A stretch of DNA of 49,572 nucleotides from Verrucomicrobiota bacterium. Lineage in GTDB: Bacteria; Verrucomicrobiota; Verrucomicrobiia; Limisphaerales; UBA9464. The notes beneath the pieces are model-generated. The model was not told the DNA's origin, made no database searches, and saw only the letters and a list, made by a program, of their open reading frames with translations. The DNA lies in NCBI GenBank assembly GCA_008933025.1, contig WBXI01000007.1, positions 1-49,572 of the forward strand, written 5' to 3'. Of this stretch, positions 1-49,572 are shown piece by piece (the first letter of the stretch is position 1; the number at the start of each line of letters is the position of its first letter). The translations under genes were made by a program, and so were the position numbers.

Positions 1-463
1 AGTGGAACTCGTCCATGACGACGGAGTGCACGCGCGCCCCTTCGTCTTCGAGGGCTAACTTGGCGAGGATCTCCGCGGTGCAGCACAGGATGGGCGCGTC
101 GCGGTTGATGGTGGCGTCGCCCGTGCTCAGGCCCACGTTCTGCGGGCCGAACTCGCGGCACAACGACAGCCACTTCTCGTTCACCAGCGCCTTGATCGGG
201 CAGGTGTAGACCGAACGACGGCCCTGCGCGAGGGACTGGAAATGCAGCGCCGAGGCCACCAGCGATTTTCCCGAGCCGGTGGGCGTGTTGAGGATGACGT
301 TCTTGCCCTCGAACAACTCGAGGATCGCCGCTTCCTGCGCCGGGTACAGACTCAGGCCGCGCGCCTCGACGAACTCGAGGAAACGCCCCAGCAGGAGATC
401 GTTCGTCGGCGTCTCCAGCTTCGGCAGGAAGTCATACAGCGTCTTGTCCACGTCGACGTCCAC
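1..463 (-). CDS. DEAD/DEAH-box helicase, Ski2-like (probable DUF3516 family), N-terminal part
   Basis: This is the first 154 codons of a superfamily 2 nucleic-acid helicase that runs off the left edge of the window. Read on the minus strand it carries a Q-motif-like stretch (LYPAQEAAI, about residues 40-47), a Walker A TPTGSGKS (60-67), motif Ia [11 protein letters not shown], a STGD motif, and a motif II DEFH box at 151-154. The wording around these motifs matches what I recall of Ski2-like helicases that carry a C-terminal DUF3516 domain, but that half lies outside the window. I chose the GTG at 463 because the reading before it has no family-like sequence; a second in-frame GTG lies at 451. 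It would use ATP to unwind RNA or DNA; the substrate cannot be told from here. Confidence 0.85.
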
Positions 464-632
464 GCTAGCAAGCCGCGGCCGCCAAGGTCACGAGGCGGAT
501 TTTCCCGCGCGCCGCGGGGGCACCGGGTCCCCCGCCGGGGACGGACCCGCCCGACACCTTCCCGGAACCTTGTTTTCACTTGGAGCGGCTTGCGCGGGGT
601 GGTCAGAGTCCCGATAGGATTCGTCGACGAAC

Positions 633-1475
633 ATGAAGCCAACCTTCGATTCACGGCCTTCCCGCTGGCCCAACCCCGGTTCGCCCCGCCCCCACGCCAG
701 GACGGGCTTCACCCTGATCGAACTCCTGGTGGTCATCGCCATCATCGCCATCCTCGCCGGAATGCTGTTGCCGTCCCTGGCCAAGGCCAAGGAACGCGCC
801 AAGAGAACGGCCTGCCTCAGCAATCTCCGGCAGTTGGGCATCGGCGCCCTCATGTACGCCGGCGACGATTCGCACGGGTACTTGTCCGGCACCGCGGACG
901 ACGGCGACGACGACCTCACCTGGCTGTATCCCACCTACGTCGGCGGTGCCGTCGCCCGGTCCGCGTTCGTGTGCCCGTCGACCGACAATTTCATCGGCAC
1001 CAACACCACGACCATCCGCGGCAAATCCATCCTGGCCGACCTGACGCACCAGGCCCCCTACCGCCGGGCCCAGCGCCCCGCGACGCGCGACGCGGATCTC
1101 CGCGGCGTGAGCTACGAGGTCTACGGCTTCATGAACAACGACGGGGCCAACTCCAGCACCGTCTATTACTACGGCAATTCCTATGTCACCGGGGGCATCA
1201 AGAAGTCCGAGTCCTCCGTCCTGAACTACGTCCACAAGAACACGCCGTTCGGACTCAAGGGCCAGACCATCGGTCCCGGCCAGATCTGGCTGATCTTCGA
1301 CGGCGACCGCTCCGGGCCGGGCGCGGTCAACAACTACCCCGACAAGAACGACGACCACGGGACCGCAGGTTCGAACATCCTGATGTGCGACGGCCACGTG
1401 GAATGGGTCAAGGGCGGGATGAACTTCGTCCGCTCGTACGAAACCGCCCAGGACGAGAACCGGTCCGGCCAGTAG
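633..1475 (+). CDS. Prepilin-type N-terminal cleavage/methylation protein (type II pseudopilin-like)
   Basis: This 280-residue protein is built like the type II pseudopilin-like proteins abundant in PVC bacteria. A prepilin peptidase site lies at G25/F26 followed by [18 protein letters not shown], with the conserved Glu five residues after the cut and a hydrophobic helix that would anchor it in the inner membrane and then pack into a fibre. The [15 protein letters not shown] region after the helix is typical. Near the C-terminus DDHG and then MCDGHVEW resemble the H-x9-DG signature of this family, with ten residues rather than nine between H and DG. Its function in these organisms is not established. 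It stands alone between the helicase and a convergent hydrolase. ATG start; no clear ribosome binding site. Confidence 0.9.
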
Positions 1476-1484
1476 CCGCCCCCG

Positions 1485-2900
1485 TCACTTCCCGCCATCC
1501 CGGATATAGATCGGGTTCCCGTAGATCCACGGCCTCCATTCGCCCCCGATCTCCAGCCAGACCTCGACCCGGTGGACCCCCGCGGCCGCGACCGGCGCAT
1601 CCAGATCGGATCCCTTCGCCTCCGCCACGGTGACGCCGTCCCGCAACAACCGGATGCGGCCGGGCAGCGGGCTCTCGACATGGATCCGGTTTCCCGCCGC
1701 GAACGGAATCGCGTCGCCCATCCGCGCGACGGGTTCGGCACCGGCCGGCCCGGATGCTTCCAGGGTGCAGCGAAAGCCCTTGGCATTCCCCATCCACTCG
1801 TGGGCCACGAACACGTGCCCCGCGCGGACCGCCGCCCGCAGGGCCGGCTCCGTCTTTTCGCGGGCCAGCACGTGGGTCGAGACGCATCGGAACGCCCGGT
1901 AATAGGGATCGAGATCCACCCGCGCCACGATCTCCCCCGCCTTGCGGCCCTCCAGCATCCGGCGCAACCCGGGTCGCACCGCGACCGACACCGGCCGCAG
2001 GTCCTCGTCCTTGTCCACGATGGTTCCCAGTCGGGCGGTGTCGTCGTCGACCTTCTTGAGGATGAACACCTGGTTGTGGTGACAATCGTTCGCCCCGACG
2101 CCCGCCAGACGGTGCGTCTTTCCCTCGCGGTCCCATTTCTCCAGGTAGAGCTGCGGGTACTGGATCTGCCCGCACAGGACGCCGTCGGGATACATCCGCA
2201 CCAACGCCTGCAGTTCGGCCAGGTCGTTGGGGTCGGTCACGCGGGATGCCATGGCCACCAACCCGGCCATGTCGCGCTTGGCGTCGTAGTGCCGGTTGTA
2301 GATTTCCACCCCGGTCAATCCCTCGACGTCGTGGTCCACGCGCTCCTCGAGATGCGACAGGAAGATCATGCCGGTCCCCGCGCCCACGGTTTTCACGAAC
2401 GCGGGAATCGGCGCTTCCATCTGCGCCATGACCGATCCGTCCGGATGCGCGAGGAACCCGCGGCATTCCGATCCCGGGACGAACAACACGCCGTTGGTCG
2501 CGAACCGCCACGAGGCCATGAAGTCCCGGGGCGGCCGGAAATGGTCGCTGAGAAAGACCACGTCCATGCCCGCTTTCACCGCGTCGGCCAGCATCTCGGG
2601 GCGGGTCCCGCCCGTGTGCGAGGCATCCTCGGCGTGGGCGTGGAACGAACACCGCAGGTCGAGCCAACCCGACGGAACCGCCAACTCCCGGCGTTGCCGT
2701 GCCAAGGCCTCGACCGACGCCTGTGCCGCCGCCAATCGGTCGCGCGTGATCCGTTGCGTGGGGCTGTACCGCGGCTTTTCGAGCGGCTCCGATCCCCGGG
2801 CGACCGCCGTTCCCAAACCCAGCGCGAGCAGCACCGCGACGGAGAGTCCGGCCCGGCTTGCCTTCCGACGCCGGGCGCCACGTTTCTTCGGGGAGTTCAC
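1485..2900 (-). CDS. Exported PHP-domain metallohydrolase (CehA/McbA-like)
   Basis: The protein (471 residues from the proposed start) has a signal peptide and then a PHP-like metal-binding phosphoesterase fold. Visible metal ligands are SFHAHAEDASH (H-x-H near the start of the domain), FLSDHF, IFLSHLEERVDHD, and GANDCHHNQVF. These match the CehA/McbA type of PHP hydrolases, which in PVC bacteria are usually exported and of unknown substrate. I placed the start at the GTG at 2900, giving VNSPKKRGARRRK plus a hydrophobic segment ending in AVARG. An ATG at 2960 would also work but would run across the start of the divergent glycerate kinase. The last third is a beta-rich region. Substrate not predictable. 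Confidence 0.8.
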   Translation of the reverse strand: MNSPKKRGARRRKASRAGLSVAVLLALGLGTAVARGSEPLEKPRYSPTQRITRDRLAAAQASVEALARQRRELAVPSGWLDLRCSFHAHAEDASHTGGTRPEMLADAVKAGMDVVFLSDHFRPPRDFMASWRFATNGVLFVPGSECRGFLAHPDGSVMAQMEAPIPAFVKTVGAGTGMIFLSHLEERVDHDVEGLTGVEIYNRHYDAKRDMAGLVAMASRVTDPNDLAELQALVRMYPDGVLCGQIQYPQLYLEKWDREGKTHRLAGVGANDCHHNQVFILKKVDDDTARLGTIVDKDEDLRPVSVAVRPGLRRMLEGRKAGEIVARVDLDPYYRAFRCVSTHVLAREKTEPALRAAVRAGHVFVAHEWMGNAKGFRCTLEASGPAGAEPVARMGDAIPFAAGNRIHVESPLPGRIRLLRDGVTVAEAKGSDLDAPVAAAGVHRVEVWLEIGGEWRPWIYGNPIYIRDGGK

Positions 2901-2953
2901 CGGGGGCGATTTCAAAATGGCGCGGGGGGATGCGCAACCCGCAATGTGGGCCC

Positions 2954-4075
2954 GTGCCACGCCGCATCCTCGTTGCCCCCGACAAGTTCAAGGGAACCCT
3001 CACCGCGCGCGAGGCGGCCGAGTCCATCGCCGCGGGTTGGCGCCGGATCCATCCCGACGACGTCCTTGACCTGCTGCCGATGAGCGACGGCGGGGAGGGG
3101 TTCGGCGCCGTGCTGGCGGGCGCCTTGGATGCGGAGACCCGGGTGTGCCCGACGACGGATGCCGCCGGGCGGCCCCGCGACGCGCAATGGTGGTGGTCTC
3201 CGGCCCGGGGCGTCGCCGTGGTGGAGACGGCGCAGGTCAACGGGCTCGCGCTGCTGCCGCCGGGCCGCTTCCACCCGTTCGAACTCGACACCTTCGGGAT
3301 CGGGGCGGTGCTGCGGGACGCGGTCGCCGTCGGCGCCCGGGAATGCTGGATCGGGGTCGGCGGCAGCGCGACCAACGACGCGGGATTCGGTCTGGCGCGC
3401 TCGCTCGGCTGGCGGTTTTTCGACGGGGCCGGCCTCGGGATCGAGCGCTGGCCCGATCTGGCCCGCCTTGCCCGGATCCAGATGCCGCCCACGAACCCAT
3501 TGGAAGGCTGCGCCCTGACGGTGGCGGTCGACGTCGGCAATCCCCTGCTCGGCCCCGACGGTTGCACGCGCGTCTACGGGCCGCAGAAAGGGCTGAACCC
3601 GGACCGTGCCCCCGAGGCGGAAGCGGCGCTCGGCCGGCTCGCCGAGACGATGCGCGCGCAATGGGGACGCGACCTCGCGGACGTGCCGGGCTCGGGCGCC
3701 GCGGGCGGGCTCGGCTACGGGTTGCAGGCTTTCCTCGGCGCACGGGTCGAATCCGGATTCGAGATCTTCTCGAAGGCCAACGCGCTCGATTCGCGGCTGG
3801 GGAAAGCCGATCTGGTGTTGACGGGCGAAGGCAGCCTCGACCGGCAATCGTTGATGGGAAAAGGAACCGGCCGGATCGCCGCGCGCGCCAGGATCCACGG
3901 GAAACCATGCATCGGATTGGCCGGCCTCGTGGAACCGCTTTCCGCGGAGGAAGCCGGGCGGTCGCCCTTCGCCGCGGCCCACGCCATCGCGCCGACCCTG
4001 GCCACGCCGGAGGCCGCGCGGGCCCGGGCCGCCCATTGGCTGGAGGAACTGGCGGCCCGCGTCGCCCGCGGCTGA
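2954..4075 (+). CDS. Glycerate kinase (glycerate 2-kinase, GarK/GlxK family)
   Basis: Phosphorylates D-glycerate with ATP, feeding glycerate from glyoxylate, sugar-acid or serine breakdown into lower glycolysis. The family N-terminus VAPDKFKGTLTAREAA, then LLPMSDGGEG, the GVGGSATNDAG loop, PGSGAAGGLGYGL and LTGEGSLDRQS are all present and in the usual order. About 373 residues, as expected. The GTG at 2954 puts the conserved start only four residues before ILVAPDKFKG; an ATG at 2930 would add eight residues that do not look conserved. It faces away from the PHP hydrolase, with 53 bases between the two proposed GTG starts, so the two may share a compact divergent promoter region. Cytoplasmic. 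Confidence 0.93.
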   Translation: MPRRILVAPDKFKGTLTAREAAESIAAGWRRIHPDDVLDLLPMSDGGEGFGAVLAGALDAETRVCPTTDAAGRPRDAQWWWSPARGVAVVETAQVNGLALLPPGRFHPFELDTFGIGAVLRDAVAVGARECWIGVGGSATNDAGFGLARSLGWRFFDGAGLGIERWPDLARLARIQMPPTNPLEGCALTVAVDVGNPLLGPDGCTRVYGPQKGLNPDRAPEAEAALGRLAETMRAQWGRDLADVPGSGAAGGLGYGLQAFLGARVESGFEIFSKANALDSRLGKADLVLTGEGSLDRQSLMGKGTGRIAARARIHGKPCIGLAGLVEPLSAEEAGRSPFAAAHAIAPTLATPEAARARAAHWLEELAARVARG

Positions 4076-4084
4076 ACCGTCCCG

Positions 4085-4101
4085 GCGTGCCGCCAGCACG
4101 C
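4085..4101. terminator. Small inverted repeat between convergent genes
   Basis: GCGTGC and GCACGC form a perfect 6-bp stem with a 5-base loop directly between the ends of the convergent glycerate kinase and ferritin-like genes. There is no T-run, so it is at best a weak or factor-dependent bidirectional terminator. Confidence 0.25.
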
Positions 4102-5564
4102 TAGGCGCTGGCCGCGATGTCCTTCAGGTCGGCGCGCACGCTCTGGTAGCTCGTGGCATAGCCCGCGACCTCCGGGTTCGGCTCGATGCCGTTCTTGCCG
4201 CAGTATTCCCGATACAGGTCGGGCCACCAGTTGCGGTGCTCCGTGAGTCCCGCGGCCCTCCACGATTCCCAACCCGACAACACCCGGCTCCAGCATTGGT
4301 CGCCGTACGCCACCGCCTCGTGCGCGCTCGGCATGTCCGCCACGTACCAATCGCGGCCCACCCGCGCGTGCAGCACCTCGTCCGCCCAATCGAAATCCTG
4401 GAAAGTCGACGCCAGCGGGTTTTCCGCGGCGATCGCCACCTCCCACTCGTGCCGTTTCCCCGTCCTCGGCATCAGGCCCTGCTCGATGAAATAGAGCACC
4501 GCGTGCCGTTCCTTCGGCGTCAACTGGGTGTTCAGTCCCAGCGACCAGGTGAAATTGACCATCACGTTGCGGGGCCAATCCACGCCCGACGCCACGAACC
4601 CGACCTCGCCCATCATCGCGTGGCGCGCCTCGTCCCAGAGCTGCCGCGTCAGGTCGCGGTAATAGCCCCACGGCTTGTCCGGCGTTTCCGCGAGGATGCT
4701 GGCCATCATCTCGGGCACGTCGATCTCGCGGAGGCGCTTGTAGTACATCATCAGGACCTTCGCGTCCGCCGGCATCGCCGGGTCGTACAGGAACACCTCC
4801 GCGTTCACGCCCATGTTGTAGGGATCCGGAAACCGTTCGTCGCGCCGGGGCTTCCCGTCGTAACGGTACGGCACCACCGAATGACGGCGCCCGGGAAGGG
4901 TGCCCGAGGGCGCGCGGGTCCCATCGATGCCGCCGGCGGCGTCGAGTGCCCCGCGCAGCAAGGCCAGCGCCGGACCCGCCGCGCCCCGGGCGTCGGGCGA
5001 CACCAACGCGGCGATGGCATTGCGCCCGTAGTCGAGCATCTCGTCGGTCTCCGCCAGCGCCGCCCGCAGGAGCCGGCGCGTGGGTTGGTCGGCCAACACA
5101 TGGGCCGCGTCCAAGTGCCGTCGCAGGGCATCGCGCAGCGCGGGCAACACCACCTCGTGGATCCCCAGCAGCAACTCCTCGGTCGTCGGCGCCTGGAGCA
5201 CCTCGTCGAAGAGCAACTCCAGCGCCGGATGCGGGACCTTCTCGAGGCCCAGGGGTGGCTCGCGCATCTCGCCCACCCGCGCCCGCAGGGCCGCGACGTG
5301 CTCCGCGCAGAGATGGGCATGGTACGAGAACGCCATCTTCAGCTCGTACACCGGCTCGGCGGTGATGCGGGCGACGCACAGGTGGTGCAACCGCTTGAAC
5401 GCATAGTGATGGCACTTGAGGCGCGCCACGCTTTCCTCGACCGACAGCCCGGGAGCGATGGCCTCCACGAATGTCCCGAGCCCGGCCAGGGCCGGCAGGC
5501 CGCGGTGGGGACGGTATTCGGAGGCAAACCGAAGCGCGTTGGCAGACACGGCATCCGTGGACAT
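4101..5564 (-). CDS. Ferritin-like (possible diiron) protein of unknown function
   Basis: A 487-residue all-helical-looking protein. The first half has clustered His residues and acidic helices (KCHHYAFKRLHHL; SYHAHLCAEHVAAL). The second half has REIDVPEMMA followed about 30 residues later by LWDEARHAMMGE, an ExxH arrangement typical of carboxylate-bridged diiron proteins with a ferritin-like fold, for example MiaE- or DUF455-like families. The start is the ATG at 5564; the upstream extension of the open frame is arginine-rich and looks like shadow. It ends just across a small hairpin from the convergent glycerate kinase. It could be an oxygenase or oxidase, but no specific reaction can be assigned. 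No signal peptide, so presumably cytoplasmic. Confidence 0.6.
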   Translation of the reverse strand: MSTDAVSANALRFASEYRPHRGLPALAGLGTFVEAIAPGLSVEESVARLKCHHYAFKRLHHLCVARITAEPVYELKMAFSYHAHLCAEHVAALRARVGEMREPPLGLEKVPHPALELLFDEVLQAPTTEELLLGIHEVVLPALRDALRRHLDAAHVLADQPTRRLLRAALAETDEMLDYGRNAIAALVSPDARGAAGPALALLRGALDAAGGIDGTRAPSGTLPGRRHSVVPYRYDGKPRRDERFPDPYNMGVNAEVFLYDPAMPADAKVLMMYYKRLREIDVPEMMASILAETPDKPWGYYRDLTRQLWDEARHAMMGEVGFVASGVDWPRNVMVNFTWSLGLNTQLTPKERHAVLYFIEQGLMPRTGKRHEWEVAIAAENPLASTFQDFDWADEVLHARVGRDWYVADMPSAHEAVAYGDQCWSRVLSGWESWRAAGLTEHRNWWPDLYREYCGKNGIEPNPEVAGYATSYQSVRADLKDIAASA

Positions 5565-5704
5565 GCCCGCGATTTTGGGGAACACCCCGGGGCGCCGCAA
5601 TCCCTCCCTTCGCCGCCGGCACGCCGGGGGTGCGCCTTGCCATCGCGGGTCCGCCGCCGGACGACGGGATCCACCCGGCGGGTGCCCGCCCCGGGACCGC
5701 GTCG

Positions 5705-6940
5705 CTACCGGCCGGGCAGCCACCGCGGATGGTCCGCGCCCGCCCCGTCGATGCCCCGGCTCAACAACCGCTCGCCGCCCCCGTCGGCATCCATCACCCA
5801 CAACGACGGCATCTCGCCCACCCCGTTCCGGCAGAATGCCACCCGCCGTCCGTCCGGCGATTCCGCCGCGCGGCATTCCCACTCCGGCGGCACCCGGTGG
5901 GTGAGCGGCTCGATCGATCCATCCCGCGGATCCAACCGGCAGACCGTGGCGGCACCGCGGGCGGATTCGGGTTTCCAATCCCGGTTGAAGTGGTCCGTGT
6001 CCGGGCGGTTCGCCGCGTATTCCCATGGCACCCGCGCGCCGGGCGACTTCCGCGAGAACAGGATTTTCCCGTCGTGGGTCCAGGTGGGCATGTTGGAACC
6101 ACCTCCCCGCCGCGTCGGGTTGCCATAGGTGGCGGCGAACCATTGTTCCTGGCCTTTCGTCGCCACCCGGAACCCCGAACCGTCCGGCCGTGCCACGCAG
6201 ATATCCGAGGCGTCGTGCCCGGGATCGGCCTTGAAGAGGCAGTCCTGGAAGAGCAGCCATTGGCCGTCGGGCGACCACGTCGGGCCGAAATAGAGATGGT
6301 CGGGGTGCGACCGGACGAGGACCCGGTCGCCGCCTTCCGCGTCGCTGGTCCAGATCTGGTAGCCCTGCGGGCTCGCGAGATGGAAAGCAACCCGCCGCCG
6401 GTCGGGACTCACGGAAAACCCGTAGGGAAGCCCCTCGCCCGGTTTCGTGAAATCGCGCGCGTCGCTTCCGTCGAGGTTCATCGAGACCACCTGCCCCACC
6501 TTGCCGCGGACCACCTGCACGAGGATGCGATGGTCGTCGACCAGGGCCTGGGGCGTGTAGAACGGCGCGCGTCGCTCCCGGGTGGCGACTTCCTCGAGCG
6601 TCCCCCGGTCCAGGTCGTGGATCCAGAGATGGGTCGGCGTCTGGGTATAATACTCCTCGAACGGACGGCCCGGCCCGTCGCGGCGCGGTTCCATGCTGAG
6701 GAACAACACGCGGCGGCCGTCCGAGAGGAACGGGCCCGGTTGCCAGGTGGCTTGGTTGGGGACATCGAACTCGAGCGTCCGAAAACCGGTGCCGTCGGCG
6801 TGGATCAGGCAGGTCTTTCCGGCGGAGGTGAAGAAGAGGCGTTGGGGGGCACGCGGCGCGGCGCCCGGACGTCCGGCACAGCCCGTTGCCAAAACCAACG
6901 AACCCCCGGCCAGACGCCCCAGGAAATCACGGCGGTGCAT
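5705..6940 (-). CDS. Exported beta-propeller protein (TolB/PD40-like, Tat/lipoprotein signal)
   Basis: A 411-residue secreted protein. The N-terminus MHRRDFLGRLAGGSL with LATGC reads as a twin-arginine signal that ends in a lipobox, so it is probably a Tat-exported lipoprotein. The rest is a series of beta-propeller blades with TolB/PD40-like phrases (SVSPDRRRVAFHL, TWSPDGQWLLFQD, PTWTHDGKILFSR, AESPDGRRVAFC). The general layout resembles oligogalacturonate-lyase-like propellers, and close relatives are, to my knowledge, common in Planctomycetes and Verrucomicrobia, but the catalytic residues cannot be checked by eye. The ATG at 6940 is chosen because it begins the Tat motif. Likely role: binding or processing of an extracellular ligand. 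Confidence 0.75.
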   Translation of the reverse strand: MHRRDFLGRLAGGSLVLATGCAGRPGAAPRAPQRLFFTSAGKTCLIHADGTGFRTLEFDVPNQATWQPGPFLSDGRRVLFLSMEPRRDGPGRPFEEYYTQTPTHLWIHDLDRGTLEEVATRERRAPFYTPQALVDDHRILVQVVRGKVGQVVSMNLDGSDARDFTKPGEGLPYGFSVSPDRRRVAFHLASPQGYQIWTSDAEGGDRVLVRSHPDHLYFGPTWSPDGQWLLFQDCLFKADPGHDASDICVARPDGSGFRVATKGQEQWFAATYGNPTRRGGGSNMPTWTHDGKILFSRKSPGARVPWEYAANRPDTDHFNRDWKPESARGAATVCRLDPRDGSIEPLTHRVPPEWECRAAESPDGRRVAFCRNGVGEMPSLWVMDADGGGERLLSRGIDGAGADHPRWLPGR

Positions 6941-7236
6941 GGGCCATTGAGCGTGCGCGGCGGATCCACTTTCAAGCCCCAACCCACACCGCACCGCACC
7001 GCCACCCTTCGGCGCCACGCCTTGGGAGCCGCGCGCAGGGGTTCCAACCGGGTCGGACGCCGGAGTCGGGCGGTGGCGGATCAAGGGAGATTCCGGACGG
7101 ACCCTCTCCACGGGGCACATCCGGATGCGATCGAGGGCCCGGGGCCGGTTTCGGGAATTGGCCCGCCGGATGTTCGCGGCCCCGGGAGACGGAAGCCAAG
7201 GCCGTCGCGGCGGGAAGGACCGCGGGCTCACCCCGG
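6941..7236. other. Intergenic region without recognisable gene
   Basis: About 296 bases between the start of the beta-propeller gene and the end of uvrC. Reading frames here are open on both strands because of the GC content, but none encodes a recognisable protein. I see no tRNA, hairpin with T-run, or riboswitch. It should hold the promoter of the propeller gene, though no convincing -35/-10 pair stands out. Confidence 0.4.
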
Positions 7237-8904
7237 CTACACCGAGCGCCGCGCGTCGAGGAAGGCCTTGAGATCCACGGCGATCTTCCCCCCGAAGCCG
7301 GAGACCTCGGCAATCTGCTCCGCCGTCGCCAATTGCAGGCGCTGGACCGACCCGAACTTGCGGAGCAACGCCTGTTTGCGGGCGTCACCGATCCCCGGGA
7401 ATTCGTCGAGGACGCTCTCGCTGATCTTCTTGAGCCGGAGCTGGGCGTTGTAGGTGTTGGCGAAACGGTGCGCCTCGTCGCGCACGCGCTGCAGGAGTTT
7501 CACCGCCCCGCTGTCGAGCCCGAGTCGCAGCGGCTCCGCTTGGCCCGGCCGGTGGATTTCCTCGTATTCCTTCGCGAGCCCGATGACCGCGATCCCGGTG
7601 ATCCCGAGCTTCTCCAATTCCGCGCACGCCGCGTTCAACTGTCCCTTGCCGCCGTCGATCAGGATCAGGTCGGGCAGGCGCGGGTCCGCGGGAGGGCGGG
7701 GAACCCATGGCGCCTCGAGCCCGCCCGCATCGCCGCCCGACGCCGCGTCGGTGGTCGGACCGGGCGTCGCGCCGCGGGCAACCCGCGACACGTCGTCGAT
7801 GGCGCGCTGCAATTCGCCGGGTCCCGCCTCGCCCCCGTCCGCATCGCGCGCCAAGGGGCGGCCGGCCTCCACTTCCTTCGACAGGCGCGAATACCGGCGC
7901 CGGACCGTCTCGGCCATGCAGGCAAAGTCGTTCTGCTCGGTCACCGTCTGCATCCGGAACCGCCGGTAATTCGCACGGTCGGGCCGCCCGTGCCAGAAGC
8001 TGACCATCGACGCCACCATGAAGGTCCCGCTGATGTTGGAGATGTCGAAACCCTCGATCCGCGCGGGCGGCCCGGGCAGGTCGAGGACGCGGGCCAGTTC
8101 GCGCAGGTCGGACTCGGGATTGATGGCGACCGGAAGCTTGTAGGGAATGCGCTCGAACTTCTCGGTCTTCTGGGTGGCGCGGCGCATGTCCTCCAGCGCG
8201 TCGCGCAACTGCGCGGCCTTCTCGAACTCGAGGCTGGCCGCCGCCTTCTTCATCTCGGCCTCGAGCTCCACCTGCAATTCATCGGTGCAACCGCGCAGGA
8301 AATCGATGCCGGCGCGCACCTGCCCGAGGTAATCCCCGCGGGGGACGTTGCCGATGCAGGGCGCGGTGCAGTTCTTGAGGTTCCCGTAGAGGCAATGGCG
8401 GTAGTCCGACTCGGTGGGCGTGAGGGGCCGGCATCCGCGCAGCTTGAACTTGCGCCGCATCATCGTGAGCGCGCGCCGCACGCTGCCGCTGTGCGCGAAG
8501 GGACCGAAGTACTCCGAACCGTCGTCCTTGCGCAGCCGGGTCAACGTGAACCGGGGGATCGGGTCGTTCAGGTTGACCTTCAGCAGCAGGAATCCCTTGT
8601 CGTCCCGGAAATCGATGTTGAACCGCGGCTTGAAATCCTTGATCAGCCGCCCCTCCAACAGCAACGCCTCCGCCTCGCTCTTCACCACGTGCCAGTCGAC
8701 GTCGTGGATCGCGTCGACCAACGCGTTGAACTTCAGGTCCCAGCCCATCCGGCGCGACGGATGGAAATACTGGGACACGCGTTTCCTCAGGTCCCGCGCC
8801 TTGCCCACGTACAGCACGGTGCCGAAGCGGTCCTTGTGCAGGTACACGCCCGGGCGATGCGGGATCTGGGAGAGTTTGTCGCGGAGTTGTTCCGAGGCGG
8901 CCAT
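7237..8904 (-). CDS. uvrC: Excinuclease ABC subunit C (UvrC)
   Basis: UvrC makes the 3' and 5' incisions in nucleotide excision repair with UvrAB. All domains are visible in the 555 residues. The N-terminal GIY-YIG nuclease has GVYLHKDRFGTVLYVGKARDLRKRV. A Cys cluster follows (CLYGNLKNCTAPCIG). The UVR/UvrB-binding helix pair is around LEFEKAAQLRDALEDM. The RNase H-like endonuclease has FDISN, LILIDGGKGQL and RDEAHRFA as its acidic and His residues. A tandem helix-hairpin-helix (FPGIGDARKQALL, VSGFGGKIAV) forms the C-terminus. Odd: about 67 residues rich in Ala, Gly, Pro and Asp are inserted between RRRYSRL and LPDLILIDGG, within the RNase H-like domain (about 7681-7881). The ATG at 8904 is preferred over upstream codons. 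Confidence 0.96.
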   Translation of the reverse strand: MAASEQLRDKLSQIPHRPGVYLHKDRFGTVLYVGKARDLRKRVSQYFHPSRRMGWDLKFNALVDAIHDVDWHVVKSEAEALLLEGRLIKDFKPRFNIDFRDDKGFLLLKVNLNDPIPRFTLTRLRKDDGSEYFGPFAHSGSVRRALTMMRRKFKLRGCRPLTPTESDYRHCLYGNLKNCTAPCIGNVPRGDYLGQVRAGIDFLRGCTDELQVELEAEMKKAAASLEFEKAAQLRDALEDMRRATQKTEKFERIPYKLPVAINPESDLRELARVLDLPGPPARIEGFDISNISGTFMVASMVSFWHGRPDRANYRRFRMQTVTEQNDFACMAETVRRRYSRLSKEVEAGRPLARDADGGEAGPGELQRAIDDVSRVARGATPGPTTDAASGGDAGGLEAPWVPRPPADPRLPDLILIDGGKGQLNAACAELEKLGITGIAVIGLAKEYEEIHRPGQAEPLRLGLDSGAVKLLQRVRDEAHRFANTYNAQLRLKKISESVLDEFPGIGDARKQALLRKFGSVQRLQLATAEQIAEVSGFGGKIAVDLKAFLDARRSV

Positions 8905-8961
8905 GCCAAGCGCTTTCCCCTGATCAGTGGCACCGGCCGCGCCCCGGCGCAATGCCCGGGG

Positions 8962-9522
8962 TCAGGCCGGGTTCTCCATGAACGCGTAGCAGAGGATGTG
9001 CAGGATGTGCATCTGCACGTCCTCGACCCGGCCGTAATGCGTGTCGCCGACCACCACCGTCTGGTCGGCCAGTTCCGCCATCCGGCCCCGCTTGGAACCC
9101 ACCAGCGCGATGGATTTCAGCCCGTTGGCCTTCGCCCATTCGTGGGCCTTCACCAGATTCGGCGAGTTGCCGCTCACGCTCACCCCGATGAACACGTCGC
9201 CCGGGCGACCGTAGTTGATCAGTTGCCGCGCGAAGATCTCGTCGTAGGAATAGTCGTTCCCCAGCGCCGTGATCCACGCGATGTTGTCGGTCAACGACAG
9301 GACCCGGAAGCGACGCGCCAGTTTGTCCGAGGCGCCCTTGCCGAGGTCGACCGCGAAATGGGACGCGTTGGCGGCGCTGCCGCCGTTGCCGGCGACGAAG
9401 ATCTGCCGGTCGTTCGCGTGCGCCTCGCGCAGGGTCGCGACCAACCCGGCGAGCTGTTCGGGCGAAAGCGTGTCCACCGCCCGCTTCTGCGCGGCGAGGT
9501 ATTCGGAAATCCACTTCTGCAT
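8962..9522 (-). CDS. gmhA: Phosphoheptose isomerase-like SIS-domain protein (GmhA family)
   Basis: A 186-residue SIS-domain sugar-phosphate isomerase. FVAGNGGSAANASHF is the hallmark of GmhA, which converts sedoheptulose 7-phosphate to D-glycero-manno-heptose 7-phosphate for LPS core and S-layer heptose. Further matches are the SVSGNSPNL phosphate loop, and the His-rich C-terminal helix VQMHILHILCYAFM. Length fits GmhA (about 190). It lies 97 bases after a ROK sugar kinase and 57 bases before uvrC, all leftward, so it may be co-transcribed with the kinase. No hldE or gmhB is nearby, so a related SIS substrate cannot be excluded. ATG at 9522. Confidence 0.85.
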   Translation of the reverse strand: MQKWISEYLAAQKRAVDTLSPEQLAGLVATLREAHANDRQIFVAGNGGSAANASHFAVDLGKGASDKLARRFRVLSLTDNIAWITALGNDYSYDEIFARQLINYGRPGDVFIGVSVSGNSPNLVKAHEWAKANGLKSIALVGSKRGRMAELADQTVVVGDTHYGRVEDVQMHILHILCYAFMENPA

Positions 9523-9619
9523 GGCCCGAGCTTGCCGTGGGGAATCCGACGCGTCGAGTCCCCGAAAGGAGCCCTCGTGTCGCCGCCGATGCCGCGGGAA
9601 GGCCGCGATGCGGCGGGCA

Positions 9620-10531
9620 CTAGGCCTGCGAGGCGAGGGCAAGCGCCCCCACCGGCACCGCGTCTTCCTTCAGCCCGGCCAGCACCACCCTTGGCCCCGG
9701 ATGGAACGCCTCCATCACGTACCGCGACAGCGCCTCGGCCATCGCCGCGCGCAACGGTTCGCCCACCAGCGACACCCCGCCGCCGACCACCACCACCGAC
9801 GGGTGCAGCAACTGCACCACGTGGGACAGCGCGAACCCGAGGTTGTCCGCGAGTTCGCTCAGGATTGCCTGGGCCGCGGGATCCCCGTCCGCCAGCGCCG
9901 CCGCCAGATGCCGGGCCTCGCCGCCGTTCATCCCGTCGACGCGCCGCCCCAGCGGCCCGTGCGGATCGAGCGCCGCCGCTTCCCGGATCCGGCGGTCGAG
10001 AGCCCAACCCGAGCAACGGTCCTCGACCGTGGTGCCCGACTTGTCGAGACGCACGTGCCCGACCTCGCACTCGCCCGGAACCGCCCCGTGATAGATGCGC
10101 CCGCCGACGACCAACCCGCCTCCCACGCCGCTGCCCATGTTGATCCAGAACACCGGATCGTGCCCGCGCCCCGCGCCGTGCAACGCCTCGCCCAGCGCCG
10201 CGACATTCGCGTCGTTGTCCACGCGCACCGGCAGGCCCGTCCGCTCGCGCACCCAGTCGCCGAGGCCGAAGTCGTGCCAGCCGGCCACCTGGTGGGAGCA
10301 CTTGATCCGGCCGGTCCGCCAATCGACCGGCCCGCCGAACCCGACGCCCACGCCGGTCGGCTTGTGCCGCGCGATCAGGTCGGGCAGGACCGAGGCGATC
10401 TGCTCGCGGATACCCTGCCCCCCGGCCTTGGAATCCACATCGAACCGGCGGCGGTCGACGATCGTGCCCGCGCCGGTGCCGGCAACGACCTGCAGCTTGG
10501 TCCCGCCGATTTCGATGCCGAGGAAGTGCAT
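9620..10531 (-). CDS. ROK-family sugar kinase (glucokinase-like)
   Basis: A 303-residue ROK kinase that would phosphorylate a hexose or N-acetylhexosamine with ATP. Seen: the phosphate-1 motif GIEIGGTKLQ at the N-terminus, GVGFGGPVD, the catalytic DNDANVAALGEAL, INMGSGVGGGLV and a C-terminal VVVVGGGVS adenosine loop. The usual ROK zinc site (a CxCGxxGC-type cluster following GExGH) is replaced by GHVRLDKSGTTVEDRCSGW, with only one Cys left, so the metal site is absent or rebuilt. There is no N-terminal DNA-binding domain, so it is a kinase and not a repressor. Its downstream neighbour is the GmhA-like isomerase. The substrate cannot be chosen between glucose, mannose, fructose or GlcNAc. ATG at 10531. 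Confidence 0.88.
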   Translation of the reverse strand: MHFLGIEIGGTKLQVVAGTGAGTIVDRRRFDVDSKAGGQGIREQIASVLPDLIARHKPTGVGVGFGGPVDWRTGRIKCSHQVAGWHDFGLGDWVRERTGLPVRVDNDANVAALGEALHGAGRGHDPVFWINMGSGVGGGLVVGGRIYHGAVPGECEVGHVRLDKSGTTVEDRCSGWALDRRIREAAALDPHGPLGRRVDGMNGGEARHLAAALADGDPAAQAILSELADNLGFALSHVVQLLHPSVVVVGGGVSLVGEPLRAAMAEALSRYVMEAFHPGPRVVLAGLKEDAVPVGALALASQA

Positions 10532-10733
10532 GGCGGGATGCTGATCCGGAGGCGTGGCCGGGTGGCAAGCGCGCATTGCTCCCGGAGGACCAACGCGGCC
10601 GCCGTGCGCGCATCGAATTCCCTCACCCGGCATCCCCGACGTCCCGAGGCCCGCCGCAAAAGGTCGTTCGACGGCGGCGGCGCCCGGCCCCGTCCGCGGG
10701 CAGCGTGCCGGGAACCCGGGGCACCACCGTTGC

Positions 10734-12254
10734 CTATGGGTTCAGGAAGGGAAATTCGGGCTGGCGGACAACCGCGGTCTCGTCGGGTCCCATTTCACCC
10801 TTCCGGGCATTGGCCATCGGATCCAGGTAGCCGAGCAACTCGCCGGGCGCGATGGGGCGGACCTGTGAGTCCGCATGGGTTCGCCAGGTGTTCGGAAGCG
10901 GCACGAATTCCACCGGCGGGGCAACCGCCGCGCCGGCCAGGCTCCGGATCGACCGGGCGAGCAAGAGACAATCCCTGGGAACGGCACCGACGACCGATGG
11001 CGAATGGGTGTTGACGATCACCTGCCGCAACGGGTTCGTCGTGTCGGCCATCCCGCGCGGATCAACCGCCATGGCTTGCAGCAGCATCACGATGGCCCGC
11101 ACCCGCTCCGGATGAATTCCGTTTTCGGGCTCCTCCAGACAGATCACGCCCGGCGTCTCGTCGTCCCACTCCATCGCCGCCAGCGCGAGCACCCGAAGCG
11201 TCCCGTCCGATAGGGAACGGGCGGGAAACTCGGTTCCGTCCGAAGTCTTGAGGAAAACGGTGTAAACCTGCCGCTTTTCGTCCCGGTCCACCCGGATTTC
11301 CCGCGCGTCGCCAACCAACTCGGCGAGTCGGTTGGCGATGAGTGGACCGATCGGAATCCCTTCCGCCGGCGCGCCGGCGCCTGCCGAAGACAATTCGGCG
11401 GCGGCCGGCGCCGGCACCGGCTTCGGCGTGCGCGGTTCGACCAACCGAGCCAGCGTCGCCGCCAGATGCCCGCCATCCGGCCGCAGGCGGGCTTCCGCCT
11501 CGAAATCGTCGGGACGCCGCATCGCCGCCGGCTCGAGTTGGAAGACTTGCCACCCTTCCATCTCGCGACGGGCGCAAAGCGCCGTGGGGCTTTCCGCGGC
11601 CTGCGCGCTCGACAGGACGGTTCTCGGCAGCGGCCCGGCCAGAAAACCACGCGGACGGCCCGACAGCCCGTCCTGGTGCATCTTGATGAGGCGCTGGGGC
11701 TCGCCACCATCTTCGGAGGACTCGGTCGAGATCAGCGCGGCGCCTCTGCGTCCCGAAACCACGGCCTTGCGCCAGTGCTTGGCATCGTGCGGAAACAACA
11801 GGTGCTCCCGCGCCTCTCCCAGATTGATGTGCGCAAGTTCCTCCCGAAGGATTTCCAACGGATGGCCCTGCCCCCCCTGCTCCGGGCTTGGTCGGAGACC
11901 CAATTCGAGCCGGTAGCGAAGAAACGTCGTCGATGCGACTCCCCTTTGGCCCAGATCATCGACGGCCTCCGGCGGGACGATCATCTCCAACTCGAAGGAC
12001 ATCCGGGACGACGTGCATTTCCCGACCCGATGGAACAATCCCCGGGCATCGCCGGACCGGCCGGCCTCGTCCCGGACCAGATTCGCGGCCTCGAGCAACG
12101 TCTTGCCCGCCGCGAGGCGGCTCAGGAAGCGGATCGCGTCGAACAGGTTCGATTTTCCGGTCCCGTTCTCGCCCGCGATGCAGGTGAACGGCCCGAACCG
12201 GACGTCGACGCCGACGAGATTCTTGAACCCGTCGACCTTGAGGCGGGTGAGCAT
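10734..12254 (-). CDS. AAA-family ATPase (RecF/SMC-like, AAA_21 type), orphan
   Basis: A 506-residue ATPase of the ABC/SMC superfamily. MLTRLKVDGFKNL with GENGTGKSNLFDAIRF is the RecF-like start with Walker A. After a long lid or insert region come the signature-like SLSDGTLRVLALAAM, the Walker B VICLEEPENGIHP and the H-loop VNTHSPSVV. The C-terminus ends about 100 residues after the H-loop, so there is no TOPRIM nuclease domain of the OLD type. Such predicted ATPases occur alone or as subunits of defence systems, but no nuclease or toxin partner lies beside it. It starts 34 bases after aspS in the same direction and could be read through from it. Function unknown. Confidence 0.8.
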   Translation of the reverse strand: MLTRLKVDGFKNLVGVDVRFGPFTCIAGENGTGKSNLFDAIRFLSRLAAGKTLLEAANLVRDEAGRSGDARGLFHRVGKCTSSRMSFELEMIVPPEAVDDLGQRGVASTTFLRYRLELGLRPSPEQGGQGHPLEILREELAHINLGEAREHLLFPHDAKHWRKAVVSGRRGAALISTESSEDGGEPQRLIKMHQDGLSGRPRGFLAGPLPRTVLSSAQAAESPTALCARREMEGWQVFQLEPAAMRRPDDFEAEARLRPDGGHLAATLARLVEPRTPKPVPAPAAAELSSAGAGAPAEGIPIGPLIANRLAELVGDAREIRVDRDEKRQVYTVFLKTSDGTEFPARSLSDGTLRVLALAAMEWDDETPGVICLEEPENGIHPERVRAIVMLLQAMAVDPRGMADTTNPLRQVIVNTHSPSVVGAVPRDCLLLARSIRSLAGAAVAPPVEFVPLPNTWRTHADSQVRPIAPGELLGYLDPMANARKGEMGPDETAVVRQPEFPFLNP

Positions 12255-12288
12255 GCGGAGACGCTAACACCCGCCCCGTCGGACGCCA

Positions 12289-14088
12289 TCACGCCTTCGG
12301 CGCGGCCTTGACCTCGAGGTGCAGTTCCTTGAGCTGGCGCGCGCTCGCCGGCGACGGCGAATCGGTCAGCATGCAGGTGCCCTTGGCCGTCTTCGGGAAC
12401 GCGATCACGTCCCGGATGCTCGTCGTCCCGCACAGGATCGCGCACAGACGGTCGAAACCGAGCGCGATGCCGCCGTGGGGCGGCGCCCCGTACTTGAACG
12501 CCTCCAGCATGTAGCCGAACCGCAGCTGGGTCTCCTCGGGCGGGATCTGGAGGATGTCCTCGAAGATCGTCCTCTGCACGTCCGGTTGGTGGATGCGGAT
12601 CGATCCGCCGCCCAGTTCGACGCCGTTGACCACGATGTCGTAGTGCTGGCCGCGGACCTTCTTGGGATCGGTCTTGAGCAGCGGGATGTCGTCGGCCACC
12701 GGTGCCGTGAAGGGATGGTGGCTCGAGTACCAACGGTTCATCTCCTTGTCGAAACTGAGCAACGGGAACTCGACGACCCACAGGAAATCGAAGCGCTTGG
12801 GATCCACGACCAACTTGCCCTGCCCCTTGAGCACGTCCGCGCAGTAGAGCCGGATCTTGCCGAGGATCTCGCAGGCATTGAGCCATTGGTCGGCCGCGAA
12901 CAGGATCAGGTCGCCCTGCTCGATCCCGAGCTTGGTGGTGAGGGCCGCCTTCTCCGCCTCGGTGAAGAACTTCACGATCGGCGACTTCCACTCGCCGTTC
13001 TCGACCTTGATGTACGCGAGGCCCTTTGCCCCGAAACCCTTCGCGTGCTCGGTCATGGTCTCGATCTGGCCCTGGGTGGCCCCCGCCAGACCCTTCGCGT
13101 TCATCGCCTTCACCACGCCGCCCGACGCGATCGCGCCGCTGAACACCTTGAACGTGCTCGCGCGGAATTCCTCGGTGAAATCGACGAGCTCCATCCCGAA
13201 CCGCGTGTCCGGCTTGTCGATGCCCCACCGGTTCAGGGCCTCCTCGAAGCTGATCCGCTTGAACGGCGTCGGGATGTCCATGTCGAGCGCCGTCTTCCAC
13301 ACCCGCTTCAACAGGCCCTCGATCAACGCGTAGATGTCCTCGCGGTCGATGAAACTCATCTCGATGTCCACCTGGGTGAACTCGGGCTGGCGGTCCGCGC
13401 GCAGGTCCTCGTCGCGGTAGCAGCGCGCCAACTGGAAATAGCGCTCCACGCCGCTGACCATGAGGATCTGCTTGAACTGCTGCGGCGACTGCGGGAGCGC
13501 GTAGAAGGTCCCCGGGTCCCGCCGGTTGGGCACCAGAAACTCCCGCGCGCCCTCGGGCGTCGACTTGAACAACGTCGGCGTCTCGACCTCGAGGAAACCG
13601 TTTTCGTCCATGTAACTCCGCGTCGCGATCGCCACCTTGGAGCGCAGGCGCAGGTTGCGGGTCATCTCCGGCCGGCGCAGGTCGAGGTACCGGTACTGCA
13701 ACCGCAACTCCTCGTTCACCTTGCTCGCGACCTCCGGGTCGTCGATCGAGAACGGCAGCACCGCCGCGTCGTTCAACACCTCGATGGCCGTCACCATGAC
13801 CTCGATCTGGCCGGTCGGGATCCGGACATTCTCGGTGCCCGCGGGACGCAACCGCACCTTGCCGGTCACGCGCACGACGGACTCGCTGTGCAGGTGGCTT
13901 GCCCGCTCGAAGGATTCCTTGGGGAGATCCGATGGATCGAACACCGTCTGGGTGCGCCCCTCGCGGTCGCGGATGTCGAGGAAAAGGACCCCGCCAAGGT
14001 CGCGGCGGGAGTGGACCCAACCTTCGAGGACCACCGGTTGGCCCGCGTTGGCAGGCCTCAATTCGTTGCAATGATGCGTGCGCTTCAT
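12289..14088 (-). CDS. aspS: Aspartyl-tRNA synthetase
   Basis: Class II aminoacyl-tRNA synthetase charging tRNA-Asp (and tRNA-Asn if the enzyme is non-discriminating). The 599-residue length and the order fit the bacterial AspRS. The N-terminal OB-fold anticodon domain has GWVHSRRDLGGVLFLDIRDREG. Motif 2 is ARCYRDEDLRADRQPEFTQ. A GAD-type insertion domain lies in the middle (LAGATQGQIE to LLKTD region). Motif 3 is GGIALGFDRLCAIL, followed by the conserved TSIRDVIAFPKTAKG. I chose the ATG at 14088 (MKRTHHCNELRPAN), which matches the family start; the frame upstream is open but not conserved. The AAA ATPase follows 34 bases downstream. Confidence 0.98.
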   Translation of the reverse strand: MKRTHHCNELRPANAGQPVVLEGWVHSRRDLGGVLFLDIRDREGRTQTVFDPSDLPKESFERASHLHSESVVRVTGKVRLRPAGTENVRIPTGQIEVMVTAIEVLNDAAVLPFSIDDPEVASKVNEELRLQYRYLDLRRPEMTRNLRLRSKVAIATRSYMDENGFLEVETPTLFKSTPEGAREFLVPNRRDPGTFYALPQSPQQFKQILMVSGVERYFQLARCYRDEDLRADRQPEFTQVDIEMSFIDREDIYALIEGLLKRVWKTALDMDIPTPFKRISFEEALNRWGIDKPDTRFGMELVDFTEEFRASTFKVFSGAIASGGVVKAMNAKGLAGATQGQIETMTEHAKGFGAKGLAYIKVENGEWKSPIVKFFTEAEKAALTTKLGIEQGDLILFAADQWLNACEILGKIRLYCADVLKGQGKLVVDPKRFDFLWVVEFPLLSFDKEMNRWYSSHHPFTAPVADDIPLLKTDPKKVRGQHYDIVVNGVELGGGSIRIHQPDVQRTIFEDILQIPPEETQLRFGYMLEAFKYGAPPHGGIALGFDRLCAILCGTTSIRDVIAFPKTAKGTCMLTDSPSPASARQLKELHLEVKAAPKA

Positions 14089-14423
14089 GTCGGCATGGCG
14101 CGGCGCCGATCCGGCCGGTCCGGATCCCCGCCGCAAATGGAACGCGGATAGTGCGGACGACGAAGGCTTTGGCCAAGCCCAGTTTCAGTCATCGCCAAAC
14201 GCACGCCCACGGATGGCGTGGACACGCATCACGGTGCCCCCGATGCGTCGTGCTCCCGGACCCCCGTGGGGCATTGATGCTGCGTTCAGCCGCCGGATCG
14301 ACGCCGCGACGCCGGGCCGCGACGCCGCAACCCGCGATCGCCTTCGCCTTGACCCGACCCGCCCTTCAAACCCGGTCCTCGGCCCGACTCACCCCGCCGA
14401 ACCGGAAGGATTTGGCCGTGTCT
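14089..14423. other. Intergenic region, no gene recognised
   Basis: 335 bases between the start of aspS and the end of the PEP-CTERM gene. Open frames exist on both strands but none resembles a protein. It should hold the aspS promoter; the best I can find on the minus strand is a weak TTGGCC with CACTAT 17 bases on. I see no T-box, tRNA or terminator. Confidence 0.4.
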
Positions 14424-15182
14424 TCAGACCACCTCGGGCTTGCGATGCAACCGGGCTCTGCGCCAAAGGGCGAAACCCAAGATGCCCATCCCGGCGACGA
14501 TCGCCATCGACTCGGGTTCCGGAACCGCAGTCGCCACGAACGAGGGATTGTCCGCGTAGCCATCGTTGTCGGTCCCGTTCAGCCGGGTCATCGACATGAG
14601 AAAGTTCACCTGCAACGTGCCGACCGGCATCACCCCGTCGGTGCTGCGAAAGAACAGCCCGGTCTGGCCCAACCGTTCCGAGACGGAAACCGGCCCGATG
14701 GAAGCCGACCCCAGATTGGCACCACCGAACCCGAGGAACTGCGCCTCGAGCACCGCCGGGTCGGAGTCGCCCTGCCAACCCCCGATCCATCCGGAAAGCT
14801 CGTAGTTCACCCCGGGACCATTGATCGCGGAGGACCAACTCGAAACGTCCACTGTCTGGCTGGCCGTCGAAAACGCGCTCGGAGTCCCCCCGGTGAACAG
14901 GTTGTTCCCGCGGTCGGCGGGGCCCGGGTCCGACGGATGAATCCCGAACGTGGGCAGGGCGGATGCGTAACTCAAAACCGTGAACCGATCGGTGGTCGTC
15001 CAATTGGGAATCGAGACCAACGTCTGCCCGACATCCGGCGAAGCAGGACCGGACTCCGCGTCCGGATTCCGGATGATGTTCCAACCGAAAGATTGGGCGA
15101 GCGCGTTCTCGCGGCTGGCAAGAAGCAAGGCACCGGACATCAAGAAGAGAGTCGCGGAATTCTTTGGCGAAAGGGTTCTCAT
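14424..15182 (-). CDS. PEP-CTERM sorting-domain protein
   Basis: A 252-residue secreted protein with an N-terminal signal peptide (MRTLSPKNSATLFLMSGALLLAS, cut near NALAQS) and a C-terminal PEP-CTERM tail: VPEPESMAIV, a hydrophobic helix and a WRRARLHRK basic end. In bacteria with exosortase such tails direct the protein through the exosortase/EpsH route to the surface or the exopolysaccharide. The mature domain is beta-rich with many Gly, Ser and Asn and resembles the generic galactose-binding-like mature part of many PEP-CTERM proteins. No exosortase gene is in the window. The ATG at 15182 is chosen because it starts the signal peptide. Confidence 0.85.
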   Translation of the reverse strand: MRTLSPKNSATLFLMSGALLLASRENALAQSFGWNIIRNPDAESGPASPDVGQTLVSIPNWTTTDRFTVLSYASALPTFGIHPSDPGPADRGNNLFTGGTPSAFSTASQTVDVSSWSSAINGPGVNYELSGWIGGWQGDSDPAVLEAQFLGFGGANLGSASIGPVSVSERLGQTGLFFRSTDGVMPVGTLQVNFLMSMTRLNGTDNDGYADNPSFVATAVPEPESMAIVAGMGILGFALWRRARLHRKPEVV

Positions 15183-15220
15183 GTGGGTGTTTTGGGTCTG
15201 GGTTCTGACCACGGGAAAAC

Positions 15221-15249
15221 CAGTTAACATCGACCTACATGCCGGTCAA
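15221..15249 (-). promoter_or_regulatory. Possible promoter of the PEP-CTERM gene
   Basis: On the minus strand TTGACC (15249-15244) is followed after 17 bases by TAACTG (15226-15221), with the overlapping GTTAAC as the other -10 choice. The -35 box is good, the -10 box poor. It lies about 40 bases before the ATG at 15182. Confidence 0.28.
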
Positions 15250-15392
15250 CTTTCCGATTTGCAGATCACTTCCCGGCCCGTGTCGACGGCAGCGGCGACA
15301 CCCGTCGGGCCTTGCCGCGGACGGGATGAAACGGGACGAGGCCCGCGGGATGCCGTCTCCGCCGTCGACCGTGGCCGGCGCGGTGGATCACG

Positions 15393-15423
15393 CCCGCGGC
15401 AGCATGCGCCCTAGAGCCGCGGG
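15393..15423 (-). terminator. Inverted repeat at the end of the SIS isomerase gene
   Basis: CCCGCGGC (15393-15400) and GCCGCGGG (15416-15423) are perfect 8-bp complements around the stop codon of the SIS gene. There is no T-run, so if it stops transcription it is not a classical intrinsic terminator. Confidence 0.3.
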
Positions 15424-16202
15424 ATCTTCCCCACGTACTCCGCCAGATACCGCCGGTTCACCGCTTCGCCGCCCCCGTTGCTGCTGCGATACACCTCCAC
15501 ATCCACCCCCGCGGCCATCGCCCGCGACACGGCTTCGGCCACGATGGCCTCCAGCAACGCCGCACCCACGACGGTCGACGTCGCGCCGACCCGCAACTCG
15601 CCGCCGGCCCCCACCGGGACCACCGCGTCGCCCTCGATCCCCTGGTTGTCCAACACCAGATCCGCCACCTCGGCGAGGCGTTTGCCCGAGGGATGCCGCG
15701 ACGCGTGGGCGTTGGAGTGCCGGAGGTTGGTCAGGGCGACCACCCGCGCGCCCAACCGCCGGCCTTCCAGCGCGAACTCCACGGGAACCGCGTTCCGACC
15801 GGAATTGCTGATCACGAACAGCACGTCGCCCGCGCCCACCCCGTCGCGCGCCAGGAGGCGTGCCGCCCGACCCGACTCCCGCTCGTGCTCCGTCGAGCGA
15901 CTCGCGCTCACGTGCAGCATGAGTTCCTCGTCGAGGATCGGTACCGCCCGTACCAATCCGCCGGCGCGATAGAACATCTCGAGCGCCAGCAGATGGGAAT
16001 GGCCGGTACCCGCGAACCAGATCCAACGCCGGGCCGCCAACGCCGCGGCCACCGCGTCGGCGACGGCGTCGATCGTCGCGGTCTGGGATTCGAATGCGGC
16101 GGCCAACTGGGCTTCGACCGCGGCGCGGTACCGGGAAAGGGCACTCTTGGATGGCACGTCCGGAGGCTCGCCTCCCGGACGGGACCCTGCCAGCGAAACC
16201 AT
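15411..16202 (-). CDS. SIS-domain sugar-phosphate isomerase (UPF0309 family)
   Basis: A protein of about 263 residues with a single SIS fold. WFAGTGHSHLLALEMFYRAG, FVISNSGRNAVPVE, LTNLRHSNAHASRHPSGKRL and ADLVLDNQGIEGDA are diagnostic of the UPF0309 family of predicted phosphosugar-binding proteins, often found beside amino-sugar or N-acetylhexosamine genes. The ATG at 16202 and a GTG at 16157 are both possible starts; the GTG would trim 15 residues that look unconserved. It points away from the outer-membrane protein/PNP/NagB operon and may share its control region, which would fit a role in amino-sugar metabolism. The exact substrate is unknown. Confidence 0.85.
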   Translation of the reverse strand: MVSLAGSRPGGEPPDVPSKSALSRYRAAVEAQLAAAFESQTATIDAVADAVAAALAARRWIWFAGTGHSHLLALEMFYRAGGLVRAVPILDEELMLHVSASRSTEHERESGRAARLLARDGVGAGDVLFVISNSGRNAVPVEFALEGRRLGARVVALTNLRHSNAHASRHPSGKRLAEVADLVLDNQGIEGDAVVPVGAGGELRVGATSTVVGAALLEAIVAEAVSRAMAAGVDVEVYRSSNGGGEAVNRRYLAEYVGKIPRL

Positions 16203-16258
16203 GGCGCGCATCGCCCGCCCACTTGCATCGCGGCGCGGTTGCGGCAAGTGTGCATGCC

Positions 16259-17167
16259 ATGTCGACCATCGCACGACGCCTTTCCCCCATCGCCGGCATC
16301 CTGCTCGCCGTGGCCTGCGGCGCACGCTCACTCGCCGCCGAGCCCGCGCCGGGTTCCAAACCCGATTACCACGGGTCGATCGACACCGACTTCGGCTACG
16401 TGCCGGGCTCCACCCTCCACTACGGGGGAACCGACGTCGGCAAGCTTTCCACGACCCACTCGCGGCTCCGCTACACGGGCACCTTCATCTCCGGCGGGGA
16501 CGTGGACTGGACCATGGGACTCGAATACAGCCGCCTGGATTTCGGGGTACCCAAGGGCCAACCCCTCCCCCCCTCGCTCGGTGCCGCGACCATTCCCCTC
16601 GGCGTGCGGTGGAAAATCAGCGACCGCTGGTCGTTCCGGGGCGAGGTCGCCCCCGGCGTCTACTCGGATTTCCAGGACATCGAGGGTTCGGATTTCAACG
16701 CCCCGATCACTGCGGGCCTCTCCTACGCCATCAACGACGGCCTCGTGGTCTCGCTCCAGGTCTCGATCGATGCCCGGCGCGACATCCCGGTGATCGGCGG
16801 GCCGGGCGTTTGGTGGCGGATCAGCCCGCGCTGGACCCTGTCGTTGCTGTTGCCGCGCCCGCGCCTCGAGTTCCATCCCTCGGACTCCTGGACCTTCTTC
16901 GTGGGCGGGGAGATCGCCGGCGGCGCGTACCAACTCGGGAGCAATTCCGGCACGAAACGGGGCGCGCCCTCCATGGACAGCGTCAACATCTCCTACCGCG
17001 AGATCCGCGGTGGCATCGGTGCCGATTGGAAGATCGGCCACGGCTTTTTCCTCGAGGCGGCCGGTGGCTGGATGTTCGACCGGCGCTTCGTCGTCGACGA
17101 TCTCCGCCGGACGTGGAACGGCAACGGCGCGCCCTACGGCCGGGTCCAACTCTCGTACCGCTACTGA
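16259..17167 (+). CDS. Outer-membrane beta-barrel protein (DUF6268-like)
   Basis: A 302-residue protein with a Sec signal peptide (MSTIARRLSPIAGILLAVACGARSLA) followed by alternating amphipathic strands. Strands such as SRLRYTGTFISGGDVDWTMG and PLGVRWKISDRWSFRGEVAP, and the last strand YGRVQLSYRY ending in an aromatic residue, are as expected for a Gram-negative outer-membrane barrel that uses the BAM machinery. The layout reminds me of the DUF6268 family common in Verrucomicrobia. First gene of a rightward operon, with PNP starting 19 bases later. It could be a porin for nucleosides or sugars, but that is only inferred from the neighbours. ATG at 16259. Confidence 0.75.
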   Translation: MSTIARRLSPIAGILLAVACGARSLAAEPAPGSKPDYHGSIDTDFGYVPGSTLHYGGTDVGKLSTTHSRLRYTGTFISGGDVDWTMGLEYSRLDFGVPKGQPLPPSLGAATIPLGVRWKISDRWSFRGEVAPGVYSDFQDIEGSDFNAPITAGLSYAINDGLVVSLQVSIDARRDIPVIGGPGVWWRISPRWTLSLLLPRPRLEFHPSDSWTFFVGGEIAGGAYQLGSNSGTKRGAPSMDSVNISYREIRGGIGADWKIGHGFFLEAAGGWMFDRRFVVDDLRRTWNGNGAPYGRVQLSYRY

Positions 17168-17186
17168 ACCGGCCGCACCCGGTCCC

Positions 17187-18059
17187 ATGCCGCGCGCGTC
17201 CGCACTCCCGTCCCCGGCGTCGACCGCCGCGCTGGTCCGCCGCCGTTCCCCGGTCCGTCCCCGGCTCGCCCTCGTGCTGGGCAGCGGGTTCGGCGGCGTG
17301 GCGGGCGCCGTGACGGCCGCGTCCCGCTTCGCCTTCCGCGATCTCCCGGGATTCCCCGTCGGCCGCGTGCCCGGCCACGCCGGCGAACTCATCCTCGGCG
17401 AATGGCAGGGCATTCCCGTCGCCGTCCTCGCGGGACGCGCGCATCACTACGAGGGCTTCGACTTCGCCGAGATCGGGCACCCGGTGCGGGTCCTCGCCGC
17501 GCTGGGGGTCGAGACCCTCCTCCTCACCAATGCCGCCGGCGGCATCCACCCGCGGCTCCTGCCCGGCACCTTCATGGCCATCGCGGACCACATCAACTTC
17601 ATGGGGACGAATCCCCTCCGTGGCCCGGTACCGCCGGGGCGGGAACGATTCGTGGACCTGAGCGCGGTCTACGACGCGGGCTTGCGCTCGGCGTTGAAGG
17701 GCGCCGCCAAGGACTGCGGCGTCCCGTTGCGGGAGGGCGTCTACCTCGCCGTTCCCGGGCCCAGCTTCGAGACGCCCGCGGAGATCCGGGCGTTCCGGAC
17801 CCTGGGTGCCGACGCCGTCGGCATGAGCACCGTGCCCGAGGCCATCGTGGCGCGGCAATGCGGCCTGCGCGTGGCCGGTCTGAGTTGCATCACCAACGCC
17901 GCCGCGGGACTCGGCGACGGCACGGTTTCCCATGCCGAGGTCCTCGAGATGGCCCGGACGGTTTCGGACCGGGCCACCGCGTTGGTCGGCGGCTTCGTCC
18001 GCCGACACGGCGGGCTTGCATGGCCCGGCATGGCTTCGCGATGCTCGGTCCCTCAATGA
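17187..18059 (+). CDS. Purine nucleoside phosphorylase (trimeric PNP-I type)
   Basis: Phosphorolyses inosine and guanosine to the base and ribose 1-phosphate in purine salvage. The 290 residues contain the family marks: LVLGSGFGGVAG, LAGRAHHYEGFD, LLTNAAGGIHP, FMGTNPLRG, VPGPSFETPAEIRAF, ADAVGMSTVPEAIVA and SCITNAAAGLG. These fit the trimeric low-molecular-weight class rather than hexameric DeoD. It starts 19 bases after the outer-membrane gene. Its stop codon overlaps the ATG of the next gene (ATGA at 18056-18059), so translation is probably coupled. ATG at 17187. The last dozen residues (WPGMASRCSVPQ) are not conserved in the family as I know it. Confidence 0.94.
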   Translation: MPRASALPSPASTAALVRRRSPVRPRLALVLGSGFGGVAGAVTAASRFAFRDLPGFPVGRVPGHAGELILGEWQGIPVAVLAGRAHHYEGFDFAEIGHPVRVLAALGVETLLLTNAAGGIHPRLLPGTFMAIADHINFMGTNPLRGPVPPGRERFVDLSAVYDAGLRSALKGAAKDCGVPLREGVYLAVPGPSFETPAEIRAFRTLGADAVGMSTVPEAIVARQCGLRVAGLSCITNAAAGLGDGTVSHAEVLEMARTVSDRATALVGGFVRRHGGLAWPGMASRCSVPQ

Positions 18060-18841
18060 GCTCGTTCACCGCGCCCGCGCCCCTGCGCTCGTTCCAAGCC
18101 GACCTCCTTCCGGTCCACGTGTTCCCCGGACAGGACGAGTTGGCGCGCTACACGACCGCCACCGTCCGCGACATCCTCAACGAGGCGATCGCCCGGCAAG
18201 GGACGGCGGCCGCCATCCTCGCCACCGGCAATTCCCAGATCCGTTTCCTCCGCCTGCTCGCCGAGTCCGGCGGCGTGGACTGGTCCAAGGTCACCCTCTT
18301 CCACATGGACGAGTACCTCGGCGTCCCCGCGGATCATCCCGCCTGCTTCCGCCGCTACATGAAGGAACGCGTCGAGTCGCTGCTCCGGCCGCGGCACTTC
18401 CACTACATCGGCGGCGACGCCGACCTGCCCCTCGACGAATGCGCGCGCTACACCGCGCTGCTGCACGCCCAACCGATCGACCTCTGCTGCATGGGCGTGG
18501 GCGAGAACGGCCACATCGCGTTCAACGACCCGCACGTCGCCCGCTTCGACGACCCCCACGCGGTGAAACTCGTGAAGCTCGACGACGCCTGCAAGATGCA
18601 GCAGGTGAAGGAAGGTCACTTTCCCTCGCTCGAGGCCGTGCCTCCCTACGCCTTCACGCTCACGGTCCCCGCGCTGTTGGCCGCCAAACGCGTGCTCTGT
18701 CTCGCCCCCGAAAAGCGCAAGGCCATCCCCGTCCGCGACATGGTCCGCGGCCCCGTTTCCACCGCCTGCCCGGCGTCCATCCTCCGCACCGCGCCCCACG
18801 CCGCGCTGCTGCTCGACATCGATTCCGCCACCCTCCTCTGA
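18056..18841 (+). CDS. nagB: Glucosamine-6-phosphate deaminase/isomerase (NagB family)
   Basis: A 261-residue enzyme that would convert glucosamine 6-phosphate to fructose 6-phosphate and ammonia. The substrate loop ILATGNSQIRFL, the active-site FHMDEYLGV, and the catalytic GVGENGHIAFNDP are clear, and PVRDMVRGPVSTACPAS is the C-terminal signature. It belongs to the broader NagB/6-phosphogluconolactonase superfamily; the MDEYLG and GHIAFNDP pair favours the deaminase. It overlaps the PNP stop codon by four bases and precedes ruvX by seven, so it is part of the same transcript. The divergent SIS isomerase may act in the same pathway. Confidence 0.88.
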   Translation: MSSFTAPAPLRSFQADLLPVHVFPGQDELARYTTATVRDILNEAIARQGTAAAILATGNSQIRFLRLLAESGGVDWSKVTLFHMDEYLGVPADHPACFRRYMKERVESLLRPRHFHYIGGDADLPLDECARYTALLHAQPIDLCCMGVGENGHIAFNDPHVARFDDPHAVKLVKLDDACKMQQVKEGHFPSLEAVPPYAFTLTVPALLAAKRVLCLAPEKRKAIPVRDMVRGPVSTACPASILRTAPHAALLLDIDSATLL

Positions 18842-18848
18842 ACCCGCC

Positions 18849-19265
18849 ATGCGGATCCTCGCCCTCGACCACGGCACCAAACGGATCGGCGTCGCCACCA
18901 GCGACGAACTGCGCATGATGGCGCACCCGCTGGAATACATCGACGCCGAGCCGTTCGCGGGCGTGCTCGACCGGATCCGGGTCCTGGTGCGGGAGAAGGA
19001 GGTCGGCCAGATCATCGTCGGGATGCCGCGCCGGATGGACGGTTCGTACGGCGAGGCGGCCGCGCGCACGAAGGAGTTCGTGAACGTGCTGCGCGAGGCC
19101 ATCCCGCTCCCGATCCGGACCTGGGACGAACGCCTGACCTCGGTGGCGGCGAACCGGGCCCTCAACGAGGGCGGCGTGAAGCGGGGCGACCGCAAGGAAC
19201 GGGTCGACGCGATGGCCGCGGCGATCCTGCTCCAGAGCTACCTCGACAGCCTCGGCCCCGAGTGA
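18849..19265 (+). CDS. ruvX: Putative pre-16S rRNA nuclease / Holliday junction resolvase RuvX (YqgF)
   Basis: A 138-residue RNase H-like nuclease of the YqgF family, implicated in maturing the 5' end of 16S rRNA and originally described as a Holliday junction resolvase. The acidic catalytic residues are in ALDHGTKRIGVATSD, TWDERLTSVAAN and ERVDAMAAAILLQ. IVGMPRRMDGS is the conserved loop. It starts seven bases after nagB and its TGA overlaps the GTG of truA (GTGA, 19262-19265). Confidence 0.95.
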   Translation: MRILALDHGTKRIGVATSDELRMMAHPLEYIDAEPFAGVLDRIRVLVREKEVGQIIVGMPRRMDGSYGEAAARTKEFVNVLREAIPLPIRTWDERLTSVAANRALNEGGVKRGDRKERVDAMAAAILLQSYLDSLGPE

Positions 19266-20113
19266 GCGCGCCGCGCACACGGGAGCGCCGCGACCGCACG
19301 CCCGAGGGCCACGTGCGGATCCGCATCACGGTGGCCTACGACGGCACCGCCTACGTCGGTTGGCAATTGCAGCCCGCGGGCGTGTCCGTGCAGCTCCGGC
19401 TCGAGGAAGCCCTCGGGAAACTCTTCGCGCCCGCGCCGCGCGTCTGCAGTTCCAGCCGCACCGACACGGGGGTCCACGCGCTGGGCATGGCGGTCCATTT
19501 CGACGTGCCGCTCGACCAATGGCGGATGACGCCCGCCAAACTCGTGCTCGCGGCCAACGCCTGGCTGCCACCCGACGTCCGCGTGATGACCGCCGCCGTC
19601 GCCCGGGACGGCTTCCACGCGCGGTTCGATGCCAGCGGCAAACAATACCGCTACACCGTGTGGAACCATTCCGCGGAAAACCCGTTGCTCCGCACCACCG
19701 CGTGGCACGTCCCCCGCACCCTCGACCTCGCGGCCATGCGCGCCGCCGCCGCCTCCCTCGAGGGCCGGCACGACTTCCGCGCCTTCACCGCCAATACCGG
19801 CTACCACCGCGCCAACACCGTCCGCACCCTCGCCCGCTGCGACATCCGCCGGTCCGGCCCGCAGTTCACCTTCGTCCTCGAGGCCAACGGATTTCTCTAC
19901 AAGATGTGCCGCGGCATCGTGGGCACCCTGGTCCAGGTCGGCCACGGCAAGATCCCCCCCGACCGGATCCTGCCGATGCTCGAAAGCCGCGACCGATGTC
20001 TGGCCGGGATGACCGCGCCCGCGCAGGGCCTGGTCCTGTGGAAAGTCTGGTACGGTCGGAAACGGCACGATCCCCGGGCCGTGGTGGCGACGGCGGAGGA
20101 CGATTGCGGGTGA
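19262..20113 (+). CDS. truA: tRNA pseudouridine synthase A (TruA)
   Basis: Makes pseudouridine at positions 38-40 of the tRNA anticodon arm. The catalytic Asp is in CSSSRTDTGVHALG. Other family blocks are VAYDGTAYVGWQLQP, ARFDASGKQYRYTVWN, HDFRAFTA and EANGFLYKMCRGIVGTLVQVG. 283 residues from the GTG at 19262; a later start near VRIRITVAYDG would shorten it by about 17 unconserved residues. The GTG overlaps the ruvX stop, which supports it as the real start and suggests translational coupling. Confidence 0.96.
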   Translation: MSAPRTRERRDRTPEGHVRIRITVAYDGTAYVGWQLQPAGVSVQLRLEEALGKLFAPAPRVCSSSRTDTGVHALGMAVHFDVPLDQWRMTPAKLVLAANAWLPPDVRVMTAAVARDGFHARFDASGKQYRYTVWNHSAENPLLRTTAWHVPRTLDLAAMRAAAASLEGRHDFRAFTANTGYHRANTVRTLARCDIRRSGPQFTFVLEANGFLYKMCRGIVGTLVQVGHGKIPPDRILPMLESRDRCLAGMTAPAQGLVLWKVWYGRKRHDPRAVVATAEDDCG

Positions 20114-20141
20114 CGGGCCGGGCATGGGCCCGACCGATGTC

Positions 20142-20169
20142 TTTACATGGGGTCCCGGCACCGTAGCGT
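20142..20169 (+). promoter_or_regulatory. Possible promoter for a leaderless small gene
   Basis: TTTACA (20142-20147) is followed after 16 bases by TAGCGT (20164-20169). Transcription would be expected to start about seven bases later, at the GTG codon at 20176 itself, so the mRNA could be leaderless. There is no Shine-Dalgarno sequence in front of that GTG. Confidence 0.33.
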
Positions 20170-20175
20170 TGCCGC

Positions 20176-20481
20176 GTGGAACTGACCGCGGAGACCTTCG
20201 AGCCGGAAATGCGCGCGGCTCTGGCGAACTACGACCGTCACATCGTCTGCCTCGAAAAGGTGCCCGAGGAGTGCGAGACGTCGCTGCGTTCCCTGATGGA
20301 AAAAGCCCTCAAGGCCTTCCAGAACCGGGGCCCGGATCTCCGCCACGGCATCGCCCTCGACCGGCACCTCACCATCATCCTGAGCCAGACCGAGGGTCCG
20401 CGCCCGTTGTGCGGGATCTATTTCAACCTGCATTCGCCGTGGTCCAAGAAGGCGCCGCAGGCCGAACCCGCGCGCGGCTGA
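20176..20481 (+). CDS. Small conserved-looking hypothetical protein
   Basis: A 101-residue soluble protein, mostly helical at the N-terminus (ETFEPEMRAALANYDRH, then KVPEECETSLRSLMEKALKA) with a short beta part near the end (IALDRHLTIILS, CGIYFNLHSPW). No signal peptide, membrane segment or known motif. Starts at GTG. It lies 62 bases after truA and ends six bases before the convergent yggS gene. I do not recognise the family. Codon use and composition match the neighbouring genes, so I take it as real. Confidence 0.6.
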   Translation: MELTAETFEPEMRAALANYDRHIVCLEKVPEECETSLRSLMEKALKAFQNRGPDLRHGIALDRHLTIILSQTEGPRPLCGIYFNLHSPWSKKAPQAEPARG

Positions 20482-20487
20482 GGCCGC

Positions 20488-21198
20488 CTACCCCGCGGAT
20501 TCCCGCCCGGCCGCCCGGGGCCGGGCCCCGAACAAAGCCGTTCCCACCCGGACCATCGTCGAGCCTTCCTCGATGGCCACCTCGAGGTCGCCGCTCATCC
20601 CCATGCTGAGCACCGGCAACGGCGCCCCAAGGCGGTCCGCGCAACGATCCCGGACCTCGCGCAGTTTCCGGAACACCGCGCGCACCTTTTCCGGATCCGT
20701 CGCGTACGGGGCCACCGTCATCAGGCCGTGGATCTCGAGTTTCCGCAACGCGTTCAAAGGTTCCAACGCCGCGAGCAACGCCTCGGGATTCCAACCGAAC
20801 TTCGAGGATTCGCCCGCCACGTTCACCTCGAGCAGGATGGGGACGGTCCGCGCCTGTTTGCCGGCCTGCTTCTCCAGTTCCGCGGCGAGCTCCAGGCTGT
20901 CCACTCCCTGCACCATGTCGAACAGCGACACCGCGTCGCGCGCCTTGTTGGACTGCAGGTGCCCGATGAAATGCCACCGCGCGCGGCCCGGGCACAGGGG
21001 GATCTTCGCCTTCGCTTCCTGGATCCGGTTCTCGCCGAAGAGGGTCAGGCCCAAACCCACCGCCTCGGCAACGGTCTCCGCGGGGTGGTTCTTCGAGACC
21101 GCCAGAATCCGGACGTCGCCGGGCGTGCGGCCCGACCGCGCGCAGGCGCGTTCGATGCGTTCGTTCAGGGCGGACAGATTCTCGGCAAGGACGGACAC
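20488..21198 (-). CDS. YggS/PLPBP-family pyridoxal 5'-phosphate homeostasis protein
   Basis: A PLP-binding TIM-barrel protein that keeps vitamin B6 and amino-acid pools balanced; it has no established catalytic reaction. Seen: the PLP lysine in ILAVSKNHP, FGENRIQEAKAKI, RWHFIGHLQSNKAR, LLEVNVAGESSKFGW, HGLMTVAPY, and the phosphate-binding GMSGDLEVAIEEGSTMVRVGTALFG split over the last 30 residues. The GTG at 21198 gives a 236-residue protein with the family start; an ATG at 21234 would add 12 residues. It is convergent with the small hypothetical gene. Confidence 0.94.
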   Translation of the reverse strand: MSVLAENLSALNERIERACARSGRTPGDVRILAVSKNHPAETVAEAVGLGLTLFGENRIQEAKAKIPLCPGRARWHFIGHLQSNKARDAVSLFDMVQGVDSLELAAELEKQAGKQARTVPILLEVNVAGESSKFGWNPEALLAALEPLNALRKLEIHGLMTVAPYATDPEKVRAVFRKLREVRDRCADRLGAPLPVLSMGMSGDLEVAIEEGSTMVRVGTALFGARPRAAGRESAG

Positions 21199-21269
21199 GA
21201 CCCGACCATAGCCACGACCCGCCCCGTTGGCCAATCACCGCCCTTCGCCCCGTGCTTCCGGACGGGACC

Positions 21270-24200
21270 TCAACGCAGGGAGCCGAGAAACTCCACCACG
21301 TCCCGCAGTTCGAGGGGCGACAACAACTCGGCCAAACCCTCCGGCATCGCCGAGAGCCCTCCCTGCGGCGGTCGGTAGCCTTCCGCATACGCGCGGTTCG
21401 GCGACACGATGGCTTCCAGAAGGTACTCGCGCGGTTTCTTTCCCCCGATCCCATCCAGCAGGGGCCCCACCGTCCCGCCGTCCCCGGCGACCTTGTGGCA
21501 ACGGACGCACTGCACCGCGGCGTTCCCACGGAATATTTCCGCGCCCTTCGCGGCATCGCCGCCGGCCAACGCCATGCGCCAGCGTGCCAGCGGATCGTCC
21601 TTCGCCAGCGCCGCGTCGTGCCGCGACACCCGTTCCCGGAAACCCGGTTCGGCCCGCGCGCGGGACGCCACCCAGACGTCCGCGCGCAGTGCCGGCGGCA
21701 ATGTCCCGGCCGCCAACCGTTCCGCCAGCGGCATCAGGACCGCCGCCGCGTCGGCACCCGGCATCCCCGCCAACGCCGCGATCGCCGCCTGCGCCGGCCG
21801 CAAGGCCGAAGCCGGCACGTCCGCGGCATTGGTGGCCACCCCGGCCAACCGCGCGAGGATCGGCACCGCGACACCCGCCTCCAACCGGTCGAGATGGGGC
21901 ACCGCGCTGGCCAACACCGCCGGATCGCGGTCGCCCAGCGCCGCCCGCACCGCGTCCGCCGTCTGCGACGCGTTCAACGCGGCCAGCGCGGGCACGATCC
22001 GCCGCCGCAGTTCGGACGCCGTGTTCGTGTCCAGGAAGCGTTCGTGGAAAGGGTGGGCCAATTCCTTGGTCTTCAGCCGCACCCCGGCGTCGAGCACCGC
22101 CAGTTGGATCGCCGTCGACGGCGGCGCGCCCGGAACCACGATGCCCACCTCGTCCGGCGTGTTGGGATCCAGGATCTCGTCCGCCACCCGCAGGAACGCA
22201 CGGATCGCGGGCTGCGGATTCCGCTTCGCGGCGATGCCCGCCGCATGCGTCGCCGAACGCCCCAGATCGGCCGGCAATCCCCGGCGATCGTCCCCCACCA
22301 ACGGGCGCCAAAGCCCGTTCACCTTGTCGAGGGCCGGGGGTCGCCCCCAGTCCGCAAGCGCGTCGAGTGCCTTGGCCCGCGCCCAGTCGGGAACATCCCG
22401 TCGCTTCGCGAATCCCGCCAGCATCTGGGCATGCGGCGCGGTCCCCAACCGGTACCCCGCGGCGATCACCCGCGACATCAGGTTGGTCGGGCAATCGACC
22501 CGCGTGATCAATGCCGCCAACGCCGGGAAACCTTCCGGCACCGGCACGTCGTGGATCGCCCGCCCCGCGGCAACCACGATCTCCGGCATCGGATCCGACA
22601 GGAAGTTCGTGAGGTAGGCGTTGGTCGATTGGCGCAGGACGAGCACGTCCGCCAACCGCACTTCCTCCGAGGGATGCCCGCGCCCGTCGCGCAGCCGACG
22701 CGACGGCACCATGGGATCCGGCCCCGTGGCCTCGGCGATTTCCTGGTTCCGCCATTGGCGCACCCGGGCGTGGCGCAGGAAGGGATCGGTGGTCGGCCGA
22801 TTGGTCATCGCGGCGCCAACCGCCGTCGCCGCGGGGTGGAACGCCGGGTCCGGACTCACCTTCCCGCTCACCACCCGCCCGATCCGCGGCAGTTTCTGCG
22901 CGAGCATCCCCGCGGTCTTTTGGGCCGGGGACCAGTGGCCGCGCGGATGCCGGACCGCGAGCGTCCCCAGCGCCATCGTCGCGTGGAAAGCCGCGGCCGG
23001 CGAGGGATCGTCCAGCATCGCGGCGAGCGGCAGATCGGCATTCGCCAACCCCGCGTCGCCGAGCAACCGCGCGGTCTGGCCCCGCACCGCCGCGTCGGCA
23101 TCGTCCAGCAGCCGGACGAGGCCGAATAGTTCGTCGGAAAGGTCGCCGCCGCGCGATGCCGGGGTCCCGGCATCCACCGCGCGGACGATCTGCCCGATGC
23201 CCCAGACCGCATGCAACCGCGCCGGGGTGGCGGCGCCCGAGAACGCGACGCGGCGCAAGCCGGCGAACGACTTCGTCCCGCGCGATGCCAGTTCCCACTG
23301 GGCTTCCAGCCGCACGCGTCGGTCGTCGTTGCCGAGGAGTCCGAGCAACTCGGTTTCGTTCCGCCGGGTCATGCCCTCGCCCAGCAACCGCTTCACCGTA
23401 CCCGAGCGCGGATCGGCGTCCCGGGCGGTGACGCGATAGATGCGGCCCTTCATGGGTTTTCCCCAGCCCGCCACCCAATCCATCGCGTAGGCAGCGCCGT
23501 CCGGCCCGAAATCCACGTCGGTCGGCCAGCAGCCCCACAGGAACTTTTCCTTCCGGTCCACCTCGAAGCTCGCGCCGCGGGGTTTCACGGTGAAAGACAC
23601 GACCCCGCCCGGAAAATCGCAGTGGAGAAACGCGCCCTTCAAACGGTCGCCGAAACCGGTGCCCGGATAGAAAGCCAATCCGGAGGGCCCTTGGCTCGCC
23701 GTGCCCGCGGGCGGCAGAATCCCGTCCAGACCGCCCTTCCAGAGTTCCTCGAGCACCCACGGGCCGAATCCCGGCGCATGCTGGTAGCTCGTGCGCCAAC
23801 CATAGTCGCCGTCTTCCACCAGATGCAGCACCCGGCACGGGTCCGCCCCCGCCGTGTCGTTGTCCGCCGTCCACAGGTTACCCTCGTCGTCGAACGCCAG
23901 TTCCTGCGGGTTGCGCAACCCCATGCAGAACACTTCCAGATTCCGCCCGTCGGCCTCGCACCGCAGCACCCCGCCGCAATCCGGCACGTTCAGCACCCGC
24001 CCCTCGCGGTTGGTCACGCAGAGACCGCGGTCGCCGAAACTCAGGTAGATCCGCCCGTCCGGTCCCCGGATCAATCCGTGCAAGTCGTGCCCCGAAACCC
24101 CGATGTGGACCCCGAACCCGGTCGCCAAACGCTCGCGCGGGCCCTTCGCCGGATCCGGCGGTGCCGGGGCGCCGACGGCCGGCACCGGCAGGCTCCACAG

Positions 24201-24734
24201 GTTCGGAATGTTCGCGAAATAGATCCGTCCCGCCGCCGAGAGGATGCCCGCCGCGGTCCCGTCCGCCGGCGAATCGAAACCCGTCGCCAGCACCGTGCTC
24301 GCGTCCGCTTTCCCGTCGCCGTCGAGGTCCTCCAACATCCGGACCAACTCCGAATCCCGCGTCAGCAGGTCGGGCTCGGTCGCCGCGAACCGGGACTCGA
24401 GGAAGGCGACCCGTTCGCCGACGTCGTGGAACGACATGTCCGCGAGCAGCCAATTGGTGTGGTGGGTGATGTCGAAGACGGACGTGCTCCAGCGGTGGGT
24501 CTCGGCGACGAAGCAGCGCCCGGCATTGTCGAAATGGAAGGCGACGCCGTTGCTGAGCTGCGGTTCGGCGGCCCAGACGGAGAGGTTCAGTCCGGGACCG
24601 AGCTGGAGTTTGCTGGCCTGTTCGCCGGCGGCCGCGAAGTCCGGCGGCGTTGCCGCGTGCTGGCCCTCCAGGGCCGGGACCACGACCCCCAGACACAACC
24701 ATGCCCATGCCATCCACCGGTGCCAGCGACGCAT
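21270..24734 (-). CDS. PVC-type heme-binding CxxCH protein (dehydrogenase-like propeller, HEAT repeats, cytochrome c)
   Basis: A 1154-residue exported protein of a type particular to Planctomycetes and Verrucomicrobia. A signal peptide ([16 protein letters not shown]) is followed by a membrane-bound-dehydrogenase-like beta-propeller to about residue 420 ([70 protein letters not shown]). Next comes a long Ala-rich helical region with HEAT-like repeats (about 430-1030). At the C-terminus is a single cytochrome c motif, CVRCH at about 1076-1080, with [16 protein letters not shown] and a terminal [15 protein letters not shown]. By family knowledge these act in the periplasm in polysaccharide or alcohol oxidation with electron transfer through the heme; the substrate is unknown. 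ATG at 24734. Confidence 0.9.
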
Positions 24735-24946
24735 GGGCGGAATCTACGGCGGGACGCACGCGCACTCCAAGGCGCTTCGCGGGCGGGGCCGTCGCCGGCA
24801 ACGCCGGCCGCGCTTTCGCAATGCCCGCCGGATTTCCCGAACCTTCGGGACGACCGCTTCCCGAAATGCCGCCCCGGGATCCGGGCACGGCCTCCGGCAC
24901 CCGCCCCGTCGAGGGCATCCCATCCCCCGTCGTCGCGTTCCCGGTC

Positions 24947-24975
24947 TTGACCGCGGGCCGGGCCTGCAGCGGAAT
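24947..24975 (+). promoter_or_regulatory. Possible promoter of the prepilin gene at 25018
   Basis: TTGACC (24947-24952) and CGGAAT (24970-24975) are 17 bases apart. This would place the transcription start about 35 bases before the ATG at 25018. The -35 box matches 5 of 6 and the -10 box 3 of 6. Confidence 0.35.
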
Positions 24976-25017
24976 CGGCCCGTCCCCGATGCCCCGAATC
25001 CGTCACCCGATTCGAAC

Positions 25018-25752
25018 ATGACTTCCCGGAGCGCTGGAAACCGACGTCGGCCGGCATGGGCCGCCTTCACCCTGATCGAACTCCTCGTGGTGATCGCGAT
25101 CATCGCGATCCTGGCGGGGATGTTGTTGCCCGCCTTGGCCACGGCGAAGGAGCAGGCCAAGAAAACCCGCTGCTTCAACAACTGCCGGCAATTGCTGGTG
25201 GCGGCGGTGCTCTACACGCTCGACCAACGCGGGTACCTGCCGTGCGGTTCCATGTCCACGTCCCGCTCGCCCAAGGGCTACCTCACGTGGGACGAGCAGG
25301 TGGTGCCCTACGGCGGGATCACCAACCTGCTCATCTGCACCAGCCACAAGTACGGCCGCCGCCACTACTGGGCGAACGCCAACATCGAGAACGGCCAGCA
25401 AATCGAGGGCAATTCCAAGCAGACCGGCGTCATGGCACTGGGATTTTCCGTGCAGCCCGAGACCCTGAGGAATCCCAGCGGCGTGATCGCCCTGACCGAG
25501 ATCCGCGACCAGAAGGCCACCTACGCCTTCGGCGGCGTCTCCAATCCCGGCGAGGGCTGGGGTTCGATGCTCTTCGCCTACGAGGACCTCTTCATCCTCC
25601 AGTACCGCCATCTGAAACGGGAGACCATCTCGTTCGCCGACGGCCACGTGGAGAACATGAAGTCCAACGTTCTCATGGGACCCATCCTGCCCTCGGGAAA
25701 ATGGAGCTTCGAAAAGTTCTACCGCGATCCCGACAAGGTTCCCAGGCAGTGA
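25018..25752 (+). CDS. Prepilin-type N-terminal cleavage/methylation protein
   Basis: A 244-residue pseudopilin-like protein. [21 protein letters not shown] begins at residue 17, preceded by Ala rather than Gly at the predicted peptidase cut (AA/FTLIE), which I believe is common in PVC proteins. [17 protein letters not shown] follows the helix. The globular part has several short beta stretches, and the C-terminal [18 protein letters not shown] is a good H-x9-DG signature. The gene is convergent with the DUF1501 gene, 25 bases apart. Likely inner-membrane anchored and possibly assembled by a type II-like machine; the cargo or surface role is unknown. ATG at 25018. Confidence 0.9.
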
Positions 25753-25777
25753 CGGTCTCTCGCGCCCCACGCGCCGG

Positions 25778-27223
25778 TCAGGCGAGGATCTTCCGGACCA
25801 CCTCGCCGCCGATGTCGGTCAACCGGTAGTCGCGGCCCTGGAAACGGCGCGTGAACCGGGTGTGCTCGATGCCCAGGAGGTGCAGGATCGTGGCCTGGAA
25901 ATCGTTCGGATGGACCGGATCCTCGACCACGTTGTAGCCGAAGTCGTCCGTGGCCCCGAGGGTCACGCCGCCCCGGACCCCGCCGCCCGCCATCCACAGC
26001 GAGAACGCCTTCATGTGGTGGTCGCGCCCGTAGTTCCCGTTCGAACTGTCGCCTTGGTTCATCGGCGTGCGGCCGAATTCCCCGCCCCAGATCACCAGCG
26101 TGTCCTCCAGCAACCCCCGTTGCTTCAGGTCCCGGATCAATGCCGCCGTGGGCTGGTCCACCACCTTCGACGTCCGCGCGATGTCGCCCGGCAGGTTGTT
26201 GTGGTGGTCCCAACCGCGGTGGTAGAGCTGGATGAACCGCACGTCGCGCTCCGCCAGGCGCCGCGCCAGGAGGCAGTTGTTCGCGAACGACGACTTGCCC
26301 GGCTCCGCGCCGTACATGTCCAGGATGTGCTTGGGCTCCCTCGAGATGTCCATCAACTCGGGCACGCTGGTCTGCATCCGGTAGGCCATCTCGAACGACG
26401 CGATCCGCGTCGCGATCTCCGGATCCCCGATGGCGTCGAGGTGACGCGAGTTCATTTCCCGGGCCCCGTCCAGCAAGCGGCGCCGGATGGCGGGGGTGAT
26501 GCCCTCGGGATTGTTGACGAACAGGATCGGCTCGCCGCCGGACCGGAACTCGACGCCCTGGTGGTTCGTCGGCAGGAACCCACTGCCCCAGTAGCGCGAC
26601 AGCAGCGGCTGGTCCTGGCCGAATCCCGAGGCCAGCACCACGAACGCCGGCAACTGGTCGTTCTCGCTGCCCAGCCCGTACGAGATCCACGAGCCCAACG
26701 CCGGGCGCCCGGCCTGCTGGTGCCCGGTCTGCATCAGCGTGACCCCGGGATCGTGGTTGATCGCCTCGGTGTGCATCGAGCGGATGATCGCGATCTCGTC
26801 CGAGATCGAGGCGATGTTCGGGAGCAGTTCGGAAATCTCGGCACCGCCCCTGCCATGGCGACGGAACTTGAACCGGGTGCCGACGCAATTGAGCGGCTGG
26901 CCCATGAGCTGCGCGATGCGCTGGCCCTTGGTCAGGCTTTCCGGCATCGGCTTGCCGTTCATCTCGATGAGCCGCGGCTTGTAGTCGTACAGGTCGAGCT
27001 GCGACGGGGCGCCGGACTGGAACAGGTAGATGACGCGCTTCGCCTTGGGCGGCCGGTGGAGCGGACGGATCACGCCCCGCTCGTTGGCGACGATGTCGGA
27101 ATTGGCGCGGAGCAGCGACGGATCCACGAGCGCGGCGAGCGCGGCGGTGCCGATGCCGCGGGCGGCGCGTCCGAAGAAGTGGCGGCGGGTCAACTGTTGG
27201 GCGTGGGAATACGGTTCGGTCAT
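25778..27223 (-). CDS. DUF1501 domain protein (Tat-exported)
   Basis: A 481-residue PVC protein with a twin-arginine signal (QQLTRRHFFGRAARGIG) followed by the DUF1501 domain, related to sulfatase/alkaline-phosphatase folds. Seen: RVIYLFQSGAPSQLDLYDYKP, the conserved SMHTEAINHDPG block, LASGFGQDQPLLSRYWGSG, LYHRGWDHHNNLPG and WGGEFGRTPMNQG, and the DHHMKAFSLWMAGGGVRGG metal/active region near the C-terminus. Its ATG is only two bases after the stop of the DUF1553 gene, and these two families almost always occur as a pair, so they are one operon and probably one periplasmic system. Substrate unknown. Confidence 0.94.
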   Translation of the reverse strand: MTEPYSHAQQLTRRHFFGRAARGIGTAALAALVDPSLLRANSDIVANERGVIRPLHRPPKAKRVIYLFQSGAPSQLDLYDYKPRLIEMNGKPMPESLTKGQRIAQLMGQPLNCVGTRFKFRRHGRGGAEISELLPNIASISDEIAIIRSMHTEAINHDPGVTLMQTGHQQAGRPALGSWISYGLGSENDQLPAFVVLASGFGQDQPLLSRYWGSGFLPTNHQGVEFRSGGEPILFVNNPEGITPAIRRRLLDGAREMNSRHLDAIGDPEIATRIASFEMAYRMQTSVPELMDISREPKHILDMYGAEPGKSSFANNCLLARRLAERDVRFIQLYHRGWDHHNNLPGDIARTSKVVDQPTAALIRDLKQRGLLEDTLVIWGGEFGRTPMNQGDSSNGNYGRDHHMKAFSLWMAGGGVRGGVTLGATDDFGYNVVEDPVHPNDFQATILHLLGIEHTRFTRRFQGRDYRLTDIGGEVVRKILA

Positions 27224-27225
27224 GG

Positions 27226-30200
27226 TCACTCGCGGGTTGCCGTTTCGTCGAGATTGAGGATCACGTTCGCCACGCCGGTCCACGCCGCCAATTCGGCGAC
27301 GTGGGTGTCCGCGGGACGTTTCGCATTGCCGAGCCGGGTGATCGCGTCGGCGGATTTCTCGTCGCCGGCATAGGAAGCCCGGACGTCGTCCAGCACCCGG
27401 GCCAGGGTCTGGATCTCGCTTTCCGAGGGCGGCCGGGCCAAGGCGGTCGCGAGCGCGAACCGAAGCCGGGCCGCGGTGTTGCCGGCCGGCACCTCGCGGA
27501 GGATGCGCTGGGCAAAGACCCGCGCCGCCTCGACGTAGGTGACGTCGTTCATGGTGACGAACGCCTGCAACGGGGTGCAGGTGTTCGGGCGCACCACGGT
27601 GCAGAGGGCGCGGTCCGGGGCGTCGAAGGTCTGCAGGGTCGGGTTGGGCACGGTCCGCTTCCAGAGCGTGTACAGGCTGCGGCGGTAGACTTCGTCCCCC
27701 TTGCCCACCTCGTATTTGTTTCCCCCGAACATCTTCTCTTCCCACAACCCCGGCGGTTGGTAGGGCCGCACGCTCGGACCGCCGATCTTCCGCACCATCA
27801 ATCCGCTCACCGCCAGCGCGTTGTCGCGCATCATCTCCGCCGGCAACCGGAACCTCGGCCCGCGCGCCAGCAACCGGTTCGCCGGATCGCGGGCCAGCAG
27901 GGCCGGCGTCACCTTCGACGACTGCCGGTAGGTGGCGCTCGTCACGATCCGTTTCACGAACGACTTCGTGTTCCAACCGCCGTCGACGAAGTCGCGCGCC
28001 AGCCAATCGAGCAGTTCCGGATGCGACGGCAACTCGCCGTTGGTCCCGAATTCGTTGGCGGTTTTCACGATGGGGTTCGGAAAGAACATTCCCCAGAAAC
28101 GGTTCACCGCGACGCGCGCGGTCAGCGGATTGGCCGGATCCACCACCCACCGGGCCAAGTCCAGGCGGTTGGTGCGCCCGGTGTACCGCGCCGGCGGCAG
28201 GCAGCTCCGCGGGACATCGGCGAACACCCGCTCGCCTTTGGCCCGGTAATCGCCGCGGACCCGGATGTTGCTCGCCCGCGCCTCTCCCGAATCGTCCATC
28301 ACCCGCAGGGTCGGTATCCCGCGGTCGGCGTCCCCCTCCCGTTTCTTGGCCGCCGCAAGGTCGGCAGACAACCGTCGGATCTCGGGAATTTCGGTCTCGC
28401 GGAAATGCCGGCGCAATTGCGCGGCTTGTTCGGCTTTCCGTTCGGTCGCGGACATCCGGGCGACCTCGCGGAGCGCGCGCAATTTCTCGTCGCCCGCGTT
28501 GCGGTCGGTCGAGAAATAGAAGCCGGCTTGCCCGCCGTAGTTCGCCACCTTGAGGAGCAGGTGGTTCTCGCCCGCCCGAAGCTCGGCCTTCACCTCGTCC
28601 GAGTTCGGCGCCACGCTGCGGTTGAGGTCCTTGGAGAGCACTTCCTTGCCGTTCAGCCAGACCTTCAGGGCATCGTCGCTGCCCAGAAACAGGCTCACCG
28701 TGCGCGCGGCGTCGGTGCCGAGGGTCCGATGCAGGTAGGTCGCGCCCAATTCGCCGGACAATGTCTGGACCACGCCGTCCTTCCATTCGGGCCGCGGCGT
28801 CCACCCGACCTTCCCGTCGGCAAACTTCGCCGCGGGGTCGAAGGAATCGCCCTTCTCGGGACCGAAGTCCTTCCCGAATGCCGCCTTGGCGTCCTTGACC
28901 ACGAAGGGTCCCGCCACCTGCCAGGCGCCCAACCGCAGTCCCTCGGCCTTCCCTTCGGCCGCCACCCAGCGCGCCTCCCACTCCCGCTGGGACCGGTCCC
29001 ACGCCTCGTTCTGCTCGGCCAACATCGCGTCGTACCGACCGCCCAACGTCCGCGCTTCCGCACGCGCCTGCTCCAGTTCCCGCGCCTGTTGCTCGGTCGG
29101 AACCTTCACGAAGGGCGGTGCCGGATCGCTGTCCAATCCCCGTTCCGGGATCCGGTTGAAGAAGTCGTACAACTGGTAGTACTCGCGCTGCGTGAACGGG
29201 TCGTACTTGTGGTTGTGGCACTCGGCGCACTGCACCGACGACCCGAGGAAAACCGTCCCGAAGGTGTTCACGCGGTCGGTCACGTACTTGTTGAGGTACT
29301 CGTCGGGATCCGCCCCGCCCTCGGTGCTCGACATGCCGTTGCGGTTGAATGCCGTCGCCACCCGCTGCCCCAGCGTGGGATTCGGCAACAGGTCGCCCGC
29401 CAATTGCTCCACCACGAACTGGTCGAACGGTTGGTTCCGGTTGAACGCCCCGATCACCCAGTCCCGGTACTGCCACATCGATCGCGGCGCGTCGGCGTGG
29501 TACCCGTCGCTGTCGGCGAAACGCGCCAGGTCCAGCCACGGCACCGCCATGCGCTCGCCGTAGGCCTCGGTGGCCAGCAACCGCTCCACCAGCTTGTCGT
29601 AGGCGTCCGCACGCGTGTCCGCCAGGAACGCGTCCACCTCGTCGATCGTCGGCGGCAATCCCGTCAGGTCGAAGGCCAACCGCCGCGCCAGGGTCCGCTT
29701 GTCCGCTTCCGGCGCCGGCTCCAATCCTTCCTTCTCCACCCGCGCCAGGACGAACCGGTCGATCTCGTTGCGCGGCCACCGCGGGTTCTTCACGGCGGGC
29801 ACCGGCGGTCGCTCGGGCGTGATGTAGGACCAGTGCGGCTTCCACGGCGCGCCTTCCGCCACCCAGCGGGACAGGAGGGCCACCTGTTCGGCGGTCAGCC
29901 GTTTGCCGGTCTTCGCCGGCGGCATCCGCTCGTCGTCCTTCGGACTCGCCACCAACTGGACCAGTTTCGACGTCTCCGGTTTGCCCGGCACGATGGCCAC
30001 GTCGCCCGACTCCAGCTTGGCCAGCACGCCCTCGCGTTGGTCGAGCCGCAGTCCCGCCTTCCGCTTGGCGGCATCGGGCCCGTGGCACTGGTAGCAATTG
30101 TCCGCCAGCAGCGGCCGGATATCCCGGTTGAAATCGATCGCACCCGGGCCCGCCGCGCGGCCCCGGGCCGCGGCGAACGCCACCAGGCACGCACCCAACA

Positions 30201-30255
30201 GCAGCCGCGCCCACCGGGCCGTGCCGCCACCGAACGAAATTCTGGATCGATCCAT
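27226..30255 (-). CDS. Cytochrome c-like protein with DUF1549 and DUF1553 domains
   Basis: A 1009-residue exported protein. After a signal peptide comes a PSCyt1 cytochrome-like motif (CYQCHGPD, residues 54-61) and the ERMPPAKTGKRLTAEQ block. The DUF1549 domain follows (RFVLARVEKEGL, LTGLPPTIDEVDAFL, WLDLARFADSDGYH), with a second heme-like CAECHNHKYDPF near residue 340. A coiled region then precedes a PA14-like carbohydrate-binding module (SLFLGSDDALKVWLNGKEV, HLLLKVANYGGQ). The DUF1553 domain closes the protein (NPLTARVAVNRFWGMFF, PSHPELLDWLARDF, LYTLWKRTVPNP). This composite is typical of planctomycete/verrucomicrobial periplasmic proteins thought to act on sulfated or complex polysaccharides. 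First gene of the operon with the DUF1501 gene. ATG at 30255. Confidence 0.94.
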   Translation of the reverse strand: MDRSRISFGGGTARWARLLLGACLVAFAAARGRAAGPGAIDFNRDIRPLLADNCYQCHGPDAAKRKAGLRLDQREGVLAKLESGDVAIVPGKPETSKLVQLVASPKDDERMPPAKTGKRLTAEQVALLSRWVAEGAPWKPHWSYITPERPPVPAVKNPRWPRNEIDRFVLARVEKEGLEPAPEADKRTLARRLAFDLTGLPPTIDEVDAFLADTRADAYDKLVERLLATEAYGERMAVPWLDLARFADSDGYHADAPRSMWQYRDWVIGAFNRNQPFDQFVVEQLAGDLLPNPTLGQRVATAFNRNGMSSTEGGADPDEYLNKYVTDRVNTFGTVFLGSSVQCAECHNHKYDPFTQREYYQLYDFFNRIPERGLDSDPAPPFVKVPTEQQARELEQARAEARTLGGRYDAMLAEQNEAWDRSQREWEARWVAAEGKAEGLRLGAWQVAGPFVVKDAKAAFGKDFGPEKGDSFDPAAKFADGKVGWTPRPEWKDGVVQTLSGELGATYLHRTLGTDAARTVSLFLGSDDALKVWLNGKEVLSKDLNRSVAPNSDEVKAELRAGENHLLLKVANYGGQAGFYFSTDRNAGDEKLRALREVARMSATERKAEQAAQLRRHFRETEIPEIRRLSADLAAAKKREGDADRGIPTLRVMDDSGEARASNIRVRGDYRAKGERVFADVPRSCLPPARYTGRTNRLDLARWVVDPANPLTARVAVNRFWGMFFPNPIVKTANEFGTNGELPSHPELLDWLARDFVDGGWNTKSFVKRIVTSATYRQSSKVTPALLARDPANRLLARGPRFRLPAEMMRDNALAVSGLMVRKIGGPSVRPYQPPGLWEEKMFGGNKYEVGKGDEVYRRSLYTLWKRTVPNPTLQTFDAPDRALCTVVRPNTCTPLQAFVTMNDVTYVEAARVFAQRILREVPAGNTAARLRFALATALARPPSESEIQTLARVLDDVRASYAGDEKSADAITRLGNAKRPADTHVAELAAWTGVANVILNLDETATRE

Positions 30256-30326
30256 GGAAAACCGGTTTGTCGCCCCGGACGACTCCCCGCGGGCTATGCG
30301 GGAGGTGCATGGGGAAACTCTCGTGC

Positions 30327-30355
30327 AGCTTAGGGATATCCGGTGTCCCCGTCAA
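30327..30355 (-). promoter_or_regulatory. Likely promoter of the DUF1553-DUF1501 operon
   Basis: On the minus strand TTGACG (30355-30350) and TAAGCT (30332-30327) are 17 bases apart. The -35 box matches 5 of 6 and the -10 box 3 of 6. It would give a leader of about 65 bases before the ATG at 30255. Confidence 0.45.
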
Positions 30356-30370
30356 CCGGCGGCTCGCGTT

Positions 30371-32929
30371 TCAAAGTCCCAGGCGCCCGCGCAGTTCGCG
30401 CGCCACCGGACGCTCGGGACGCGCCGCTTCCAGCAACTCGAGCAACCGCCGTGCGGCCGCCGGATCCGTCCGGGCCTGCTGCGTCGCCCGCGCCAGCAAC
30501 TGCGAGTAACCACTCGTGAAGTCGGCACTCGTCCGCACGCTCCCGAGGAACGCCCCCTCCGCTTCCGACCGGCGCCCCGAGGCGTCGGCGATCAATCCCC
30601 GCAGATACCCGTCCCGCGCCTTCTGGAAGGCGACGAGTCGGTCCAACCACGGCCGGTCCCCCGCGCGCGTCGCCGCCGTGAACAACCCGTCGGGTGCCGG
30701 CCGCGCCCGATCCAGCAGTTGTTCCAGCAGCGCGTATCCCGGAACCGGATGTCCCGTCAGCGTCCGCGGCGCCTGGAACAGCACGACCGGCCGGTCGTCG
30801 GTGTTCACCGGGGCATCCGCCGACAGTTCCCGCAGCCACGCCGCGTCGGCAAACCACGTGCCGAAGAACTGCCACGGATCCGACAGCACCAGCGGCTTCA
30901 ACGCCTCCCGCAATGCCGGGTCCGCGGTCCGGCGCCCGTACCAGCCCGCGTCGAATTGCAGGCGGTGCCGTCCCCCGACCAACCCCAGCACCGGCGTGTC
31001 CGCGTTGAATCGCAACAGGAATGCGTCCCCGTCCGGAAACACTTCCAGAAAGGTCCGCGTGATCGTCCGCAGGGTCGCGAGGTCGAGTTGGAACAACGGC
31101 AACCACTGGCAAAACAAACCGTCGCCCGACAACCGCGCCCGGATCGCCTGGAATTGTTCCCGCGTGTAAAGGCCCCCGGCCCCGTCGCGCGCCGGATGGA
31201 ACAGGTCGGCGATCACGACGTCGTATTCCGTCGTCGATGCCCGCACGAAGCGCCGCGCATCGGCCACGTGGATCCGCTGCCCGGCCCCCGGCGCGTTGTG
31301 CGGCGCGAACTCGCCCCGCATCCCCACGATCTCCGGCACCAATTCCACCCCGTCCGACGCCACGCCGGGATGGGTTCCCATCGATGCGAACGAGATCCCG
31401 GTGCCGTAGCCCAGGAACAATGCCCTGCGGGGATCCGGATGCAGGAGCAGCGGGATGTGGCCGTGCCGGCGTTCGGCATTGGCCGAGGCGGTCCCGCCCA
31501 TGGTGAACCGGTTGTTGACGCGGAGTGCCCGCTGGTGGTCCGCGGTCTCGATCACCGACACCGTGTCGCCCGGACCTTCCTTCATCGCCACCGTCCGGGC
31601 CCCGGATGGCAACCGCTGGAGGTGCAGGCCCGCCGGCTCGAAGGCCAGACCCACGACCACTGCCGCCAGCAGCATCCATTGGAATCCCCGCACCCGCGGC
31701 AGCAGCAGGAGGTAGCCCGCCGCGAGGGCCACCAAGGTCCACCGGCTCCCGATCCACGGGACGAGGCCCAGCCCGACCACGGCCGGTCCGAGCGCGCCGC
31801 CGAGGGTGTTCCACGCCACCGCCCGGCCCAACTGTCCCGAGGGCGACCGCGCGGCCTGCACGAGCGAACTGAACAGCAGGCCCATCAGGAACGTCGCCGG
31901 CGCCACCACCGCCGCCGAGGTCAGCAACTCCGCCGTCGCCACGGCCGCCGCCCCCTCGCCAAGCGCGGCGCGCAGCCATGGATGCCACTCCGGCACACGG
32001 ACGAGCACGAAGCCCGCGACGGCCACCGCCCCCCCCAGTGCCAGCAGCAGCACCGGGATCGCGGCGACCGGATCGGGCGCCAGACGGTTGCGAAGGGCCG
32101 CGCCCGCGGCGGTCCCCAGCAGGTACACCGCGAGGATGCTCGCGTAGGTGTACACCGTGTTCTCCAACGCCTGTCCCAACAACCGCACCGACAGGATCTC
32201 GAATCCGATCCCGATCAGTCCGGTCGCGAACAAGGTCGCCCATCCGCGGGTCCCGCCGGCGGCGGACGGCGCCGGGCCGGGTGTCCCCAAGGCGCGGGGA
32301 ACCGCCGCGATGCGGCCGCGGCCCGCCAGCAGGAACCCGATCCCGCACAGGCCGTTCACCGCGGCAAACACCAGGGTCGTCCCGCGCAGGCCGAACGCGG
32401 GTTGCAGGATCCACACCGACGACACGACGCCCGCGACGGCACCGAAGGTGTTGGCGGCATACAACGGACCCACCCGCCGTCCGTCGGCCCGAAGACCCGA
32501 CAGCAACGACTCCACGGCCGGCAACGTGGCGCCCATGGCGAGGGTGGCCGGCAGAAGAGCGAGCGCCGGCAACGCCAGGCTGATGCCCCAATGGACCGCC
32601 GCGGCCGGCGCGGGGCCGACCCAATGCCGCCCGGCTTCCACCAATGCCGGGATGACCCAGAGGGTGGCGACGGCCCACAGCGCGGTGATCCCCTCGAGCC
32701 ACGCGCACCGGGTGGCGGCGTTCGGCGACGCCTTGCCCCATCGGTCGAGCAGCCAGGCGCCGGCCGCGAGGCCGAAGAGGAACGCGGTGACCACGCCAAA
32801 CGTCGCCGGCGCCTCGTGCCCGAGGCCGAACGCCAGCATCCGGGTCCATGCCAACTGCAGGCCCAGCCCGGCCGCCCCGGAAAAGGCGAACAGGCAATGG
32901 AACCAAACCAGGCTGCGACGCTGCGACAT
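30371..32929 (-). CDS. Membrane spermidine synthase-like protein (transporter-like TM domain + SpeE-like fold)
   Basis: An 852-residue protein. The first roughly 460 residues are a multi-spanning membrane domain (about a dozen hydrophobic segments, MFS-like arrangement; FSGAAGLGLQLAWTRMLAFGLG at the start, GPLYAANTFGAVAG, AVAWNTLGGALGPAVVG). Then follows a Rossmann-type aminopropyltransferase/methyltransferase domain: NNRFTMGGT, LFLGYGTGISFASMGTHPG, HVADARRFVRA, YDVVIADLFHPA, GLYTREQFQAI and FCQWLPLF. The last 150 residues are helical and TPR-like. Such fusions are often annotated as spermidine synthase, but the true substrate is unknown. Monocistronic as far as I can see. The ATG at 32929 (MSQRRSLVWFHCLF) is preferred over one 63 bases upstream because it sits directly before the first membrane helix. 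Confidence 0.85.
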   Translation of the reverse strand: MSQRRSLVWFHCLFAFSGAAGLGLQLAWTRMLAFGLGHEAPATFGVVTAFLFGLAAGAWLLDRWGKASPNAATRCAWLEGITALWAVATLWVIPALVEAGRHWVGPAPAAAVHWGISLALPALALLPATLAMGATLPAVESLLSGLRADGRRVGPLYAANTFGAVAGVVSSVWILQPAFGLRGTTLVFAAVNGLCGIGFLLAGRGRIAAVPRALGTPGPAPSAAGGTRGWATLFATGLIGIGFEILSVRLLGQALENTVYTYASILAVYLLGTAAGAALRNRLAPDPVAAIPVLLLALGGAVAVAGFVLVRVPEWHPWLRAALGEGAAAVATAELLTSAAVVAPATFLMGLLFSSLVQAARSPSGQLGRAVAWNTLGGALGPAVVGLGLVPWIGSRWTLVALAAGYLLLLPRVRGFQWMLLAAVVVGLAFEPAGLHLQRLPSGARTVAMKEGPGDTVSVIETADHQRALRVNNRFTMGGTASANAERRHGHIPLLLHPDPRRALFLGYGTGISFASMGTHPGVASDGVELVPEIVGMRGEFAPHNAPGAGQRIHVADARRFVRASTTEYDVVIADLFHPARDGAGGLYTREQFQAIRARLSGDGLFCQWLPLFQLDLATLRTITRTFLEVFPDGDAFLLRFNADTPVLGLVGGRHRLQFDAGWYGRRTADPALREALKPLVLSDPWQFFGTWFADAAWLRELSADAPVNTDDRPVVLFQAPRTLTGHPVPGYALLEQLLDRARPAPDGLFTAATRAGDRPWLDRLVAFQKARDGYLRGLIADASGRRSEAEGAFLGSVRTSADFTSGYSQLLARATQQARTDPAAARRLLELLEAARPERPVARELRGRLGL

Positions 32930-33141
32930 GGGAACGGTTCGCGGGGGGCGCATCCGGGTCTCGGGGCACTCCCGTCTCGCGACGGCGGCCACTCAACCGT
33001 GTCGCCATCGGGGTGACGAGGCCGATTTCCACGGGCTGGATCGGGGTCCATCGTCACGCGGCGTCGGCTGCCCGGCTGGCAGCCGCCACGAAGGCGAGGC
33101 GGGCACCGCGGGCGCGTTGGCGACGGCAATGGAATCCGCCG

Positions 33142-34629
33142 TCAACGACGCGCCGTGGCGACCTCGTAGTCCGCCTGGGACCGGAAGTATTCCGCCAGCG
33201 CGTCGGCCTCCAACACCCGGGCCTCGAAGCTCGCGAGCTCGCGGATCTGCACCGCCAGCAGGTCGGCGCTGCCCCGCTCGAACATCGTTTGCTCCGCCTC
33301 TTCCAGGGTGCGGGCCAACTCGACGTTGAGCCGGGTCTGGCGCGTCTGCTCGTGCGCCGCCACCCACGCCGAAAACGCGTCGCGGATCTCCGCGCCGATC
33401 CGGTCCCGCGCGAACCCTTCCTCCGAGTTGAACCGCTCGATCTGCGCCTGCGCCGCTTCCACCCGCCCCTTGGCCTCCCGTCGCTGCAGCGGGATCTTCA
33501 GCTCGACGCCCGCCTCCACCTCGAGTTCGGACTTGTCCTTGTACCGCGACGCGCCGAAGTCCTGGCTCACGCCGACCCCCACGTCGAGGTTCGGCAAAAG
33601 GTTGTTGCGCGCCAACCGCAGGTCGACGTCCGCACGGTCGAGTTGCAGGCGGATCCGCCGGATCTCCGGCCGATTCCTCGACGCGAACTCGATGTCCCGG
33701 TCGACCTGCGCGGCGTCGGGCGGGGGCGTCTCGGGGAAGCCCACGGGCAAGCGTTCGCGCGCCGCGGGCACCAGATTCCCGTCGGCATCCCGGAGGAACA
33801 ACGAGAGGGCGATCCCGCCCGCCTCGAAGCGCCGCCGCGCCTGGACCACGCCGAGTTGCCGCGACACCACCAAACGATGGTTGTCTGTGAGCACGATCGG
33901 CCGGATCAATCCGCTCCGGACCTGGTTGGTCAGGGCGCGTCCGCGATCCGAGGCGACGCGCAGCAATTCCTCCGCGATGCGCAATCGTTCCCCGCCGCCG
34001 ATCCACGACCAATACGCCACCGAGGCCGCGCGGATGAAATCGAGCTGCTGCCGGCGCACGAATGGGTCGGCCAGTTCCCGGTCGAGGCGGGCCTGCAGGA
34101 TCCCGGCCCGGCGGCGGTCGATCGATCCGTCGCGCAGCAACGGGATGCGGAGGCCCATCCGCGGCTCGCCGCCGGCCTGCGTCCGGTTCTTGTCGTAGTC
34201 GGGCAGCGTGCCGCGCTGGATCCGGTAGCCGCCGAACACGGAACTGCCCCAGATCCCGAGGAACTGTTCGAACCCGGCGTCGAGTGTCCCGGCCTCGTAG
34301 TATCCGGAGGGCGTCCCGAAGGCTTTGGCGAAGGTTTGGAAATCGAAGGCTCCCTGCGCGCTCCGCAACCGCCCGTTCGCGATGTCGCGCTCGATGAACG
34401 CCGCCAGCAGCGGCGGGTATTGGTTCGTCACCGAGCGCAGCACGTCCGGCAACCGGATCGGGCCGGCAACGGGGAACGGCGAGGCCACCAACGGCCGCAC
34501 CGTGTTGGTCGCCCCGGCCGCGCGGAGGGTTCCGGACGCGGTGGCCGCGGTCCAACCGACCGCCGCCGCGACCACCCATCCCGGCACCCGGCCGCGGATC
34601 CAACGCGAGATGACGGCGACGGGTTTCAT
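33142..34629 (-). CDS. TolC-family outer-membrane efflux/secretion channel
   Basis: A 495-residue outer-membrane factor of type I secretion or tripartite efflux. After a signal peptide (VVAAAVGWTAATASG) the protein has two similar halves of long amphipathic helices with short strands. Typical TolC phrases are ARNNLLPNLDVGVGVSQDFG, ELEVEAGVELKIPLQRREAKG, and the coiled helices AAQAQIERFNSEE and ELARTLEEAEQTMFERGSADLLAVQIRE (split). It directly follows the HlyD-type adaptor, whose stop codon abuts this ATG (34629/34630), and both follow the ABC gene, so it is the outer part of a type I secretion system. ATG at 34629. Confidence 0.92.
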   Translation of the reverse strand: MKPVAVISRWIRGRVPGWVVAAAVGWTAATASGTLRAAGATNTVRPLVASPFPVAGPIRLPDVLRSVTNQYPPLLAAFIERDIANGRLRSAQGAFDFQTFAKAFGTPSGYYEAGTLDAGFEQFLGIWGSSVFGGYRIQRGTLPDYDKNRTQAGGEPRMGLRIPLLRDGSIDRRRAGILQARLDRELADPFVRRQQLDFIRAASVAYWSWIGGGERLRIAEELLRVASDRGRALTNQVRSGLIRPIVLTDNHRLVVSRQLGVVQARRRFEAGGIALSLFLRDADGNLVPAARERLPVGFPETPPPDAAQVDRDIEFASRNRPEIRRIRLQLDRADVDLRLARNNLLPNLDVGVGVSQDFGASRYKDKSELEVEAGVELKIPLQRREAKGRVEAAQAQIERFNSEEGFARDRIGAEIRDAFSAWVAAHEQTRQTRLNVELARTLEEAEQTMFERGSADLLAVQIRELASFEARVLEADALAEYFRSQADYEVATARR

Positions 34630-35991
34630 TCAGCGGCCCGGGTTGCCCCCGTCCTTGCCGGGTTCCCCGCCGGAAACCACCGGCGGGAATCCGTTCAACT
34701 GGCGCCAGATCTCGAACCACAGGGGCACGCGTTCCAGAAGCACCCAGCCGTTCGCCCGCACGCCCTGCCGGAGCCATCGGTTCGCGGGCCACGCCAGCGC
34801 GGTCTCGCTGCCGCCGCGCAGGATCCGGTCGGGCTTCGGCGCCACCAGCACCCGGAACTTCCCCTTCCCGTTGTCGGTCGGGTCCACCAGGACGACCTCG
34901 CCGCCGAAGGTTCCCACCGCCACCGAGGGCCAACCGGCGAACTGGACCGCGGGCCAGCCCTCGAACTGGACGCGCACCGGGCTGCCTTCCCGCCGCGGCT
35001 TGCCATCCGGCCCGACCTCCCGCGACCGCACCAACGGCATGTCGTTGCCGTCGATCCACAACTCGACCATGCGGCTCTCGGTCTCGGGAATCAGCGTGCA
35101 CAGCGGGCTGCCGGCCCGCAGGTACGTGCCCTCCGTCGCCGTCACCCGAAACACCACGCCGTCCCGCGGCGCCACCACCCGTTGCATCGCGTTTTGGCTG
35201 ATCTGGATGTCGAGACTCACCACCGCCTGCGACGCGGAGGCCAGGTCGGCCCGCGCCGCTTCCCGCGCCGCCGCCACGGAATTCAACGTCGCCAACCCGT
35301 CCGTCTCCGTGCGCTGGAGGTCCGCCTGCGCCCGCACCAACTCCGCCGCCGTGCGGTCGCGCTCGAGGGTCGCCAACTCGAACTCGCGCTGCGAGGCCAA
35401 CCCCCGACGGTCCCGGTAGAGCGAATCGATCCGCTCGAACTGGAGACGCGCCGTGTCGGCCGCGTAGCGGGCCGCGTCGAGCCGCGTCCTCGCCGCCTCG
35501 ATGGAAAGCCGCAGCGACCGTTGCTGCTCCTCGATCTGCCGCGCGATGGCCCCCTCGCGGTCCGTCGCCGCCGCCTTCCGCACCAACGCTGCTTCCCGCT
35601 GCAGGCCGAGATGCCCCAGCAGGTTCGGATCGTTGTCCACGATCTCGAACAGCGTGTCGCCCTGCTTCACCGCCTTGCCCTCGACGACGTGCGCCCGCGA
35701 CACGCGGCCCGGCAGGGGCGACTCCACGTTGACCGCCCGCTCGAGCGGATCGTAGGCCACCACCCGGCCGGTCCCGCCCACGAACTGCTGCCATGGCAGG
35801 ACCACGATCCCGGCGAGCAGCAGCGCGAAAAGCACCGCGAGAATCCAACTGAACAACCGCGCGCCCCGACCCGACCCCGCGAGCGCCAATGCCGGAAGCC
35901 CGCCCCCCTCGTCCCACAAGGCCAGCGCCGGCCGGCTAGACGACCTTCCTTCGGACGCCGTTTGGGATGTCTCGTGGGTGTCCATGGTCAT
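34630..35991 (-). CDS. HlyD-family periplasmic adaptor (membrane fusion protein)
   Basis: A 453-residue membrane-fusion protein linking an inner-membrane ABC protein to TolC. An N-terminal cytoplasmic tail precedes one membrane helix (ARLFSWILAVLFALLLAGIVVL, around residues 44-66). A biotinyl-lipoyl half follows (VESPLPGRVSRAHVVEGKAVKQG). Long helical hairpins run from about 130 to 260, with the second lipoyl half at QRVVAPRDGVVFRV and then beta-barrel and membrane-proximal domains (RVQFEGWPAVQF). Its ATG overlaps the ABC gene's TGA by four bases (35988-35991), and its stop abuts the TolC start, so the three are tightly coupled. A second in-frame ATG is at 35985. Confidence 0.93.
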   Translation of the reverse strand: MTMDTHETSQTASEGRSSSRPALALWDEGGGLPALALAGSGRGARLFSWILAVLFALLLAGIVVLPWQQFVGGTGRVVAYDPLERAVNVESPLPGRVSRAHVVEGKAVKQGDTLFEIVDNDPNLLGHLGLQREAALVRKAAATDREGAIARQIEEQQRSLRLSIEAARTRLDAARYAADTARLQFERIDSLYRDRRGLASQREFELATLERDRTAAELVRAQADLQRTETDGLATLNSVAAAREAARADLASASQAVVSLDIQISQNAMQRVVAPRDGVVFRVTATEGTYLRAGSPLCTLIPETESRMVELWIDGNDMPLVRSREVGPDGKPRREGSPVRVQFEGWPAVQFAGWPSVAVGTFGGEVVLVDPTDNGKGKFRVLVAPKPDRILRGGSETALAWPANRWLRQGVRANGWVLLERVPLWFEIWRQLNGFPPVVSGGEPGKDGGNPGR

Positions 35992-37859
35992 TCGGGGCGA
36001 TTCGATGCGGTGCCGCCGACCCGCTCCGCGCCCAACCCGATGCGGAAGCCGCAGTTCCGGATCACTTCCGGGTCGCGCGTGGCCACCAGCACCGTCCACG
36101 AGCGCTCGGGGGCAAACAGGGTCGACAGCAAGGGGCCGAGCACCTCGGGATCCAACCCGTCGAGCACCGCGTCGAGCAACAACAGGCGTGGTTTGCCCAC
36201 CATCGCCCGCGCCAGCACCAACCGGGTCCGCTGGACACTCGTCAACGGGCGCCCCCCCAGCAGCACCGGGCTGTCCAGACCCGCCGGCATCGACAGCACG
36301 TCGTCGAGCAACCCCGACAACCGCAGCGCCTCCCGGACCTCGTCGATCCCGATTCCCGGGCGCGCCATCCGCACGTTGTCCGCGACCGACGCCTCGATGA
36401 TCTCGTGTCCCCGCACCAGCGAGACGTCCTTCCGGAGGGCTGCCAGGGACCATTGCCGGAGGTCCAGCCCGTCGAGGCTCGCATGGCCGGACGACGGGAG
36501 GCGCAGGCCGTAGAGGAGATCGAGCAGCGTGCTGGCCCCGCCGCCGACCGGTGCCACCAGCGCCGTCGTCGTGCCGCGCTCCAATGCGAACGTGACCTCC
36601 TGCAGGACCGGGTTCCCGGAAGGATAGGCAAACGACAGCCCGCGCACCTCCAGACGGGCGGGACCCGCGCCAACCGAGGGCCATTCCCCCGACTCGCGCT
36701 CCGTTTCCAGATCGACGAGGTGGCCGATCTTGTCCATGGCCGCCATGGCGTCGTACCAGCCCTCGAGGTGTTTCCCGAGCTTGGCGACGGACGCGACGAC
36801 GGCGGTGACGATGATCTCGGACGCCACCAACTGGCCCAGCGTGAGCTCCCCGGAAAGCACCAGGAAGCCACCGACGGCCAGCAACGCCGACGACGCCAGC
36901 GCCTGGAGCGCGAGAAGCCCGCCGATCTGCCGCATCAACACCCGGAAATGCGACCGGCGCGATTCGAGGTAACGGCGGGCCAGCAGGTCGGCGCGGTCCA
37001 GCGCGAAGCGCGAACCGCCCGGGCCCTTGAAGAGATTCGGGAAATGCGCCAGTTCCTCGAGCCAGCCGGCGACCGCGTATTTCGCCCGCGATTCCTCGAT
37101 GCTGGTGCGCACCGCGCCGCGCCCCAGCCCGAAGACCAGCAGGCACAACAGCACCAGCAGCACGAGCACGAACGCCAGCAACGACGGATGGTAGAAGGCC
37201 AACACCACCATCCCGATCACCGCCGAAAGCACCAGGTTGACGCCGTCCAGCAACAGCAGCGACGAACTCTTCTGCACCGTCGCGACGTCGAAGAACCGGT
37301 TGACCAACTCGGGCGCGTGGACGCGGTCGATCGCCGACGCGGCCACGCGCGGCAACCGGTGGGCAAGGTCCGCCGCGAGCCGCACGAAGATGCGGCGCTG
37401 GATCACCTCGGCCAGATAGTGCTGCACCGCCCGCACCAGTGCCAGGAGCACCAGGACCGCGAGCAACGCCACCGACAGCACCAGCAGGGCCTGCAGGTAA
37501 ACGCGCTGCTGTCCGCCGAAGGCGATGTTGTTCACCACCGCGTCCACCGTCAGTGGCACCGCGAGGTAGAGGATCCCGGTGATGCCGCTGAAAATCACCA
37601 GCGCCCGGATGTCCCGCATCTCCGCGCGCAGCAATCCCCAGAGGCGGCGGTGCGGCGAGGGATGGTCCTCCCCGTGGTGCGCCCCGTGGTCCTCAGCCGC
37701 CCGCGCCCCGAGCTCCGCCACGGGCCGGGCCGCCTGCACCACCGCAAAATCCCAGGGGACGTTCGCGTCCGCCATTCCAAGCTCGCGCGCCAACCCCTCG
37801 CGACGGGTCTCCCGCGGGGACCCGCGGGTGCCGGGCCCCAGAACCCGGGCATGGAACAT
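35988..37859 (-). CDS. Type I secretion ABC transporter, membrane and (degenerate) ATPase part
   Basis: From the ATG at 37859 this frame encodes 623 residues: a six-helix exporter membrane domain (ALVIFSGITGILYLAVPL, LLVLSVALLAVLVLLALV, SAVIGMVVLAFYHPSLLAF, ALASSALLAVGGFLVLSG) and an ABC ATPase domain. The ATPase is degenerate at every key place. Walker A reads APVGGGAST with Ala for Lys (36528-36554), the signature is LTSVQ instead of LSGGQ (36231-36245), Walker B is LLLLDAVLDG with Ala for the catalytic Glu (36168-36170), and the H-loop is ATRDPE with Arg for His (36075-36077). It is thus probably ATPase-dead. The natural N-terminus (C39-like domain) lies upstream in another frame; see 37595-38218. 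Stop overlaps the HlyD start. Confidence 0.8.
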   Translation of the reverse strand: MFHARVLGPGTRGSPRETRREGLARELGMADANVPWDFAVVQAARPVAELGARAAEDHGAHHGEDHPSPHRRLWGLLRAEMRDIRALVIFSGITGILYLAVPLTVDAVVNNIAFGGQQRVYLQALLVLSVALLAVLVLLALVRAVQHYLAEVIQRRIFVRLAADLAHRLPRVAASAIDRVHAPELVNRFFDVATVQKSSSLLLLDGVNLVLSAVIGMVVLAFYHPSLLAFVLVLLVLLCLLVFGLGRGAVRTSIEESRAKYAVAGWLEELAHFPNLFKGPGGSRFALDRADLLARRYLESRRSHFRVLMRQIGGLLALQALASSALLAVGGFLVLSGELTLGQLVASEIIVTAVVASVAKLGKHLEGWYDAMAAMDKIGHLVDLETERESGEWPSVGAGPARLEVRGLSFAYPSGNPVLQEVTFALERGTTTALVAPVGGGASTLLDLLYGLRLPSSGHASLDGLDLRQWSLAALRKDVSLVRGHEIIEASVADNVRMARPGIGIDEVREALRLSGLLDDVLSMPAGLDSPVLLGGRPLTSVQRTRLVLARAMVGKPRLLLLDAVLDGLDPEVLGPLLSTLFAPERSWTVLVATRDPEVIRNCGFRIGLGAERVGGTASNRPE

Positions 37860-38218
37860 CCCGCGCCCCGCCACGATCCGCCACGATCCGCCACGATCCG
37901 CCACGATCCATCCGCCGTGATCGCCACGAACGGCACATCCGGCCGTGCCCGCCACAGCATGTCCGCCAGTGGCATGCGCACCGTCTCCACCCGCAGGCCG
38001 CATTCGCTCGCGGCCGCCGCCAATCGTTCGAACCGGCACGACGCGTCGTTCCCCGGCACCGATTGCAACGCCCGGCCCACCGCCGCGCGCACCTGCCGCG
38101 CCTCGCACGCAACCCCCGTCATGCCGGCCAATCGTTCGAGGCACTCGATCGCCGCATCCGCGTCGGGCGCATCCCCGTCGGGCGCGGTCGTCGAACTGGA
38201 TGTCGGCTTTGAATTCAT
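37595..38218 (-). pseudogene. Out-of-frame N-terminal part of the type I secretion ABC gene (C39-like domain)
   Basis: From the ATG at 38218 about 100 residues look like the C39-peptidase-like domain of type I secretion transporters (IECLERLAGMTGVACEARQV, RFERLAAAASECGLRVETVR, VPFVAITADG). The frame then enters a 10-bp tandem repeat (37869-37908) and continues as non-conserved, Trp/Arg-rich sequence to a stop at 37595. The transporter continues in a different frame right after the repeat. With two or five repeat units the text would read ADGSWRIVAGRGMFHARV and join both parts in frame, giving a protein of about 740 residues; with the four units present it does not. This is a natural frameshift, a switchable gene or an assembly error. 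Confidence 0.75.
37869..37908 (-). repeat. Four perfect tandem copies of a 10-bp unit inside the ABC gene
   Basis: The unit cgccacgatc on the plus strand (gatcgtggcg on the coding strand) is repeated four times without a mismatch: 37869-37878, 37879-37888, 37889-37898 and 37899-37908. As ten is not a multiple of three, each gain or loss of a unit changes the reading frame of the gene it interrupts. Two or five units restore the frame between the C39-like and transporter parts. Confidence 0.95.
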
Positions 38219-38470
38219 CGGATCCCTCCCCACGCTTCCGTGGGCACACCCCGGCCATACGGCGCGTCCACCTGTCGGGCTCTTGCCAACTGTCAAGGCC
38301 CAGACCGCGGGTCCGCCGCCTTGCGGAGGAATCGACCCGACTGGCAGTCGCGGCGCGGGACGGCGCATCCACGGTGGGCGTTTTCCATCCCCCGGTGGGC
38401 ACACGCGGGCAACCGCCCGCCGCGGACGCGGCACTCGCCAACCCATGCCCGCCCCGCTTAACTCCGGCCC

Positions 38471-40378
38471 ATGAAACGGCAGGGCTGGTTGCTCGGGATC
38501 GCGGCGATCGCATGGCTTTTTTCCGCGACGCTCCGGGCGCAGGACAAAAAGGACGCCACCGACGCCGCGTGGATGGCCGAGCACTACACGAAGTACGAGT
38601 TCCGCATCCCCATGCGGGACGGCGTCCGGCTCGCCACCCGCGTTTTCGTCCCCAAGGACGACGCCACCAACTACCCGATCGTCCTCACCCGCACCCCGTA
38701 TGCCCTAAAACCCTACGGACCCGACCGCTACACGGACCCCAGCGGATCCTTCGAATCGCTGGCCCGCGACGGGTTCGTCCTCGCGACCCAGGACGTCCGC
38801 GGCCGCTTTGGGTCCGAGGGCACGTTCGTCCACGTGCGTCCCTTCCTTCCCGCCAAGGGCCCGAAGGACACCGACGAAAGCACGGACGCGTGGGACACCA
38901 TCGACTGGTTGGTGAAGAACGTGCCGGGCAACAACGGCCGGGTGGGCATGTTCGGCATCTCGTACCCCGGCTTCTACACGTCGATGGTAATGATCCACGG
39001 CCACCCCGCCCTCAAGGCCGCGTCGCCCCAGGCCCCGATCAGCGACTGGTTCATGGGCGACGACGTCCACCACAACGGCGCCTTCTTCCTCTCGCAGAAC
39101 TTCAACTTCTTCTGGGCGTTCGAGGTCCGGAACGAGGACCCGCTCCACGAGGCCGACAAACATTTCCTCTTCGGCAACCCCGACGGCTACGACTTCTACC
39201 GTCGCATGGGACCCCTGCGGAATTCCGAGTCCGTCCATTTCAAGGGCCGCGTCCCGGCATGGAAGGACTTCCTCGACCATCCCGACTACGACGCGTGGTG
39301 GCAGGCCCGCAACATCCGTCCCCATCTCAGGGACGTCTCGTGCGCCGTGCTGACCGTCGGGGGTTGGTTCGATGCCGAGGACCTGTTCGGCGCGCTGGAA
39401 ACGTACCGGTGGACCGAACGCCTGAACCCGGGGATCACCAACCAGATCGTGATGGGCCCGTGGACCCACGGCCAATGGGGCCGCGGCGACGGCGACCGCG
39501 TGGGCGACATCGCGTTCCGTTCCAAGACGGGGGAGTACTACAGGAAACACATCGAGCTGCCCTTCTTCCGGCGCCATCTGAAAGGCGACACCAACGGGGT
39601 GGTCGCCGAGGCGCAGATGTTCGAGACGGGCACGGATCGCTGGCGCAAATTCGACGCGTGGCCCCCGACGGCGACGCGCAAGACGGATCTCTATTTCCAC
39701 GCCGCCGGGAAGCTGGCGGTCGGGACCCCGCCGGGCGAGGGCGAGGGTGCCTTCGACGAGTACACCAGCGACCCGGCCAAACCGGTGCCGTTCACGCTGG
39801 AAGTCACCACGGGTTATCCGCGGGGCTTTCCCACGCATGACCAACGGTTCGCCGCTTCCCGTCCCGACGTGGTGGTCTATGAAACCGAACCGCTCGAGGA
39901 AGACGTGACCTTGGCCGGCCCGCTCGGGGTCGCCCTCCAGGTCTCCACCACCGGCACCGACGGCGATTGGGTCGTCAAACTGATCGATGTCTACGATCCC
40001 GATTATCCCGACCCGACCCCGAATCCGAGTTATCTGGCCATGGGCGGCTACCAGCAATTGGTACGCGGGGACGTGATGCGCGCACGGTATCGCAACGGCT
40101 TCGAGAAGCCCGAGGCCATGGTTCCCGGGAAGGTCACCCCCGTGAACTTCGAGATGCCCGACGTCCTGCACACCTTCCGGCGCGGGCATCGGATCATGGT
40201 GCAGGTGCAAAGCAGTTGGTTCCCCCTGGTGGACCGGAATCCCCAGACCTTCGTGAACATCTACAACGCCCGCGCCGAGGATTTCCAAAAGGCCACCCAA
40301 AGGATCCACCGCTCGGCCCGGGCCGCCTCCAAACTCACGGTGCGCGTGCTGCCCCAGACCGTCGGCACCAAGCCGTGA
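38471..40378 (+). CDS. Exported CocE/NonD-family hydrolase (alpha-amino-acid ester hydrolase-like)
   Basis: A 635-residue serine hydrolase with a signal peptide (MKRQGWLLGIAAIAWLFSATLRAQ). The X-Pro dipeptidyl-peptidase/CocE fold is shown by YEFRIPMRDGVRLATRVFVPK and QDVRGRFGSEG. The nucleophile elbow is MFGISYPGFY. The acid is in LTVGGWFDAEDLFG and the His in MGPWTHGQWGRG, followed by the C-terminal jelly-roll domain (EEDVTLAGPLGVALQVSTTG, YRNGFEKPEAMVPGKV, FRRGHRIMVQVQSSWFP). By family knowledge these cleave esters or acyl amides such as alpha-amino acid esters, beta-lactam side chains or cocaine; the natural substrate here is unknown. Divergent from the secretion operon with 252 bases between starts. 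ATG at 38471. Confidence 0.93.
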   Translation: MKRQGWLLGIAAIAWLFSATLRAQDKKDATDAAWMAEHYTKYEFRIPMRDGVRLATRVFVPKDDATNYPIVLTRTPYALKPYGPDRYTDPSGSFESLARDGFVLATQDVRGRFGSEGTFVHVRPFLPAKGPKDTDESTDAWDTIDWLVKNVPGNNGRVGMFGISYPGFYTSMVMIHGHPALKAASPQAPISDWFMGDDVHHNGAFFLSQNFNFFWAFEVRNEDPLHEADKHFLFGNPDGYDFYRRMGPLRNSESVHFKGRVPAWKDFLDHPDYDAWWQARNIRPHLRDVSCAVLTVGGWFDAEDLFGALETYRWTERLNPGITNQIVMGPWTHGQWGRGDGDRVGDIAFRSKTGEYYRKHIELPFFRRHLKGDTNGVVAEAQMFETGTDRWRKFDAWPPTATRKTDLYFHAAGKLAVGTPPGEGEGAFDEYTSDPAKPVPFTLEVTTGYPRGFPTHDQRFAASRPDVVVYETEPLEEDVTLAGPLGVALQVSTTGTDGDWVVKLIDVYDPDYPDPTPNPSYLAMGGYQQLVRGDVMRARYRNGFEKPEAMVPGKVTPVNFEMPDVLHTFRRGHRIMVQVQSSWFPLVDRNPQTFVNIYNARAEDFQKATQRIHRSARAASKLTVRVLPQTVGTKP

Positions 40379-40553
40379 CGCCGGCCAACGCCACCGAACC
40401 CGCGACCGGCGGACGATCGCAACCACCCGCGGGGAGACCCGGCCAATCGGCGGGGAGTGGAATCGGGAATGCGTGCTAGCGTGCCGATAGCCTTCGGTCG
40501 GCCCGGCCACGGGGCACGGGGTCCGGTCCGTCGGCAGGACATGGGGCATCGCC

Positions 40554-41321
40554 ATGAAAGCCACGGCATGGATGACTTGGGGCGTCGCGACCGGCGTTCT
40601 GGCAAGGGTCGCGGCCCAGTCCGTCCTCTTCGACTTCGATAGCGCGCCGATCGGTTCGCCGCTCCCGTTGGATCTGTCCGCCGGCGGCCTGACGGCCTCG
40701 TTCTCCGCCACCGGGAAGGGGTTCTCGATCCAGCGGGCCGACACCATGGGCTTCACGCCGCCCGGGTTCTCGGGGTTGTGCCTGTATCCCAGCAGCGTGT
40801 TCGCAGCCGACTTGATCGTGATGTTTTCCCAACCCCTCGTCGGTTTCTCGATCCTCTATTCGCCGCAGGAACTCGGCTGCGACGATTCCGCCACCCTGCG
40901 CGCGACGGCCTACCGGAACCAAGTCGAGGTCGGGATCGCCACCGCCACCGCCACGAACCCCGGCACGTGGCCAACGGAGACCCTCCGACTGGATTCCGCC
41001 ACCCCCTTCGACCGGGTGGTCGTCGTTTATGCCTCGAGGCCTCCGACCTGCCAGGAATGGGGCCCGATTTTCATGGCCGACAACATGGCGGTGACGCCCG
41101 CCCCGCAACCTCCCGTGCTCCGGGTCGCTCGGTCGGCCGGGAAGGTCGAGATCTCCTGGCCGACAACGACGACGGGATTCGTGCTCCAATCGAGCGCGGA
41201 TCCGTTGGAGCCGAATTCGTGGTTGCCCGTCGCGCAGGCGCCGGTGACCTCGGCGGACTGGGAGACGATTGCCGTGGAACCGGCCGCCGCGCGCGCGTTT
41301 TTCAGGCTCGCCCCCCGTTGA
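40554..41321 (+). CDS. Secreted beta-sandwich protein with shared C-terminal domain
   Basis: A 255-residue secreted protein (signal peptide MKATAWMTWGVATGVLARVAAQ). Residues 25-175 form a beta-sandwich-like domain beginning VLFDFDSAPIGSPLPLDLSAGG, the kind seen in PEP-CTERM-type extracellular proteins. The last 70 residues (PPVLRVARSAGKVEISWP, GFVLQSSADPL, NSWLPV, ending RAFFRLAPR) are a module that recurs in other proteins in this window. Two Cys in the middle (ELGCDDS, PPTCQEWG) could form a disulfide. Unknown function; the LamG protein follows 33 bases later, same strand. ATG at 40554. Confidence 0.7.
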   Translation: MKATAWMTWGVATGVLARVAAQSVLFDFDSAPIGSPLPLDLSAGGLTASFSATGKGFSIQRADTMGFTPPGFSGLCLYPSSVFAADLIVMFSQPLVGFSILYSPQELGCDDSATLRATAYRNQVEVGIATATATNPGTWPTETLRLDSATPFDRVVVVYASRPPTCQEWGPIFMADNMAVTPAPQPPVLRVARSAGKVEISWPTTTTGFVLQSSADPLEPNSWLPVAQAPVTSADWETIAVEPAAARAFFRLAPR

Positions 41322-41354
41322 TCCGACCGTTTCCAAAACCCGCCGAACCTGTCC

Positions 41355-42269
41355 ATGAACCCATTCCCCAATCCGAAATCCCCGCCGTCCCTGCTGCTGC
41401 TGGGCTTGGCGGCGGGCTTGGCGCTCCATGCCGGCACCGGCCCGTTGGCGTGGTGGCGCGGCGACGGCAACGCCAACGATTCCGCCGGGGACAACCACGG
41501 GACGCTCCTGAACGGGACGACCTTCGCGCCGGGCATCGCACCCGGCGCCGGCGGGCAGGCGTTCGACTTCGATGGCAGCGACGATGCGGTGCAGTTTCCC
41601 AATCCCGCGGCACCGATCGTGAGCGAAGGCCTGACGGTCGCGGGCTGGCTGCGGACGTCCGGCACCGCCGAATTCTCCGGCGTGCTGAGCAAGTTCCTCC
41701 AGAACGGACAGACCACCGGCTTTCAGATCGGCATGAGCGGCAACAACGGGTTCGCCCCGAACCGTGCCGGAATCCTGCGATCCGACCTGGGAACCGGAAA
41801 CACCTATACGACCGCGTTCAACCTCCACCGGGTGGACGACGGCGCCCCGCATCATTTCGCCATCACCTGCGACGGGCGCTCGGCCGTGCTTTACGTGGAC
41901 GGCGAGGCCGGCACCCCGGTCGCAGTGGCCAACTGGATTCCCAACAATGCCGCCCCCATCGTTCTCGGAAGCGATCCCGGAAGCGGTGGGCGCCATTTCC
42001 ACGGGCAACTCGACGAGGTGACCATCTATCCGCGCGTCCTCGACGCAGGCGAGATCCAGGCCCTGGCAGGGAAGCCGTCCCTTCGCATCGTGCGCGCGAA
42101 TCCGGACGAGGCCGTCGTTTCGTGGCCGGCCGGCGCCCTCGGCTTCCAACTGCAGGTCAACGACAGCCTGGATCCGGCGGGATGGATCGGCATGCCGGGC
42201 GGCGGGAACAATCCGACCACGGTGCCCACGACGTCGGGCCCGAAGTGGTATCGGTTGGCCAGACCCTAG
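41355..42269 (+). CDS. Secreted LamG/concanavalin A-like protein
   Basis: A 304-residue secreted protein. The signal peptide (SLLLLGLAAGLALHAG) is followed by a LamG-like jelly-roll: AWWRGDGNANDSAGDNHGTL, FDFDGSDDAVQF, LTVAGWLRTSG, HHFAITCDGRSAVLYVDGE, FHGQLDEVTIYPRVLDAGEIQAL. Such domains bind or present sugars or surfaces in extracellular proteins. The end (LRIVRANPDEAVVSWP, GFQLQVNDSLDPAGW, PKWYRLARP) is the same C-terminal module as in the preceding gene, so the two are probably functionally linked. Convergent with the DUF5519 gene. ATG at 41355. Confidence 0.85.
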   Translation: MNPFPNPKSPPSLLLLGLAAGLALHAGTGPLAWWRGDGNANDSAGDNHGTLLNGTTFAPGIAPGAGGQAFDFDGSDDAVQFPNPAAPIVSEGLTVAGWLRTSGTAEFSGVLSKFLQNGQTTGFQIGMSGNNGFAPNRAGILRSDLGTGNTYTTAFNLHRVDDGAPHHFAITCDGRSAVLYVDGEAGTPVAVANWIPNNAAPIVLGSDPGSGGRHFHGQLDEVTIYPRVLDAGEIQALAGKPSLRIVRANPDEAVVSWPAGALGFQLQVNDSLDPAGWIGMPGGGNNPTTVPTTSGPKWYRLARP

Positions 42270-42312
42270 GGCGCGCCGGATCGCCAGTCCTCCCGGATGG
42301 CACCGCCGACTT

Positions 42313-42777
42313 TCAAGCCGATGGCCGGGGTGGCGGGCGTCTTTCCATCGCGATCCGCAGCAACTCGACGGCGCCCGCCACGGCGCCCGCGTCCCGCACC
42401 CAGACGCTGACCCAACCGGACTCGCCGAACACGTGGTGCGGTTCCGCGCGTCCCTCCGCGATGCACTTCAGGGCGATGTCCCGGCCCAGCCAGACGTCCA
42501 AAAGCCCGCAGCCGTGGAGGTGCGCGAACTCCCGGCCGTCGGCAAGGCACGACACCCCGCCATGGCGGTGCCATCCGAATCCCACGCCCGGCCACGCCGA
42601 CGCCGCGCGCTCGACCGCGCGCATGGCCCGCAGGCGCCCGGGATCCGCGATGGCCACGGCCGTCTGGAACAGCGCGTCCGCGAACCACGGCAACAACGGC
42701 AGGCGCCCCAGCCAGCGTCCATGGCGGACGAGGCCCGTGAAAGCGGCCTCAATGCGACTCGGCGAGGCGGCGTGCAT
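42313..42777 (-). CDS. DUF5519 (luciferase-domain) protein
   Basis: A 154-residue cytoplasmic-looking protein. VGFGWHRHGGVSCLADGREFAHLHGCGLLDVWLGRD and HHVFGESGWVSVWV (both within the last 100 residues) match what I recall of DUF5519/luciferase-domain proteins, a family named by similarity and without proven luciferase activity. Its ATG lies inside the end of the SRPBCC membrane gene (overlap of 29 bases), so the two are coupled. ATG at 42777. Confidence 0.7.
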   Translation of the reverse strand: MHAASPSRIEAAFTGLVRHGRWLGRLPLLPWFADALFQTAVAIADPGRLRAMRAVERAASAWPGVGFGWHRHGGVSCLADGREFAHLHGCGLLDVWLGRDIALKCIAEGRAEPHHVFGESGWVSVWVRDAGAVAGAVELLRIAMERRPPPRPSA

Positions 42778-43690
42778 TTTCCATGACCCTCAGGTGGACC
42801 GCGCGCCCCAGATGACGGGTCCACCCGTCGAAATACCAATGCGGCCGCATGTGCAGGGTATAAGTGCTGCGCCCGATGAGCGTCGTGGTGCCGTCGCCCT
42901 CGTCGCGCAGTTCGAATTCGCCGCGATGCGTCTCGAAATGCCCCAGCAATTCCGGGTCCGGCGGTTGTTCCACGATGTCGAACGCCAGCCGCCGGTTCGG
43001 CTCGAACACCACCACCTTCTCCTTGAAAACCACGCCGCCGCTGAAGATGCACAACCGCTCCTTCCCCACCGCGTCCGCACCCGGCGGCGTCTCCATCGGG
43101 TACGGAAGACCCATCCGGAAAAACCAGAAGTCGGGCGGGGCCGCGATCGGGGCGAAGGACACCACGTGCGGCCAGACGGCGGCCGGCGGCGCGTGGATGC
43201 GGATCTCGTCCGCGAAAACCTCGGGGCCAGGCGGCGGCGCCCACCGCGACTCGAGCATCATGCCCAGCGCCGCGAAGGGCAACACGACCACGCGGACACC
43301 GTCGCCCGAACCGCCGAAGATCCGGTGGCCGAAGCCGATCGACAGGGCGATGGCCCCGTAATGAAGCGGGGCCGCCATCGCGAGACAAAGGACCCCTTCC
43401 GAAAACGCCAGCGCGGCGCCCACCAGACCGATCCCGCAGACCCACATGGAGTGCAATGCCACCTCGCCGCGGCCCATGGGAATCTTCCGCCACCACCACG
43501 CCGCCACCAACCCGACGATCACCGGCACGATCGCGACGTTGACGATCGCCAGCGAGGTGCCGACCACGTCGTTGGTCAACTTGGCCAGAAGAAAGCTGGC
43601 GCCGACGGTCGATGCCGCGGCGGCATTGCCGACCAACCCGCCCAGGATCAACCGCCGATGGACGTCGTTGGAATCGGGCGATGGCTCCAT
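42749..43690 (-). CDS. Membrane-anchored SRPBCC-family protein
   Basis: A 313-residue protein. The N-terminal 130 or so residues hold about four membrane helices (RRLILGGLVGNAAAASTVGASFLLA, SLAIVNVAIVPVIVGLVAAWWW, SMWVCGIGLVGAALAF, FGHRIFGG and VVVLPFAALGMMLE). The C-terminal part is a START/SRPBCC (polyketide cyclase-like) hydrophobic-ligand fold: ADEIRIHAPPAAVWPHVVSFAPI, VVFEPNRRLAFDIVEQP, FELRDEGDGTTTLIGRSTYTLHM. The ligand is unknown. It overlaps the DUF5519 gene by 29 bases and is divergent from the FMN oxidase. The ATG at 43690 precedes the first helix. Confidence 0.75.
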   Translation of the reverse strand: MEPSPDSNDVHRRLILGGLVGNAAAASTVGASFLLAKLTNDVVGTSLAIVNVAIVPVIVGLVAAWWWRKIPMGRGEVALHSMWVCGIGLVGAALAFSEGVLCLAMAAPLHYGAIALSIGFGHRIFGGSGDGVRVVVLPFAALGMMLESRWAPPPGPEVFADEIRIHAPPAAVWPHVVSFAPIAAPPDFWFFRMGLPYPMETPPGADAVGKERLCIFSGGVVFKEKVVVFEPNRRLAFDIVEQPPDPELLGHFETHRGEFELRDEGDGTTTLIGRSTYTLHMRPHWYFDGWTRHLGRAVHLRVMENARRLAESH

Positions 43691-43789
43691 GTGCCCGCAC
43701 GGGTTACACGTCCGGCGGGTTTTGCGAAACTCCAAACACCCGCCCGGTTTGGGCTCGCGCTTCCGCCCGATTTTTTCCACAGAAGCGTC

Positions 43790-44953
43790 ATGCCCTTGAG
43801 CCGAAGGAAAGCATTGGTGTCCACCTCCACCCTCGTCGGCGCCGCGTTCCTGTTGCCGGCGAAGGCCCAATCACCCGCCGCGCGTTCACCCGGCACGGCC
43901 ACCCCTCCCCTCGCGGACCTCGTCAGCGTGTCCGACTTCGAACCGCTCGCCGAAGAACGGCTCTCCGAGGTTTCGCGCGCCCTCGTCAAGGGCGGCGCGG
44001 CCGACGAACTCACCGTCCGCTGGAACCGCGAGGCCTTCGACCAGATCCGCCTTCGCCCGCGCGTGTTGGTCGACGTCTCGAGGATCGACACGGGCCTCAC
44101 GTTGCTCGGCCAACGACTGCCATTCCCCATCCTCCTCGCGCCGACGGCGTACCACGCCATGGTCCACCCCGGCGGCGAGGCCGAGACGGCGCGCGGCGCC
44201 GGGAAGGCCGGGGCCCTGTGGGTCGTGAGCAGCGCCACCAACACCCGCCTCGATGCCATCGCCCGGGCCGCCACCGGGCCGCTGTGGTTCCAGTTGTACG
44301 TGCAGTCGGACCGCCGCTTCGTCACCGACGTCGTCCACGAGGCCGAGGCCGCGGGTTGCCGGGCGCTGGTGGTCACGGTGGACGCGCCGGTGGTGGGCCC
44401 GCGCTACCGCCAGATGCGCGCCAAGTTCAAACTCTCCCCCGGTCTCTCGCTCCCGTACATGGACGACGTCAACAAGGGACGCGACTCGCTGCTGCGGGGC
44501 GGCAACACCCGGATGACGTGGGCGGAGATCGAATGGCTCCAATCGGTGACCCGACTGCCGGTGCTCCTCAAAGGCATCCTGAATCCCGACGACGCCGAGC
44601 GCGCGGTGGCGTCGCGGGTGGCGGGCATCATCGTGTCGAACCACGGCGGCAGGATGCTCGACACCGCGCCGGCGACCATCGCGGCGCTGCCGGCGGTGAC
44701 GGAACGCGTCGCCGGCCGCATCCCGGTGCTGGTCGACGGCGGCGTGCGACGCGGCACCGACATTCTCAAGGCGCTGGCCTTCGGGGCGAACGCGGTGTTG
44801 ATCGGTCGCCCCTACCTGCACGGACTCGCCGCGGCCGGTGCCGACGGCGTGGCCCGGGTGGTGGCGTTGTTGCGCGACGAACTCGAGCAGGCCATGGCCC
44901 TGACCGGCCGACCGACCCTTGCCGACATCGATCGATCCGTCATTTGGGGTTGA
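43790..44953 (+). CDS. Exported FMN-dependent alpha-hydroxy-acid oxidoreductase (lactate/glycolate oxidase family)
   Basis: A 387-residue FMN enzyme oxidising 2-hydroxy acids such as L-lactate, glycolate or mandelate. Seen: FPILLAPTAYHAMVHPGGE, VSSATNT, FQLYVQSDRR, VTVDAPVVGPRYRQMR, LKGILNPDDAERA, IIVSNHGGRMLD with the catalytic His and the Arg, LVDGGVRRGTDILKALAFGANAVLIGRP. Odd: the N-terminus MPLSRRKALVSTSTLVGAAFLLPAKAQ is a Tat-like signal, so it is likely exported already folded with FMN. Ends just before a terminator that serves the opposite strand. ATG at 43790. Confidence 0.93.
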   Translation: MPLSRRKALVSTSTLVGAAFLLPAKAQSPAARSPGTATPPLADLVSVSDFEPLAEERLSEVSRALVKGGAADELTVRWNREAFDQIRLRPRVLVDVSRIDTGLTLLGQRLPFPILLAPTAYHAMVHPGGEAETARGAGKAGALWVVSSATNTRLDAIARAATGPLWFQLYVQSDRRFVTDVVHEAEAAGCRALVVTVDAPVVGPRYRQMRAKFKLSPGLSLPYMDDVNKGRDSLLRGGNTRMTWAEIEWLQSVTRLPVLLKGILNPDDAERAVASRVAGIIVSNHGGRMLDTAPATIAALPAVTERVAGRIPVLVDGGVRRGTDILKALAFGANAVLIGRPYLHGLAAAGADGVARVVALLRDELEQAMALTGRPTLADIDRSVIWG

Positions 44954-44966
44954 ACCCGGTCGGGGC

Positions 44967-45000
44967 AAAAAAAAAGAGGGCCTGGACACTGCCCAGGCCC
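44967..45000 (-). terminator. Rho-independent terminator of the lysine-rich miniprotein gene
   Basis: On the minus strand GGGCCTGGG (45000-44992) pairs with the CCAGGCCC that ends at 44978, followed by a T-rich run (44976-44967, nine T's). The stem is GC-rich and the loop about six bases. It serves the 41-codon gene ending at 45050. On the plus strand the same hairpin follows the FMN oxidase but has its A-run in front, so it is directional. Confidence 0.85.
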
Positions 45001-45049
45001 CGATGGTCGGCACTCGGGGAAACGAATCCCCGATCGCGCCGGAGAACGG

Positions 45050-45175
45050 CTACTTCTTCTTGCCGGCAGCCTGCTTGCTGGCCACCGCGGCCGTCTTCTT
45101 GGTCGCCGCGCTGCTGGCCTTGGCCTGCTTCTGCGTGGACTTCTTCTGGTTGGATTTCGGGGATTTGTCGCCCAT
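45050..45175 (-). CDS. 41-residue lysine-rich conserved miniprotein (MGDKSPKSN type)
   Basis: A short gene: MGDKSPKSNQKKSTQKQAKA at the N-terminus, then SSAATKKTAAVASKQAAGKK and a final Lys. About a third of the residues are Lys and the rest mostly Ser, Ala, Gln and Thr, with no Cys or aromatic residues. It has its own strong intrinsic terminator and stands apart from its neighbours. I recall almost identical proteins being annotated across Verrucomicrobia, which suggests selection, but no function is known to me. The composition resembles histone H1-like tails, so binding of DNA or RNA is a reasonable guess only. ATG at 45175. Confidence 0.8.
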   Translation of the reverse strand: MGDKSPKSNQKKSTQKQAKASSAATKKTAAVASKQAAGKKK

Positions 45176-45330
45176 AGGTCGTGTAATGGTAGTTCGAATT
45201 GACGTGCCCGCGGCATGGAAGTTTCCCCGCGGACTTCGTCACGATGCCCGGGCGCGCGCCGAATGTAAACCCCGCAGCCACCCGCGACCGGCACGGCCAA
45301 GCGGGCGGACGGGATCTCCCGACCACCGTC

Positions 45331-45618
45331 CTATCCCTTCAGGATGCCGTCGAATTCCGCGTCGGTATAAGCCGGCACGGTCTCGGTGCGGACATTTCCC
45401 TGCGCACCGAGATCGGCGAGGAGACGGAGCACCTTGGCCTCGGAGTCGGATTCGAGGATGAGCACGCCGTCGTTGGCACCGAGGGTCCAATACTGGCCCT
45501 CGATGGTGACGCCGGCCTTGGCGGCCGCCTTGGCGAACGCGTGGGCGCGACGGGTCGACTTGGTGATCTGGGCGGCACCCTGCGGGGTGAACTTGAGGAG
45601 GGACAGATAGCGGGCCAT
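45331..45618 (-). CDS. GYD-domain protein
   Basis: A 95-residue protein of the GYD family, small dimeric alpha/beta-barrel-like proteins of unknown biochemical role. Seen: YLSLLKFTPQGAAQITKSTRRAHAF, GVTIEGQYWTLGANDGVLILES, LADLGAQGNVRTETVPAYTDAEF. A clear ribosome binding site (AAGGA, about six bases before the ATG at 45618) and a -10-like CATAAT on the minus strand nearby support this start. Likely cytoplasmic. It lies 155 bases upstream of the miniprotein gene, same strand. Confidence 0.9.
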   Translation of the reverse strand: MARYLSLLKFTPQGAAQITKSTRRAHAFAKAAAKAGVTIEGQYWTLGANDGVLILESDSEAKVLRLLADLGAQGNVRTETVPAYTDAEFDGILKG

Positions 45619-45840
45619 GGGATTCCTTGTGTGGATTATGAAGAACGGCGCGGGTAGATCCCGCACCGTGTGGACGCTGCCCCGGGACTTGCCCCGAGAC
45701 TCGCCGGGCTTTGGCCAACGCCGACCGTCGTTTGCCGTTCCCGCGGCCATCCGGCGCCTCTGCAAACCGCCCCCGGACGCAAGGTCGCCCCCCGGACAAC
45801 CACGCCTTCGCACCATGGTCGTCTCCGGTTTCGAAAGCCG

Positions 45841-45893
45841 TGTCGCGGCCTTCCGAAGGCCTTGCCACCGCAGTCCGAAGGCGCTTCGCGCGG
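45841..45893. repeat. 53-bp direct repeat, copy 1
   Basis: Starts tgtcgcggcc and ends ttcgcgcgg. It is identical to copy 2 (46021-46073) except at two positions. It contains the near-palindrome ggccttc-c-gaaggcc. Confidence 0.9.
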
Positions 45894-45930
45894 GAGACAG
45901 GTCGCGGCGGTTCCCCGCGCGGAGCGCCGT

Positions 45931-45968
45931 GGAGTGCGGAGGGTAGGAGCGTCAGCGACGCCCACTCC
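45931..45968. repeat. Nested inverted repeat between the direct repeats
   Basis: GGAGTG (45931-45936) pairs with CACTCC (45963-45968). Inside it, GCGTC (45949-45953) pairs with GACGC (45957-45961) around AGC. It could form a hairpin in single-stranded DNA or RNA. Confidence 0.6.
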
Positions 45969-46020
45969 GCTTTGCGACCAGACCCAACCAACCCCTCGGT
46001 TGGACACGGTCTCACGGCGG

Positions 46021-46073
46021 TGTCGCGGCCTTCCGAAGGCCTTGCCACCGCAGTCCGAAAGCGCTCCGCGCGG
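46021..46073. repeat. 53-bp direct repeat, copy 2
   Basis: Second copy, exactly 180 bases after the first, 51 of 53 positions identical. The sequence after it diverges from that after copy 1. Confidence 0.9.
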
Positions 46074-46097
46074 CAGGCACGGCGCCGGGTGCAAAGG

Positions 46098-46125
46098 TTG
46101 ACAAAGCCAAGTCCAACCGGAACAT
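46098..46125 (+). promoter_or_regulatory. Likely promoter of the GspE-like gene
   Basis: A perfect TTGACA (46098-46103) followed after 16 bases by GAACAT (46120-46125, 3 of 6), or by AACATC after 17. This gives a leader of about 50 bases before the ATG at 46185. It lies just right of repeat copy 2. Confidence 0.42.
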
Positions 46126-46184
46126 CGCCGCCGACGGCGACCCCCGCAGGAGCCGGCCGCCACCTCCATGACCCAACCCACCGC

Positions 46185-47474
46185 ATGAGCCGTCTTCAAG
46201 ATCTCCTCGGCTTGGGGCGCCTCTTCGGCACCCCGTCGGAGAAGGTGTCGGTGCCCGGGCAAAAGGCCGCGGCCTATCTCGAATCCCTCGGCTTCCGCAA
46301 CCATTTCAAGGCGATCGAGTTTTTCGATCTCCTGCTCGAGGACGCGTTGCATTTGCGGGCGACCGACATCCATTTGGTTCCCGACAACCAGCGGGTGGGG
46401 ATCCGGTTGCGCATCGACGGCACGCTGCGCGATCTGCTGAGTCTGGAACCGATCCAAGGCAAGTTCCTCGCGGGGCGGATGAAGGTCGTCGCGGGCATGG
46501 ATACCCTCAAGGTGTTCGCCCCGCAGGATGGTGCCGGGCGCCTGCACGTCGCGGGCGAGGACGTTTCCTTCCGCGTCTCGAGCATGCCGGTGCAATCCCA
46601 GGGCGAGGCCCAGGAACGGGTGATCCTCCGCTTGTTCAGCCAACGCGCGTTCAACCTCGGCGCGCTGGGACTCGACGGGCCGATCCTCGCCCGATGGCAG
46701 TCGTTGTTGGACGAACCCCAGGGAATGCTGGTGCTGACCGGCCCGGCCAATTCGGGCAAGACCACCACGATCTATTCCTCGCTCCTCGACATCCTGGCGC
46801 GCTCCGGGGGGCAGAGGAACATCGCCACGATCGAGGATCCGGTGGAGTTCCCGGTCCCCGGACTGAGCCAGTCCCAGGTCGAGCCCGGCAGCCGGTTCGG
46901 ATTCGCGGACGCGATGCGCGCGATGCTGCGGCAGGACCCGCAGGTGATCATGGTGGGCGAGATCCGGGACGCCGAGACGGCAAGGATCGCGGTGGAAGCC
47001 AGCCTGACCGGACACCTCTTGGTCACCACGGTTCACTCGAAGCAGGTCACGGGCATTTTCCCCCGGATGCTGAGCCTGGAAGTGGACGCGGTGCGGGCGT
47101 CCAGCGCGGTGTTGGCGGTCCTCAACCAACGCCTCGTGCGGCTCAACTGCATGGAATGCCTCGGGGAATACCAACCCGCCGAGGCCTCCCTCCGACTCCT
47201 GCCGGAGAACGGCGTCCGTCACGCGCGCTGGTGGCGCGGGCAGGGATGCGTGCAATGCGGCAACACCGGGTTCCTGGGACGAACCACCGTCGCGGAATTG
47301 CTGGTCGTCGACCCGGCCATCCGGACAGCCGTGGGTGCGGGAGCGCCCTCGCAGGAACTCTACGAGCGGGCCATCGCGACGGGCATGAGGACCATCTGGC
47401 AAAACGCCATGCAGTTGGTCCTCGAAGGCCGCATTCCCCTGGAAGAGGCCGTCCGGATTCTGGGGACGGAATGA
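46185..47474 (+). CDS. GspE/PilB-family secretion or pilus assembly ATPase (short form)
   Basis: A 429-residue hexameric ATPase that powers type II secretion or type IV pilus extension. Seen: SDIH-like box RATDIHLVPDNQRVGIRLRIDG, Walker A GPANSGKTTTIYS, Asp box ATIEDPVEFPVPG, Walker B VIMVGEIRDAETA with His box SLTGHLLVTTVHS, and a four-Cys zinc site (NCMECLGEY and GCVQCGNTGF). It lacks a full MshEN-type N-terminal domain, so it is shorter than typical GspE/PilB (about 500-560). No other secretion genes adjoin it, but the three prepilin-like proteins in the window are plausible clients of such a machine. ATG at 46185. Confidence 0.92.
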   Translation: MSRLQDLLGLGRLFGTPSEKVSVPGQKAAAYLESLGFRNHFKAIEFFDLLLEDALHLRATDIHLVPDNQRVGIRLRIDGTLRDLLSLEPIQGKFLAGRMKVVAGMDTLKVFAPQDGAGRLHVAGEDVSFRVSSMPVQSQGEAQERVILRLFSQRAFNLGALGLDGPILARWQSLLDEPQGMLVLTGPANSGKTTTIYSSLLDILARSGGQRNIATIEDPVEFPVPGLSQSQVEPGSRFGFADAMRAMLRQDPQVIMVGEIRDAETARIAVEASLTGHLLVTTVHSKQVTGIFPRMLSLEVDAVRASSAVLAVLNQRLVRLNCMECLGEYQPAEASLRLLPENGVRHARWWRGQGCVQCGNTGFLGRTTVAELLVVDPAIRTAVGAGAPSQELYERAIATGMRTIWQNAMQLVLEGRIPLEEAVRILGTE

Positions 47475-47484
47475 CCCCCGGGGA

Positions 47485-47859
47485 TCAGCGCCGCCGCATC
47501 TGCCGGAGATCCTCCTGCATTTGCCGGGCGGTCGCGTCGCCGGCTTCCGCCCGCCGTGCCAACTCGGTCTGGATGTTGCCCATCGCGTCCTGCACGGCGG
47601 CCCGCTGGTCCGGCGTCAGCGCCGGTTGCGCCCGCAGCACCGTCAGCGAGGCGGCCGCCTTCGGATAATCGTTCTTCTTGGCGGCCTCGGTCGCCGCGTT
47701 CACGAGGTCGATGACCTGCTGTTGGTCCTTGTCCGCGCCGGCCGCCTTTTGGCCGAAGGCCTTCTCCAAGGGAGCCACGTCGGCATCGGCTCCCTTCTTG
47801 CAACCCGCCGCCACGAAGCCCGCGACGGCAAGCAGGACCAGAATCTTGGGAATGCGCAT
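47485..47859 (-). CDS. Small lipoprotein
   Basis: A 124-residue lipoprotein with the signal MRIPKILVLLAVAGFVAAGC (lipobox VAAGC, Cys at residue 20). The mature part is charged and helical, with likely coiled segments (DQQQVIDLVNAATEAAKKN, DQRAAVQDAMGNIQTELARR) and a basic Gln/Arg-rich tail (RQMQEDLRQMRRR). It would be anchored to a membrane facing the periplasm. No family recognised. It is convergent with the GspE-like gene and lies 36 bases downstream of the prepilin gene on the same strand, so the two may be co-transcribed. Confidence 0.78.
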   Translation of the reverse strand: MRIPKILVLLAVAGFVAAGCKKGADADVAPLEKAFGQKAAGADKDQQQVIDLVNAATEAAKKNDYPKAAASLTVLRAQPALTPDQRAAVQDAMGNIQTELARRAEAGDATARQMQEDLRQMRRR

Positions 47860-47895
47860 GGGATGAATGGGGGGTGCCCGGCCGCGAACCGTGGA

Positions 47896-48606
47896 TCAAT
47901 GGCCGTTGACGGTGCCCGGGTTGCACCAGAGGCGGCCCGGACTGTTGTTCACCTCGAGGTAGAACTTCTTGCGTTTGAAATATTCCACGCTGCCGGTCAC
48001 GAGCCCCACCGTCGTCCCCTCGTTGTGGAGCCGGGTGATGTTCTCGTTCGGCGTGCTCGAACCATCGTTGAAGTCGCCCGGGGAACGCTCGTCCGCCTGC
48101 CACAGCACGATGGAGTCCGCCTTGAATTCGCTCTGCTTGTACACCTTCGGCTGGATGATGTAGCCGCAGATGGCGCCGTTCATGATGTAGCTCGAGAGCT
48201 TCATGCCCCGTGCCCGGAACGCCGCGGTGTTGGTCTTGTCCAGCGGGCAGAAGAACGGCTTGTCGATCTGGATGGTCTTCCGGAGCAGACCCTGCTCGAC
48301 GAACGCGCGGTTCGTGATCGCCGGCGGCGCGCCGCTGGACGTCGGCCGGTACAGCCATCCGGCGTACTGGGGTTGGTTGTCCCAGTTCGGATGCGGCATG
48401 AAATCATTGTTGTCCGTCACGTACATCTGCGCCGCCAACATGATCTGCTTCTGGTTGTTGACGCACGCGGTGCGGTTCCCCTGCTCCTTGGCTTTGCTCA
48501 ACGCCGGCAACAGCATCCCGGCAAGGATCGCGATGATCGCGATCACCACCAGCAGCTCGATGAGCGTGAAGGCCTGCCGCGGACGGGGATTGTTCTCGGA
48601 AAACAT
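47896..48606 (-). CDS. Prepilin-type N-terminal cleavage/methylation protein
   Basis: A 236-residue pseudopilin-like protein. The site is [20 protein letters not shown] with Ala before the cut, followed by [20 protein letters not shown]. The globular part contains [16 protein letters not shown] and [12 protein letters not shown]. The H-x9-DG end is degenerate here ([18 protein letters not shown]). It precedes the small lipoprotein gene and sits close to the GspE-like ATPase. ATG at 48606. Confidence 0.9.
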
Positions 48607-48701
48607 AATGATCCAAACCGACGGTCCGCGATGCGCGGCGACGGTGGTGTGCCGTTGCCCGCGGGTGGGTGCCTCGCGTCTCGTGCCGGTGTGGAGGGGT
48701 T

Positions 48702-49572
48702 TTATTCCCTGCGACCCGGGGAGGCAAGGCCCATGACGGCGCCGGACACCACGCGATAGAACCGCGCCGTCCCACCGCCACCGGCATCCACCCAAACCTC
48801 CGTCACCGGTTGGTCCGCGAACACCGTCTGGCTCTCCGACCAAACCGCCAGATCGGAGGAGGCCTCGATCCGATACGCCCGCCCGGGACCCGCCATCAAC
48901 CGGAACCGCAGGCGCCCGTCCGGCATGATCCGCGGCGCTTCCATCCGCACCTCCCCGTCGGCAGTCACCGCCACGTCGTCGAACCACGCCTTTCCGCTCG
49001 CGGTGTTGCCCCAAAATCCCAGGCGACAGCCGACGGTCACCGTGCCCGCCGCCGGGGCCGCGAACGCGAAACTGACCTGCCGCCAGCCGAACGTGCCCAC
49101 CAAACCGCCGGGGCTGTGGTCCCAACTCCCGACCAGGCAGACATTCGCGCCGAGATCCCGGCCGGGTTCGCAAACCACGCCCTCCCCCTTGATCCAACCC
49201 GACACCCAATACAGTGCCCCGGGCTTCAATCCCGTCACCACCTGCATCCAGCGGGCGTCGTTGTATTGGTCCGAACCCACCCCGATGCAACGACCACCCC
49301 CGCGCCCGGACCCGGCCGGTGCCCAATCGAAAACCGCCGCCCCCGGCACGAACGCCTCGGTGCTCCAGCCGCAAATCAGGGGTTCCACTACGAAATCCCC
49401 GTCGATCGCCGTCCCCTGAGGATCCCGGGACAACGTTTTCACCCGTGTCTCGACGCCGTCGCCGGAAATGTTTCCGGACCCGTCGCGCGCCCGGATCCTA
49501 TAGGTATACGTCGTGTCCGGGGAAAGGCGGGTATCGATGAGATACGGGAGGGCCGACTGCCGCAACGGCACG
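48702..49572 (-). CDS. Secreted multidomain protein (fibronectin III-like, carbohydrate-binding), C-terminal part
   Basis: The last 289 residues of a protein whose N-terminus lies beyond the right edge. It begins inside a fibronectin type III-like domain ([21 protein letters not shown]). A galactose-binding or CBM_4_9-like beta-sandwich follows ([52 protein letters not shown]). The last 65 residues are the module shared with the proteins at 40554 and 41355: [25 protein letters not shown] and ending ARFYRVVSG. It is likely extracellular and may act on polysaccharide. An enzymatic domain could lie in the missing part. Confidence 0.8.

Follow-up and report, generated by a model that had tools for sequence, protein, structure and literature searches.

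Among the small proteins associated with the ribosome, bTHX and SRA (bS22) are of about the size considered here. The chlamydial histone H1-like protein Hc2 binds DNA and varies by lysine-rich pentamers (PMC2848022). The cis-regulatory leaders collected in Rfam provide a further point of comparison at the RNA level. The locus described here lies in the window, by which we mean the whole stretch of 49,572 nucleotides analysed, and comprises the following features, all on the minus strand.

45264..45269 (-), −35-like hexamer TTTACA, at a fixed distance before the hairpin across loci
45241..45246 (-), −10-like hexamer CATCGT of putative function, 17 nt after the −35-like hexamer
45199..45236 (-), 5' hairpin GUCCGCGG-GGAAACUUCCAUG-CCGCGGGC, from covariation and a match to RNA profile R2 (E 1.3e-8)
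45050..45175 (-), gene for a 41-residue lysine-rich protein with a conserved N-terminus MGD[KR]SPK, from the list of open reading frames and homologues
45027..45045 (-), weaker second hairpin between stop codon and terminator, from the terminator scan
44967..45001 (-), intrinsic terminator with an 11-pair stem and a T run, from the terminator scan

We favour, with moderate confidence, a reading of these features as a self-contained cassette for cationic, putatively nucleic-acid-binding (RNA or DNA) peptides, in which the 5' hairpin sets the amount of product. Such a free-standing and possibly strongly expressed unit of about 270 nt would consist of a promoter, the 5' RNA hairpin, a lysine-rich protein of 40–47 residues and an intrinsic terminator. 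The cationic peptide would lack a stable tertiary fold and rely largely on its charge to bind RNA or DNA. The hairpin would adjust the amount of this single product by acting on mRNA stability or translation, or through feedback from the peptide.

The lysine-rich protein and its relatives

The open reading frame runs from the ATG at 45175 to the stop codon ending at 45050 and encodes 41 residues (MGDKSPKSNQKKSTQKQAKASSAATKKTAAVASKQAAGKKK), as the sequence-only reading had described for a very short gene; the lysine richness noted there is also present, although the fraction of about one third was slightly generous (12 of 41 residues, 29%). The protein has a computed pI of 10.7 and a net charge of about +10.5, and across 108 distinct proteins the net charge ranges from +6.5 to +11.5, with Cys, Trp and Tyr absent from all. 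AlphaFold predicts a single helix for residues 6–37 (mean pLDDT 77, pTM 0.38), a model that speaks neither for nor against binding and decides nothing. The view that the protein belongs to no known family held throughout Pfam, NCBIfam and the PDB: the window protein and four orthologues had no Pfam or NCBIfam match above the cut-offs (a sub-threshold match to DUF4810 had an E-value of 0.29), and the protein profile A2 found 0 matches among PDB sequences at E up to 1. A mobile origin of the gene was dropped as a candidate, tblastn having given no match in phages or plasmids. Among titles and the openings of abstracts, nothing was found on such a gene in the phylum, and the string MGDKSPK occurred in none of the papers searched.

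The near-identical verrucomicrobial proteins mentioned in the sequence-only reading are borne out up to 85% identity, BLAST returning homologues in 37 of 58 relatives (own genome counted) at E up to 10, of which 35 lay below 0.005. A search for homologues across genomes, which had been proposed as a check, likewise confirmed that the protein is conserved: profile A2 at E up to 0.01 detected proteins of nearly equal length, spread over 36 family labels, in 143 of the order's 320 genomes (80 of 154 good-quality genomes and 60 of 118 genera). Because of these near-equal-length homologues, and because the third codon position is the most variable, the frame is more than a chance occurrence and, on this comparative evidence, is a real, conserved gene of Verrucomicrobia; genes so short are easily missed by annotation. 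Since 177 of the 320 genomes, including 74 of the 154 with good quality, are without a match at E 0.01, the gene is, as far as the profile can tell, either dispensable or diverged beyond its reach. In wider searches, the protein was found in 53 of 286 genomes sampled across the class (A2, E up to 0.001) and, with a single sequence as query, in 13 of 387 genomes of the phylum (E up to 0.01). The named collection contains 196 stretches encoding a relative; among the best 80 of these 196, which include the complete genome of IMCC26134, most are titled Verrucomicrobia or subgroups thereof, and four are titled otherwise (Phycisphaerales L103, Bacteriovoracaceae L107, Deltaproteobacteria L118 and Armatimonadota L138). 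Contamination alone is an unlikely source of the odd-titled loci, because further genomes around two of them also encode the protein (4 of 15 in the order around L118 and 5 of 55 around L107, centre included); in 11 such loci, inspected by eye, no 5' leader was seen.

Synonymous and non-synonymous change, whose comparison had also been suggested, was evaluated in 108 distinct coding sequences. Over all equal-length pairs, which are not independent and have synonymous sites near saturation, pN/pS was 0.387 for 56 proteins of 41 residues and 0.242 for 25 of 47 residues, with corresponding values of 0.232 and 0.144 for residues 2–18; single close pairs ranged from 0 to about 0.95. The entropies at the three codon positions were 0.43, 0.28 and 1.03 in codons 1–17, and the pattern was weaker in the C-terminal half (0.85, 0.93 and 1.29). 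By these measures, the coding sequence is under selection. The conserved part comprises MGD[KR]SPK and the following QK, while the remainder varies and keeps its high content of Lys, Ala, Gln and Ser. The N-terminal identity arises partly by construction, given that 80 loci were chosen by patterns including MGD[KR]SPK[SAD][NV] and that the scripts kept only reading frames beginning that way; the BLAST set is free of the pattern choice, but not of the reading-frame filter.

Within the window, a GYD-domain protein is encoded upstream of the gene (45331-45618, minus strand), two near-identical intergenic stretches noticed by eye (tcgcggccttccgaaggccttgccaccgcagtccga..., 45840-45900 and 46020-46080) lie beyond it, and a gene for an FMN-dependent dehydrogenase (43859-44953, plus strand) ends towards the terminator. 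Genes for RRM proteins, DEAD-box helicases and J-domain proteins are absent from the window region; across 107 regions (1.03 Mb), these were encoded in 15, nine and 17, respectively, and in the 40 regions from G-labelled genomes in two, two and six. These neighbours are therefore tied to particular lineages, a point against the cassette reading. RRM proteins are present in 58 of 58 relatives, with one to six in each, a density from which we estimate about half an RRM match per 1.03 Mb. In all 17 regions that encode the J-domain protein (DnaJ and DnaJ_C domains), its gene shares the strand of the MGDKSPK gene and lies either upstream or downstream of it. The differing orientations of the neighbours suggest more than one event, with the proviso that many of the loci are related and that the counts ignore kinship.

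Some lineages have RRM and DEAD-box genes close by, and the product is short and basic, shares its size with bTHX and SRA and has its own transcription unit with a structured leader. These features would also be compatible with a lineage-specific ribosomal or ribosome-associated small protein, the leader serving as an autoregulatory site as in ribosomal-protein operons. We consider this rather unlikely: about half of the order's genomes lack the gene, and no PDB chain resembles the protein, although the PDB may lack a verrucomicrobial ribosome. Moreover, in a genome consisting of one contig, where rRNA genes are expected (G197), the leader profile R2 has a single match at E up to 0.1, located at the gene, which argues against plain mimicry of rRNA.

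Promoter-like sequence, 5' hairpin and terminator

The most telling part of the locus, missed in the earlier reading, is the conserved putative promoter together with the 5' hairpin. The latter has the form GGRGAAAC...CAUNCCG and also appears when the whole transcript is folded. The pattern GGRGAAA...A[TA]NCCG is found 48–60 nt before the ATG in 71 of 108 distinct loci (one with 2 nt upstream), and R2, an RNA profile built from sequences including the window's own copy, detects it at the expected position in 11 of the remaining 37 (nine with E below 0.01, two with 0.02 and 0.05). In an alignment of 69 distinct rows, 86.1% of the stem cells are paired versus 80.4% in shuffles (0 of 500), slid versions being 41–53% paired, and two-sided changes occupy 39 cells versus 20.9 in shuffles (0 of 500). 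Three pairs show a two-sided change, a number that shuffles reach as well (295 of 500), and 29 of the 69 rows lack pairing at 7-28. Judged by its covarying pairs, which are stronger evidence than folding, the 5' hairpin is a structured RNA element. Of 71 leaders, 54 contain the core stem in their minimum-energy fold and 17 fold otherwise; RNAalifold kept three CGG/CCG pairs alone for the 50 leaders of short proteins (−1.07 kcal/mol) and a fuller stem for the 21 leaders of long proteins (−10.1). Rfam gave 0 matches at gathering score in the whole window, and a permissive search of 44950-45320 returned six matches, all far below their cut-offs, including Ms_AS-4 (17.3 bits versus 50), which overlaps the leader. 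In the libraries searched, the protein is without a family and the hairpin without an Rfam entry.

Hairpin and gene are linked across genomes. At E up to 0.001, R2 matched 118 of the 320 genomes of the order, 112 of which also encode the protein (143 of 320 overall); four of the six hairpin-only genomes have chance-like matches (one in recN), and the other two (G628 and G636) carry the H1-like version described below alone. A coding stretch of recN, confirmed by NCBIfam, mimics the leader hairpin (L260, L264, L265 and L268), with R2 E-values down to 4e-7, and is responsible for the R2 matches of two of the 112 genomes (G052 and G462); because one recN match reaches E 4e-7, the R2 E-values are optimistic. 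The exact leader pattern is present in 17 of 58 relatives at 19 places, of which 17 precede the gene, one precedes a frameshifted duplicate (G055, L060) and one has no recognizable gene copy and looks like chance (G029, L061). The duplicate (G055:C21:9104-9282) is a second copy of leader and gene that is apparently decaying. Sixteen class-wide R2 matches were read: nine stand before an MGD[KR]SPK frame, one before an H1-like frame (L214) and two before nothing related, and in four the search pattern did not recover the motif. Within the order, 26 R2 matches without an adjoining protein comprise 16 H1-like cassettes, four matches in recN, four other chance-like ones, one copy cut by a contig end (G681) and one masked copy (G679). 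A role of the leader as the mark of a regulon was rejected, since outside this gene family only chance-like copies were found.

Two further interpretations of the leader were set aside. Pairing of GGRGAAAC with the 3' UTR showed a small excess (best 8-mer pairing, average of 6.38 versus 5.71 shuffled) and was dropped; several orthologues carry GUCUCCUC, a poor fit to such pairing. An upstream open reading frame was rejected on the free third base of AUN (U 30, G 26, C 11 and A 4; n = 71), and is also undercut by the variable distance to the ATG, 48 to 60 nt. Inside the hairpin, GGRG, 8 nt and AUN imitate a ribosome-binding site followed by AUG, AUU, AUC or AUA.

Upstream of the hairpin, TTTAC stands 40–44 nt ahead of GGRG in 42 of the 50 short-protein loci with a hairpin, at exactly 41 nt in 33, which is also the distance in the window. 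When these 42 loci are aligned on TTTAC, the second base of the −10-like hexamer is A in 37 and the sixth is T in 37; long-protein (Opitutaceae-like) loci have T[CT]GC[CT]A 42–43 nt before GGRG in 15 of 21. A scan of the window for the TTGACA/TATAAT consensus did not report the promoter-like TTTACA-N17-CANNNT. As the promoter-like hexamers keep a fixed distance from the hairpin, transcription probably begins at the hairpin foot. An inverted repeat at this presumed start, which would covary as DNA too, could instead act at the DNA level, as the operator of a transcription factor. This is improbable, considering that conservation is strongest (GGRGAAAC and AUNCCG) in the inner letters, where the repeat is not symmetric, as in the loop of an RNA, and that the copies found outside the gene family are of the chance-like kind.

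At the 3' end of the proposed cassette, the claim of the clearest intrinsic terminator in the window proved accurate. The stem (45001-44977) has 11 pairs, eight of them G-C, with a loop of 3 and the tail CTTTTTTTTT, and represents the G+C-rich stem followed by a T run by which such terminators are recognized. A simple scan of the whole window gave 29 terminator-like sites (8, 11 and 10 by part, versus 6.5, 12.0 and 12.4 in shuffles), among which that of the gene has the most pairs (11; next best 9) and the longest T run; the count being close to shuffles, it is the gene's terminator that stands out and not the number of sites. Among orthologous loci, 37 of 107 have a terminator-like site (4.45 in shuffles) and 67 of 107 a hairpin of at least 8 pairs after the stop codon (10.1 in shuffles). 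A particular 3' hairpin, GUCUCUCC...GGAGAGAC, matched as GTCTCTCC-N(6-16)-GGAGAGAC, is found once each in six of the 58 relatives, under four family labels, in all cases directly behind an MGDKSPK-type gene and nowhere else in the 58; a looser form is present in 24 of 108 loci. These gene-specific 3' hairpins, the length of about 270 nt with hairpins at both ends and a whole-transcript fold z of −2.79 would suit a small regulatory RNA with the peptide as a secondary product, but this is at best a faint prospect in view of the codon-position pattern, the low pN/pS in the N-terminal half and a 3' hairpin sequence that differs in the window's own terminator and in many orthologues.

A second peptide between the same ends

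The cassette reading draws further on one genus (label g33), in which 16 additional R2 matches precede reading frames of 20–35 residues with 40–55% Lys, such as MATKKAKKPAAKKPAAKKKK. These H1-like cassettes have TTTAC at the promoter place in 15 of 16 cases, and a loose search pattern detects a terminator-like hairpin in all 16; 11 of the 16 stretches also carry an MGDKSPK gene in the same orientation, 0.7–2.9 kb away, and one leader (L254) has a core C-G pair replaced by U-A. We interpret these copies as cassettes that were duplicated and in which the peptide was then replaced or drifted strongly. The peptide sequence has changed between RNA ends that persist, and the charge persists with them. 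That the same ends flank the H1-like peptide is the best evidence that charge would be what matters in function and that the ends are an integral part of the cassette. Often close behind either cassette is a reading frame of about 70–85 residues (MKLxQGQVWK...YIRIVxLERLxVxYK...SKKDFCRLLKxAxLL; L002:1717-1941, L109:3220-3438 and many of L244–L263), which had no Pfam or NCBIfam match above cut-off.

A nucleic-acid-binding role of the peptides is plausible, and gains support because one genus carries an H1-like Lys/Ala peptide in the same cassette and because RRM and DEAD-box genes adjoin the gene in some lineages; the composition of the second peptide would point to DNA as the partner, and the neighbours to RNA. 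A more ambitious version, possible but doubtful, is a portable, self-controlled module for 'mini-histone' peptides, in which the peptide would bind its own leader and keep its level constant, and the insert (MGDKSPK or H1 type) could be duplicated or exchanged. If true, this would be a bacterial nucleic-acid packaging system built from peptides of 20–47 residues.

Comparison with known systems

Size and basic charge are shared with bTHX and SRA (bS22), from which the window protein differs in that its profile, A2, matches no PDB chain at E up to 1. The likeness to Hc2 (HC2, PF07382) lies in a Lys/Ala-rich, cationic sequence of low complexity, and the second, H1-like peptide type resembles a short piece of Hc2; the lengths differ, with 165–237 residues in Hc2 and 20–47 here. 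HC2 gave no match to the window protein or four orthologues, and among four H1-like peptides L248 alone was matched, far below the curated cut-off (E 0.18, 12.3 bits versus 40). With the Rfam cis-regulatory leaders, the cassette shares a covarying hairpin at the mRNA 5' end, present once per gene, and it differs from them in that no Rfam family reaches its gathering score anywhere in the window. Both small cationic proteins and mRNA leaders are kinds already known; to these, the comparison adds a coding gene, a putative promoter, an RNA element absent from Rfam and what appears to be a duplicated cassette with an exchanged peptide, and makes it possible to test directly whether such mini-peptides package or chaperone nucleic acid while the leader senses their level.
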